NCBI GenBank assembly: GCA_029856235.1
Contig: JAHQWP010000045.1
Span: forward strand, 1 to 49,070
From: Promethearchaeia archaeon
GTDB lineage: Archaea > Asgardarchaeota > Lokiarchaeia > Sigyniarchaeales > SOKP01
Direction of reading: 5' to 3'
Length of the DNA stretch: 49,070 nt
Shown here: piece after piece, positions 1 to 49,070 of the stretch
Position numbering within the stretch: position 1 is the stretch's first letter
Layout of the letters: each line of letters opens with the position of its first letter
The notes under the pieces: model-generated
Database searches by the model: none
The model's input: the letters and a program-made list of their open reading frames with translations, nothing else
Told to the model about the DNA's origin: nothing
Made by a program: the position numbers and the translations under genes

Positions 1-83
1 GGTTAAGTATAAGAAAATGTAGAAACATTATTGTTGATCAATGCAGATTAGATAGTATTTATGTCAATTTTTGTTCAGATTTA

Positions 84-425
84 TTGATAATCAATAATAC
101 TATTAACAGTTTTAAGATGACTCACAGTTGGGGAAATTGCATTAATAATAACCAATTACCCGCAGTATACCAAAAATTCGTAAAATTCGGCCAATCAAGA
201 AGGTTTCCATATGATAATCTGATACGAGCAATAATTTCCTCTATAGGAACTGCTATATTAGGCTATATGAGTATCTTATCATTATTTATCTATTTTTTTT
301 TTATTCCTTTTCTACTATTTCTTGCAAGCTTGTTAATTAATTTACTAAGTTTTTTAAAAAGATTAAATGCGTATAAGCTATCAAAAAAGCAACCTTGTAT
401 ATTTCTTGAAAATACGATATACTAG
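84..425 (+). CDS. Hypothetical small membrane protein (uncertain)
   Basis: A 113-residue reading frame with two hydrophobic stretches at about residues 47-68 and 69-92, the second rich in Phe, Ile and Leu, followed by a basic tail. I recognise no family. The first 40 residues look unlike a folded domain, no Shine-Dalgarno sequence precedes the ATG, and the region is AT-rich, which favours chance hydrophobic frames. It could be a small two-helix membrane protein or a non-coding frame; an internal ATG at 117 is an alternative start. No function is proposed. Confidence 0.25.
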   Translation: MIINNTINSFKMTHSWGNCINNNQLPAVYQKFVKFGQSRRFPYDNLIRAIISSIGTAILGYMSILSLFIYFFFIPFLLFLASLLINLLSFLKRLNAYKLSKKQPCIFLENTIY

Positions 426-570
426 AGTAATACTCTTACTTTAGACTCAATCAATAATTTAATGGTAAAAAAATATTATAAATACTTCCAGCTTTCTACT
501 TACGAAAATTTAAGACTTTCAATTTTTATAATTTAAAAAAAAATCCTTTAAAAATCTCGAAACACCGAAA

Positions 571-637
571 GAATTATATTTTTAAAAATTCATATTGACG
601 GTATGATTACATGGATTTTAGGTATACTTCCAAAATA
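571..637 (+). repeat. Truncated second copy of the 5' end of the 1520 gene
   Basis: This stretch matches 1490-1545, the upstream region and first codons of the membrane-protein gene at 1520. Both contain TTATATTT, then AAAAAT(T/C)CATATT, then ATGATTAC(A/C)TGGATTTTAGG. Here the frame reads MITWILGILPK and stops, whereas the intact gene reads MITWILGIFIIAY and continues. It is therefore a remnant of a duplicated gene start with its upstream region, and the methyltransferase gene at 694 lies between the two copies. Confidence 0.7.
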
Positions 638-693
638 ATTTATCATAATTATATTACATATTTTATCATCTGTGTATTGAATGGGAAATTAAT

Positions 694-1464
694 ATGACAA
701 CTTCTATTGTAGTTGAGGGTAAAATCTCTGTAGATGCAGTTTTACGCTCAAAATATCGTGAGGTTCTGACTATATTTTATGATGTTGCCAAACTCCAGAG
801 AAAAAAGAATAAAAAGCGAGAAAAAGCTCTAAAGCAGACACTTGAATTAGCAAATTCTAAGGGAGTTAAGATTGAAGAAGTAGATCAAAATTGGTTTGAA
901 AAACATGCAATTGGAAAGACTCACGGAGGAATTGCTGCCATCGTAAGTGAAAGAATTTATCAAAAAATACCTGAACTCTTGAAATCAAAACCCGGCATTT
1001 TTTTTTATTTAGACGGAATTGAAGATCCTTATAATCTTGGCTATACAATACGGTCATTATATGCCGCGGGAATAGATGGAATCGTGATGAGACAGAGAAG
1101 TTGGCTTGATGTGGAGGGAATTATTATTAAATCTTCTGCAGGCACCTCAGAATTAATGCCGATTGCGTTAGTTGAAGATCTCGAAACAACAACAAACTTT
1201 TTCAAATCTAAAAATTACACCATTGCTTGCACTAGTAAAGATGAAGGGCAGTCAATATATCAAAGTAGTCTGAAGCCCCCGTTGTTTATAGTAATTGGTG
1301 GTGAAAAAAGAGGTATTAATCGCAATTTTTTAGATAAGGCAGATTTACAACTTAACATCCCTTATAAGCGTGAATTTGTAGGATCTCTCCCTCTTAATTC
1401 GGTAGCAGTTATAATTGGATTTGAAATTCTTAGACAACGAAAAGATTCTAACGAAATTTATTAA
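694..1464 (+). CDS. SpoU/TrmH-family RNA 2'-O-methyltransferase
   Basis: 256-residue SPOUT-class enzyme expected to transfer a methyl group from S-adenosylmethionine to a ribose 2'-OH in rRNA or tRNA. The three SpoU motifs are visible: motif 1 near residues 108-121 (DGIEDPYNLGYTIRS, normally DxxxDPxNxGxxxRSA), motif 2 near 202-207 (IGGEKRGI) and motif 3 near 223-246 (LNIPY...GSLPLNSVAVIIGFE), which forms the trefoil-knot cofactor site. The N-terminal 90 residues resemble the substrate-binding domain seen in RlmB-like proteins, with a basic KKNKKREK stretch. The gene stands alone, with the duplicated fragment upstream and the membrane protein downstream. The class is clear; the target nucleotide cannot be read from sequence. 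Confidence 0.88.
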   Translation: MTTSIVVEGKISVDAVLRSKYREVLTIFYDVAKLQRKKNKKREKALKQTLELANSKGVKIEEVDQNWFEKHAIGKTHGGIAAIVSERIYQKIPELLKSKPGIFFYLDGIEDPYNLGYTIRSLYAAGIDGIVMRQRSWLDVEGIIIKSSAGTSELMPIALVEDLETTTNFFKSKNYTIACTSKDEGQSIYQSSLKPPLFIVIGGEKRGINRNFLDKADLQLNIPYKREFVGSLPLNSVAVIIGFEILRQRKDSNEIY

Positions 1465-1519
1465 GGTACCAGAAAGCAGATAGAAACTATTATATTTATA
1501 AAAATCCATATTAAATATT

Positions 1520-2287
1520 ATGATTACCTGGATTTTAGGCATATTCATTATTGCTTATGTTTTATACAAAAGAATCAGCAAAGATGGAAGAGTCGAGGGT
1601 TATCCACTGGGAATGCCTCGTGGGACGATTAGAGCTATTATCACCTTGATGATTGTATTGTTTCCCTTCAATTACATCATTTGGCCGGCTCAAATTCCTT
1701 CAGAAATTATCAATTCAATATTTATTTTAGTAGCATTTTATTTTGAGGCTCGAAAGAGTGAAGATTATACATTAAAAATTATTGCGGAAGTTCAAAATCC
1801 TGAAAAGGTAGCCGAGGAGAAAAAGAAGATTAAATTACCTCTTTATCTCCCAAAATATTCTGTTAGAATATCTTTACTGATCATACTAGTTATTTACTAT
1901 TTAATCGATATATTTGTTCAAAATATATCATTAGAGTTAACTAATACGCTAATAGACATTTTAATAATTGCTATATTATACTTTATTGGTACATTTTTTC
2001 GAACAATAGGTCAACTTTGGCATAAGAAAAAGTTGAAAGAGCAAATTGAAGCAATTCCCAATTATATTGAACTTTCGAAATACATAATTCTAGAGAAATT
2101 AAATAAAAGTAAACGTGGCGGAGTTAATAATGTGTTTAAGAGTATATTTTCCGTTTTTGTATTTTTAGCGATAACAACTTCTTTATTATTATTCGCTGTT
2201 GATACTGATTTTGTATTGATTTTTAAGGTATCATTGCGTAGAGCCCTGTTACTTCTTATTAACTTGTACTATGGCTTTAGAGATTAA
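1520..2287 (+). CDS. Polytopic membrane protein of unknown function
   Basis: 255-residue protein with about six hydrophobic segments: residues 2-17, 37-54, 62-75, 115-131, 145-162 and 210-232. Between the first two helices lies GYPLGMPRGTIRAIITLMIV, a Pro-Arg-Gly motif running into a helix that I have seen in uncharacterised prokaryotic membrane proteins. A charged loop at about 80-110 is Lys/Glu rich. The ATG start is supported by its duplication at 603, where the same first eight residues are conserved. No catalytic motif is visible and no function is proposed. A poly-T run follows the stop. Confidence 0.7.
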   Translation: MITWILGIFIIAYVLYKRISKDGRVEGYPLGMPRGTIRAIITLMIVLFPFNYIIWPAQIPSEIINSIFILVAFYFEARKSEDYTLKIIAEVQNPEKVAEEKKKIKLPLYLPKYSVRISLLIILVIYYLIDIFVQNISLELTNTLIDILIIAILYFIGTFFRTIGQLWHKKKLKEQIEAIPNYIELSKYIILEKLNKSKRGGVNNVFKSIFSVFVFLAITTSLLLFAVDTDFVLIFKVSLRRALLLLINLYYGFRD

Positions 2288-2306
2288 AATTAAATAAAAT
2301 TTCATC

Positions 2307-2315
2307 TTTTTTTTT
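2307..2315 (+). terminator. Poly-T terminator candidate
   Basis: A nine-base T run lies 20 bases after the stop of the membrane-protein gene and before the next promoter region. Archaeal RNA polymerase commonly stops at such U-rich tracts without a hairpin. The assignment rests on position and composition only. Confidence 0.35.
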
Positions 2316-2402
2316 AGTTTTTATTTTACTTCTGAAGGTTTAACTTCAAAAGGCATAAATTTATTATTTTTCCAGAAATCACCTATCTTAAAAATAAGTG
2401 TT

Positions 2403-3653
2403 GTGAATACTATGAAATATAGAAAAATGGGTTCTCTTGATTGGGATGTTTCTGCTTTAGGCTTTGGGGCTATGAGGTTACCATCAAAATGGGTAAAAGA
2501 TGAGAAAACAGGAGAAATGAAAAATATTGTTGAAGAGGGCGAAGCAATTAAAATGATACGCCATGCTATAGATAACGGAGTTAATTACATCGACACTGCA
2601 TATCCATATCATGGGGGGGAAAGCGAAGTAGTAGTAGGAAAAGCGTTAAAGGACGGATATCGCGAAAAAGTTCATTTAACCACGAAATTACCTATATGGA
2701 TGATTAAAAAGACTGAGGATTTTGATGATTTTCTAAACCTGCAAATCGAGAGATTACAAACTAAGCCAGACATATACTTATTCCATGGGTTAACAAAGGA
2801 TAGGTTAGAAAAAATAAAATCTTTGAATTTAGTTGAAAAAATGGAACAGGCTAAAGCAAAAGGATTATTAAAGCACATCGGTTTCTCGTTTCATGATAAT
2901 ATTGAGGTTTTTAAAGAAATCATTGATTTTTATGATTGGGATTGTTGTCAGATTCAATATAATTATCTCGATATTGACTATCAAGCCGGTACTAAGGGTT
3001 TAGAATATGCAGGGAGTAAAAGCATAGCAGTTATTGTTATGGAGCCAATTCGAGGAGGTAAATTAGCGATTCCAGACAGAAAATTAGAATCTAAACCTGA
3101 AATTAAGAAAATTCTTGATAATTCAAAAGCTAAGAGGAGTATGGCAGATTGGGCTCTCCAATTCGTTTGGAATCACGCAGAAGTTTCCGTTGTCTTAAGT
3201 GGGATGAGTACAATGCAACATGTTATAGAAAATATAGCTTCCGCAAATCTTTCAGGTGCAAACACTTTAAATGACGAAGAATTAAATACAATTTCTGAAC
3301 TGCGTAAAGCTTACGAAAAATATCTTATAGTTCCTTGCACGAGTTGTGGGTATTGCATACCTTGTCCTAATGATGTTTCAATCCCTTTTGTACTTAGATT
3401 ATTAAATGATGTGGCTTATTGGGGGGAATCCGGTAGACAAAGAATTGCGTATTTTTATAATAATATGGCTAAAACTCAAAAAGATATCGAAGAAAGGAGA
3501 GCTAATGGCGAAGAAATAGAGGGTGCTGCTACTTTATGCATTCAGTGCGGAGAATGTCTTGATAAATGTCCACAACAGATTGAAATTCCCGAGTTCATGG
3601 AGAAAGCAAACGAAATATTTGAGAACGGAAAAAGTATTTCTGATATTTTGTAA
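2403..3653 (+). CDS. Aldo/keto reductase with C-terminal ferredoxin-like Fe-S domain
   Basis: 416-residue NAD(P)H-linked oxidoreductase of the Fe-S-containing aldo/keto reductase group. The N-terminal 300 residues are the TIM barrel: MGSLDWDVSALGFGAMRLP opens it, YIDTAYPYHGGESE carries the catalytic Asp and Tyr, TTKLPIW the catalytic Lys and LFHGL the His. The cofactor-binding end is SVVLSGMSTMQHVIEN. The C-terminus holds two cysteine clusters, CTSCGYCIPCP near residue 312 and CIQCGECLDKCP near 378, a 2[4Fe-4S] ferredoxin pattern suggesting electron exchange with ferredoxin. GTG at 2403 is used; ATG at 2412 is possible. The gene is monocistronic. The substrate is unknown. Confidence 0.9.
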   Translation: MNTMKYRKMGSLDWDVSALGFGAMRLPSKWVKDEKTGEMKNIVEEGEAIKMIRHAIDNGVNYIDTAYPYHGGESEVVVGKALKDGYREKVHLTTKLPIWMIKKTEDFDDFLNLQIERLQTKPDIYLFHGLTKDRLEKIKSLNLVEKMEQAKAKGLLKHIGFSFHDNIEVFKEIIDFYDWDCCQIQYNYLDIDYQAGTKGLEYAGSKSIAVIVMEPIRGGKLAIPDRKLESKPEIKKILDNSKAKRSMADWALQFVWNHAEVSVVLSGMSTMQHVIENIASANLSGANTLNDEELNTISELRKAYEKYLIVPCTSCGYCIPCPNDVSIPFVLRLLNDVAYWGESGRQRIAYFYNNMAKTQKDIEERRANGEEIEGAATLCIQCGECLDKCPQQIEIPEFMEKANEIFENGKSISDIL

Positions 3654-3794
3654 GAGTAAAATATCCCGAAATTAGTCTTAAATATTTAAACATTAACTTA
3701 AATAAATAATATAAGGTATCGACTGTTAATTGCAGAATAAAAATGGATCTTTTATTTTAATTAATTAAAAAAAAAAAGAAAGCAATTGTTTAAG

Positions 3795-4550
3795 TTAGAC
3801 CTTACCGTATTTTCTGAACAAAAAAATACCGAGTATTACTATAACTAAGCCCATTAACGCAATAATTCCTAGCTGTATTAAAATTCCTACAGCAAATGGA
3901 GATCCTCCACCGAATATGACTGTTATTGCATCGGTGACGTAATAACTTGGAAGAAAGGCCGATATAATCCGTATTCCTTCAGGTAATATGATGAAAGTAC
4001 CAAAAAACATTTGTGGAAGGATAAATATAAATGAAAGCCCCGAGGCAGCGCCAGCCGATTTAGCAATTGTTGCTGTAATTAGTCCCAGTCCAACAGAGCA
4101 TAATGATAAAAATAGCATAAAAATAAATGCCATTATAACTCCAAAGACATCCACATTTGGTCTATATCCCATTAATAGAGATAATAGAAATACAATAGTA
4201 AGTTGGATAATTGCAATAAGCATATTTGTGATGATATGACTTCCTATAAATTGGGTTGAAGTTGTAGGCGTCACATTTATCCTTTTGAGTAGCCCATTTT
4301 CTCGATCATCAGTAAACGACATCGACACGGTCATTATTATAAATATACAGGCATAAGCAAATAAGCCTGGCGCCATCATATCAAATAAAGATCCATCTCC
4401 ACCGCCTAAAGCTCCAAAAGCTAATCCAAATACTAATGTAAGTACGGCAGGAAAAAGGAGATTCATAAATAAATTAGCTGGTTCCCTAATCAACTTCAAT
4501 AATTCCATTTTTACGAGTGCTAATACTCTTTGTATCATTTTTCTATACAC
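3795..4550 (-). CDS. ABC-2 type transporter permease
   Basis: 251-residue integral membrane protein with six predicted helices, the architecture of ABC-2 permeases that export drugs, polysaccharides or lipids. Characteristic parts are the amphipathic N-terminal helix (VKMELLKLIREPANLF), the cytoplasmic loop DDRENGLLKRINVTPTTS after helix two, and the PEGIRIISAFLPSYYVTDAI segment before the last helix. The start codon overlaps the last eight bases of the ATPase gene upstream, so the two are translationally coupled and form one exporter. The substrate cannot be told; drug or lipid efflux is usual for this family. Confidence 0.88.
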   Translation of the reverse strand: MYRKMIQRVLALVKMELLKLIREPANLFMNLLFPAVLTLVFGLAFGALGGGDGSLFDMMAPGLFAYACIFIIMTVSMSFTDDRENGLLKRINVTPTTSTQFIGSHIITNMLIAIIQLTIVFLLSLLMGYRPNVDVFGVIMAFIFMLFLSLCSVGLGLITATIAKSAGAASGLSFIFILPQMFFGTFIILPEGIRIISAFLPSYYVTDAITVIFGGGSPFAVGILIQLGIIALMGLVIVILGIFLFRKYGKV

Positions 4551-5502
4551 CCTCCATTATTCTTCTTCCTGTTATTTTCATAAATACTTCCTCTAAATTT
4601 GTAGCATCGTGTTTTTTCATTAATTCTTTTGGGGTTCCAAGTGCGATAAGCTCTCCGTAATCAATGATGCCAACTCTATCGCATAGAGCCTCCGCTTCCT
4701 CAATGTAATGAGTTGTTAAAATAATTGTCTTATCTTCTTGCTTAAGATCACCGATAAAATTCCATGTCTTCCGTCTAGCCCGAGGATCCATTCCAACTGT
4801 CGGTTCGTCTAGAAATACAATTTTAGGATCGTTGATTAAGGCAATAATTAAATTTAGCTGTCGAATCATACCGCCGCTATATCCTTTTGCTTTCCTATTG
4901 CTTGCCTCTTTTAATCCCGAAGCTTCAAAAAACTTATCCGCTCGTTCTTTCAACAGATTTTTATCCATTTCGAATAAATTTCCAAAGAGTTCAACATTCT
5001 CTCGCCCTTTTAGGAATTTATAGACTGAAGCTTCTTGAGGACACACTCCGATCATCTCTTTTATTTTGCTTAATTCTCTTTTTATGTCATATCCTCCAAC
5101 CACTGCGGTTCCTTCTGTTGGATTTAACAACCCTACAAGCATATTAATTGTTGTTGTTTTACCCGCACCGTTTGGGCCCAAAAGACCAAAAAGCTCACCT
5201 TTTTTTATTTCAAGATTTATCCCGTTTACGGCAGTAATATCATCGAATTGTTTTACGAGATCTTTAATGATTATGGCACTTGCACCATCAAGATCAAATA
5301 CATCCTCTGGTTTTTCCTTTATAACTTTTATTTTCGAAGGTTCAACAGGCATAAGTTTCTGTAACTTCATAATTTCTTGCTCAAGAGCTTCGATTTTCTC
5401 AAGGTAGCCTACAATTTCCTTATTTTTTGAACTTAAATCCTTTTTAAGTTCATCTATTAACTTTAACATTTCTTCTTTGTCGTTCATATCTCTTATTACC
5501 AC
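4543..5502 (-). CDS. ABC transporter ATP-binding protein with N-terminal coiled coil
   Basis: 319-residue ATPase partner of the overlapping ABC-2 permease. The nucleotide-binding domain begins near residue 76 and has every motif: Walker A GLLGPNGAGKTT, Q-loop GVCPQEA, signature YSGGMIRQLN, Walker B IVFLDEPTVGMDP and switch histidine LTTHYIEEAEAL. Unusually, the first 60 residues form a Glu/Lys/Leu-rich heptad helix not found in ordinary DrrA/CcmA-type ATPases, which start directly at the domain. It may drive dimer pairing or contact another protein. GTG at 5502 gives MVIRDMNDKEE; ATG at 5487 is an equally plausible start. A 170-base divergent intergenic region separates it from the FAD oxidase. 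Confidence 0.92.
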   Translation of the reverse strand: MVIRDMNDKEEMLKLIDELKKDLSSKNKEIVGYLEKIEALEQEIMKLQKLMPVEPSKIKVIKEKPEDVFDLDGASAIIIKDLVKQFDDITAVNGINLEIKKGELFGLLGPNGAGKTTTINMLVGLLNPTEGTAVVGGYDIKRELSKIKEMIGVCPQEASVYKFLKGRENVELFGNLFEMDKNLLKERADKFFEASGLKEASNRKAKGYSGGMIRQLNLIIALINDPKIVFLDEPTVGMDPRARRKTWNFIGDLKQEDKTIILTTHYIEEAEALCDRVGIIDYGELIALGTPKELMKKHDATNLEEVFMKITGRRIMEGV

Positions 5503-5673
5503 TCTAAAGTATATTTCATCTTAATTAATTATTAAAACCTTTATAGCTATATTTATTGTTCTATTTTAGAGATACTTTAATATTTTGTAGTCCGATATTT
5601 AACATACATTCTCTTAATCAAAATATCTATATACAGTAGAATATTGAATTGAACAATTAGTGGGAAAAAAGTT

Positions 5674-7143
5674 ATGATCATGGTTAAAGATAATTTTCTC
5701 CAAAACCTAACTAACATTTGCGGATCTCAATATATCTCACAAGATCCCAAAGAATTAAAAGCTTATTCTGAAGATTTAAGTTTTTTAAAAGGAAAATCTC
5801 CAATATGTATTGTTTGGCCTTCTAATTCTCAAGAAGTTGGGAAGATTGTGAAACTAGCAAATGATTTAAAATTCAATATTATACCCATAAGTTTAAAATC
5901 AAAATTTATGCATCACGGAGATTCTCTGCCTAAAAGGGAGAATTCAGTTATCTTAAATCTTTCAAGAATGAATAAAGTCCTTTCAATTGATAGAAAAAAT
6001 CGGGTTGTAATGGTTGAACCTGGAGTTTCGTTCGATCAATTAGTTCCTATACTTAAAAAAAAAGGACTAAGATTACTTTTACCTCTTCATCCAACGGCGT
6101 CTAGATCAATTCTAGCGACAGCTCTCGAAAGAGAACCAATTACAATACCTCGCTATCATTGGGATAGCTCTGATCCTCTACTATGTACGGAAGTTGTATT
6201 TGGAACAGGAGATTTATTCAGAACCGGAACTGCTGCTGGTCCAGGAACAATCAAGCAACAACAAAAAGTGGGTCAGGCACAAGTTAACCCGATGGGTCCT
6301 ACTCAATTCAGTCCATATAGGGTGATACAAGGAGCTCAAGGAAGTTTGGGTGTGGTAACCTGGGCTACGTTGAAATTAGAATTGTTACCCTCTACTCATA
6401 AAATCTACCATTTTCAATCAGATGATCTCCAAACTCTATTAGACCTTCAATATGAGTTGCTAAAATATAGACTTTGCGATGAACTCTTTATTTTGAATAA
6501 TATTAATTTAGCGTGTTTGCTTAAGCAAGATTCACAAGAAATTTCTGAACTAATTGGAACCTTAAAAAAATGGAACTTAATTTATATTATCTCTGGCAGG
6601 GGACCATTAGCCAAAGATAGAATTTCATATCTAGAAGGGGATATTGAGGAAATTAGAGCAGAGTTAGATATTAAATTTGCAGAACCCGAAGTGGAAATCT
6701 CTGATAGAGAAATCCTTCATTTTCTTAATGAACCATGTGAAAAACCATGGAGAATGAGGTTAAAAGGAGCTTATCAAGATATCTTCTTTCTGACTGGTTT
6801 TGAAAAAATTCCTAAGTTTATTTCTATGATGGAAACGAATTATAAGGAAGATTTCGGGATTTATATTCAACCTATAAATCAAGGAACATCATATCATATT
6901 GAATTTGATTCGTTCTATGAACCCAAAGATGAAAGTGTTGTTAAAACCATTAAAGATACGATTTTAGGTGTAGGAAATCAATTGATGGATAATGGAGCTT
7001 TTTTCAGTCGACCGTATGGAATATGGACTAAAGATGTGTTTTCCCATCATAGTGCAGAAACTGTTGATACCCTTAAAAAGGTTAAAAAAATATTTGACCC
7101 AAATAATGTACTAAATCCAGGAGTTTTGTGTTTTGACGATTAG
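5674..7143 (+). CDS. FAD-binding oxidase, GlcD-like, first of two in the operon
   Basis: 489-residue flavoprotein of the FAD_binding_4 (vanillyl-alcohol oxidase/glycolate oxidase) fold. The FAD domain runs from about residue 40 (PICIVWPSNSQEVGKIVKLA) through SVILNLSRMNKVLSIDRKNR and VVMVEPGVSFDQLV to GAQGSLGVVTWATLKLELLP near residue 218. The C-terminal cap ends in the family signature KKIFDPNNVLNPGVL. Such proteins oxidise 2-hydroxy acids or alcohols and pass electrons to an Fe-S partner, here the gene 34 bases downstream. The usual glycine-rich FAD loop (NIIPISLKSKFMHHGDSLP) is poorly conserved, so flavin binding may be weakened compared with the second copy. ATG at 5674 or 5680. The substrate is unknown. 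Confidence 0.85.
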   Translation: MIMVKDNFLQNLTNICGSQYISQDPKELKAYSEDLSFLKGKSPICIVWPSNSQEVGKIVKLANDLKFNIIPISLKSKFMHHGDSLPKRENSVILNLSRMNKVLSIDRKNRVVMVEPGVSFDQLVPILKKKGLRLLLPLHPTASRSILATALEREPITIPRYHWDSSDPLLCTEVVFGTGDLFRTGTAAGPGTIKQQQKVGQAQVNPMGPTQFSPYRVIQGAQGSLGVVTWATLKLELLPSTHKIYHFQSDDLQTLLDLQYELLKYRLCDELFILNNINLACLLKQDSQEISELIGTLKKWNLIYIISGRGPLAKDRISYLEGDIEEIRAELDIKFAEPEVEISDREILHFLNEPCEKPWRMRLKGAYQDIFFLTGFEKIPKFISMMETNYKEDFGIYIQPINQGTSYHIEFDSFYEPKDESVVKTIKDTILGVGNQLMDNGAFFSRPYGIWTKDVFSHHSAETVDTLKKVKKIFDPNNVLNPGVLCFDD

Positions 7144-7177
7144 ATTCTAATATTTTTTAAAAATTTATAAAACGAAA

Positions 7178-8491
7178 GTGATTAAAATGGACGATGAAGA
7201 ATATCAAAAAATGATTAAACGGTGCGTACGTTGCTCTGTATGTAAATGGATCCCCCAAGTTCAAATTAAAAGTCAAAAATACGCTTCAGCGTGCCCAGCA
7301 ATCGACATCTATAATTATCATCCTTACAGTGGTGGGGGGAAAATAATTCTTGCTCTCGCTTATGAGATGGGAAGAATTAAACCAACAGAAGAACTACGGG
7401 ATATTGTCTACAAGTGCACTGAGTGCGGAAATTGTGCCGTAAGCTGTAAATACATGAGCGTTTTAGAGCCACTCGAGATAATTATGAAGTTGAGAGAGAA
7501 ATTAGTAGATGCCGGATGCGGACCTATGCCTCAACAACAGGCTTATATAGAAGCAGTCAAAAAAGTGAACAACCCATACAATGAACCACACGAAAAAAGG
7601 ACAAATTGGGTTCCTGATGACATAAATCTCGATCCAAATGCAAAAGTACTGTATTATGTTGGTTGTACCTCTTCCTATAGAAGAAAAGAAATGGCAATAG
7701 CAGCAGCACGTGTTATGAACGAAGCGGGAGTTTCGTTCAACATATTACAAGACGATGAATTTTGCTGCGGGAGCCCAATATTACGTACCGGCGATACAAA
7801 AACATTTGAAGAAATCCTTAACAAGAATCTGGACATAATTGAATCAAAAGGCATAGAAACCGTTGTTTTTAGTTGTGCTGGTTGTTACGATACCTTTAAA
7901 GTAGATTATCCTTTGTGTAGAAAATATAGTTTCAAAGTTAAACATACCGTAGAACTTTTTGATGAATTAATCGAATCAGAACAGTTAAAATTAACTAACA
8001 ACGTCCCCATTACAGTGACTTATCACGATCCCTGCCATTTGGGTAGAAATGCCGAAAGATACGAAGATTGGGATGGTGACACGGTTCCTTTAATGCCTTT
8101 AGTATCAATTAATGTTCCTCCTAAACCCAAGAGGACAGGATCCAAAGGAATTTACGATGCTCCAAGAAATATTCTCAAAAAAATCCCGGGATTGAAATTC
8201 GTAGAAATGGAGAGGATTCAAGAATATGCATATTGTTGCGGAGCTGGCGCAGGTGTAAAATCGGCTTTTCCTGAAATGGCTATAAAAACAGCTAAAACAC
8301 GGATTGAAGAAGCTGAAGATTCAGGGGCAGATATTCTTGTTTCCGCTTGTCCTTTTTGTTCAACAAATTTACAGGATGGGATGACGGATATGAATTCTAA
8401 ATTAAAATATTTTGATATAAGTGAACTAATATTAATGGCTTTAGGTTTAGAACCAGAAAAATTAAAGCAAGCTACAGCGGAGGTTGCATAA
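7178..8491 (+). CDS. CCG-domain Fe-S oxidoreductase (GlcF/HdrD-like)
   Basis: 437-residue Fe-S protein expected to take electrons from the flanking flavoproteins. Cys16, 19, 22 and 39 form an atypical first cluster with wide spacing; Cys80, 83, 86 and 90 (CTECGNCAVSCK) form a classic [4Fe-4S] site. Two cysteine-rich CCG domains follow: CCGSPILRTG with CAGCYDTF, and CCGAGAGVKSAFPEMA with CPFCSTNL, as in heterodisulfide reductase HdrD and glycolate oxidase GlcF. GTG at 7178 or ATG at 7187. It lies between two FAD oxidases, and the downstream gene starts four bases after its stop behind a GGAGGT site inside this gene, so co-expression is certain to a good degree. The electron acceptor (menaquinone, ferredoxin or a thiol) is open. 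Confidence 0.88.
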   Translation: MIKMDDEEYQKMIKRCVRCSVCKWIPQVQIKSQKYASACPAIDIYNYHPYSGGGKIILALAYEMGRIKPTEELRDIVYKCTECGNCAVSCKYMSVLEPLEIIMKLREKLVDAGCGPMPQQQAYIEAVKKVNNPYNEPHEKRTNWVPDDINLDPNAKVLYYVGCTSSYRRKEMAIAAARVMNEAGVSFNILQDDEFCCGSPILRTGDTKTFEEILNKNLDIIESKGIETVVFSCAGCYDTFKVDYPLCRKYSFKVKHTVELFDELIESEQLKLTNNVPITVTYHDPCHLGRNAERYEDWDGDTVPLMPLVSINVPPKPKRTGSKGIYDAPRNILKKIPGLKFVEMERIQEYAYCCGAGAGVKSAFPEMAIKTAKTRIEEAEDSGADILVSACPFCSTNLQDGMTDMNSKLKYFDISELILMALGLEPEKLKQATAEVA

Positions 8492-8494
8492 ATT

Positions 8495-10078
8495 GTGTTA
8501 GAAAAGGAGATTCTTAAAGAATTTCAAGAATTAGTAGGTGTTGAAAATATAGATGATGGAGATATAATGACAAACGCCTATGCTTATAATTGGTGCATAG
8601 AATTTGTAAATTATATGGACGACAAAGATCCAATACCATTTTCTCCAGTACCTAAAGCCGTTATTTTACCTTCGTCAACAGAAGAAGTTCAAAAAATCGT
8701 ACAATTATGTAATAAATACAGAATACAATTTAAAGCGCAGAGTACTGGACTTGGACCATGGAATCAACCCTCTACAGATAATTCTGTGATTTTAGATTTG
8801 CGTCGAATGAATAAAATTGTAAAAATTGATGTAAAAAACCTATATGCTGTAGTCGAGCCGTATGTAAGTGGAGCACAACTACAAGCTGAAACTATGAAAT
8901 ATGGGTTAAATATCCATATGCCTGGTGCTGGTCCTATGGCTTCAACATTAGCAAGCCACACTTCAATGGCGGGACCGGGATTTACATCCCCTCAAACAGG
9001 ATATAGTGCAAGAAATGTATTGGGGACAGAATGGGTTCTACCTACTGGAAAAATTCTCAGATTAGGTTCTCTCGGTTTAAAAAATGAGCCTGACTGGTAT
9101 TCTGGAGATGGACCTGGACCTAGTTTGAGAGGGATAATGCGTGGATGGGTTGGAACAAAATCTGGGCTTGGAGTATTTACGAGAGTTGCAACAAAACTTT
9201 TTCCTTACCCATGTGATACTGAATATGTTTTGAAAGGTCATTCTCCAATATATGAATTCAAGATTCCTAATTTTATTCGAGCATATGTAATGGATTGTAA
9301 AAATTTTAAGCATTTGGAAAAATCTCTATTAAGAATCGAAGAGGAAGAAATCTCTTTTATTTGTAGTCACATGTCTAGTTACGCTATTATGGCGATCTTT
9401 TCATACACTTTAGAAAGTTTAATGGATAAAATGGCATTTGGAAGCATGAAAAGTCCTTTATTAGTTGTAATTGCGGCTCGTACAAAGCGCGAATTTGATT
9501 ACAAACAGAAAGTGATGAGCCATTTAATGGAAGAACTTAATCTTACCAACATTCTCGGGACTAAATACGAACCAGAATCACTCTTCTACGCAGAGTGTTT
9601 GCGAACAAACTTGGGATACCACGGATTTATTGCTACGGGTGGCTTTCAATCGGCAAAAGGTCAATGTGATTCTGCTGCTTTGTGTTTACGAGCAGAAATG
9701 AAAAATAAACCGTTAAAACAAAAGTATATAGAAAAGGGAGTAATAGCCAACGATTTTGGAGAAGGAGCGTGGATGACATCTTATGAATCTGGACATTTTT
9801 TCCACATGGAAGCCCCTACTTTCTTTGATCAAACAAATATAGAGAGTGTAAAAGGAATGGGTGAATACATGGAAGAAAGCAACCAAATGGATTTACTTAA
9901 ACATTTAGGGGTACCATTTTTCATAGAAGGAGATAAATTACATAATCACTGGGGCCCACATTTGATGAATTATCATAAATGGCTAAGAAAAATCAAAGAA
10001 GTTTTCGATCCCAATGGAGTTTCAGACTCAGGCTTTTATATTTCAGGCAATGAAGGAGGTTTAGAAAAGCGTGAGTGA
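8495..10078 (+). CDS. FAD-binding oxidase, second of two in the operon
   Basis: 527-residue flavoprotein of the FAD_binding_4 family. The FAD domain starts near residue 50 (FSPVPKAVILPSSTEEVQKI) and has a better conserved nucleotide loop than its neighbour (FKAQSTGLGPWNQPSTDNS), then SVILDLRRMNKIVKIDVKN and AVVEPYVSGAQLQAE; GTKSGLGVFTRVATKLFPYP closes the domain. The C-terminus KEVFDPNGVSDSGFYI fits the family. Cap-domain residues differ greatly from the first copy, so the two likely play different roles rather than being redundant. The GTG start at 8495 has a strong GGAGGT Shine-Dalgarno at 8479-8484. The family also includes alkyl-dihydroxyacetonephosphate synthase, which keeps lipid substrates possible. 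Confidence 0.85.
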   Translation: MLEKEILKEFQELVGVENIDDGDIMTNAYAYNWCIEFVNYMDDKDPIPFSPVPKAVILPSSTEEVQKIVQLCNKYRIQFKAQSTGLGPWNQPSTDNSVILDLRRMNKIVKIDVKNLYAVVEPYVSGAQLQAETMKYGLNIHMPGAGPMASTLASHTSMAGPGFTSPQTGYSARNVLGTEWVLPTGKILRLGSLGLKNEPDWYSGDGPGPSLRGIMRGWVGTKSGLGVFTRVATKLFPYPCDTEYVLKGHSPIYEFKIPNFIRAYVMDCKNFKHLEKSLLRIEEEEISFICSHMSSYAIMAIFSYTLESLMDKMAFGSMKSPLLVVIAARTKREFDYKQKVMSHLMEELNLTNILGTKYEPESLFYAECLRTNLGYHGFIATGGFQSAKGQCDSAALCLRAEMKNKPLKQKYIEKGVIANDFGEGAWMTSYESGHFFHMEAPTFFDQTNIESVKGMGEYMEESNQMDLLKHLGVPFFIEGDKLHNHWGPHLMNYHKWLRKIKEVFDPNGVSDSGFYISGNEGGLEKRE

Positions 10079-10478
10079 ATCTAATATTGTGTTAAAGGAA
10101 CCACGAGGTTTTGCGGGGCTTATCGCCAATATTATGAACCCTTTAAATAAGGATCCCAGATTTAAACAAGCTTTTAAAAACACTAAGCGTATAATTCTTA
10201 TAAATGCTACAAATTTACATTACGCTGCTTTATTAACTATTGATAACGGTTCTTTAAAAGTCGAAGGCATTCGAAACGAACCAGAATCAAACCTTAAAAA
10301 GAAAGCAACTGGGTGGAATGGATATGTTGCGATGGATACGCAAATATTTTTGGGACTAGCAACAAATCATTTATCATTCATTAAACTTGGAGTCAAAATC
10401 CTCAGATCTAAAGTAAAAATGAGAGGTATTTTAAAACTTCTCGCATTATTAAGACTATTAAAAATATTAACTGGTTAA
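10071..10478 (+). CDS. SCP2-like sterol/lipid-carrier domain protein
   Basis: 135-residue single-domain protein. Its middle part has the beta-rich SCP2 pattern: IILINATNLHYAALLTIDNG, then LKVEG, followed by an exposed amphipathic helix and a hydrophobic end LKLLALLRLLKIL. SCP2 domains bind acyl chains, sterols or isoprenoids in a tunnel. The GTG start overlaps the last eight bases of the oxidase gene and is preceded by GAAGGAGGT at 10052-10060, so the start is well supported. Position between an FAD oxidase and an AttH-like protein suggests it carries the operon's hydrophobic substrate. The match is by pattern only and fairly distant. Confidence 0.6.
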   Translation: MSESNIVLKEPRGFAGLIANIMNPLNKDPRFKQAFKNTKRIILINATNLHYAALLTIDNGSLKVEGIRNEPESNLKKKATGWNGYVAMDTQIFLGLATNHLSFIKLGVKILRSKVKMRGILKLLALLRLLKILTG

Positions 10479-10483
10479 GAAAT

Positions 10484-11530
10484 ATGAAAGATAAGATTAA
10501 AGAAGTATGGTTGGGTCCTGGAAAAAAGGACGGAAATATTCGTGCTTTTAAACCGGAAAATGACGGACTGCATATAGACATGGAAAAACGCGGCAATTTT
10601 GAGTGGTGGTATTTCGACGCCCGTCTTGACAATGGATATATGGCAGTTGGATTTTTTAGAGCAAAACATGAAAGAACAGGGAAAACTGGAGTAGAGATAA
10701 CAATCTATAAACCAAATGGCGAAAAGATACAGAAAATCTTTGATTATGAACGCTCTGACTTGGTAGCAACAAAAGAAAACGCTAATGTCCAAATAGGAAA
10801 GAATTATATAAAGGTTGATTATACGAATGAAAAACTGCCTGCGTATGAGATCTTCTTGGAAGAAGATGATCTCGGGATTCATCTGTTTTACACACCTAAA
10901 TTAAGAGGATGGATGCCCGGTGAAGGATTTACGGAGTTTGGGACCTTAGGACAGTTTGGTTGGGCTGTGGCAATTCCTCGAGCTGATGTTAAAGGAACGA
11001 TTAAGGTAGACAACAAAGAAATTGAAGTAAAAGGTATTGGATATCACGATCATAATTGGATTACTTTCAATTTAGTTAGAGTTGTAGAATATTGGCATTG
11101 GGGGCGGGTATATTCCGATAATTTTACAATCGTTTATGCTTATATCAAATGTAATAAAAAAATGGACGATTATCCAATAAACATACTAATGATAGCTAAA
11201 GGTGATGAAATTATTCATAGCACAGGTGAATTTGAATTCATACAAAAAGGATTTACTTACAATGAAAAAGCAGGGAATAAATATACAAATTCTATAACAT
11301 TTAAACTCTCAGATCATCAATTAATTTCTCTAAATGTTCAAAGTATCGTTGATGCTGATAATCTACTATTTGAATTAAGTCCCATTCTTCGTTTTCTAGC
11401 GAAAAATGTTTTGAGAATTAAACCTGGATATTTTAGATTGAAATCTGAGTACTTAATAGATTTTCTCCATGAAGGTGTTACCTATAAAGAAAAAGGAGAT
11501 ACTTTACACGAGATGGTAATTGTAAAATAG
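10484..11530 (+). CDS. AttH/CrtC-like lipocalin-fold protein
   Basis: 348-residue protein of the AttH / carotenoid 1,2-hydratase (CrtC) superfamily. The signature FEWWYFDARLDNGYMAVGFF near residues 36-55 matches the E-W-W-Y-F motif that opens the first lipocalin-like barrel; the second barrel has GIGYHDHNWITFN and VVEYWHWGRVYSDNFTIVY, where the HDHNW and WHWGR residues line the active site. CrtC hydrates isoprenoid double bonds, and related diterpene enzymes cyclise or hydrate isoprenoids. It is the last gene of the oxidase-SCP2 operon, six bases after the SCP2 stop. A role on an isoprenoid or ether lipid is inferred from family and context. Confidence 0.75.
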   Translation: MKDKIKEVWLGPGKKDGNIRAFKPENDGLHIDMEKRGNFEWWYFDARLDNGYMAVGFFRAKHERTGKTGVEITIYKPNGEKIQKIFDYERSDLVATKENANVQIGKNYIKVDYTNEKLPAYEIFLEEDDLGIHLFYTPKLRGWMPGEGFTEFGTLGQFGWAVAIPRADVKGTIKVDNKEIEVKGIGYHDHNWITFNLVRVVEYWHWGRVYSDNFTIVYAYIKCNKKMDDYPINILMIAKGDEIIHSTGEFEFIQKGFTYNEKAGNKYTNSITFKLSDHQLISLNVQSIVDADNLLFELSPILRFLAKNVLRIKPGYFRLKSEYLIDFLHEGVTYKEKGDTLHEMVIVK

Positions 11531-11531
11531 A

Positions 11532-12194
11532 TTATTTTTCGTCTAAGGCTTTCTTTGAGTATAATCTCTGTCTTAGGGTAACTTGACTAGTATCAATGTC
11601 ATGGTCTACTAGTTCTACGTTAGCTAACTCCTGTACCGCTCTTAAAATGTAAGCACCTCCAATTCCCGTAGTATTTTTTAACTCATCGCGAGTCATGGTT
11701 TCCTTTTCTCCATGGAGCGTCATTAAAATTCGATAGTGTGCTTGACCCTGCCAAATCTTTTCCACAAGAACTCGAAAAATAGATAGTAGCGCTGTTATCC
11801 TTTCAAAATCCAAATCTTGAGACTCCGCTTCTTCAGCTAATTTAGCAAATTTCGCTAGTTCGATCTTTACATTTTCGTATTCTTTTAATAGACGTTTTTG
11901 CTCCTCCGTCATAGTTCCAATTTTCTTGTCTCTTTCTTGTTTTTCTAATTCAAGTTTTTGTGTTTCATGTTCCAATATCTGCTTGTCTTTCTCCAATTTT
12001 GCTTTTTCTTGCTCTAATTGAACTTTTTCCTCTTCGAGCGTTTTTTTATCTCGACTTAGCTGTTCTTTATCCTTTTCCAGCGTGATTAATTCTGTTTTTG
12101 CAGTCTCTAAAACCTCTATAAATTGTTTAAAATTATCTTCAACAGATCGCAACGAGTTTTCTATGATTTCTGAAGCATTTTTTTTTTCTGACAT
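11532..12194 (-). CDS. Coiled-coil protein with C-terminal winged-helix-like domain
   Basis: 220-residue protein. Residues 15-125 are an unbroken Glu/Lys/Leu/Gln helix with heptad character (KLEKDKQILEHETQKLELEK), certainly a coiled coil. Residues 135-215 look like a winged helix: helices around ITALLSIFRVLVEKIW, a recognition-helix-like TRDELKNTTGIGGAYILRAV and a strand-rich end VELVDHDIDTSQVTLRQRL. It may be a dimeric transcription regulator or a scaffold. It converges on the AttH-like gene with a one-base gap between stops. No family name is recognised. Confidence 0.7.
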   Translation of the reverse strand: MSEKKNASEIIENSLRSVEDNFKQFIEVLETAKTELITLEKDKEQLSRDKKTLEEEKVQLEQEKAKLEKDKQILEHETQKLELEKQERDKKIGTMTEEQKRLLKEYENVKIELAKFAKLAEEAESQDLDFERITALLSIFRVLVEKIWQGQAHYRILMTLHGEKETMTRDELKNTTGIGGAYILRAVQELANVELVDHDIDTSQVTLRQRLYSKKALDEK

Positions 12195-12337
12195 TAGGTT
12201 TCACATAAATCTTTTTTATTAATAATTATAAGTTTAATTTAAATATATAAGTTAAACTAAGTATAAAATATTGAACTCTGTATTTGATTGGAAATTGTTA
12301 AATATTTAACGAAAAAACTATTAAAAAATAATAATTC

Positions 12338-14071
12338 ATGAGTGTTTTTGATAAGGAAGATCGCAAGTTCTTTAAGAGGATAATAATTTTAATCGTTTTA
12401 TTGGTGCTCTCCCTTTCTTATTTAGTTTACGATAGGTCCATTAGTTATAATCGTTATGAAAGGGTTGAATTTCAATCTGCTGGTGCAACACTTTATGCAA
12501 ATTTATTTTATCCAACAAAAAATTTAGGATTTCAAGATCAGAGACCTCTAGTTATTTATTGTCACGGTATAGGGAGTCAGAGAGATTTTGATCTTAGGAT
12601 TCCTATCGAACTCTCAAAAAGAGGGTTTTATGTAGCAGCTTTAGATTACCAGGGACATGGTGAAAGCGGAGGGAATATCATAAATATTGATCCTGTCTTA
12701 AACATGCCTGCATTAGCTCAAGATTGTTCAAGACTTCTTGATAAACTCGAAAGTTTGCCATTCTATTCAGATGTAAATACTTCTCAGATTGGATTAATAG
12801 GGCATTCTTTAGGGGGTTTTGTTTCGCTTATGAATCAAGCTTTAGATCCTCGGTTCAATGTTACTGTTGCGTGGGCTCCCTTGGTGAATTTTGATCCTAA
12901 TGTAATTCCAGTTATTCCTCCTGTTTTCGATGAGTACATTCCTGCTAATCTACTAAATTCAACAAATACAAATAATCTTTTGATTATCATGCATGTAGAT
13001 GATGAAGTAATAGCTTTTGAAGATCAAGCATTAGTAGCCCAAAATTTAACCGGATGCGATGTAATTCCAATAACAGAACCTTTAATTGGAGGAGGTCACC
13101 AATTATTTTCAAATACCGTTATAATTGAATCAATAAAATGGTTCGAGAATTATTTTTTCAACTCTGAAACCATAAACGGACCAATCAACATAACATTCTT
13201 AGTAAACTATGCTGTAATTTTTATAACATTGATACTACTAATATTAATCGTTTTATCGCTGACGATCTACACGTCTAAATTTTTCCCATACAAGAAGGAG
13301 AGTTTAGAGAAACCCATGCCGATAATAACGGGAAAACTTTCAAAAATTAAGGATCGCGCAACAAGGATAAGAAAAATTTTGCAAATTATAGTTTATACTA
13401 CACTTTTCTTACTCAATTGGGAGATATTTGAAAGAACCCTAGGTCTATTAGGTATCTTTTATGCTTCTCTCAATATTACCATAGTTTATTTTACAGTCAA
13501 AATTGTCATTTATCTGCGTAAATTAAAGGATGAAAAAGTCAAATTTGATTTAAAACATATATGGGATTTGATTAAATCTGAATTGCAATCGAAATATCTA
13601 GTGTATGCTTTAATTTGTAATGGTTATTTCATAGCCATATATTTGATTTTTAGTTTTTTTTATCCTTTCGCTTTCATGTGGCCTTCTAATTTCTTCGGTA
13701 CTTTGTTAGCTGCAGCTGTAGTATTCCCTGTGTATTTCTCCTTAGAGCTTTTATACAGAAAAGTCATATACCCTCAATTAAATTTTATAAAACGAGAACG
13801 AATAAAATCCTTTTGGATAATTATAATCGCGGTATATATACATATCAATTTAATGACATTAACTTGGACATGGGCTTTCTTTCCGTCTGTAATATTTATG
13901 TATCTTATTCTATTATATGCGATAATCCAGAATACCTTAATTTTTGAAAACACTCAAAGATTTAGTACTGTTATTTTAAGTTCCTATATAATCATCCAAC
14001 TTTTCTTTGCTGCCGTAGTCTCTAACGCCATTGGTATAGGTTCGGCACTTCATTTGTTCGTATCTATTTAG
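12338..14071 (+). CDS. Alpha/beta hydrolase fused to a multi-pass membrane domain
   Basis: 577-residue protein. A signal-anchor helix (residues 10-30) is followed by an alpha/beta hydrolase domain: VIYCHGIGSQRDFDLRIP holds the oxyanion region, IGLIGHSLGGFVSLM the nucleophile elbow with the catalytic Ser, MHVDDEVI the acid and GGGHQLF the His, so the triad is intact. From about residue 285 there are seven or eight membrane helices. The hydrolase domain should lie outside the cell. Family resemblance is to dienelactone hydrolase or serine aminopeptidase-like lipases; esterase, lipase or peptidase action on an extracellular substrate is possible. The membrane part is unrecognised. It is monocistronic. 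Confidence 0.8.
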   Translation: MSVFDKEDRKFFKRIIILIVLLVLSLSYLVYDRSISYNRYERVEFQSAGATLYANLFYPTKNLGFQDQRPLVIYCHGIGSQRDFDLRIPIELSKRGFYVAALDYQGHGESGGNIINIDPVLNMPALAQDCSRLLDKLESLPFYSDVNTSQIGLIGHSLGGFVSLMNQALDPRFNVTVAWAPLVNFDPNVIPVIPPVFDEYIPANLLNSTNTNNLLIIMHVDDEVIAFEDQALVAQNLTGCDVIPITEPLIGGGHQLFSNTVIIESIKWFENYFFNSETINGPINITFLVNYAVIFITLILLILIVLSLTIYTSKFFPYKKESLEKPMPIITGKLSKIKDRATRIRKILQIIVYTTLFLLNWEIFERTLGLLGIFYASLNITIVYFTVKIVIYLRKLKDEKVKFDLKHIWDLIKSELQSKYLVYALICNGYFIAIYLIFSFFYPFAFMWPSNFFGTLLAAAVVFPVYFSLELLYRKVIYPQLNFIKRERIKSFWIIIIAVYIHINLMTLTWTWAFFPSVIFMYLILLYAIIQNTLIFENTQRFSTVILSSYIIIQLFFAAVVSNAIGIGSALHLFVSI

Positions 14072-14197
14072 TTATCATAAAATAATCTCTATTTTTTCAA
14101 TATAAACTCAATTCCAATTTCAAATTCTTAATTAAGCATTAGTAATTATTAGAAAATACATTATATTCATAATTGAAATATTATCAAATTGTGATTC

Positions 14198-15439
14198 ATT
14201 ATAACGCTAGATAACCAACCAAATACTAAATCTGTCAAAAGTCGGCGATTTATCTTAGGAGTCTCTATTCCTGTATTTTTAATGGGACTTGTCTCTCTTT
14301 TTACGGATATTTCAAGTGAGAGTATCCAAAGCATATTACCTCTGTTTATTCTTGAAATCGGAGGTAGTACACTCGTTTTAGGTCTAATTTCAGGAGTAAC
14401 AAATGCCATTGCAAATATTTTAAAAGGAATAACAGGTTGGATGAGCGATAAAATTAACAAAAGAAAACCGTTCATCGTAGCAGGCTATACTCTCTCAAAT
14501 CTCTCAAAACCTTTAATTGGACTAAGTCCCTCATGGGGGATGGTATTAGGATTAAAAACTATAGATAGGATAGGGAAGGGATTAAGAACATCCTCAAGAG
14601 ATGCTCTTATTTCATATTATGCTGAAAAAAAGGGTAAAGCGTTTGGATTACATCGCGCTATGGATACGTTAGGGGCCGTTTTTGGTTCACTCCTCGCTTT
14701 TCTTCTATTATTTTTAAGGTTTGATTATTCACAAATAATTCTCTTTTCTATAATCCCGGGACTTATAGCGATTGCCTTTTTATTACCCGTTAAAGATGTG
14801 TCTCCAGAAGAATTAAATAAAAAATTAGGAAAAAAAAATCAAAAAGATAAGAGAGAGAAAATTGATAAAAACTTTATAAAGTTAATAGTTATACTTGGAG
14901 TTATTGAATTTGCTAGTTTAGATGTAGTTTTTTTAATACTGAGAGCTTCCTATTATATCCCTTCTGGCTTTATCTTCCTCATACCTGTCTTTTATCTAGT
15001 TTTGAATGTAGTTTATACAATCTTTTCCCCAATTAATGGTTCCCTATCGGATAGATTTGGAAGAAAACCGATAATTATTATTGGATTATCTATTTTATTG
15101 ATCTCTTGTATAATTCTTGCTTTTCCCATCGAAGTTTCCCTATTTTCAGTGGTTCTAATAATAATTATTTATATTATGCATGGTTTTTACTTAGCTTCGG
15201 TAGATCCTATATCTAGAGCATATATTGCTGACTTGGCAGGTAAAGAAAAAAGAGGGCGAGCTTATGGGTATTATTATTTTTCAGTTGGATTCATTAGCAT
15301 GGCCGAGGCTTTAGTTTTCGGTTATTTATATGACGCTTTCTCATTTACTTGGGCATTTATCTATATTTCAATTCTATTAGCTGTATGTATTGTTATATTT
15401 GCGGTCACAGATTTTTCTAAAATTATCAAAAAGAGTTGA
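14198..15439 (+). CDS. MFS transporter, apparent ATT start
   Basis: Major facilitator carrier of about 413 residues with twelve helices. Recognisable are GLVSLFTDISSESIQSILP in helix one, the loop GWMSDKINKRKPFIVAGY (motif A), DRIGKGLRTSSRDALISYYA and AFGLHRAMDTLGAVFGSLLA, the pattern of the drug-efflux-like MFS group that has R-x-R-D-A-L and H-R-A-M-D. The second half repeats motif A as GSLSDRFGRKPIIIIGL. The first ATG, at 14282, would cut helix one in half. The same frame is open back to 14195 and encodes a basic stretch plus the missing helix half (SRRFILGVSIPVFLMG), but contains no ATG, GTG or TTG. ATT at 14198 or ATA at 14201 is therefore the likely start. Confidence 0.85.
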   Translation: MITLDNQPNTKSVKSRRFILGVSIPVFLMGLVSLFTDISSESIQSILPLFILEIGGSTLVLGLISGVTNAIANILKGITGWMSDKINKRKPFIVAGYTLSNLSKPLIGLSPSWGMVLGLKTIDRIGKGLRTSSRDALISYYAEKKGKAFGLHRAMDTLGAVFGSLLAFLLLFLRFDYSQIILFSIIPGLIAIAFLLPVKDVSPEELNKKLGKKNQKDKREKIDKNFIKLIVILGVIEFASLDVVFLILRASYYIPSGFIFLIPVFYLVLNVVYTIFSPINGSLSDRFGRKPIIIIGLSILLISCIILAFPIEVSLFSVVLIIIIYIMHGFYLASVDPISRAYIADLAGKEKRGRAYGYYYFSVGFISMAEALVFGYLYDAFSFTWAFIYISILLAVCIVIFAVTDFSKIIKKS

Positions 15440-15471
15440 AATAATTAAGTGAAGCGTGTTATTTTCCAAAT

Positions 15472-16728
15472 TTAAGCGGAAGTCCATAACTTAGCTAAGT
15501 GTAATAGAACTTCTGAGGCCTTTTGTAGAGCTAGTGTGGGAATATGCTCTTTTCTAGAATGAAATAACGATCCTCCAGAAAATATATTTGGAGTAGGTAT
15601 CCCCATTTCGCTTAATTTTGCACCATCAGTTCCTCCTCTAATGGAATGAAATATTACTTCCAATCCTGCCATTTCTATCGCTTTTTCTGCCAGATCTACA
15701 ACAAGTTTATCTTTTTCAATAAAACGAAGCATGTTACTATATTGGTGCTCGAATTGTAAATCTATTTTTAATCCTGGATATCTTATCTCGTAAAGATCTT
15801 TTAATGATCGAAGAAATTCCATCCTTTTTTTATTGTTATCTTCTCTATAATCTCTGATTGTTATTGTTGTTTCAGCTTCTTCAACGTTTCCTTTTAATCT
15901 CGGTACATAATAAAATCCTTCCCTATCCTCAGTGTGCTCTGGGGATTCTTGTTCCGGAATTTCGCTGAGAAAACGACTTGCGATATGTGTGGCATTAATT
16001 AAAAGATTTTTCGCATAACCGGGATGCACGCTAAGTCCTGTGAAGGTAATTGATGCTTTCCATGCATCAAAACATTCAAACTCTAATTCTCCCATTTCTG
16101 AACCATCCATAGTATAACAGAATTCCGGTAACCTTTGTTTATTAATATTTAAAGTTCCTTTTCCTACTTCTTCATCTGGCGTAAAGCATATCGTAATAGG
16201 TCCATGTTTTAACTCTGAATATTTTTGCCATGCAGCACACGCTGTCATGATTTCTGCGACACCGGCTTTGTCATCTGCACCTAGTAATGTGTCTCCTTCT
16301 GAAGTAATAATATCTAATCCAATATATTCTTTCAATATTGGTGAATCTTCAGTAGTAAGCGTAATATTTTTGTTGCTCGCATATCTTATTGTCTCCCCCC
16401 CGTAATTTTTGTGAATAACGGGCTTAACATCCTTACCGCTTACAGCTGGTGAGGTATCAATGTGAGCTATAAGACCGATCCTTTTAACATTCTCTAACCC
16501 CCTACTTGCAGGTAAATCCGCGTATACATAACCGTAATCATCGTGTATTACATTATCTAGTTTTAATTCCTTTAGTTCAGCAGCTAGAATTTTTCCTAAT
16601 TCAAATTGGTTTTCTGTTGAAGGTGTCGATAGGGAAAATTCATCGGAGGTGGTCCACACTTGCACGTATTTTAAAAACCTATTTACTGAATCCTCTAGTA
16701 AAAATTTTTTTATTTCTTCTAAAAGCAT
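15472..16728 (-). CDS. pepT: Peptidase T (tripeptide aminopeptidase, M20B)
   Basis: 418-residue cytosolic zinc aminopeptidase that removes the N-terminal residue from tripeptides. Metal ligands and catalytic residues are in place: LIAHIDTSPAVSG (first His and Asp), LLGADDKAGVAEIM (bridging Asp), CFTPDEEVGKGT (catalytic and metal Glu), YTMDGSEMGELEFECFDA (Asp) and the C-terminal SGGSLFHSRKEHIPT (last His). Length equals that of bacterial PepT. The gene is followed on the same strand from upstream by an enoyl-CoA hydratase gene 65 bases away, with no functional link obvious. PepT is largely bacterial, so acquisition by transfer is plausible. Confidence 0.93.
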   Translation of the reverse strand: MLLEEIKKFLLEDSVNRFLKYVQVWTTSDEFSLSTPSTENQFELGKILAAELKELKLDNVIHDDYGYVYADLPASRGLENVKRIGLIAHIDTSPAVSGKDVKPVIHKNYGGETIRYASNKNITLTTEDSPILKEYIGLDIITSEGDTLLGADDKAGVAEIMTACAAWQKYSELKHGPITICFTPDEEVGKGTLNINKQRLPEFCYTMDGSEMGELEFECFDAWKASITFTGLSVHPGYAKNLLINATHIASRFLSEIPEQESPEHTEDREGFYYVPRLKGNVEEAETTITIRDYREDNNKKRMEFLRSLKDLYEIRYPGLKIDLQFEHQYSNMLRFIEKDKLVVDLAEKAIEMAGLEVIFHSIRGGTDGAKLSEMGIPTPNIFSGGSLFHSRKEHIPTLALQKASEVLLHLAKLWTSA

Positions 16729-16793
16729 AATAATCTCCTATATCTTAGGAATAATTAATTTTGATAATAATCTTAATATTAAAATTTATTTAA

Positions 16794-17600
16794 TCATTTT
16801 CCTTTAAATTCCGGTTCTCTTTTTTGCTTAAAAGACTTCATTCCTTCCCCAAAATCATAAGTTCTAATATTTTTGCAATATAATTTAAATTCGTGCTTAA
16901 GAGAAGGAAATAACTCGTTATTTTGAGAAAAATTTAACATATTCTTATTATAACCTAAACATTTTGTGGGTAGCTTCGCAATAGATCGAATAAACTCTTC
17001 AGATTCAATATTAAATTCCGATAAAGCGTAGACTTTATTCACCAAACCGATAGAAAGTGCTTCTTTTGCATCAAGGAGACGCCCTGTCAAAATTATATCT
17101 GTTGCCCGCGCAAACCCTACCATTCTAGGAAGAAGCCAACTTGCTCCACTCATCACACAGTGAGCTCGATTAACGCGTTGATCTCCCATTTTAAGATTAT
17201 CCGCTGCAATGCGAAAATCGCAAGCGAGAGCAAGGTCAAATCCTGCTCCTAAACAATAGCCTTGTAATAAAGCAATAAATGGTTTTTGAATTTTTCTTAT
17301 CAACCGAATAACTTTATGATGTGGAAGTTTAGACCCATCATCAAGTGGCTTAAACTGTACTCCTTCGGGGCCCATACTCTTTAAATCATCGCCCGAACTA
17401 AACGATTGACTATTACTCTCGATAACAAAAGCGCGGATTAGTTTGTTTTTAGAATTTGATTCTAAAACCGTTATAATTTCCAATAATAGTGGATAATTTA
17501 GAGCGTTTAATCGTTTTGGACGATTTAAAGTAATTTTTCCAATGCTATTTTCAATTTTAAAAATTATATTCTCAAAATCCTTTTGAATTATCATTATCAC
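16794..17600 (-). CDS. Enoyl-CoA hydratase/isomerase family protein
   Basis: 268-residue crotonase-fold enzyme acting on acyl-CoA in fatty-acid or amino-acid breakdown. The oxyanion-hole segments are visible: AFVIESNSQSFSSGDDLKSM near residue 60-78 and ALLQGYCLGAGFDLALACDF near 112-131. The usual catalytic Glu at the second acidic position is not obvious in the stretch NLKMGDQRVNRAHCVMSGAS; GDQ replaces the common F-x-x-P-E context, so hydratase activity is not certain and isomerase, hydrolase or decarboxylase action is possible. GTG at 17600 or ATG at 17594. It may work with the acyl-CoA synthetases at 34.7-38.4 kb. Confidence 0.85.
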   Translation of the reverse strand: MIMIIQKDFENIIFKIENSIGKITLNRPKRLNALNYPLLLEIITVLESNSKNKLIRAFVIESNSQSFSSGDDLKSMGPEGVQFKPLDDGSKLPHHKVIRLIRKIQKPFIALLQGYCLGAGFDLALACDFRIAADNLKMGDQRVNRAHCVMSGASWLLPRMVGFARATDIILTGRLLDAKEALSIGLVNKVYALSEFNIESEEFIRSIAKLPTKCLGYNKNMLNFSQNNELFPSLKHEFKLYCKNIRTYDFGEGMKSFKQKREPEFKGK

Positions 17601-17694
17601 CTTGTTAAAAAGATAATATGAAATTAAACTTAAATCTGATTATGAGAATTTTATATAAAAACAAAAAAAAAGGGAAAGAAATTTAAAAAGAAAA

Positions 17695-18372
17695 TTACCA
17701 AATTGAGAATTTTTGATCAATTTTTGTCCCAAATACTATAGCGTAAGGTATTATTAAATCCCACAGACTTGTTTCAGCATTAATAAAAATCACGACTATA
17801 ATAATTGCAGTCCAGCCTGTTACGCCTGGTAGTCCCAAAAAATCCAAGCTCACGAATGGCAACGCACCTGCTAATACTGTTATAAATAATAAATAGTTAG
17901 CTATCATCATTACTCCAATTCTTAAAAGTACTCCAAGTAAACCGTAAACAACAAAATTTCTCGGATTTTTAATTTTTTGGCTCTTTTTAACTCCCTCCTT
18001 ATATCTAAATAATTTTAAAAACAATATGGGTACTATTATAAGAGAAAATGTCGCCGAAAATTTCATTAAAGGACCAATTATTGGTAAAGATACGTCAAAT
18101 GGCATTAAACCTAATGTCCCAATAACGCAGCATAGCATTCCCGATTTAGCTCCAAATACGAGAAAACATATTACCCATATTATTGATACGGGATCTATAA
18201 ATGCAATCCCCCATCCAGGAATCCTTGGGAGGATATTTGTTGTAAATGCAGAAACGACTAAAGAAAGGGCGCCAAAAAGGGCTGCTCCAGATATCTGTAA
18301 CACAATTCGAGAAGATTTTGACATAGCAGTTTCTCTTTCTTCTGCGAAATGCTCTTGGGGTAAATCTGTCAT
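17695..18372 (-). CDS. ECF transporter S component-like membrane protein
   Basis: 225-residue membrane protein with about six helices, starting after a short charged N-terminus (residues 1-22). The opening helix has LQISGAALFGALSLVVSAF, the small-residue motif by which S components of energy-coupling-factor transporters dock to EcfT. The loop PGWGIAFIDPVSIIW and the end PGVTGWTAIIIVVIFINAE also fit. Such proteins bind vitamins or metal precursors. No EcfA or EcfT gene is in the window, so the energising module must be elsewhere if the call is right. Ligand unknown. Confidence 0.6.
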   Translation of the reverse strand: MTDLPQEHFAEERETAMSKSSRIVLQISGAALFGALSLVVSAFTTNILPRIPGWGIAFIDPVSIIWVICFLVFGAKSGMLCCVIGTLGLMPFDVSLPIIGPLMKFSATFSLIIVPILFLKLFRYKEGVKKSQKIKNPRNFVVYGLLGVLLRIGVMMIANYLLFITVLAGALPFVSLDFLGLPGVTGWTAIIIVVIFINAETSLWDLIIPYAIVFGTKIDQKFSIW

Positions 18373-18663
18373 TTTTGTTTAAATTCCAATTATAATTATA
18401 GTTATGGATTGAAATTTTGTCCATTATTTAAGTATTTACCAAAAAATCATTCTTCAATTTCTGGATATTTTTTGGGAAGTTAGACTAAAAGCAAGCAAGA
18501 ATACATGAAATCAGGATTTTAACAAAGGATTTCTAAAAAAATAGAGAGCAATATAGAAACATTGCTTAAAAAACTCCATTTAATTAAAGGTTTTATCTAC
18601 TCATTTTGTATTTATCTAACTCAAAAGAAGGTAGAAGAATTTGTATCAAAGTTAATACTATAT

Positions 18664-20034
18664 TCATTTTAAAATTTTTTTTTCTTTAGCGTCTAATTCG
18701 AACCAATTACTTACATTTCCTAAATGTTTTCTGGAAGAATTGCATAATAATCTTAAAAATGGGATAAAATCTTGAACAACTTCGATGTCAGAGATATTAT
18801 ACTTCTTTTGAATTTTCTCTACTATTGATTTTTCATTCGCAGAGAGTGAAAAAAATCCCGAAGATGTATATCTCGGAAACACAACCCTACGATACCCTTC
18901 ATCTGGGGATCTATTTTTCCTTGATAAAACAACACCGCCAGCAAAGAGATCGTAGAAATATGGTAGTAAGGACCAATATTGGTTTTTACGAATTCTACCG
19001 AAAATCTCGTCAGCTGAGGAGAGGTTTTCATAAGCCTCAGTGATTTCACTATTACTTCGAATAAACGAAGTAAGGTTCTCATTAATCCATTTATACAAGA
19101 AATTATAATCTACATTAGATTTATTAGTTATTTCTCGCGCTTCCTTTAATGAGTTAGCTTTTTGAAATAAATCTCTAATTAGAACAAATATCTCTTCCGT
19201 ATTATCTCTGTTTAATTTTGAAATTAGTTCTCGACTATCTTTCTCTGAAGAACCTTGGCTTATACCCTGTAAATCGTTAATAACTCCACGCAGATCTCCA
19301 CTATTTTTATTGATAATTAAATTCAAATCATTAACACTCAAATTAGATATCTTTTCTTTAGCTACTATTTTTCTTGCTATTCTCAGCATTTCGTCATTAG
19401 ATAAAGAATCTACTTCAAATTTTCTGATTTTGTTGTAAAGCGATTGGAGATTCTGTTTATATTCATTAGAACACATGATAATAGGAAATTGCGTATTTTG
19501 AACAAGCTTAATAATGGTTGGAACAGCACCTCTATCCGTAACGCCATAAATCCCATCAATTTCATCGATTAATATCAACTTCTTTTTGCTTTCAACCACA
19601 AAATCCATTATTCCTCGTGATTTTGTTGTTTCCCTCAGTTTGGTTTCTAAAGCTGCTTTTGTACGTGTATCAGAAGCATTAGTTTCTATTATCTCCATAT
19701 TAAGATCATTAGCTAGTGCATATGCAATCGTAGTTTTTCCCACTCCTGGAGGACCTTCAAGTAATACTGCTGCTTTCTCAGGAGCTAATTTTAATTCTTC
19801 TTTTTGTTCTTTTTCCAGATGAGTTCTATTATACGCTCTAATATTTTTGTTTGCTTCGTTTATCTTGCTTTTTTCTTTAAAGAAATTTAATATAAATTGT
19901 CTTAATTCTTCGGCAATGTTAACCTTTTGCCTTCCAACTTTGGCAATTGGTAATGCCATCTCTTTAATTGATTTAGGGCGATATTTCTCTACCCATGGAG
20001 CTTTATCATTAGAATCTATTGTCAAATAAAACAC
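18664..20034 (-). CDS. rfcL: Replication factor C large subunit
   Basis: 456-residue AAA+ subunit of the clamp loader that opens PCNA and places it on primed DNA. PWVEKYRPKSIKEMALP opens the protein; Walker A is GPPGVGKTT at residues 94-102 after a 50-residue charged insertion, ETNASD follows, and Walker B is LILIDEID at 153-160. The C-terminal collar holds conserved Tyr/Trp segments, and the protein ends soon after, without the long PCNA-binding tail and clear PIP box seen in many euryarchaea; FFSLSAN is not terminal. It is the last gene of a minus-strand set of four, one base after the second small subunit. GTG at 20034 or TTG at 20025 (nearer a GGTG site) are the start options. Confidence 0.9.
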   Translation of the reverse strand: MFYLTIDSNDKAPWVEKYRPKSIKEMALPIAKVGRQKVNIAEELRQFILNFFKEKSKINEANKNIRAYNRTHLEKEQKEELKLAPEKAAVLLEGPPGVGKTTIAYALANDLNMEIIETNASDTRTKAALETKLRETTKSRGIMDFVVESKKKLILIDEIDGIYGVTDRGAVPTIIKLVQNTQFPIIMCSNEYKQNLQSLYNKIRKFEVDSLSNDEMLRIARKIVAKEKISNLSVNDLNLIINKNSGDLRGVINDLQGISQGSSEKDSRELISKLNRDNTEEIFVLIRDLFQKANSLKEAREITNKSNVDYNFLYKWINENLTSFIRSNSEITEAYENLSSADEIFGRIRKNQYWSLLPYFYDLFAGGVVLSRKNRSPDEGYRRVVFPRYTSSGFFSLSANEKSIVEKIQKKYNISDIEVVQDFIPFLRLLCNSSRKHLGNVSNWFELDAKEKKILK

Positions 20035-21081
20035 CTATAAAAATTCTGAAAAACTACATAATTTAGCTAGCAAATTCGAAATCTGGATATCGGTATCTCT
20101 TCCATCAATTGCTCGAAAATCCGATTCTGCTATCATATTTAATATCTTAGTTCTAGCATATTTGCTAATTGGAATTTTTTCTAACTCGGTAAGCATAATT
20201 TGAAACATTTCTTGAGAATTATATTTATAACTTGTTTGAATTTTCCTTGACAACTCTCTCGATTTAAGAAAGTTGCCCTTAAAACACATTAATAATAGTC
20301 CTCTAACCAAATCGTTTTGAGGATTAATTGAATTCTCGTATATCATCTCTGAATCGATCGTGTCCCCACCAACAGAGCAAAGTTGAAGTAAATCTATCGC
20401 ATGTGAAATCTTGCCATCTGAAGTTTTATAGAGAAACTCGATTGCATCTTGTTCGATTTTAAGGGATTCATTTTGAACGATAGTTTGTATTAATCCTTTA
20501 AACGAATTAAAATCAACGGGTGAAATTAGAAAAATCTGACATCTACTCAAAATTGGATCTATAATTCTTGAAATTTTAGTAGTTATTAATATCATTCTAC
20601 AATTTGTACCATAGATTTCCATCAGTCTCCGAAAAGCTTGTTGGTTTGAACCCAAAGATTCAAAATTTTTTACTATGAGAATTTTAAACGGAGCATCTCC
20701 TAATACTTTTAACTGTATAAACGGTTTAATCTTAACTCGAATAAAAGCTGGGGTTGTTATTTTTTTCCCCGCCAAACTCCCTAATTTACTTGTTGAAACA
20801 TATGCTTCAGAACGGGCTTGTTTCATTTCCTCTTCAGTTAAAGGAACATTTGAATAAACTAATTTTGAATTCGCACTATAATAATTTCCTAAAAATTCCT
20901 TAGAAAAAAGATTTGCTATAGTTGTTTTCCCAATCCCCTCCTCTCCAACGAATAATAGATGCGGGAAATTTCTCTGATTAATCGCTTCCTTTAACCTAGT
21001 TTTAATTGAATCTCTCCCACATACTTCATTTAGGGAATTAGGCAGATATTTTATGCGCCAAATCGGAATTTCTGTAAGCAA
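20035..21081 (-). CDS. Second RFC small-subunit paralogue with degenerate Walker B
   Basis: 348-residue clamp-loader AAA+ protein. It keeps IKYLPNSLNEVCGRD at the N-terminus, Walker A GEEGIGKTT at residues 46-54 and the arginine-finger motif SRC at 179-181 within SRIIDPILSRCQIF. The Walker B position, normally DEAD, reads KNFE (residues 138-141), and the sensor asparagine is replaced (ITTKISRI). A 45-residue insertion lies between the two motifs. It can probably bind ATP and activate a neighbour but not hydrolyse it. The TTG start at 21081 is backed by AAGGAGG eight bases upstream. It sits between the canonical small subunit and RfcL, so one mixed complex is implied. Confidence 0.85.
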   Translation of the reverse strand: MLTEIPIWRIKYLPNSLNEVCGRDSIKTRLKEAINQRNFPHLLFVGEEGIGKTTIANLFSKEFLGNYYSANSKLVYSNVPLTEEEMKQARSEAYVSTSKLGSLAGKKITTPAFIRVKIKPFIQLKVLGDAPFKILIVKNFESLGSNQQAFRRLMEIYGTNCRMILITTKISRIIDPILSRCQIFLISPVDFNSFKGLIQTIVQNESLKIEQDAIEFLYKTSDGKISHAIDLLQLCSVGGDTIDSEMIYENSINPQNDLVRGLLLMCFKGNFLKSRELSRKIQTSYKYNSQEMFQIMLTELEKIPISKYARTKILNMIAESDFRAIDGRDTDIQISNLLAKLCSFSEFL

Positions 21082-21113
21082 CCAAGTGTCCTCCTTATGT
21101 TTTTATATCTATT

Positions 21114-22088
21114 TTACGAACTAATATACCTAATCACCTGGCCAATTAAAGCGATTAATTGTATTTTCTCATCTGCTCCCTGACTAATTCTATAATCTAC
21201 ATCACCCATGAATGCTATAAGATTATTGTAATCATTAGGTTGAATATTGAGATCACCAATTCGTTCTAAAATTTGTCTAATAAAATTTCTGGAATCTAAA
21301 CTTTCGATTATGTCAAACAAACTTTTTACTTCACCTATATCTTTAGCATTGATTGCAACCATCAACTTTTCTAACGTTTCTTCGTCCATAAACCCAGAAA
21401 TCTTTAAAATTTCGTTCGAATCTAATTTATCTATCAATTCAAGTGAAACTGACATCTGTAAAGTATTAATAGCTTTTCGTAAATCTCCACCTGAGATAAA
21501 ATATAGCGTATCATACAATTTATTTTCACGGGTTTGAGGGATTTGTAATTTTTCTTTATTTACTATAAACTTTAATCGCTCTACTATCTTTTTCTTAGAT
21601 AGATTAGTAAATCTAAATACAGCACATCTAGAAACAATTGGATCGATTATTTTGTTGATATAATTACATAATAGAATAAATTTCACATTACTAGATGTTT
21701 TTTCGATGATTCTTCTTAATGCCTGTTGGACTTGATTGGGAATATTGTCCGCTTCATCTAAAATAACAAACTTTAATGTACTGTCGCCAAGCATTAAATT
21801 TTGGTTAACAAAACTTTTAATCACACTTCTAACAAAATCCATCCTTACTGTGTCCGAAGCGTTTAGTTCTAAAACATTAGCATAATAATTTTGTTTCTTA
21901 ATCGCGGTTTTTGCAATAATTAAGGCTGTGCTCGTTTTTCCAGTACCAGCTGGACCTGCAAAAATCATGTGAGGCATATTATTGCTTAGAGCAAACTCTT
22001 TTAAGTTATTAATTGCTATATTCTGACTTACCACTTCTTCAAAAGAATTTGGTCTATATTTTTCAACCCAAGGTTTTTCTTCTTTAAT
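21114..22088 (-). CDS. rfcS: Replication factor C small subunit, apparent ATT start
   Basis: Canonical clamp-loader ATPase. With the start at 22088 it has 324 residues, the usual RfcS length. Walker A is GPAGTGKTS (45-53), Walker B LDEAD (110-114), SRC 153-155 and the GGDLRKAINTLQMS sensor-2 helix follows. The only ordinary start, GTG at 22034, would delete the universal RFC box. Upstream in frame the sequence encodes KEEKPWVEKYRPNSFEEVV, exactly that box, but there is no ATG, GTG or TTG before the stop at 22109. ATT at 22086-22088 lies nine bases after an AAGGGAAGG Shine-Dalgarno at 22098-22106, so it is the probable start. Confidence 0.9.
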   Translation of the reverse strand: MKEEKPWVEKYRPNSFEEVVSQNIAINNLKEFALSNNMPHMIFAGPAGTGKTSTALIIAKTAIKKQNYYANVLELNASDTVRMDFVRSVIKSFVNQNLMLGDSTLKFVILDEADNIPNQVQQALRRIIEKTSSNVKFILLCNYINKIIDPIVSRCAVFRFTNLSKKKIVERLKFIVNKEKLQIPQTRENKLYDTLYFISGGDLRKAINTLQMSVSLELIDKLDSNEILKISGFMDEETLEKLMVAINAKDIGEVKSLFDIIESLDSRNFIRQILERIGDLNIQPNDYNNLIAFMGDVDYRISQGADEKIQLIALIGQVIRYISS

Positions 22089-22106
22089 CCCAATAATCCT
22101 TCCCTT

Positions 22107-22592
22107 CTATTTGGAATCTTCAAGATTTTCTTTTGATAGGTCTAGCTCTAAAACCTCGTACACCTTCTTGAAATGCATTTTTTCGTAAAGACTTGCGGCT
22201 TCTCTTGCTTGTTCTTTAATATTTACTTTTATTCTTTCTACTTTAATTTTCTGCAAATGTTCAACTGCTTTTTTAACGAGCAATTCACCAGTACCATGAC
22301 CTCTGTATTCTTCCATAAGATATACTTGCTTAATATAGCCTTCGGATGCGCCAAATGGATCTATTCTTAGCTCTGCAATAATCATCCCAACTACTTCATT
22401 ATCCTTATCCTCATCAACCGCAATTAGAATCCCATGGCGTTGTAATGGATCGTATAATCGTCTGGAAATGCCCCAGTCAAACCGCTTGTTGTCAAATTCG
22501 CCCCCAAGCCTTGAAATTAATAATTTCATCAATTTTTCTAATGATTCAATTTGATCTGGTGTTGCGTTCTCTATCCTTATATTTCTTTTCAT
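22107..22592 (-). CDS. GNAT-family N-acetyltransferase
   Basis: 161-residue GCN5-related acetyltransferase. The acetyl-CoA loop is visible as MEEYRGHGTGELLVKKAVEHL (Arg-x-x-Gly-x-Gly/Ala type) near residues 97-117, after strand GYIKQVYLM and before the final ASLYEKMHFKKVYEVLELDL, in which the Tyr of LYEKMHF is the usual general acid. The N-terminus (IENATPDQIESLEKLMKLL) is typical. Only 18 bases separate its stop from the RfcS start, so it is first in the clamp-loader operon. The substrate, a protein N-terminus or small amine, is unknown. Confidence 0.85.
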   Translation of the reverse strand: MKRNIRIENATPDQIESLEKLMKLLISRLGGEFDNKRFDWGISRRLYDPLQRHGILIAVDEDKDNEVVGMIIAELRIDPFGASEGYIKQVYLMEEYRGHGTGELLVKKAVEHLQKIKVERIKVNIKEQAREAASLYEKMHFKKVYEVLELDLSKENLEDSK

Positions 22593-22728
22593 ATCAAATC
22601 AACTGGAAATACAAAATATCTACGATAAGTTATAAATTACTTTTTAAAAATTTATATTTTCTTAATCAAATAAACAACGGTTTTTTACATGTCTTAAAAT
22701 GTAAAATTAAAATGAAAAAGGTTAAAAT

Positions 22729-23010
22729 TTAACGCGCTGAGACTCCATCCCAAGCTTTGACCTCAGGATCTTCATAACCACAAACGGAACATTTCTGGTT
22801 TACTTCCCAAGCTTCTAAAGCAGGGTGGACCCTAGTAAAAAGCGATCCACACTGTCCACATATCAAGTATTTAGCTCCGCAACCATCACACATTTTCAAT
22901 TGCCCCTTTTCTACAAAACGAAATGTTCTCGACATCCAATCGTCATTAACTAATCGAAAAGTTTCTCCACCACATTGGACACAATGCTTTCCATCAAATT
23001 CTTCTCCCAT
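22729..23010 (-). CDS. Small multi-zinc-ribbon protein
   Basis: 93-residue protein with four cysteine pairs: CVQCGG near residue 10, CDGCGAKYLICGQCGSLF near 40-57 and CSVCGYE near 76. The eight cysteines suggest two zinc ribbons or one interleaved domain. Aromatic and charged residues between them are moderate and no membrane segment is present. Small zinc-ribbon proteins are plentiful in Asgard archaea and may bind nucleic acids or proteins; nothing specific can be said. ATG start, leader about 160 bases before the next gene on the same strand. Confidence 0.75.
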   Translation of the reverse strand: MGEEFDGKHCVQCGGETFRLVNDDWMSRTFRFVEKGQLKMCDGCGAKYLICGQCGSLFTRVHPALEAWEVNQKCSVCGYEDPEVKAWDGVSAR

Positions 23011-23170
23011 ATAATCACTTCAAAAGTTTTTTAAGATTTTTAACTTCAAATATTTTATAATAAATAATTAGTGTGAATATTTAAAAAAATAAAGTATTCC
23101 ACATTTAAAATTGCTTCGAAAATGAATTTAAAATATAATTAAATAAATTAAAAATAAAAAAAAAGGAATG

Positions 23171-23494
23171 TTACATTTCTAACTTTTTAGTTATCCCGTT
23201 TGCTGTCCCTTGGGGGTTAATTTTTTCCAGTTCTCCAATTAATTGGAAAACTTTGTCATCATTTAAAGCCTCACCAAATTTAATTAACATTTCTTTAGAA
23301 CCAACAAATAATCCTTTTCTTTTCAATGGTTTCCCATCCTCTTTTAAAGGATTTACTTCCAAGAATAATAGAGCCGGACGAGTTTTAGTCGCAGGAACTT
23401 TAACCACATTCACTCCAGGTACTGGAGTTTCCATCTTCTCCCAATCGGCTCCATTTTTTAGGTGAGCTTTTAACTGAGCTTCAATATCTGCCAA
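23171..23494 (-). CDS. Conserved-looking small protein of unknown function
   Basis: 107-residue soluble protein of even composition. A beta-rich core is likely: VNVVKVPATKTRPALLFLEV, then KRKGLFVGSKEMLIKFGEAL and a final helix KVFQLIGELEKINP. This strand-helix arrangement with a basic patch recalls small single-strand nucleic-acid-binding folds such as PC4, but no signature proves it. It is a believable gene because of its codon use and length. It is divergent from the ribbon-helix-helix gene at 23784, with operator-like repeats in the 290 bases between, so it may be regulated by that protein. Confidence 0.65.
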   Translation of the reverse strand: MADIEAQLKAHLKNGADWEKMETPVPGVNVVKVPATKTRPALLFLEVNPLKEDGKPLKRKGLFVGSKEMLIKFGEALNDDKVFQLIGELEKINPQGTANGITKKLEM

Positions 23495-23534
23495 ATTTTA
23501 TCACTTCTTTTTCAAAAATTATTATATATATATT

Positions 23535-23562
23535 AGGTGTTACATATAAGGTGTAATATATA
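23535..23562. promoter_or_regulatory. Tandem 14-base repeats, candidate operator
   Basis: Two adjacent copies of a 14-base unit, AGGTGTTACATATA at 23535-23548 and AGGTGTAATATATA at 23549-23562, match at 12 of 14 positions; a weaker AAGGTATATA follows at about 23569. They lie just upstream of the 23494 gene (minus strand), over its likely promoter. Ribbon-helix-helix repressors often bind such tandem short sites, and one is encoded 220 bases away. Function is inferred. Confidence 0.5.
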
Positions 23563-23639
23563 TACTTTAAGGTATATAAAAACTTTTTGATCTTGAAAAC
23601 TTGAATCTTTATCTTAAAACTGAGCAGACAAAAATCCCA

Positions 23640-23657
23640 AACGATTGAACAATCGTT
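23640..23657. promoter_or_regulatory. Perfect 18-base palindrome, candidate operator
   Basis: AACGATTG-AA-CAATCGTT is an exact inverted repeat with 8-base arms and a 2-base centre, in the divergent region between the genes at 23494 (minus) and 23784 (plus). Its size fits a dimeric DNA-binding protein. It lies about 70 bases upstream of a TATA-like TATATAAT. Confidence 0.5.
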
Positions 23658-23729
23658 AAATCTTCACTAATTTTATTTCGTCGGATTACTTGGGGTCAAT
23701 TTCCACTAAATGCTTAAATATCACCTCGG

Positions 23730-23738
23730 TATATATAA
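23730..23738 (+). promoter_or_regulatory. TATA-box-like element of the ribbon-helix-helix gene
   Basis: TATATAATT preceded by CACCTCGG occurs about 50 bases before the GTG start at 23784. The spacing fits an archaeal TATA box with a start of transcription near 23757 and a short leader. Supported by composition and position only. Confidence 0.4.
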
Positions 23739-23783
23739 TTGTATAGAAAAACTTAGAGTTTTTCTAAGAAACTCATAAAATTG

Positions 23784-24011
23784 GTGATTAAAATAAAGTT
23801 AATCTCAGTTAATTTACCAGAATCGTATTTAAAAGTTTTAGAAATACTTGTTGTTGAGGGAAAGTTTCCCAATCGAAGTGAAGCTATTCGAGTGGGAATT
23901 AGGGATTTAATAAGAACGGAGTATCTAATTGAAGAGAGCGTAAAGCGAAACATAAGTCCCGCTTTGATGTCTCAATCAGAGATTGAAAATCAAATAGAGG
24001 AAATAATTTAA
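23784..24011 (+). CDS. Ribbon-helix-helix (CopG-like) transcription regulator
   Basis: About 75 residues. The N-terminus KLISVNLPESYLKVLEIL contains the beta strand, and GKFPNRSEAIRVGIRDLI is the standard second helix with the Asn-Arg-Ser-Glu-Ala-Ile motif, so the protein is a dimeric DNA-binding regulator of the NikR/CopG type without the metal-binding ACT domain. The 25-residue C-terminus is acidic and helical. GTG at 23784 is preferred; TTG at 23781 directly before it is possible. Two operator-like elements in the region upstream (23535-23562 and 23640-23657) suggest autoregulation and control of the divergent gene. Confidence 0.85.
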   Translation: MIKIKLISVNLPESYLKVLEILVVEGKFPNRSEAIRVGIRDLIRTEYLIEESVKRNISPALMSQSEIENQIEEII

Positions 24012-24064
24012 TTTTTTATTCCCATTTTTTCTTTTTTTAAAATCTAAAAATGTATTAGAGTTAT

Positions 24065-27000
24065 TTAACGATCCATCAAATCTTTTATTCTTTTTCGTCT
24101 TTCAGCACGCCTAGCTGCTATTTTTTTTCTAATATCGTCAGTTTCGATTTTTGGAGCTTCTTTTTTCTGTTCTGGAGCTTTTTTAATATCCAATTCTTTC
24201 TTATAAGTATTCACTCTATCTTCTATTGCAGAGATAAATCTTATTCCAATTTGAGTTTCTCGCAAGTTATACAAAGCTTCGTTTAATTCTGTAATTGCTC
24301 TCAGAAAAGAATTTGTTGATAAGGAAATCTGAGCTTTATCTAAAGCTTGAAAAGCTAGCTTGAATTTATCAAGATTCTCGTCTTTATCGAGATCAACTTT
24401 TGTTATAATCGGAACCTGACTTGCGTTTTCCAGTACCTCAATTTGCTTATTCAATTCTTTAATCATTTTATCCTGATCTGTGTTTTCTATTTTCTTGATT
24501 ATTCTTCTTAAAGCGTAAACGCCTTCATTGTATTTAAGCGTCTTAATTATATCACTAGCGATATCACGTTCTTTTTGAATTAATTTTTCACGCTGTTTAC
24601 GTTTTTCTACTTTCTTTTGTTGGTCGAGTTCCTTTTGTTTTTCGTCCGCATCTTTTAACAATTCCTCAAGCTCTTTTTTCTCTTCTACTTTCTTTTGCTG
24701 GTAAGCTTTTAATTTTTCAGTTTGTTTCATTTCTTTTTTGAGTATGATCAAAAGATCGTTATTAATCCTGCTAACCTCATGCTCCCATCCAATTTTTTTG
24801 AACATATCCCTTCCCAAAATATATTTTTCATAGGCTTCTTCGAATCTCTTTTTATCCTTTAGCTTAGTTCCCTCTCCCAAGAAACGATAAGCCTTTTCTG
24901 AAATCTCCCTCTCTCTTTCCTTTTCCTCTTGAATTGTTAGTAATTCTTTTCTTCTTTGTTCTTGCTGCATATTTTGTAAATCTTTTGCTTTGGTAATCTT
25001 ATCTTGAATTTGAGCCTCAAGTTTTAATTTTTCTTTCTTTTTCGCTTCACTTAATTTTGCTTCACGCTCAATTCTTTCCTTTTTTATTTTGATAACATTT
25101 ATTGATTCTTTTATCATCCTGATTCCTTCGGGCCAATTTATCTCGGCAAATATTTTCTCGCTTTCTTTGTAATAACTCACTGCTTTTTCAAAATTGTTTT
25201 GTTTCAACTCCTTTTTAGCAAGGTCCATGAAATTAAACGCTTGGTCTTTTTTAGATTCATATTCCATAGCACTTCTTTTTTTAACTTCAAGAGCTTGAAC
25301 TTTCAATTTTAATAACTCTTCTTCTGCTTCTTTTGCTAATTTTTTCTCAATTTTCTGCTTCTTTATTTCTGCTTCTTGTTTGGTGGTTTTTTGTTTTTCT
25401 AAAGCTCTTAATCTTTTGTCAGCAATAGATTTTTCTTTGTAATAATTCAAAGAATTATCTAACTGAATTGCTTCTTCAATCCAACCAATACGATTGAAAT
25501 CAAGTTTTGCTTTTTTGTATATGTTAATTATTTCTTCGAATGGGGAATCGATGGTTAGAATTCCCTCTTTCTTTTTTAGCTCATATTCCTTAGCTAATCT
25601 TTCGGCATGATTAATACTACTTAACGCTTCTTCAGATTCTTTAGATTTTGCTTCCTTTAACTTTTCAAAATCAATTATTCTTTGTTCGTGAGCGAAAACC
25701 TCTTTTTTGGCCGCTATTGGTACTTTTTGTTTAGAGGCTTCTAATTTTTGCTGCTCAAGCGCTCGAAGCTTATCGTCATTAATTTTTTTATCTTTATAAA
25801 AATTTATCGTGCCCCCTAATTTATGCGCTTCTTCTTTCCATCTAATCTTCTGGAATAATTTTCGTGCGTTTTCATAATTCAAAATTGCTTGATCGTAGGG
25901 ACTTTTATATATTAAGATATCTTTTTTAAGACTCAATTCATAACCTCTCACAGATTTTTCAGCCTCGCTTATCAGATCCATTGCTTTTTTTGTTAATTCT
26001 TCAGTTTCTCTATCTTGCTTGCTAAGTTCTTCCAATTCTTGAAGTCTAAGTGTTTTCACCTCTTTTGTTGTTTTTAAAGCTTCTTTAAATTCCACTTGTT
26101 TTTCTATTTTTCTCGCTTCTATTTCACGCAAATGCTTATCTTTTTCGAACTTTTCTTGATAAAGCAAAATTTGGTTATTATATATCTCAGCTTCATCCTT
26201 CCATCCTCTAGCATACACTGATTCTCTTATTTTCTTATAGATTTCAACAATTTCCAAGTAGGGGCATTTTTTTTCAAATTGCTTTCTTTTGATAGCCAAT
26301 TCATACTCATAAGCCTTTTTTTCAGCATTCTTTATAACATCATTAATCTCTCGCTCAAATTTTTCTTCCTCGGCTTCTATCTTAGTTAACTCTTCGAGTT
26401 TTTTGAGTTTATCAATGTCAAATCCAACAGATCTCTCTGGTTTCAATATTTTTTGCGCATTCTCAAATTCTTCTCGTTTAAGATTTTTTTTATGCTCAAT
26501 TTCTCGCAATTTTTTATCGTTTTCCAGTTTTTCCTGATAAATCTTAATTTGGTTCGTGTAGATCAGTCCTTGCTCGGTCCAACCTTTTTCTAATATTTTT
26601 CTTCTTAAATTCGTGTAAATTTCAATTACTTCAAGATATGGAGATTCTCCTATTAGTTTACCCTCTTTCAACGCTTTTTTAAGTGATACATCGTAATCCC
26701 TTACCATTTTCTCGGCTTTATTTACCAGATTGCTAATTTCATCTTGAAATTTCTTTTCATCAAATTCCTTTAGTTTTTTCGCTTCAACCTGTTTTAATTT
26801 TTCTACATCAACACCGTCTCTTTGAGGTTTTTGAAACTCTTCATAGACTCTTTTTTCTTCATCTTTCTTATTTTCAAGTTCTCTAACTTTCTTTTCTTTA
26901 TCGAACAATTCAGTATATTTCTTAATATGGCTTGAATAAATTACTGCGTCCTCGTTCCATCCTTTTGCTAATACTTTTTCTCTTGCTTCAACAAAAATTT

Positions 27001-28513
27001 TAATAATTTCAGGATATTTGGAATCAAAATTTAAATTTCCTAACTTAGCAGCTTTTTTAAAAGTAGAATCGTATTCTCGTGCCATTTTTTCTGCTTCTTT
27101 GACGGAATTCTCAATTTCCCCTTTGAATTCTTTAACCGCTGCTTCTTTATTTCTCTGTTCTTTAAGTAGTGTTAATTGATCATTTTTTACCCCAATAATT
27201 GATTTATCTTCCTTGATTTTTAAAGATTCATCGAATTCTTTTTGCTTTTGAATTTTTTGACTCTCAATATCCCGTAGTTTGTTGTCTTTTTCTAAAAGAT
27301 CGTGATAATGCCTAATTTGATTATCGTAAATAGCTACTCGATCTTTCCATCCTTTTTCATTTACTTTTTGTTTTACTTGCTCATAGATCTTTATTACTGT
27401 AGGGTAAGCGCATTCCTCAACTATTTCTCCTTTTTTAACAGCCTTTTTCATGCTAATATTATATTCTCTTGCTACCATCTCAGCGTAGTTTACCATCTCA
27501 GAAATTTCATTCTGGAATTTAATTTCTTCTTGCTTTTTTTCAACTTGTATTTTTACTTTTTCTGCTTTTTCTTGCATTTTTATCTGTTCTTCAATATTAG
27601 CATGTTCTATTAATTGAGTCTCATGTTTTTTCTTATTATCAAGCTCTTGCTGCTCTCTCTCCTTGATTTGTTGCCTTTCAAGTAAGAATCGTTCTTTTTC
27701 TCTTTCTACTTGTTCTATTATATTTTCGATCTTTTTTACTTCATTAATCCAATTAATTTCTCCAAATAACGAAACGCTTTCTTTCAGTAGTTTTAATGCT
27801 TCATCATACTGCCGAATATTTTTTAATTCTGTTGCTTTTCCTATTTTTTCATAAGCTTGATTAGATTTTTCACTTTCATTCCTCTTTGCCTCCTCATATG
27901 CTCTAATTTTCTGCGCTTTTAATTCTAATTCAGACATTTCACCTTCAGGTTCTTGTTGCGTCGTAGTCGTTTCCTCGGTAGTTGGGATTTTCTGTTTTCG
28001 TAAGAAATCAGCTTTTCTATTATAACAGTCCTCAATTAACTCGTTTAACTTCTCTAGTTCAGAGCTCTTTCTTAATTTCGTTAAAATTTTCACTACATCG
28101 TCATATATATCAAGAGCTTCGTTAAATTGTTTATTATTTACGAATTCTATAGCCTTCACAATAAGCGAATCTGCTTCTTTATAAGATTCCTCCTCATTCT
28201 GGGCTAATAAGTCTTCTTCCTGAGCCATCTCAATTTCATTACCTGTTTTCAATTCGCGTTCTCTAAAAATTTTCTCTTTTAATAAATAAATTTCGTCGAT
28301 CTTACCATTTAAGGCTTCAATTTCTGCTGATTTATTGATTTGTGAATATAACCCAATAGCTTGCCTTAAAATCTCGATACTGTCGTCATAGAATTGCGTT
28401 TCTAATAACGATAATGCGTGGCGTACTAATTCATATGCTTCAGAAGCTATTTCTTCCTCAATATTTCCCATGTCAGAAAAAAACGCCTCTTTCGTTGGAT
28501 CCCGTTCGTCCAT
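24065..28513 (-). CDS. Giant coiled-coil protein with TPR-like and six tandem modules
   Basis: 1482 residues, hydrophilic throughout, no signal or membrane segment. Three TPR-like helical pairs come first (about residues 20-90, 110-175 and 215-280; for example FNEALDIYDDVVKIL). Six tandem modules of about 125 residues follow (about 340-1060), each reading: AE(K)-x-A-x-(E/D)Y, then (Y/F)-x-x-(I/V)-(I)-x-IY, then a GW/RW-x-(E/D) turn, then YxxxI/L-x-x-Y, then a Lys/Glu coiled coil with LR-x-(I/L)E. Two further TPR pairs (KAVSYYKESEKIFAEINWPE and the EAYEKYILGRDMFKKIGWEH region) and a basic end RKKIAARRAERRKRIKDL complete it. It is likely a filamentous scaffold in the cytoplasm, in the manner of cytoskeletal or trafficking adaptors. 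It may share an operon with the 28625 gene. No named family is recognised. Confidence 0.85.
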   Translation of the reverse strand: MDERDPTKEAFFSDMGNIEEEIASEAYELVRHALSLLETQFYDDSIEILRQAIGLYSQINKSAEIEALNGKIDEIYLLKEKIFRERELKTGNEIEMAQEEDLLAQNEEESYKEADSLIVKAIEFVNNKQFNEALDIYDDVVKILTKLRKSSELEKLNELIEDCYNRKADFLRKQKIPTTEETTTTQQEPEGEMSELELKAQKIRAYEEAKRNESEKSNQAYEKIGKATELKNIRQYDEALKLLKESVSLFGEINWINEVKKIENIIEQVEREKERFLLERQQIKEREQQELDNKKKHETQLIEHANIEEQIKMQEKAEKVKIQVEKKQEEIKFQNEISEMVNYAEMVAREYNISMKKAVKKGEIVEECAYPTVIKIYEQVKQKVNEKGWKDRVAIYDNQIRHYHDLLEKDNKLRDIESQKIQKQKEFDESLKIKEDKSIIGVKNDQLTLLKEQRNKEAAVKEFKGEIENSVKEAEKMAREYDSTFKKAAKLGNLNFDSKYPEIIKIFVEAREKVLAKGWNEDAVIYSSHIKKYTELFDKEKKVRELENKKDEEKRVYEEFQKPQRDGVDVEKLKQVEAKKLKEFDEKKFQDEISNLVNKAEKMVRDYDVSLKKALKEGKLIGESPYLEVIEIYTNLRRKILEKGWTEQGLIYTNQIKIYQEKLENDKKLREIEHKKNLKREEFENAQKILKPERSVGFDIDKLKKLEELTKIEAEEEKFEREINDVIKNAEKKAYEYELAIKRKQFEKKCPYLEIVEIYKKIRESVYARGWKDEAEIYNNQILLYQEKFEKDKHLREIEARKIEKQVEFKEALKTTKEVKTLRLQELEELSKQDRETEELTKKAMDLISEAEKSVRGYELSLKKDILIYKSPYDQAILNYENARKLFQKIRWKEEAHKLGGTINFYKDKKINDDKLRALEQQKLEASKQKVPIAAKKEVFAHEQRIIDFEKLKEAKSKESEEALSSINHAERLAKEYELKKKEGILTIDSPFEEIINIYKKAKLDFNRIGWIEEAIQLDNSLNYYKEKSIADKRLRALEKQKTTKQEAEIKKQKIEKKLAKEAEEELLKLKVQALEVKKRSAMEYESKKDQAFNFMDLAKKELKQNNFEKAVSYYKESEKIFAEINWPEGIRMIKESINVIKIKKERIEREAKLSEAKKKEKLKLEAQIQDKITKAKDLQNMQQEQRRKELLTIQEEKEREREISEKAYRFLGEGTKLKDKKRFEEAYEKYILGRDMFKKIGWEHEVSRINNDLLIILKKEMKQTEKLKAYQQKKVEEKKELEELLKDADEKQKELDQQKKVEKRKQREKLIQKERDIASDIIKTLKYNEGVYALRRIIKKIENTDQDKMIKELNKQIEVLENASQVPIITKVDLDKDENLDKFKLAFQALDKAQISLSTNSFLRAITELNEALYNLRETQIGIRFISAIEDRVNTYKKELDIKKAPEQKKEAPKIETDDIRKKIAARRAERRKRIKDLMDR

Positions 28514-28624
28514 TTTTATATCATCTTGGAATTAATTAATTTAATAAATGAATGATATTACCTATTTTCGTTTTAGAAATAAGCTATTTACATTACTTAC
28601 AACTGCAAGAAAGAGAAATTTAAA

Positions 28625-29020
28625 CTAAAATTCAATGTTTCCGAGATTTTTATTCAAATAATTGTCACATACTTTTTCTCCTTCAACAGTTAAAGTCCAT
28701 CCGTTTGAGTCTTTCCTAGCTAAATTAAGTTCCTCAGTGCTCATTAAAATGCTATGTACTTCTTCCTCTGTTTTCTTAATATCAAAATCAATCCGCAAAC
28801 TAAAAACAATCTCATCTATAGGAACTGGACGTCCAAGTTCATCTTCCATAACGCCTAAAGCTGCAATTATTTGCTGTTGGGCCCCTATTGCGCCTTTCAT
28901 CTTATTTGATACTTCATCAAGTAACCAAGGAAACTTATCTAACATCAATTTAATTGCACTTTCATTACCACTTTCAAAGATTCTATCGAATTCTTCCCGA
29001 ATTTTTTTCTTATTAACCAT
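28625..29020 (-). CDS. Small protein with C-terminal winged-helix-like domain
   Basis: 131 residues. The N-terminus (FDRIFESGNESAIKLMLDKF) is helical. From residue 45 a winged-helix pattern is plausible: QQQIIAALGVMEDELGRPVP, PIDEIVFSLRID as the second helix, TEEEVHSILMSTEEL as the recognition helix and the wing LARKDSNGWTLTVEGEKV. The last part, NGWTLTVEGEK, is a common wing followed by a helix in archaeal regulators. It lies 112 bases upstream of the giant coiled-coil gene on the same strand. It may be a regulator or a protein-binding module; no name is given. Confidence 0.65.
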   Translation of the reverse strand: MVNKKKIREEFDRIFESGNESAIKLMLDKFPWLLDEVSNKMKGAIGAQQQIIAALGVMEDELGRPVPIDEIVFSLRIDFDIKKTEEEVHSILMSTEELNLARKDSNGWTLTVEGEKVCDNYLNKNLGNIEF

Positions 29021-29154
29021 CAGTGAGCACCTTTATTTCTAAAAAGAAAATCCTTAATATTATTGATTATCTTTTATATTAAAGCTTTATATATCTAAAA
29101 AAAAATTTATCTTTTTAATTTTAAGTAAAAAAAGAAAACTGATGATTTTATTAT

Positions 29155-32100
29155 ATGACAAAAAAATCTTGTGAAAAACATAAAACATTTAACTATTATT
29201 GTGAAGATTGTCAAGCACTAAATCTAGAAAGTGAAAGTCGATTTAAATACAGCCGTTTTAAAAAAAATGGTCGTTATAAAAAATTACTCATATTCCCCAT
29301 TATAATTGTTGCTATCATTGTTGTATTAGCGGTTTTTTGGTGGTGGCCTGCTTGGTTTGGCAGTATTAATCTTCAATCTCAATTGTACGAAAGTAAAGCG
29401 GGTGGGTTAGATTACTTTGATTTTTTCTTCTTAAATTTTTGGTCAACTGGTTTCTTATTCAACAAAACTGCGTTAATAGGAGCATTTATTGGAAGTATCC
29501 TAATGAGTATCCCACCTGAGAGAAATTTGTTAACTGTTATTGGGACAAAATTAAGATTTGGTAAACCATCATATTTGAAAGCATTAATATTTTGGTGGAC
29601 TATCGGTTTTGTATTATTCTATTTCTTAGGATTAATCCTTAATGCTAATAACGGAGGTTTTGCTTGGACGCTTTATTTGATTGAAAATGGAGAAATTACA
29701 TTATCTCCAAGCCTAATCTTTGATGCGTTCAATGTAATTTTCAACTCAAATAATACGGATTTCGTTACAGTTTATATATATTCGAATTTAGTCGTACCAA
29801 TTGCAATATTTGTAATTGGCGTTATAATTTTTCGATTAGCTCTTAATATTGTGAAGAATATTTATTTACGTCGGAACGATTTTTTGGTGGCTGGAAATAT
29901 TTTAGCAATCATTGGCTTAATATGTGGCTTAGGATTCGTCTTTATTCCTACCCTTTCTTTAGATGGAATAAATGTCATTCAAATTTTAGGACTAATTTTC
30001 GGATTTTTCTCGTTTACATCATTAGGAGCTCTCATTTATGTATATGGAAAAGCCCAATACAAAAAGGACGTTAAAAATTATATATTTTCAAGAAGTAGCC
30101 AGAAAAAAATTATCTTTGTCGTCGTAATTGCTGTAGTTTTCGTAATATCACCCTTGATAATAAGTATTGGACCTTCATTGAACTTAAATAACACCGCAGT
30201 GTGGACAGAACAACAATGGATTAAAAAATACAAAAGGGAAATAGAGTGGACGAGGGTATGCGCTGGATTAGACATGTTTGAGGAACGACCAATTGGAAAC
30301 TTTACCGAGTCGTCCACAACTTCAGACGCCTTAATGGTCTCTCAGATTAGACAATTTGATCAAAACTTTGCAGTCCAATATTTAGCCGCTTCAATAGGTT
30401 CTACTTTTGAAGGTTTAGCCGATTCGGATATAATATATATAGACAACAAAGAATATTGGGTTGCTCCCAAAACAGTTAGATTCTCTGAAATTACTGGAGA
30501 TGCAGTTCAAACTAATACAGAATTATATGATCATGTCGAAGGATTTTTAGCAATGGACACTTTTACTGGTAATCTAGTAAATGTGACACAAGAATTTAAT
30601 ATATCCGAAAATTATCCGATATTTTTTGGAGAAAGCGAAAGCCAACGATATCTTGAACAGACATTAGGTTATTATGAAGAAGGATCACTAGGAGCCTACG
30701 ATTCTGACATAATACTTGGCACAGAATGGGCGTTAGGAATTCCAAATAATGAATTCAGATACGAAGGAGAACCGGATGGAACTCTTTATGGCTTAGAAGG
30801 ATTTTGGAAAACATTAAATATAGGATTGTTTGCATACGCATTTGAAACTGAACATCAATATCTTATCCATAGAAATGTAAGATCTAGGGTTGAGAATATA
30901 CTTCTTCCTCAACTAAGAATTGATAACGATCCTTATCTAGTATTTAACATGGATTTAGGTAAAATGTACTACGCTGTTTCGATCTATACATACATTAATG
31001 TTGGCGCTTACGCTCAATATCCAATATTAAGATTTTTAGGCGTTAGTCTAGTGGATGTATTGAGTGGAGAGATGACTTTTTATATAAATCCCACTTTAGA
31101 AACATCTAACGATCCAACCTTACCTCTCTGGGAAATTTATTTAGACAAATATACTTGGCAAGATACTAATTTACCTGCCAATAAATGGCTTAAAGACCAA
31201 TTGAGATATCCGGAAGACTTGTTTGAATTACAGCTCGAAGCAAATTACATATATCATGTGCAAAATTCAGTCTCATGGAGACGAGCTGATGATTTCCACG
31301 AAAGACCAGAAGACGGTGATTTATTCTACATAGAATCTGATTTAGGGGATGGAATTGAATATGTTGGTTTAGATCTGGTAGAATACAAAGGATTAACGGC
31401 AACTTTACTCGCTGGAATGTACGTGATTAGACATGGTGATCATTTTGGTGAAGCTGTTTTCTACTATACGAGAGATTCTGGGGAAAGTCTTGTAGGCCCG
31501 ACAACTGCTAGAGAAACATATCGATCCGAAGCAACTCAAGATATATCATTAATTTCGGGGGCTCGACATGGAAATACACTATTATATCCATTAGGAGGAT
31601 CAATCTATTATTATGTTCCAACCTACAGTACAGCTGGTAGTCTTCAACAATTAAAACTAGCAGGATTAGTAGAGGCTTTTAACAGAGAAGTAGGTTACGG
31701 TGAAAATGCGCAAGAAGCTTACACTGATTTGAATTTGACAGGCACCGTAGTTCCTTCTAACATTTCACTATCGTATAATTTCGAAATGGAATCTACGATG
31801 ACTTTCCCGAATGATCCAGCACACTTCATGATTGAACTTCAGAATTTAGATACTAACTTCTCTGCTCCGGGTTTGCAGGTTAAAGTCAACTTATCAATAT
31901 ATTCTGCAACTACTAATAGTGTCGATTACAACTTAATTCTACCACCATACTTGTATCCAATTGAGAATTCTACTTATGTAGACGGTACTGATACAGTTGT
32001 TAACTTCACAGTAGTTGATACCACTCTATATTTTGGTGAAGGTTTAGTATTGAATGGGTTTCTAAATACTACAATAGGTGACATAAACATTTTCTATAAA

Positions 32101-32166
32101 TGGATCTTAATTGTAAATGGTGAGATTTTGTACACTTCTCTAGAAAACCTTATACGAATAACTTAA
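29155..32166 (+). CDS. UPF0182-like membrane protein with N-terminal zinc finger
   Basis: 1003 residues. Cys6, His9, Cys16 and Cys19 (CEKHKTFNYYCEDC) make a short B-box-like zinc site in the cytoplasm. A membrane helix at 45-66 and about six more up to residue 340 follow, then a 660-residue outside domain. That domain has the signature of the UPF0182/COG1615 family: VRSRVENILLPQLRIDNDPYL, YAVSIYTYINVGAYAQYP and LRYPEDLFELQLEANYIYHV. The last 130 residues look like an Ig-like beta domain with several possible N-glycosylation sites. Size and order match UPF0182 proteins, whose role is unknown. The zinc finger is an addition to the family. A T-run follows the gene. Confidence 0.7.
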   Translation: MTKKSCEKHKTFNYYCEDCQALNLESESRFKYSRFKKNGRYKKLLIFPIIIVAIIVVLAVFWWWPAWFGSINLQSQLYESKAGGLDYFDFFFLNFWSTGFLFNKTALIGAFIGSILMSIPPERNLLTVIGTKLRFGKPSYLKALIFWWTIGFVLFYFLGLILNANNGGFAWTLYLIENGEITLSPSLIFDAFNVIFNSNNTDFVTVYIYSNLVVPIAIFVIGVIIFRLALNIVKNIYLRRNDFLVAGNILAIIGLICGLGFVFIPTLSLDGINVIQILGLIFGFFSFTSLGALIYVYGKAQYKKDVKNYIFSRSSQKKIIFVVVIAVVFVISPLIISIGPSLNLNNTAVWTEQQWIKKYKREIEWTRVCAGLDMFEERPIGNFTESSTTSDALMVSQIRQFDQNFAVQYLAASIGSTFEGLADSDIIYIDNKEYWVAPKTVRFSEITGDAVQTNTELYDHVEGFLAMDTFTGNLVNVTQEFNISENYPIFFGESESQRYLEQTLGYYEEGSLGAYDSDIILGTEWALGIPNNEFRYEGEPDGTLYGLEGFWKTLNIGLFAYAFETEHQYLIHRNVRSRVENILLPQLRIDNDPYLVFNMDLGKMYYAVSIYTYINVGAYAQYPILRFLGVSLVDVLSGEMTFYINPTLETSNDPTLPLWEIYLDKYTWQDTNLPANKWLKDQLRYPEDLFELQLEANYIYHVQNSVSWRRADDFHERPEDGDLFYIESDLGDGIEYVGLDLVEYKGLTATLLAGMYVIRHGDHFGEAVFYYTRDSGESLVGPTTARETYRSEATQDISLISGARHGNTLLYPLGGSIYYYVPTYSTAGSLQQLKLAGLVEAFNREVGYGENAQEAYTDLNLTGTVVPSNISLSYNFEMESTMTFPNDPAHFMIELQNLDTNFSAPGLQVKVNLSIYSATTNSVDYNLILPPYLYPIENSTYVDGTDTVVNFTVVDTTLYFGEGLVLNGFLNTTIGDINIFYKWILIVNGEILYTSLENLIRIT

Positions 32167-32173
32167 TAACTAA

Positions 32174-32186
32174 TTTTTTTTTTTTT
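32174..32186 (+). terminator. Poly-T terminator candidate
   Basis: A run of 13 T bases begins eight bases after the stop of the UPF0182-like gene and lies before the convergent proteasome gene. A long T tract is the usual intrinsic terminator in archaea. Confidence 0.45.
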
Positions 32187-32237
32187 AATTATTTCTATTA
32201 ATATTTAGAAATATCGATTTTAGTTCTTATTAGTGAT

Positions 32238-33044
32238 TTATTTACTAATGTAAAATTTAAAATTTCGAAACAGAAATAGATTAAAAAAAGCTTTAATTTT
32301 AACTTTAGGTTCTGGTTTTGGCTCTTCCTTTATTAGACTCAAGAATTTCACCACTTCGTCTTTCGAGCACATGTGAAATTTGTTATCTTCGGATTTTATG
32401 TAAGCAAAACGTGTATTATCTTTTGTGGGTTTTTCATTAATAGATTCCTTAAGTGCGGTTAAAGTTAATTTGACGGTCTCGTCGAATGTCAAATCTTCTG
32501 CGTAATTTTCTTTTAAGTAATCTCTAGCTGTAGCTTCTCCACTCCCTAACGCGTAAGCTTTAAATGCGCGATAAATTCCACTTGGGGATGTAGTATAAAT
32601 TTGAGGCCCTGCGGGATCGATGGCAATAAAGAAAAGAGCACACCCGAATGGTCTTATGCCACCAAACTGAGTATATTGCTGTTTTATGTCAGCTAAGGAT
32701 TTTACTAACATGTTTAATCTGACAGGCTCGTCGTAGGTTAAGCGAAAGGATTGCGCTTGAACGCGAGCGTAATTAATTAAAGTTCTTGCATCAGCGTGTA
32801 ATCCTGAAATAGCTACTCCAATATGTTCGTCAACTTGAAATAACTTGTCAATTGAGTCAGCGTCAATTAAATTCGAAGGAATTTTAATTTCAGCTGCTAA
32901 ACAAACGCATTCTTTAGTTTTTACTGCTACTGCTAAGGTACCTCGCCGAACAGCTTCTAATGCGTACTCTACTTGGAATAACCTTCCTTCGGGACTGAAA
33001 ACAGTTAATGCCCGGTCATACTTAACTTGTCCGCCACCAAACAT
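32238..33044 (-). CDS. psmA: Proteasome alpha subunit
   Basis: 268 residues. Outer-ring subunit of the 20S proteasome, gating the entry of unfolded proteins. The signature YDRALTVFSPEGRLFQVEYALEAVRRG near residues 9-35 is the N-terminal H0 helix and gate region; RPFGCALFFIAIDPAGPQIY and AYALGSGEATARDYLKENY are characteristic later segments. No beta-type catalytic Thr is expected. The protein ends with an unusual tail after LIKEEPKPEPK: a hydrophobic, aromatic stretch (KAFFNLFLFRNFKFYISK) not seen in relatives, making it about 15-20 residues long. It is preceded on the same strand by the small GTPase gene. Confidence 0.93.
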   Translation of the reverse strand: MFGGGQVKYDRALTVFSPEGRLFQVEYALEAVRRGTLAVAVKTKECVCLAAEIKIPSNLIDADSIDKLFQVDEHIGVAISGLHADARTLINYARVQAQSFRLTYDEPVRLNMLVKSLADIKQQYTQFGGIRPFGCALFFIAIDPAGPQIYTTSPSGIYRAFKAYALGSGEATARDYLKENYAEDLTFDETVKLTLTALKESINEKPTKDNTRFAYIKSEDNKFHMCSKDEVVKFLSLIKEEPKPEPKVKIKAFFNLFLFRNFKFYISK

Positions 33045-33123
33045 AATTATAACATGTAATTATATGATATTGATATTTTAAAATTAAATAACAAATTTGA
33101 ATTTATTGATTATACATTAAAAA

Positions 33124-33675
33124 TTAAATTTTACCCGAAGTTTCAAGAATCTTTAATGTCAATATCTTAAAAACATCCTCTACTGAATCGCCTTGTTTAG
33201 CACTTGTTTCAATATACTGCATTGCGTGCATTTCTCCTTTTAAAGACTCTCCATCTTGTTCTGCTACCTCTCTTTGTCCCTCACGGGCGAGATCTAGTTT
33301 ATTTCCAATCAGAAGACAGGGTTTTTGACCAATTACTTTTTCAACTTCCTCTCGCCACTCAAGCATATCAGCAAAAGATGAGCGTCGCGTAAGGTCATAC
33401 ACATAAATGATACCCGTTGCTCCACGATAGAATGGTGGTCGAACAAACGAGAAGTGTTTCTGTCCAGCTAGGTCCCATAATTGAAGTTTTACTTGTAGTT
33501 GTGGGTGATCAGCTAGCTCGACTGTTTTTGTACTAAAGTTTGACCCTATTGTCATTAAATAGCTCTCCTTAAAAGAATTTTCACAGTATCTAAGGACCAT
33601 AGAAGTTTTACCCACGCCACCGTTTCCGACAACGCAAATTTTATAGATGTAGGACTTTTGATATACTGAAGACAT
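33124..33675 (-). CDS. Ras/Rab-like small GTPase
   Basis: 183-residue GTPase of the Ras superfamily. G1 is GNGGVGKTS (17-25), the switch I Thr is probably Thr42 (LMTIGSNF, as in Rab-like TIG), G3 is WDLAGQ (67-72), G4 NKLD (125-128) and G5 ETSAK (156-160). Leu replaces the usual Thr in D-T-A-G-Q, while the catalytic Gln72 is kept. FYRGATGIIYVYDLT is typical of Rab. The C-terminus, TSGKI, has no prenylation cysteines, so membrane anchoring must come from a partner or is absent. Asgard genomes carry many such genes; no effector or exchange factor is nearby. Confidence 0.92.
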   Translation of the reverse strand: MSSVYQKSYIYKICVVGNGGVGKTSMVLRYCENSFKESYLMTIGSNFSTKTVELADHPQLQVKLQLWDLAGQKHFSFVRPPFYRGATGIIYVYDLTRRSSFADMLEWREEVEKVIGQKPCLLIGNKLDLAREGQREVAEQDGESLKGEMHAMQYIETSAKQGDSVEDVFKILTLKILETSGKI

Positions 33676-33800
33676 AGCGTTTCAATAATTAAGATAGTTA
33701 TAATAATATATTATATTCAATAAATAAAAATAATGATATTTAATCATTATTCTTTCTATCTTTATCGTTTATTTTACAAAATATATCGAGAGTTTATTAT

Positions 33801-34580
33801 ATGACCGACTTGGATACAAAAATAAAAAAATTCGTTCAACTAATTCTTGATGCAAAGAACATCATAGCATTAACAGGAGCAGGAATGGGTACAGAGAGTG
33901 GGATTGCGGACTTTAGAAGTCCAGGAACTGGTTTGTGGGAAAAGGTGAATCCAGATGAGTTTGCTAGCATTCATTCCTATGTGTCTGACACAAAAAAGAA
34001 TTTAGATTTTATGTTAGAGATGGGAATGAATATTTTTAAAGCTAAGCCTAATAAAGGGCATAAGGCTTTAACTATGCTACAAAAACTAGGCAAATTAACC
34101 GGAATTCTTACTCAAAATATCGATAGACTACATCAGAAGGCACGCAGCAAAAATGTAGTAGAGTTGCATGGAACCGCTTATGAAGCAATTTGTATGGGGT
34201 GTAGTAACGTATATCCTATTACCATCATGATAGATCAAGTTATGAGTGGCAAAGCTAGCCCTTCATGTGATGTCTGTAATGGCTTATTAAAACCAAACGC
34301 AATTTTTTTCGGAGAACCATTACGGTCAGAAACGTTAAGTAAAGCAGACAAGATGATTGAAGCCTGTGATTTATTAATTGCTCTTGGAAGCTCTTTGTTA
34401 GTATATCCTGTAGCGTTTTACCCCCGAAAAGCAATTTCTTTAGGTGCTAAATTAGCAATTATCAATATTCAAGACACTGATATGGACTATAATGCTGAAA
34501 TTGTAATCCACGATAAAATAGGTGATGTCCTTCCTCTTATTGTTGACATTGTTAAGAGTGAGTTAAAACAAGATAAATAA
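33801..34580 (+). CDS. Sir2-family NAD-dependent deacylase
   Basis: 259 residues. The NAD site is GAGMGTESGIADFRSPGTGLW near 23-43, the catalytic part TQNIDRLHQKA and VELHGTAYEAICMGC hold the Asn-Asp pair and catalytic His, and the zinc is bound by four cysteines in CMGC and CDVC. GSSLLVYPVAFYP and FGEPL are also conserved. The usual GAGIS is GAGMG here. It removes acyl groups from lysine using NAD; Alba or metabolic enzymes such as acyl-CoA synthetases are possible targets, and two such synthetases follow on the opposite strand. ATG start with an AT-rich promoter in the 125 bases shared with the divergent GTPase gene. Confidence 0.92.
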   Translation: MTDLDTKIKKFVQLILDAKNIIALTGAGMGTESGIADFRSPGTGLWEKVNPDEFASIHSYVSDTKKNLDFMLEMGMNIFKAKPNKGHKALTMLQKLGKLTGILTQNIDRLHQKARSKNVVELHGTAYEAICMGCSNVYPITIMIDQVMSGKASPSCDVCNGLLKPNAIFFGEPLRSETLSKADKMIEACDLLIALGSSLLVYPVAFYPRKAISLGAKLAIINIQDTDMDYNAEIVIHDKIGDVLPLIVDIVKSELKQDK

Positions 34581-34688
34581 TTTCTAAATAATTAGTGTGA
34601 TTTTAGCTTTGTTTCAATTTACAAGAAATAAAAATTAAAAAAAATTGGTTAATTATTTTATAGAAAATATCAATTATTCGTAATAAAA

Positions 34689-36404
34689 TTATTTTCTTAA
34701 AACTTTTTTGTCGACCTTACCAACAGTAGTCAATGGAAGTTCTTCAGTTATTTCTATTATTTTTGGTACTTCATAGGGAGAACAGTTTTCTTTAGCAAAC
34801 GCTGTAATATCTTTAATTAAAGCTTCCTCATTCCCGTCATAACTATAATCAGGATCTAGTTGTACAAACGCTTTTACAATTTCTGAGCCTGGTCTTTCAG
34901 GATTATCGACGCCTATAGTAGCAACCATTCCGATAGCAGGATGATTAGTTAAAGTATCTTCTAATTTTGCCGAAAACACTTTAAAACCACCAACAATTAT
35001 CATATCTTTCGTTCTATCTACAATTTTTACGTAACCATCTTCGTCCATTACTCCAACGTCTCCCGTGTGCATAAATCCATCAGAATCTATTGCTTTTTTC
35101 GTTTCTTCAGGTTTGTTAAAGTAGCCCCTCATGACCTGTGGACCTTTTACGCAGATCTCACCAGGTTCTCCTAAGGGAACTTCTTTTCCCGTATTGGGAT
35201 CCACTAGCTTAAATTCCATGTTGTTAAGTGGAAGACCGATACTTCCAAGTTTCTTTTCTCCTTTTGATGGATTACTTGCAGTAAGTGGAGATGTTTCAGT
35301 CATTCCATAAGCTTCTATTAGTTTACCCTTACCGATTATGTCTTCAAATTCCTTTTGAGACTCTTTAGGGAAGGGAGCAGCTGCTGAAACACAAAAATCT
35401 AATTTTGAATGGTCCAAGTTTTTAAATTTTGGATTTTTCATTAAGATTTGATATAACGACGGTACATTTGCTAAAACAGATGGGGTGTATTTTGCCATTT
35501 CTTTTATTATGTGATCTGAATCACGCGGATTGGGTATTAAAATTTGACTCCAACCAAGGAATATTACATTTAAGGTCGTAAAGGTTCCTGCTATGTGGAA
35601 GAATGGAAATCCTGAAAGAGCAACTCCTTTACCTGCTTCCCAATTAAGCCACTTCTGAAAGATTACTATGTCAGACATGATGTTTTTATGAGTTAACATA
35701 GCGCCCTTAGGTGGACCAGTAGTTCCTCCAGTATATTGAATAAAAGCTAAATCTTCCGGTTTTGTGTTATCCACTGGTAATTCCTTAGAATAGGTAGTAA
35801 GAAGATCACTATGAAAGTCCATTACTGTAACACCTTCTAAAGGCGTGACTTTACCCTTAGGAATTTTACCAATTAATTTTCCTAACACTTGCTTTATTTT
35901 TGGAAGGTAACCTCCAACGCTCGTAGTTATCGCTAATTTTAACTGCGGTATTTTTGAAGCGATTTTTACTAACCTCCCAGCAAAAATAGCGTCTAAAGTT
36001 AGCAATGCAACTTTATTCCCTCCAGTTCCTAAATCATTCAATTGATACTGCATTTGAATGTCTGAAAGGAGAGGAGAAACTCCTGAAACAATACAACCTG
36101 CTTTTAGCGTACCAATTACTCCCATCAAGTATTCGGGCGTATTTGGCAAATTAATACCTACAACATCTCCCGTTTTAAAACCGTTTTCAATTAACATATT
36201 AGCAAATTGATTTGAAGCTTCATCTAACTCTTTATAGGTAAATTTTACCCCCATATAATCAAAAGCCATTTTATCGGGAAAATCTTCCATGGTTTGTCGA
36301 ATAGCCTTAGGATAAGTCATTTCGAACTCTATAGGATCTAAGTCCTTGACGTGGGCATCCCAAGATTTTTTCCATATTTTATCTTTATACGACATATTTA
36401 ACAT
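34689..36404 (-). CDS. Long-chain acyl-CoA synthetase-like AMP-forming ligase (copy 1)
   Basis: 571-residue member of the ANL superfamily that activates a carboxylic acid with ATP and joins it to coenzyme A. The phosphate-binding loop YTGGTTGPPKGAMLTH, the YGMTETSP motif, the hinge HTGDVGVMDEDGYVKIVDRTKD and the adenylating lysine in TTVGKVDKKVLRK are all present. Size and motif spacing resemble FadD-type fatty acyl-CoA synthetases. It is a close paralogue of the next gene and ends in an identical KVDKKVLRK. With the enoyl-CoA hydratase at 16.8 kb it may belong to beta-oxidation. Chain-length preference cannot be read. Confidence 0.92.
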   Translation of the reverse strand: MLNMSYKDKIWKKSWDAHVKDLDPIEFEMTYPKAIRQTMEDFPDKMAFDYMGVKFTYKELDEASNQFANMLIENGFKTGDVVGINLPNTPEYLMGVIGTLKAGCIVSGVSPLLSDIQMQYQLNDLGTGGNKVALLTLDAIFAGRLVKIASKIPQLKLAITTSVGGYLPKIKQVLGKLIGKIPKGKVTPLEGVTVMDFHSDLLTTYSKELPVDNTKPEDLAFIQYTGGTTGPPKGAMLTHKNIMSDIVIFQKWLNWEAGKGVALSGFPFFHIAGTFTTLNVIFLGWSQILIPNPRDSDHIIKEMAKYTPSVLANVPSLYQILMKNPKFKNLDHSKLDFCVSAAAPFPKESQKEFEDIIGKGKLIEAYGMTETSPLTASNPSKGEKKLGSIGLPLNNMEFKLVDPNTGKEVPLGEPGEICVKGPQVMRGYFNKPEETKKAIDSDGFMHTGDVGVMDEDGYVKIVDRTKDMIIVGGFKVFSAKLEDTLTNHPAIGMVATIGVDNPERPGSEIVKAFVQLDPDYSYDGNEEALIKDITAFAKENCSPYEVPKIIEITEELPLTTVGKVDKKVLRK

Positions 36405-36651
36405 CTAGTTCTTATTATTCGTTTTTTTTTCGTAAAAAAGTGTTAATAAATAGTATTGAATCATTTGGATTTAAAGTTTTAAGTTTCACTCTGAGTTTTC
36501 AAGATTATTTAGGAATATGGTTCTGAAAAAAAAAAAAATGAATCTATAAATATATCAATGCTGATAATTAACTACTTTCTTATAATCGAAGCAATAATGA
36601 AGAATGGAGAATGGGCGTTTAAAATATAAAAAATAAGAAATAAAAAAAAAA

Positions 36652-38364
36652 TTATTTTCTCAAAACCTTCTTGTCTACCTTACCAATTACTGTTAATGGA
36701 AGCTCATCTGAGATTTCTATTAGCTTAGGGACTTCATAAGGGGCACAATTCTCTTTCGCAAAAGAAATTATGTCTTCTTTTAATGATTCTTTGTTCCCAT
36801 CAAATTCAAATTCTGGGTCCATCTGTATAAATGCTTTTACGATTTCAGATCCAGGGCGATCTGGATTTGGGATGCCAACTAACGCGACCATTCCAATTGC
36901 AGGATGTTTGGACAGAGAATCTTCTACTTTTGCGCTAAAAACCTTAAAACCTCCTACGATAATCATGTCCTTAGTTCGATCAACAATTTTAAGGTAACCA
37001 TCTTCATCCATTATTCCAACATCGCCGCTATGCATATAACCATCCTTATCAATAGCCTTTGCTGTTTCTTCGGGTTTTTGATAATATCCTTGCATCACTA
37101 AAGGTCCTTTCACGCAAATTTCTCCAGGTTCTTCGAGAGGTACTACTTCCCCTGTATCAGGATCCACAAGTTTCAGTTCTACGTTTTGTATAGGCATACC
37201 TACTTTCCCTAATTGTTTCTTTCCTATTGATGGATTCATTGTAGCTACAGGACTCAGTTCAGTCATTCCATAAAGCTCCAGTAATTTTCCTTGACCTACT
37301 ATCTCTTCCAATTTCACTTGAGATTCTTTTGGAAATGGAGAGGCTGCAGAGATACACTGGCGTAATTTGCTGTGATCCAAGCGTCTAAACTTTTTGAAAT
37401 TAATCATAATCTGGTATAAACTAGGCACATTAACTAATACAGTCGGGCTGTAACGTTTAATAGCGTTGCATATTCCTAAAGCATCTCTGGGATTAGCAAT
37501 GAGGACTTGTCCCCAACCTAAGGAAAGAGCACCTTCGCATACTGTTAGCCCCGCGACATGAAACATTGGGAAACCAGATAATAACATCCCAACACCTTCT
37601 TCCCATTGTAACCAAGCCCTAAGACTTAGCAAATTAGACATAACATTACGGTGTCTAAGCATCGCACCTTTTGGTGGCCCTGTTGTACCCCCAGTATATT
37701 GAATCCAGCCAATATCTCCCGGAGAAATATCTATTTTTGGAATTTCATCAGAGAATTTTGTCAAGACATCGTCTTGGTAATTATAAACGACTTTTCCTTC
37801 TAAAGGAGTAACCTCCCCAGAAGGTATATCTTGAACCGCCTTAATTTTAGCTTGCGATTCCTTATCAAACGATCCGACTACACTTGTCCATACAACAACC
37901 TTTAATTGCGGTAATTTATCAACAATTTTTTTCAGTCTATGTTCAAATATTGCATCGAGTGTGACTAATGCAACTTTTTTTTCACCTTTACCCAGATCGC
38001 TTAATTGATACTGCATCTGAACTTCAGACATTAAAGGACTAACTCCCGAAACGATACAACCTGCTTTAAGTGTACCCACAACTGAATAGACATACTCCGG
38101 AATATTAGCTAAGTTTATACCGACAGCATCTCCCTTCTTAAACCCGTTTTCTATCAACATATTCGCAAATTGATTGGAACGCTTGTCAACTTCTCTAAAA
38201 GATATCTCTAAACCCTGAAATGCAAGAGCCATGACATCTGGATACTTATCGAAGATGTCTCTCATAAATCCTGGATAAGTAGTTTCGAATTCTTTCGGAT
38301 CGATATCAGCAACACCGGTATCCCAGTTCTTTTTCCAAAATCTGCTTTCGTACGGATTTGACAT
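36652..38364 (-). CDS. Long-chain acyl-CoA synthetase-like AMP-forming ligase (copy 2)
   Basis: 570-residue paralogue of the ligase at 34689, clearly a tandem duplication: both start with (S/N)...K.WDxxVxDxDPxEFExTYP and share long identical runs such as YTGGTTGPPKGAML, EDGYLKIVDRTKDMIIVGGF with one change, and the end KVDKKVLRK. Phosphate loop, YGMTELSP motif, hinge and final Lys are intact. Differences concentrate in the middle acyl-binding region (VCEGALSLGWGQVLIANP against TTLNVIFLGWSQILIPNP), so the substrate range may have diverged. A 247-base AT-rich gap without a recognised gene separates the two. Confidence 0.92.
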   Translation of the reverse strand: MSNPYESRFWKKNWDTGVADIDPKEFETTYPGFMRDIFDKYPDVMALAFQGLEISFREVDKRSNQFANMLIENGFKKGDAVGINLANIPEYVYSVVGTLKAGCIVSGVSPLMSEVQMQYQLSDLGKGEKKVALVTLDAIFEHRLKKIVDKLPQLKVVVWTSVVGSFDKESQAKIKAVQDIPSGEVTPLEGKVVYNYQDDVLTKFSDEIPKIDISPGDIGWIQYTGGTTGPPKGAMLRHRNVMSNLLSLRAWLQWEEGVGMLLSGFPMFHVAGLTVCEGALSLGWGQVLIANPRDALGICNAIKRYSPTVLVNVPSLYQIMINFKKFRRLDHSKLRQCISAASPFPKESQVKLEEIVGQGKLLELYGMTELSPVATMNPSIGKKQLGKVGMPIQNVELKLVDPDTGEVVPLEEPGEICVKGPLVMQGYYQKPEETAKAIDKDGYMHSGDVGIMDEDGYLKIVDRTKDMIIVGGFKVFSAKVEDSLSKHPAIGMVALVGIPNPDRPGSEIVKAFIQMDPEFEFDGNKESLKEDIISFAKENCAPYEVPKLIEISDELPLTVIGKVDKKVLRK

Positions 38365-38741
38365 TTTTTTTTCACATTTTTTCCATTTTTGATTAAATAA
38401 AACTTGTTAATATTAAGTATTGATAGAATTAGTTATAAAGTTTTGATGTTGTGATCATTTTTCTCTAATTTTTAAGGGGAGAAGATGAATCTAATTCATC
38501 TGAAGATAGAGATCCGCGGTCCCTCTTTTTTGTCGGCGGCTCAAAAGCTAGAGCCTAATAATCCAATTTCACTTTTACTTTTACTATCCTCCCCCCGTCT
38601 CCATGAAACACACTTACTTTTAAAAAGAATTGTGCTTCTATATGAAAAACGCATCCTATTGGATTCATTTACTTTATCTGCAAATTTTAGAAAATTGTCG
38701 GAGTAATCTAGTTTTATTTTGAGGGAAACATCACTTATGTA
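38365..38741. other. Divergent intergenic region upstream of the PolB2 gene set
   Basis: 377 bases between the acyl-CoA synthetase start and the RadA-paralogue start. A TATAAAG element at 38433-38439 is followed about 40 bases later by a compact structured stretch (38475-38526) described separately. The remainder includes a 73-codon open frame (38485-38706) without homology or a ribosome-binding site that I do not regard as a gene. The distance suggests a long leader or a separate small RNA before the polymerase operon. Confidence 0.4.
38475..38526 (+). ncRNA. Candidate small RNA or leader element
   Basis: The stretch opens with AGGGGA and ends with TCCCT followed by six T bases, giving a short closing stem next to a T-rich end. 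Inside is a perfect hairpin, AGATGAAT-CTA-ATTCATCT at 38483-38501, and then GATCCGCGGTC, itself palindromic. A TATA-like element lies about 40 bases upstream. The features fit a small transcript with an intrinsic stop, or a protein-binding site ahead of the polymerase operon. A C/D-box assignment was considered and not adopted. Confidence 0.3.
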
Positions 38742-39503
38742 ATGCCGTTCAAATCGGGGTATAATGTTTACAACAAAAACAAAAGAATTCCTTCAATTTC
38801 AAGTGGAGACTCAACTCTAGATGAGTTATTGGGAGCCAATGGTTTTCAGAAAGATTTAATTCACCTCCTTTATGGCGATAAAAAGAAGTGTGCGAACATT
38901 TTATTGACCACCGCTGTTTTAGCTCAAAAATCTTATAACAATGGCGGTTTTGGAGAGGAAGCTAAGATTGCATTTATTGATGCAAACAACCGTTTTAATC
39001 CGTATAATGTGAGTAAGTTTGCCGTTTCCCAAGATTTATCGCCGAAAAAAGTGCTAGAGAATATCTTGATTGCTCGCGCGTTTACATGGGATCAAATGGT
39101 GGAGCTTTTAGAGAATAGACTCTCCAAACTAAAAGACATAAAAGTTGTTCTAATCTCCGGTATCACAACACTGTTTCAGGATTACCAAAAGCAGACATTT
39201 GAAGATTTACTACGAACTATAAATGGCATTAAAGAAATTCTTTACAAAACAAAACCATTAATCGTCATAACCGCTCCTCTACACGAATATTCTATTTTTA
39301 GACCGAATGGCGGAAAAATCCTTTCCCACTTCGGAAGCGTATTGGTAATGATAAACGAAGACGAGCGGTACACCGACTACAGTCTTGTTCAACACCCTTT
39401 TCTGCCGGAAAACCGCCTTTTAAAGTGGAAACCGCGTATCCCTAAAAGAAATTTGGCAGAAACTTCGAAAAACACGACTTTGGATTGTTGGATTAATCAA
39501 TAA
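38742..39503 (+). CDS. Inactivated RadA/RecA-family paralogue of the PolB2 cassette
   Basis: 253 residues. The alignment to RadA is easy to see: SISSGDSTLDELLGANGF (RadA ISTGSKSLDELLGGG), AFIDANNRFNPYNVSKFA (YIDTEN-F-PER), LENILIARAFTWDQMVELLE (the DNIYVARAYNSDHQ region) and VVLISGITTLFQ (IIVDSLTALFR). But the Walker A loop is GDKKKCAN (45-52) in place of GxxxxGKT, and the Walker B Asp is Ser. ATP hydrolysis is therefore unlikely. The N-terminal helix-hairpin-helix domain of RadA is missing. Inactivated RadA paralogues of this kind are known next to archaeal polB2, comparable with ImuA in the bacterial ImuA-ImuB-DnaE2 mutasome. Confidence 0.82.
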   Translation: MPFKSGYNVYNKNKRIPSISSGDSTLDELLGANGFQKDLIHLLYGDKKKCANILLTTAVLAQKSYNNGGFGEEAKIAFIDANNRFNPYNVSKFAVSQDLSPKKVLENILIARAFTWDQMVELLENRLSKLKDIKVVLISGITTLFQDYQKQTFEDLLRTINGIKEILYKTKPLIVITAPLHEYSIFRPNGGKILSHFGSVLVMINEDERYTDYSLVQHPFLPENRLLKWKPRIPKRNLAETSKNTTLDCWINQ

Positions 39504-39548
39504 GATATTTTTAGAGATAAAAAAAAAGAAAAGAAAAAGAGAGTAGGC

Positions 39549-40286
39549 TTATTTTTCACTAGCTTTTGGTCTAATATATCCATAATATGTCCCGAAAATT
39601 CCGACTATCGCAGAAATCCACGCTAGATAATAAAATGCAGTAAACCCAGGGCTCCCTAAAAAGATAAATACTCGGTCGATCGCAAAATTGAGAAATATCA
39701 ACGTAAAGCTAAAAGACATGATTGCCAAAGATAAAAATGCTTGTTTATAAACCTTCTCCTTAACTCCACGATAAGACTGTATTGCTCTTCGTAAAAAGGG
39801 TACGTAAACCATAACCATATATATGAAAACAATTAAGAACGCAACAATATCTAGTAAAGTATTGCCGTTTTCATAAATAATTAAAACGTAAACGCATGTG
39901 AATATTCCATATATTATTACGATATATCTATATAGAGTTTTATAGCCCTTTTCAAACACATTTACTTTTAATATATAAGATAAGAAAATAGCAATCGTCA
40001 CGAAGAATTCACTTAATCTAAAATCTACGATGATGTTGTACATCCAGACAATTATAGATCCATCTTGGATCACACTTAGTTGTGTAAATGCAAAAACTTT
40101 TGATACCCAGGAAAAAACTATTGCTAGAAAATAACACGTGAAAATTATTAAAAGCAACCGAGTTAGATTATGACGTTTATCGATATACTTAATCACTATA
40201 AGTACGAGTAAAACTGCAGAAAAGATGATGATGAAACTTTCAAAGATCATCCCTACAAAATTTAGTAGAATTGGTAATTCAACCAT
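39549..40286 (-). CDS. Seven-helix membrane protein of unknown function
   Basis: 245 residues with seven hydrophobic segments, about residues 8-33, 42-62, 90-108, 118-137, 144-164, 182-203 and 215-236. Loops are short; a basic segment RRAIQSYRGVKEKVYK precedes helix six. It resembles the many 7-helix sensory-domain-like proteins of Asgard archaea but has no retinal-binding lysine motif that I can identify and no attached signalling domain. It is on the minus strand between two genes of the polymerase set, so it interrupts that operon. Function unknown. Confidence 0.75.
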   Translation of the reverse strand: MVELPILLNFVGMIFESFIIIFSAVLLVLIVIKYIDKRHNLTRLLLIIFTCYFLAIVFSWVSKVFAFTQLSVIQDGSIIVWMYNIIVDFRLSEFFVTIAIFLSYILKVNVFEKGYKTLYRYIVIIYGIFTCVYVLIIYENGNTLLDIVAFLIVFIYMVMVYVPFLRRAIQSYRGVKEKVYKQAFLSLAIMSFSFTLIFLNFAIDRVFIFLGSPGFTAFYYLAWISAIVGIFGTYYGYIRPKASEK

Positions 40287-40476
40287 TATATAAAAATATC
40301 AATACAAAACTAATTTAAATTTTTATTTTTAGATAACGGGGTAAATTTGTCTGTTTAAGTCCCAATTTTTAATTCTTCAAAAGCAAAAAAATTAGTAAAT
40401 TTCAATGGTATTTTTCTTTATATTTCCTTAAAGACTAACTAACGAGATACTTGAAACAATACTGAATGTGTATATT

Positions 40477-40749
40477 ATGGGAAGAACTGTACCTGCCTTT
40501 AGACCTGCCTTAGAGCACGAGATAGAAAGTTGGAAGGACTATAAAAGAGCATTAAGACCAGAGGAACAAAAAATCTTTGACAAATTGATGAATTTCGCTA
40601 GGATTCACGCGGATGCTGGCAGTTTAGGCGCTCGTCCAATGCTCTCCGAGGTTCTTTTTATGTCGTTTGCAATTGAGCAAGAAAAGAAAATTATGACCCT
40701 GGAAAAGAAGATTGAAGAATTAGAGCAAAAAATAGAAGGAAAAGGATAG
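40477..40749 (+). CDS. Small PolB2-associated protein
   Basis: 90 residues from ATG at 40477 (GTG at 40468 would add three). The protein opens MGRTVPAFRPALEHEIESW, has a helical middle (RALRPEEQKIFDKLMNFARI) and ends in a heptad helix (MTLEKKIEELEQKIEGK) suited to dimerisation. A short protein starting GRTVP, with W and a C-terminal coil, is the usual third member of archaeal polB2 gene sets, from what I recall of comparative studies. Its stop is two bases before the polymerase GTG, so the two are coupled. It may hold the RadA paralogue and PolB2 together. Confidence 0.75.
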   Translation: MGRTVPAFRPALEHEIESWKDYKRALRPEEQKIFDKLMNFARIHADAGSLGARPMLSEVLFMSFAIEQEKKIMTLEKKIEELEQKIEGKG

Positions 40750-40751
40750 AA

Positions 40752-43157
40752 GTGGATTCGCAAAAAGTATTCAAGGGGTGGCTTTTAGATGTAGCTACCT
40801 ATAGTGAAGGAGTTATCCTTTGGGTAAAAACTGAAGAAGAACGGAAAGTAATAAGAATATTCCAAGAATTTTCTCCTGAGTTCTTCGCTGTTCCGAAGAG
40901 GAGTAGTGGAAACGATCTAAAAAGACTAAAGCACATCCTTTCTCAGAACGAAAACGTAAAGACAGTACGGGTTTGCGAGAAGTACGTGAAGCTGGAAGAC
41001 CACGAAAAGTCAAGAATTCTTGGCGTTACAGTCGAAAAACCATCTTTGTTCAAAGAAACTATTAAAGAAGTTGATGAGATCGGGTTATTTACTTTATACA
41101 ATACAGATCTTCCTATAACTCAGATGTACTTCTATGTTAACGACCTGTTCCCCATGTCTTACTGCCAATTTAAAATCAAAGCTGAAAAGGGTACTTGTAA
41201 GAAGACGAATGTTTTGCGACTTATTTCTATAGATTTGCTAGATGATAACGAAAAGCTCTTCTACGATTTACCTCCATTAAGAGCAGTTTGGTTAGATGTG
41301 AAAATTCAGTACCAAGGAATAAAACCCTATTACAACGATCCTATATCCTACGCTGAGATTAGCATAGTCGAAAATGACGATGACCTCCCTCGAGCAGATG
41401 GATACAAAAAGCGGAGAATACGAATCGAGAGTGCAAGCGAAGCGGAAATAATAAGGTCAATAAGCAGAGTAATCGAACGCCTTAACCCTGATATAATCCT
41501 TACTCAAAATGGAGACGAATTTCTCTTCCCGTATTTAGTTGCCCGTGCCTCAGAAAATCGAGTAAGCAAAGACCTTTACCTCTCTCGAGACAAAAAGCCT
41601 TTAGCGAAGTGCATCTTCGATCTTTCTGGGGGTTCGGATCATTATATGTCTTATGGCATAATCAGGAGACGTTCGAGTACTCAGGTCTATCTAAGTGGTA
41701 GGTTTCACTTAGACACAACCACATACGCCAGTCTTCACTTTTCTGAAGGTAATATTCCGGGGGTTATTGAAGTTGCGCGCATATCGAGAATTTCGCTTCA
41801 GAGATTAAGTCGTATAACCATCGGTGGAGCTCTCCAATCAATACAATATTATTTCGCTTATAAGCTTGGTCATCTGATCCCTCCTTTCAAGAAGAGTCCC
41901 GAAGGTTTCAACAGCGGAATGGACTTAATTAGAAGCGATCGTGGTGGACACATTTTTGAACCTATTATTGGAGTGTTTGATCAAGTAGTAGAGTTAGATT
42001 TTTCTTCTATGTATCCGTCCTTAATGGCGACCTTTAACATCTCTTCGGAAACCATTAATTGTAAATGTTGCAAAGACGACGGCACCGGCATAAAAGTTCC
42101 AGGATTAGACTTCCATATCTGCACAAAAAGGCAAGGTATAATATCAAAATCTATAAGCCTACCGTTAAACAAGAGGCTGAAGTACAAAAAGTATGTTCGC
42201 AGAACTGGAAGCGTTCGCTACAACTTTGTTGACATTGCTCTTAAATGGGTGCTTGTAGTAAGTTTTGGCTATCTAGGTTTCAAAAACGCCCGTTTTGGGA
42301 AAATAGAAGCACATCAGACCGTGTGTGCTTTTGCTAGGGAATTCTTAATGCGCTCTGCTGAGATTGCTGAAAGCCACGGCTGCCAAATTATTCATGGAAT
42401 TGTCGATTCGATTTGGCTAAAAGACAGAGAAAACCGGACTACTGAAGCGTTCGAAGAAGTAACGAAGGAAATTGCAAAGGAAATAACTAAAAGCGTCGGT
42501 ATTCCAATGAGTTGGGATGGACGCTATAACGTAATTTGTTTCCTCCCGTCAAAAGCTGAACCAGACATCCCTGCTCTGAGTCATTATTGGGGGATTAAGA
42601 GCAATGGAGAAGCGAAAGTACGAGGAATTGAAGTTCGCCGTAGAGATATACCAAAAATAATCAAAGACGCGCAATATGCGTTTATAGATGTTTTTCAGGG
42701 AGCAACTACCACCGAAGAATTTATGAGACGAATGCCTAAAGTAAAGAATCTACTCTACCACTACATTGACAAAATCGAGATGGGTAAAATTTCGCGAGAA
42801 GAACTTACTATTCGACAAAGAGTTTCTCGAAAACCTTCTCAGTATAAAGTTAACTCGTACCAAGCTGTTGCTGCAAGACAATTAGAGAGATCAGGGGTCG
42901 TGGTAACTCCCGGCAAAAATGTTCGATATATTATCCTCAATGCAGATGCGAACCCCGAATTTCCTGAGAACAAGGTTATTCTCTCAAATCTTTACGACGA
43001 GAAAAAGCATCAGTACGACAAAAAGAAATATGTCGAATTGCTAAAAAGAGCCTTTGAAAATATTTTTCCTTTCGAATTTCCTGAGCTTGAAGAAATGGTA
43101 AAATCGGCGATCATGAGGAAATCTGACCAAAAGGATTTATCGTGCTATATTGAATAG
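40752..43157 (+). CDS. polB2: PolB2-type family B DNA polymerase with altered active sites
   Basis: 801 residues. Motif A is intact in form, ELDFSSMYPSLMA near residue 414-426 (DxxSLYPS). Motif B is the divergent LKWVLVVSFGYLGFKNARFG near 495-514. Motif C, normally YGDTDS, is HGIVDS near 548, which lacks the first catalytic Asp; this HGIVDS form is the hallmark of archaeal PolB2. In the exonuclease domain Exo I reads WLDVK in place of FDIE, so proofreading is probably lost, whereas NGDEFLFPYLVARA still resembles Exo II. PolB2 (Dpo2) of Sulfolobales acts in DNA-damage tolerance. The GTG start lies two bases after the small protein gene. Confidence 0.9.
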   Translation: MDSQKVFKGWLLDVATYSEGVILWVKTEEERKVIRIFQEFSPEFFAVPKRSSGNDLKRLKHILSQNENVKTVRVCEKYVKLEDHEKSRILGVTVEKPSLFKETIKEVDEIGLFTLYNTDLPITQMYFYVNDLFPMSYCQFKIKAEKGTCKKTNVLRLISIDLLDDNEKLFYDLPPLRAVWLDVKIQYQGIKPYYNDPISYAEISIVENDDDLPRADGYKKRRIRIESASEAEIIRSISRVIERLNPDIILTQNGDEFLFPYLVARASENRVSKDLYLSRDKKPLAKCIFDLSGGSDHYMSYGIIRRRSSTQVYLSGRFHLDTTTYASLHFSEGNIPGVIEVARISRISLQRLSRITIGGALQSIQYYFAYKLGHLIPPFKKSPEGFNSGMDLIRSDRGGHIFEPIIGVFDQVVELDFSSMYPSLMATFNISSETINCKCCKDDGTGIKVPGLDFHICTKRQGIISKSISLPLNKRLKYKKYVRRTGSVRYNFVDIALKWVLVVSFGYLGFKNARFGKIEAHQTVCAFAREFLMRSAEIAESHGCQIIHGIVDSIWLKDRENRTTEAFEEVTKEIAKEITKSVGIPMSWDGRYNVICFLPSKAEPDIPALSHYWGIKSNGEAKVRGIEVRRRDIPKIIKDAQYAFIDVFQGATTTEEFMRRMPKVKNLLYHYIDKIEMGKISREELTIRQRVSRKPSQYKVNSYQAVAARQLERSGVVVTPGKNVRYIILNADANPEFPENKVILSNLYDEKKHQYDKKKYVELLKRAFENIFPFEFPELEEMVKSAIMRKSDQKDLSCYIE

Positions 43158-43260
43158 TCAAAGCCGACTTAAAAAAATTTTAACCGAACCCTAGCGACAA
43201 AATTTTTTAATAATCCCTTAATAGTCCCATTTAAATACGATCCACTCAAAATATATATTG

Positions 43261-43930
43261 TTCATACCTCGCGGTGTGAATATCGAGAAGTAGTATTAAC
43301 CTCAATGGAATGACCAATTTGAATGCCTCTGGTATGAAAAATTGGTTAAACTTTCTTTCCTTAACGGAAAGTTTGTATCTTCGGATATAAGTTTGGTTCA
43401 TTGGTTTTCGGATTAATGTCTAAAAAGAGTTGGTTCATTGAGACGTTTTATATGAAAATATGGTATGAAATACTAGCAATGAGCCTTCGGGTATAAATGC
43501 ATTTTCTCATATCATGCTTGAATACATGATCATTGGAAAAGATAGAGCACCCTCAAAAAATGCTACCGAATGTTTATCCTAACGGGTACGTCATTTCGGT
43601 AAATCGAGCTATGCTAGCAATTTCGATTAAATCTCCGGAGTGATTCTGACAGGAGGTTTCACGACCAATAGTTGGAATGCATTGAATGGGGACTTTCCTT
43701 ACATCGTAAGGAATGGCAACATCTCGCAAACAATTCTTTCGGGGATTCGATTGCATATTCCACCGGATCGTGCCTAATAGTGTGATCATAGGAAAGGTAT
43801 CGCAATCAATGTCATACTACCAATAGAAATGCTTAACGGTATTGAAATTGGAAATTCAAACTTCTACGGAAGAATGAACATATCTTAGGGTAAGGAACGA
43901 TCGATTAGTTTTCGGACTTATCGAAAAAAC
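43261..43930 (+). ncRNA. Candidate large structured RNA downstream of polB2
   Basis: About 670 bases without a credible gene but crowded with hairpins. Perfect or wobble stems: TTCATACC/GGTGTGAA with loop TCGC (43261-43280); ACCAATTT/AAATTGGT enclosing ATGCC/GGTAT (43313-43346); AAACTTTC/GAAAGTTT (43348-43374); TATC-TTCG-GATA (43376-43387); GCC-TTCG-GGT (43483-43492); ATCATG/CATGAT (43511-43530); TACCGAATG/CATTTCGGTA (43564-43601) enclosing ATCC/GGGT; AATCGA-GCTA-TGC-TAGC/TCGATT (43602-43628); CCAA-TAG-TTGG; TTCCTTAC-ATC-GTAAGGAA (43695-43713). G-U pairs and the C(UUCG)G loops fit only the plus strand. TTTAAATA at 43230-43237 could be its TATA box. No known RNA class was recognised. Confidence 0.5.
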
Positions 43931-43959
43931 CTGTATCACATTGACACAATACCACGCAA

Positions 43960-43987
43960 AAAACCCATCAGAAACTCATTGCAACTT
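43960..43987. repeat. Short dispersed repeat, copy 1
   Basis: The stretch AAAACCCATCAGAAA followed by CTCATTGCAACTT recurs at 46003-46031 with one inserted base and one or two changes. This copy covers the 3' end of the phosphotransferase pseudogene; read on the minus strand the second copy encodes KVAISFLMGF. It may be a shared gene tail or a mobile-element trace. Confidence 0.5.
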
Positions 43988-44342
43988 CTTGAACCTTTTT
44001 TCTAAAAGTTCCATACAATTTAAATCTTCTATGGTAGCAAGGGTAGTTTCTAATTTAACCCACCAGAAGAAAGAAGAAGCCATACCCATATTCCACCCCC
44101 CGATACAAGTGTAAATGTTTAAAAAAGTAAGTAATTTATAATCATACCAACAATCGTCCCAACTATAGTTTTTGATACCCAGCTTTATAAGATGGTTATG
44201 ATAACGTTTGATAAGATCTTTTTCTATTAAATACCTATAATCAGGAAAAAGCATAATCATATATATTAGATCTTGACCTCCTACTCGTCAACCATTCTGG
44301 TGTTAATTGATCTATATCAGTAATTACCTTAATCTCATTCAT
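43976..44342 (-). pseudogene. Internally deleted phosphotransferase-like kinase gene
   Basis: The downstream 95 codons (start at 44260 if read alone) encode the C-terminal end of an aminoglycoside-phosphotransferase/ecdysteroid-kinase-like protein: QDLIYMIMLFPDYRYLIEKD, then LIKRYHNHLIKLGIKNYSWD and a DCWYDYKLLTFL segment, typical of that family's last helices. Upstream, from ATG at 44342, is the family's N-terminus, MNEIKVITDIDQLTPEWLTS, in another frame. The two meet at about 44275-44286, where some 250 middle residues, including the whole catalytic loop, are missing. The gene cannot make an active kinase. The 3' end may also be frameshifted near 43972. Confidence 0.7.
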
Positions 44343-44402
44343 TTTCCTACTCTAAATAATATTATTCTGTAGTACATTGGAATGTGATTTAAGCATATTC
44401 TA

Positions 44403-45695
44403 TCACCTTTTATTCATTTCAAAGAGCAATTTATCAGCTCTCTTTATCCATTCCTCTTCTTTTCTTTCGATTGCTAATTCTCTTCCTTTTTTCGCATATT
44501 CAATTGTTTTTTTATAATTAACTAATTCTTTATAACATTCTGCCATTTTTAGATAGGTTTCAGACCAACCATTAGGTTCAAGTTCCAATGCTTTTTGAAA
44601 CTTGACAATCGCATCCTCATATTCATGGAAAATAAGTAATATTTCCCCGAAAGTATCATAAAAATTCCCATCATGTGGTTCTCGTTCTACAAGATCTTGA
44701 ATAATTTTAATGGATTCTTCCTTTCTATTCAATATTGCCAAAATAAGTGCTTTATGATTTAACAAAAGAGTATTATTAGTATCAGATTCCAAAACATTAT
44801 TGATTGATCGAAGAAAGCCATTTGCTACCCAGCTATTAACTTGATTAGAATAAACTCTAGCTCGTTTATATTCTCCTATTCTTTCATATCCAATTTTTTC
44901 TGCTGTTTTATAAGAACCAACATTCGTCGAGGTACAAACCCACCTAATGGATTTATATTTTGGTAAGCAATATTCTACTGTAGCTGCACCGACTATAGAA
45001 GCAAAATCCCTTCTTCGATACTCTCCAAGTGTTCCTATACCATATACTTCGATTTCATTATTTTTTGTCAAAAATCCTAATATGCAGAAACTTACTACTT
45101 CTTTATCTTCTCTAACAAGCAGAAATCCTCTAATATCTTTCAAACCCTCTTCAAAAGGAAACCAATGAGTCCTTAAAGCGCCATAAAATAAATAATTATA
45201 GTACATATCGCCCTTCAGATGATCTTTCTCCTTCAGAGACAAATCGATTGGCGCTACACTATATCCTTCGGGAATAAAGTCTCTCCAATTCTTCAATTTC
45301 AGTTCTTTAATTTCGTGGTATAAACGAATTTCTGAATTAGGATCCTTAAGAACAGAGTTTATTCCTTCCTCCCAGTCCTTATTAGAAAGTTCAACCCAAA
45401 ATTCAACAGGTTTTTCTTCCTTATCTTTTATAAAAGGTTCTTGATAAAGCATCTTTCTAAATTCTTTATTGAACTCTTTATTGTCTGCTCGTCCTCCGAA
45501 GTAGAACCATATCCTCAAATCAGTGTGTCGAAAAACTACAATCACTGCTGTTTGAGGATCGCCTCTATTGTCCACAAACACATGTTTCGGAACAGGAATT
45601 CTTTCTAGCGTACTTCGTAACCCTTCTACGAAAGGTTTTTCTTCAAACAAATGTTTAACTTTGTGAAAGTCCTTTTCCATTAACTCTTCTATCAT
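44403..45695 (-). CDS. GNAT acetyltransferase fused to TPR repeats
   Basis: 430 residues. Residues 1-280 form a two-part acetyltransferase of the kind found in the GNAT_acetyltran group: an N-terminal region with HVFVDNRGDPQTAVIVVF and WFYFGGRADNKEF, then the acetyl-CoA domain with GFLLVREDKEVVSFCIL, YGIGTLGEYRRRDFASIVGA (the Arg-x-x-Gly loop is here YRRRDFA) and WVCTSTNVGSYKTAEKIGYE. Residues 285-425 are three to four TPR units, the clearest being YEDAIVKFQKALELEPNGWS followed by YLKMAECYKELVNYKKTIEY. TPRs usually bind partner proteins, so the enzyme may modify a bound protein. It lies downstream of small genes with no shared operon evident. Confidence 0.82.
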   Translation of the reverse strand: MIEELMEKDFHKVKHLFEEKPFVEGLRSTLERIPVPKHVFVDNRGDPQTAVIVVFRHTDLRIWFYFGGRADNKEFNKEFRKMLYQEPFIKDKEEKPVEFWVELSNKDWEEGINSVLKDPNSEIRLYHEIKELKLKNWRDFIPEGYSVAPIDLSLKEKDHLKGDMYYNYLFYGALRTHWFPFEEGLKDIRGFLLVREDKEVVSFCILGFLTKNNEIEVYGIGTLGEYRRRDFASIVGAATVEYCLPKYKSIRWVCTSTNVGSYKTAEKIGYERIGEYKRARVYSNQVNSWVANGFLRSINNVLESDTNNTLLLNHKALILAILNRKEESIKIIQDLVEREPHDGNFYDTFGEILLIFHEYEDAIVKFQKALELEPNGWSETYLKMAECYKELVNYKKTIEYAKKGRELAIERKEEEWIKRADKLLFEMNKR

Positions 45696-45864
45696 TTAAT
45701 TTCGCCAGTTAGTTAAAATTGCTTTATGTGGGTTTCTTCCTTAATAATTCCTTAAGTTCCATTCATATTAAAAATTATTGATAAATCTGTTTCTTTTTTA
45801 CATTAGGAGAGATATCAATTTGAAAAGATATAAAGACAATTTGGTTTGACAATATGAGAGAAAA

Positions 45865-45969
45865 ATGGAGGATTTTACTTGGTTAAATTTTTCGGGAAAT
45901 CAGATTGATCATAGTTCATTGTCAAAGGAGCAACAAGAATTAGAAAGTAAATTGATACTAATAATTTAA
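45865..45969 (+). CDS. Possible 34-residue peptide
   Basis: Short open frame starting MEDFTWLNFSGNQIDHSSLS and ending in SKLILII. Composition is compatible with a small protein, and the ATG lies in an AT-rich leader, but there is no Shine-Dalgarno sequence and no recognised family. It occupies part of the 535-base gap between the GNAT-TPR gene and the gene at 46231. Could be chance. Confidence 0.2.
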   Translation: MEDFTWLNFSGNQIDHSSLSKEQQELESKLILII

Positions 45970-45987
45970 CATCCTTAAAATAAATCA

Positions 45988-46116
45988 CTACTTTACCGCG
46001 CTAAAACCCATCAGAAAGCTTATTGCAACTTTACTTATCTCTTGTTTTATTATTTCGTTAATTATTTCTTTGTCCCCATTCAAACACTTTGAAAATTCCT
46101 TAAGTGGTCCTTGCAT
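45988..46116 (-). CDS. Possible 42-residue peptide or gene remnant
   Basis: The minus-strand frame starts MQGPLKEFSKCLNGDKEI and ends EISKVAISFLMGFSAVK. Its last 30 bases repeat the sequence at 43960-43987. A short amphipathic helix with a hydrophobic end is predicted. It may be a small protein or the tail of a lost gene; the repeated end makes the second idea attractive. Confidence 0.35.
   Translation of the reverse strand: MQGPLKEFSKCLNGDKEIINEIIKQEISKVAISFLMGFSAVK
46003..46031. repeat. Short dispersed repeat, copy 2
   Basis: Second copy of the element at 43960-43987, about 2 kb away and in the same orientation, matching at about 26 of 28 aligned bases with one extra G. It forms the 3' end of the small minus-strand frame at 45988. 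Confidence 0.5.
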
Positions 46117-46230
46117 ACATTTGGGGTTTCATGTTTTATCTATACTATATAGCGAACTTTAAAATATCTTAATTACGACTTTATTATTGGACTTAAGAAT
46201 TAAAAAAAAAGATTAGGAGTCAGATAATCA

Positions 46231-46404
46231 ATGTTCAAAGAAAAATTTGCAAACTTAAGGAATCTATTGAGAGCGAAAAAGAGAGCTAAAAATACCCCGC
46301 AAGATCCTGCAAAATCTAATTTGCCTGGTCCAATTAGCCAAGACTTATACCATAAAATGGACCCCTCGTGGGAAGCGAGGAGGAAAGAACAGGGACTTGG
46401 TTAA
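46231..46404 (+). CDS. Small basic protein, 57 residues, unknown
   Basis: Starts at ATG 46231, with GGAG at 46215-46218 as a reasonable Shine-Dalgarno site. The sequence opens MFKEKFANLRNLLRAKKRAK, a basic amphipathic helix, then a Pro-rich linker (NTPQDPAKSNLPGPISQD) and an end MDPSWEARRKEQGLG. It has no membrane segment or cysteines. The helix could bind nucleic acid or a membrane surface. The coherent composition and ribosome site make a real gene likely, but no family is known to me. A second small frame follows after eleven bases. Confidence 0.5.
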   Translation: MFKEKFANLRNLLRAKKRAKNTPQDPAKSNLPGPISQDLYHKMDPSWEARRKEQGLG

Positions 46405-46415
46405 TGAAATAGAGT

Positions 46416-46595
46416 TTGGATATAAATAATGCCACCTACCCATGGGACGATGTCCTACTCTTAAAATACTTCGATTCTTTCAGCGCTGCGCAGGACCTTA
46501 AACAAGTAATAATTTCACATACAGAAGAGTATTTGATCTTATGCATTAGTAATGGAGTTTCTACCTTTTCTTTTACTCAGCTCAAAACAACATAA
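46416..46595 (+). CDS. Possible 59-residue protein with TTG start
   Basis: Open frame with TTG at 46416, eleven bases after the previous stop. The protein reads MDINNATYPWDDVLLLKYFD at its start and continues with alternating helix and strand character (AQDLKQVIISHTEEYLILCI). This balanced composition is more protein-like than most chance frames in such AT-rich DNA. Its last 14 bases overlap the convergent 30-residue gene at 46582. No family is recognised and the start is uncertain. Confidence 0.35.
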   Translation: MDINNATYPWDDVLLLKYFDSFSAAQDLKQVIISHTEEYLILCISNGVSTFSFTQLKTT

Positions 46596-46674
46596 TTAAT
46601 ATTACGATAAGAATGATGAACCCAATAACAGGAACACATTTAAGAATAGAAAGATAATCTGTAAATTTGTCCAC
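46582..46674 (-). CDS. 30-residue single-helix membrane peptide
   Basis: GTG at 46674, six bases after the zinc-ribbon stop. The peptide MDKFTDYLSILKCVPVIGFI continues as one strongly hydrophobic helix (ILIVILIMLF) to the stop, with charges only at the N-terminus. Tiny membrane proteins of this form often modulate larger membrane partners. It would be third in a three-gene set with 46681 and 46815. The assignment rests on tight spacing and hydrophobicity. Confidence 0.4.
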   Translation of the reverse strand: MDKFTDYLSILKCVPVIGFIILIVILIMLF

Positions 46675-46680
46675 TTGTTT

Positions 46681-46818
46681 TTACTTTGTGTCTGAAAGTT
46701 TCATTCCACAGTTAGGACAATAGGAAGGAATCTTTGATAAAATAGTATCATAACTTTGTATAGCGGATTTTGCGGGGTGAACTTTCTGTCCGCAATTTTC
46801 ACATCGTGGTGTTTTCAC
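46681..46818 (-). CDS. 45-residue zinc-ribbon protein
   Basis: GTG at 46818 overlaps the TGA of the upstream gene (ATGTGA), a standard coupling arrangement. The protein begins MKTPRCENCGQKVHPAKSA and has a second knuckle YCPNCGMKLSDTK at the end; two Cys-x-x-Cys-Gly pairs 30 residues apart form a single rubredoxin-like zinc ribbon. There is no other domain. It may bind nucleic acid or serve as a partner of the upstream protein. Confidence 0.65.
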   Translation of the reverse strand: MKTPRCENCGQKVHPAKSAIQSYDTILSKIPSYCPNCGMKLSDTK

Positions 46819-47162
46819 ATTTCATCACTCAATTCTAGAAATTCTTTAGCTCCAATATTTTCAAAAATTTTTTTTATCTTTTTGAGCATAGATTTATACA
46901 CCCCGAATGTGAAACCCATCAAATCACTCCCCCCAGCTACAACAATGTGAACATTAATGATATCTTGACCTCTCAATTCAAAAATAACAGTCGCAGCTAC
47001 ATCGTTCTTTATTCTAAAAAAGAACTTTTCTACCACAACTACGCGCACGCTCTCATTAGAAAACACCATTTTAGCATCTGGGCTAAAATAAAGACAAAAA
47101 TCCTCTACTACTTGGTTTATATTAATTCCCTTAACATTTAGAATTTCTTTTTTCATGTCCAT
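46815..47162 (-). CDS. Small soluble protein of unknown function
   Basis: 115 residues. An alternating strand pattern (VRVVVVEKFFFRIKNDVAAT, then VIFELRGQDIINVHIVVAGG) is followed by a Gly-rich turn and the helix SMLKKIKKIFENIG. The VAGGSDLMGFTFG stretch recalls the GG-containing small DUF6054-type proteins, but the likeness is weak and only remembered. It heads a set with the 45-residue zinc ribbon (overlapping stop and start) and the 30-residue membrane peptide. ATG at 47162; ATG at 47156 is an alternative. Confidence 0.6.
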   Translation of the reverse strand: MDMKKEILNVKGININQVVEDFCLYFSPDAKMVFSNESVRVVVVEKFFFRIKNDVAATVIFELRGQDIINVHIVVAGGSDLMGFTFGVYKSMLKKIKKIFENIGAKEFLELSDEM

Positions 47163-47305
47163 TCACACAATAAGAAATAGGATATTTAAAAATATTGAAA
47201 CAACCCTCACAAGGAAAAAGGAGAGAAGAAGATCTCATTTAAACAAAAAATTTGATATGCTTCAAGGTCAAAAAAAGAATAACCAAAAAAAATATGTGAA
47301 AATTA

Positions 47306-47929
47306 TTAAATAAATGGTTGTCTTATTACGGTTTTCATAGTTGCGGGGTTTGCTTTCCTTGGATCACTTAGATAAATTTCATGATGTTTATTTTTGTGGC
47401 CATGGAATGTACCTCCTTCTTTCTGGATAAAATCGTGGACTTTTTGGACAGTGGGTCCTTCCTCAGAATAAGGGCCGATATGCATAATCTGAGCTGCCTT
47501 CCCTTCTTTGTATTTCTCAACTCTAAGTTTAGGAAGTAAATTAGCAAGTTCAGGTTTTTTATCTTTAGTTAGTTCAATAGCATTGTCAACCATATCCTCA
47601 TTTATCCACTCTGGGAGCATTATCATCATGGACCACTTCCATTTATCGCGGTTTCCTTCATTGAAATCATCCATATCATCAGCCCACCATAATCCTTCCA
47701 ATGGAGGTACAACATAATCTCTTCCTTTTGCCTTACTTAAGAATTTAGTTTTGAAGGCTATTGGATAAAGAGCAGCAAGAGCTTCTTGATATTCCTTTGA
47801 ATCCCCTGGAGAACCCATACCATCGATCATTAAGAATTGCATTTCAGGTACATCCACTAAGACGACTCCCTTTGGACTCGGTTGATAATACTCTTTCATG
47901 GTTTTCTTGAAATCTATTTTTGCAGCCAT
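47306..47929 (-). CDS. GyrI-like small-molecule-binding protein
   Basis: 207 residues from ATG at 47929, which has AAAGGGAT a few bases upstream; a longer frame from 47974 would overlap the small cysteine protein gene and lacks such a site. The protein fits the stand-alone GyrI-like/AraC effector-binding (SHOCT) domain: PEMQFLMIDGMGSPGDSKEY near the start, LEGLWWADDMDDF, KWSMMIMLPEWI, then AAQIMHIGPYSEEGPTVQKV and the end HHEIYLSDPRKANPATMKTV. The central Trp and Glu residues bind small hydrophobic ligands, and some members hydrolyse electrophiles. Divergent from a TrmB-type regulator. Confidence 0.8.
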   Translation of the reverse strand: MAAKIDFKKTMKEYYQPSPKGVVLVDVPEMQFLMIDGMGSPGDSKEYQEALAALYPIAFKTKFLSKAKGRDYVVPPLEGLWWADDMDDFNEGNRDKWKWSMMIMLPEWINEDMVDNAIELTKDKKPELANLLPKLRVEKYKEGKAAQIMHIGPYSEEGPTVQKVHDFIQKEGGTFHGHKNKHHEIYLSDPRKANPATMKTVIRQPFI

Positions 47930-47940
47930 TTTTGATCCCT

Positions 47941-48072
47941 TTAATTTCTTGGTTGAAAACTGTTTGTTGGGCACTTGTTTGAGTCCAATGTTGCTGGTAC
48001 TTCGTTACCAAAACAATCTCCTTTTGCATCATCGATCGGTTTATAAAATTTACATTCTTTACATTGAGCCAT
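47941..48072 (-). CDS. Small four-cysteine protein, possible Fe-S or zinc binder
   Basis: 43 residues, start ATG at 48072. It reads MAQCKECKFYKPIDDAKGDC and continues FGNEVPATLDSNKCP, ending in FQPRN. Cysteines at 4, 7, 20 and 34 give C-x2-C-x12-C-x13-C. The spacing and the CKxC...GDC...KCP order resemble the small Fe-S subunits and domains attached to glycyl-radical enzymes such as 4-hydroxyphenylacetate decarboxylase and benzylsuccinate synthase, but no such enzyme is in the window. Its stop is 11 bases before the GyrI-like start, so they are co-transcribed. A zinc-bound form is equally possible. Confidence 0.55.
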   Translation of the reverse strand: MAQCKECKFYKPIDDAKGDCFGNEVPATLDSNKCPTNSFQPRN

Positions 48073-48105
48073 TTTATTATCACTTAACATATTTTTTATA
48101 TTACT

Positions 48106-48177
48106 ATGATCTTATATTATTTGTGACAATATTAAGTTATTTCAATTACTAAAAGTATATAAGATCATGTCACAAAT
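48106..48177. promoter_or_regulatory. Paired inverted repeats between divergent genes
   Basis: Two inverted pairs interleave in the 147 bases separating the cysteine-protein and TrmB starts. ATGATCTTATAT at 48106-48117 is repeated inverted at 48157-48168, and ATTTGTGACA at 48119-48128 is repeated inverted at 48168-48177. The pairs are about 50 bases apart, near five helical turns, which suits two dimers of one regulator. The adjacent TrmB-type protein is the obvious candidate, giving autoregulation and control of the small operon. Confidence 0.55.
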
Positions 48178-48219
48178 TAGTACAATAAGTACAAACCTAA
48201 TAATCTAGTTTTTTTGAAA

Positions 48220-49070
48220 ATGATAACTACAAACATCAGTGGATTTTTAAGTGAGGTTGGACTATCTGAAATCCAAATAAAAATTTATAATTATTTGCTT
48301 ACCCATAAATTTGGAAATATAAATGATATAAAACAAGAGTTAAATTATTCCTACACACAAGTGCACCATAATTTAATCGTCCTCGAAGAGAAAGGATTAA
48401 TTGAGTCTTCCAATTCAAAACCTCGAATCTATTTAAAAATAAATCCAAAAATATCATTAACAGAATTAATCAACGCGAAATATAGTAATTTGCAGGAAAA
48501 AGTCAATAAATTGGACGAAGAGCTAAAAGTTCAAGATAGCTTAATAGGAAGATGTGTTCGAGATATAAGTTTTTATCATTATTCTGATCTCAATTTAGCT
48601 TTCGAAAACTTCTATGCTTTAATAGAAAGTGCCAATCAAGAAATCATCATGAGTTCTTTACCTCCATCAGTATTAAAGAAACTTGAACCGGCATTATATC
48701 AAGCATTCATGAGGGGCGTTCAAATTACGCTATATTTTTCAGATTTAGATTTTGAAAACCTTACTAACTATTTTGAAGAAGTTACAAATATACTAAAAAG
48801 AATTGGAGTTTACATTATTCAAACAGAAGAAAAATCCTGCCAATTAATTCGTTTTAACGACGATATAGTTAATATGGGAAACATCCTTATTGACGAAAAT
48901 TATCTTAATTCCATAATCTTTAAGGAAAATACTGCCTACCACATTGATGGATTTCGCGGTCCATTTGCTAAGCATGCAAAAAAAATGTTAGAAATTAAAA
49001 CTGTAAAAAATAAGATTAAAATTGTCTATCCTGAACCAATCAAGAAAATATTGGAAGCTATAAAAGAAAC
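48220..49070 (+). CDS. TrmB-family transcription regulator (cut by window end)
   Basis: Open from ATG at 48220 to the window end, 283 codons without a stop, so the C-terminus is outside. The N-terminal 75 residues are a TrmB winged helix: GLSEIQIKIYNYLLTHKFGN, then the recognition helix YTQVHHNLIVLEEKGLI and the wing KPRIYLKINP. A coiled coil (LQEKVNKLDEELKVQ) and an effector domain follow: NQEIIMSSLPPSVLKKLEPA is the PLD-like fold of TrmB proteins, which senses sugars in known members. It is divergent from the four-cysteine and GyrI-like genes and probably binds the repeats between them. Confidence 0.85.
   Translation, partial: MITTNISGFLSEVGLSEIQIKIYNYLLTHKFGNINDIKQELNYSYTQVHHNLIVLEEKGLIESSNSKPRIYLKINPKISLTELINAKYSNLQEKVNKLDEELKVQDSLIGRCVRDISFYHYSDLNLAFENFYALIESANQEIIMSSLPPSVLKKLEPALYQAFMRGVQITLYFSDLDFENLTNYFEEVTNILKRIGVYIIQTEEKSCQLIRFNDDIVNMGNILIDENYLNSIIFKENTAYHIDGFRGPFAKHAKKMLEIKTVKNKIKIVYPEPIKKILEAIKE

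Follow-up and report, generated by a model that had tools for sequence, protein, structure and literature searches.

A predicted large folded RNA and its dedicated promoter in two lokiarchaeal genera

Positions 43260 to 44001 of the plus strand in the window (the whole 49,070-nucleotide stretch of DNA analyzed here, from contig JAHQWP010000045.1 of a Promethearchaeia archaeon) very probably constitute the gene for a folded non-coding RNA of about 740 nt with its own dedicated promoter and a presumed terminator. No RNA-seq data were used, and the transcription, start, and end of this RNA are predictions. Sequence comparison places the RNA in a so far unnamed family that appears confined to two lokiarchaeal genera (Lokiarchaea are archaeal relatives of the ancestors of eukaryotes). 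Its function can be inferred only weakly. Comparison of sequences alone shows the family itself, its ends and structure, the conservation of its promoter, the exchange of interior types on a frame that stays constant, a duplicated core, and an accessory distribution. We interpret the RNA as accessory, self-promoted, and most likely trans-acting; its transcription and its action in trans are both inferred, the latter from the self-contained nature of the unit and its changing neighbors. Large orphan structured RNAs are already known as a kind (GOLLD, ROOL, and OLE), and it is this family, not the kind, that appears to be new. If Asgard archaea do have a family of large structured RNAs missed by every Rfam model, it would offer a concrete starting point for work on RNA biology in the archaeal lineage nearest to eukaryotes. 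Further, the family can be tested directly by transcriptomics, pulldown, and probing, thanks to its constant ends, its exchangeable interiors, and a promoter of its own.

Ends of the RNA gene

DNA comparison identified homologues of differing lengths that share the same two ends. The 5' end consists of the hairpin TTCATACC..GGTGTGAA followed by CGAGAAG. The 3' end is formed by a hairpin, in many cases capped by a UUCG-type loop, and then CTTCT, a T or C, and a T-rich stretch. Based on these shared ends, the RNA in the window, which is of the long A type, extends from about 43260 to 44001 on the plus strand (about 742 nt), beyond the 670 bases described in the earlier note. The start was placed by the distance from the TATA-like element and the end by a T-run at 43996 to 44001 (plus strand), the presumed terminator, which corresponds to the T-rich stretch found after P1 in the copies; no transcript data support either position. 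The region delimited in that note, 43261 to 43930, is real, but its limits do not hold, as the unit ends at the T-run and its promoter extends upstream to about 43165. The same two ends are found across 25 copies, with the exception of one (L043, G067:C21:15991) in which the whole of P0 was lost and the promoter, P1, P2, and the 3' end were kept. This copy may be failing, or else P0 is not essential.

Secondary structure and covariation

A skeleton of six helices, P0 to P5, is common to all copies and lies on the plus strand. P0 is the 5' hairpin TTCATACC(TCGC)GGTGTGAA at 43261 to 43280; it is found in 24 of 25 copies with 96.4% of cells paired, and one of its pairs is changed from C-G to U-A in 6 copies. 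P1 (CGAGAAG with CTTCT(T/C)G) joins the 5' arm TCGAGAAGT at 43283 to 43291 to the 3' arm ACTTCTTGA at 43984 to 43992, with 98.9% of cells paired over 25 copies. Five of its seven pairs are invariant, one alternates between G-C and G-U, and CTTCT is present in every copy. P2 (GTATT with AATAC) pairs AGTATT at 43292 to 43297 with AATACT at 43469 to 43474, and both arms are supported by changes on both sides, which were observed in 6 of 10 pairs, as in GTATAGTAA/TTACTATAC and GGTAATGT/ACATTACC. Within P2, P3 (CAATG with CATTG) pairs CTCAATG at 43301 to 43307 with CATTGAG at 43436 to 43442 and encloses hairpins at 43313 to 43346, 43354 to 43372, 43373 to 43390 (with a UUCG loop), and 43392 to 43424. 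P4, a hairpin at 43444 to 43467 in the consensus fold of the long form, separates the 3' arm of P3 from that of P2 and has an equivalent in the other types. P5 lies between the 3' arms of P2 and P1; its arms, GCAATGAG at 43476 to 43483 and CTCATTGC at 43975 to 43982, close an extra domain of about 480 nt, and both are supported by a change from G-C to A-U at alignment columns 226/721 (in L026) and by two G-U changes.

Across the 25 copies, 89.9% of the cells in the 31 skeleton pairs were standard pairs, and 38 cells were changed on both sides, compared with 13.6 ± 3.5 in shuffles and 6 to 16 in slid controls. This alignment was assembled manually from excised and rejoined sequence segments; in four copies the P5 arms are apparently shifted by one, so P5 is undercounted. 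A similar result was obtained with the 11 copies of type B, in which 94.4% of cells in 106 pairs were standard. Changes on both sides were present in 23 of these pairs, compared with 11.7 in shuffles, and in 55 cells, compared with 19.1 (±4) in shuffles and 8 to 15 in slid controls. The type B structure was predicted from the same alignment in which it was counted, which biases the percentage of paired cells upward; stronger evidence comes from the slid controls and from the changes on both sides. A kink-turn suspected by eye was dropped, as the stem at that place is fully paired.

The individual hairpins named in the earlier note were found in their places, including the P0 hairpin, ATGCC/GGTAT at 43323 to 43335, ATCC/GGGT in the 43570s, and two C(UUCG)G loops at 43379 to 43384 and 43485 to 43490. 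The dense array of hairpins that it described is likewise present, but many of these hairpins are branches of one closed structure, the ends of which pair (43283 to 43291 with 43984 to 43992), rather than members of a free array.

Folding and strand

The plus strand from 43255 to 43960 folded at -192.1 kcal/mol, compared with -165.1 ± 5.7 kcal/mol for dinucleotide shuffles (z of -4.8, with none of 20 shuffles as good), whereas the fold of the minus strand was not clearly better than that of shuffles (z of -1.8). Shorter homologues of 348 and 270 nt gave z values of -8.65 and -8.58, respectively, against 100 to 200 shuffles. These values indicate structure far above chance on the plus strand. 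The absence of any excess folding energy over dinucleotide shuffles, which would have refuted the proposal, was thus not observed. Within the structure, G-U cells outnumbered A-C cells in each of three alignments (131 versus 29, 170 versus 12, and 53 versus 5), which fixes the plus strand as the structured one and speaks against its complement. The compensatory changes among homologues, the excess of G-U pairs, and the folding of the plus strand collectively support its proposal of a large structured RNA on that strand.

Promoter

The RNA is preceded by a multielement promoter unit of about 95 bp (43165 to 43259, plus strand). Its upstream elements (43165 to 43202) form a direct repeat of CGACTTAAA at 43165 to 43173 and CGACAAAA at 43195 to 43202, spaced 30 bp apart, a spacing conserved in nearly all of the 25 copies. 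The proximal promoter (43206 to 43237) contains TTTAATAATCCCTTAATAG, ending at 43224, and the TATA-like TTTAAATA at 43230 to 43237, which is the element previously reported 24 bases before the first hairpin and lies at the usual archaeal TATA distance from the predicted start. Nearly all 25 copies, at any locus, hold the blocks CGACWWAAA at -95, CGACAWAAA at -65, TTTAATAA at about -52, TTAATAG at -42, and TTTAAATA at -30; the last was unchanged in the first 10 copies.

Within the genome, an exact TTAATAG-N5-TTTAAATA is present at the two RNA loci and nowhere else. When a three-block pattern was searched in 10 genomes with 0 to 1 mismatch, it was found only at the RNA gene, ruling out at this stringency a promoter regulon that extends beyond that gene; at 2 to 3 mismatches, a reversed control was nearly as frequent. 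As judged from these comparisons, the promoter is dedicated to the RNA and travels with it. The 30-bp-spaced CGACWWAAA repeat implies a specific regulator, and none has been identified.

Interior types and the long form

Between the constant ends, four kinds of interior were distinguished: long A of about 740 nt (six copies, including that of the window), short A of 263 to 300 nt, B of 339 to 384 nt, and C of 277 nt. A model of type B (R2) found nothing convincing at the A and C loci, its one match (E of 0.044) not lying at the RNA, and a model of the A core (R3) matched type C weakly. The site next to the DNA polymerase gene polB2 alone hosts types A, B (in G015 and G023), and C (in G018 and G020), with the same promoter and ends. 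Thus, the ends behave like a constant frame and the interior like the changeable part.

Compared with the short A form of G004, the RNA of the window carries about 480 additional nt as a domain inside P5. In G004, GCAATGAG/CTCATTGC form a small hairpin, and in the window these arms lie about 490 nt apart; in the short types, the P5 arms make a simple hairpin (as seen in L023). The first core module of the window RNA (43293 to 43442, plus strand) follows the consensus fold and scores 155 bits with R3, a model whose training set includes it. The middle domain of about 310 nt (43484 to 43795, plus strand) is present in the 6 long copies and has a predicted fold with few covarying pairs, and no relatives of it were found outside the long type. 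It is followed by a second core module at 43796 to 43953 (plus strand), with the stems GGTAT (43796 to 43800)/ATACC (43949 to 43953) and CAATGT (43807 to 43812)/ACATTG (43938 to 43943). R3, which was built from first cores only, matched this second module at 43797 to 43943 with 36.2 bits and its counterparts in the 5 other long copies with 42 to 51 bits, so that second-core matches were obtained in all 6 long copies (E of 1.6e-7 to 1.7e-4 in 172 kb). Alignment scores between the second and first cores were 6.4 to 7.3 SD above composition shuffles in the three long copies compared. On this evidence, the long form consists of a short core and the domain of about 480 nt within P5, and the latter holds a second, diverged copy of the core. 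Support for the extra domain is limited to six sequences that are much alike (92% mean column identity), and for this reason double changes are few, being found in just 11 of 253 predicted pairs. Two core copies within one molecule offer a built-in test of the structure.

Comparison with known RNAs

A search of the window against the 4227 families of Rfam release 15 gave no matches at gathering thresholds. A permissive search of 43100 to 44100 returned only chance-level matches (E of 6.6 to 8.3), all on the minus strand, and six homologous loci gave none at E of 1 or below. These searches bear out the impression that the RNA belongs to no class that could be named. ARAGORN detected no tRNA or tmRNA genes in the window. 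A protein-coding gene was excluded, as no open frame is conserved across homologues and indels are not multiples of three. The longest stop-free runs in the plus frames (43/38/48, 39/63/35, and 57/41/52 aa) showed no pattern, in agreement with the earlier reading that the region holds no credible gene.

GOLLD, ROOL, and OLE are large ornate bacterial RNAs; GOLLD and ROOL are of unknown function and have been placed in prophages and phages (PMC12286853). The lokiarchaeal RNA resembles them as a large, elaborately folded non-coding RNA. In contrast to them, it is found in archaeal genomes, lacks a viral-contig match, and carries interchangeable cores on a constant frame; Rfam gave no match to these families, assuming that release 15 includes them. 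A viral origin was dropped after searches with two patterns produced no matches to viral contigs. In Y RNA, which occurs with Ro60, the ends pair in a conserved stem, the interior is variable, and a T-run forms the end, all of which also hold for the lokiarchaeal RNA. However, the latter is much larger, and no TROVE/Ro60 protein (PF05731) was detected in any of 65 genomes of the family, while one control genome was positive; the Y RNA idea was ruled out by this absence. Like archaeal RNase P RNA and SRP RNA, it is a structured archaeal RNA gene of a few hundred nucleotides, but it differs from both in having no Rfam match and in being absent from near-complete relatives. Since a housekeeping RNA would not be missing in this way, identity with RNase P or SRP RNA is very unlikely. 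No report of structured RNAs in Asgard archaea was found in a literature search that left out many journals and covered no preprints.

Distribution

A covariance model of the promoter and 5' hairpin (R1) recovered 25 copies in 23 of the 83 genomes of the class, and the same 23 among the 228 genomes of the phylum. Carriers comprise 10 of 24 genomes of the window's genus (g1) and 13 of 19 of one other genus (g8), and the 3' end motif is present in every copy (in L026 by direct reading). No members beyond these two genera were found in the 228 phylum genomes with R1, in the class with R3, or in the family with R2; these searches used strict filters, and diverged members may have been missed. Near-complete relatives without the RNA include G009 and G072 (both at 100%), G079 (at 97%), and G065. 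The genome bin of the window contains a second copy of the RNA, which probably represents another strain rather than a paralogue, because it is accompanied by its own polB2 and the contamination of the bin is 8.26%.

Genomic context and turnover

In the window, the RNA follows polB2 (40752 to 43157), which encodes Pfam DNA_pol_B and exonuclease domains. In most carriers polB2 is itself preceded by a conserved ORF of about 90 aa (cluster c1) without a Pfam match. In relatives that lack the RNA, polB2 is followed directly by other genes, a clean absence, and comparison of G002 with G003 showed that the entire promoter-RNA unit is missing, with no target-site duplication evident at the empty site. 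On the polB2 tree, presence of the RNA requires 6 changes, at least 4 of which are forced by well-supported branches. G081 carries an intact short A copy together with a decayed type B copy (L174, G081:C48) that lacks the promoter and the P1 3' arm.

A fossil 3' end of the RNA was also found at 45994 to 46031 (plus strand) of the window as a direct repeat of 43950 to 43987 (BLASTN E of 1.7e-5 against the window RNA). It is closer to the L021 and L044 alleles (matches of 58 to 67 nt, E of 1e-10 to 5e-9) and lies 2.0 kb 3' of the intact gene, from which it is separated by a GNAT/TPR gene (44403 to 45695). It could be a tail displaced by the insertion of a cassette. In G067 (L111, RNA at 7038 to 7376), the last 130 nt are repeated about 2.6 kb downstream, past three genes, in decayed form (75% identity, E of 1.6e-17). 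These displaced 3' tails suggest cassette replacement, although two cases are few.

Possible function and alternative explanations

The position of the RNA could mean that it acts in cis, as a structured terminator or 3' untranslated region through which the polB2 mRNA is controlled; it lies 3' of polB2 on the same strand, mostly 100 to 170 bp away, in the short A copies of g8 and almost every copy of g1. However, the conserved promoter intervenes between the two, an opposite-strand ORF separates them in G007 and G019, and the type B copies of g8 are found at several unrelated loci behind the same promoter, in genomes whose polB2 lacks the RNA. The description of the RNA as downstream of polB2 is accurate for the window, but it is not a property of the family. 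We consider a cis-acting element highly improbable and rejected it on the basis of the other loci and the RNA's own promoter. There is a negligible chance that the hairpins instead mark an untranscribed feature of the DNA itself, for example a recombination hotspot or an origin: many hairpins do adjoin a DNA polymerase gene, but compensation runs through G-U pairs on one strand, the reverse strand folds poorly, and a promoter and T-run bracket the unit.

The sporadic presence of the RNA could also mean a selfish or defense role. An RNA element resembling an intron or satellite, selfish or mobile in nature and moving between sites, would be consistent with occurrence in several contexts, the clean empty sites, the decayed copy in G081, the displaced tails in two genomes, and the forced changes on the polB2 tree. 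Such an element is nonetheless quite unlikely, given the lack of an evident target-site duplication at the G002/G003 site and of viral-contig matches with the two patterns, the absence of any recognized transposase, integrase, or reverse transcriptase among the few neighbors scanned, and the retention of a long dedicated promoter, unlike an intron. An accessory RNA of genetic conflict (defense, counter-defense, or antitoxin-like), in which the interior diversifies and the frame stays constant, is unlikely but draws on the accessory distribution, on A and B interiors too different to cross-match between constant ends, and on a turnover that leaves displaced 3' tails, much like that of cassette arrays. 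Against it, no gene was consistently adjacent across all loci, although only a few neighbors were scanned against Pfam.

The RNA closes on itself through the pairing of its ends in P1, flanked by the P0 (5') and P5 (3') hairpins, and its interior hangs off P2 and P3. The reading of its mechanism that we prefer, tentatively and short of calling it probable, is that of a scaffold. The RNA may act in trans as a scaffold or RNP, with the constant frame recognized by a host factor and the interior modules serving as the variable, effector or specificity part. Binding of the frame is the weaker inference; it is drawn because P1 keeps its letters beyond what pairing requires and the inner modules differ, and no partner or target has been identified. 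A more elaborate proposal, and one that is rather unlikely, is a modular RNA system specific to Lokiarchaea, in which a constant frame and dedicated promoter carry interchangeable, fast-diverging modules (up to two cores and a third domain) and cassette turnover leaves 3' tails behind. If true, it would be an RNA counterpart of polymorphic specificity systems.

Other features of the window

Beyond the GNAT/TPR gene, 1.1 kb (45696 to 46814) contains no long ORF, and a segment at about 46590 to 46818 resembles the sequence 3' of the RNA in G004. Also encoded in the window are a short Rad51/RadA-like protein (38742 to 39503, plus strand) and a Ras-family small GTPase (33124 to 33675, minus strand), the latter as expected of an Asgard archaeon.
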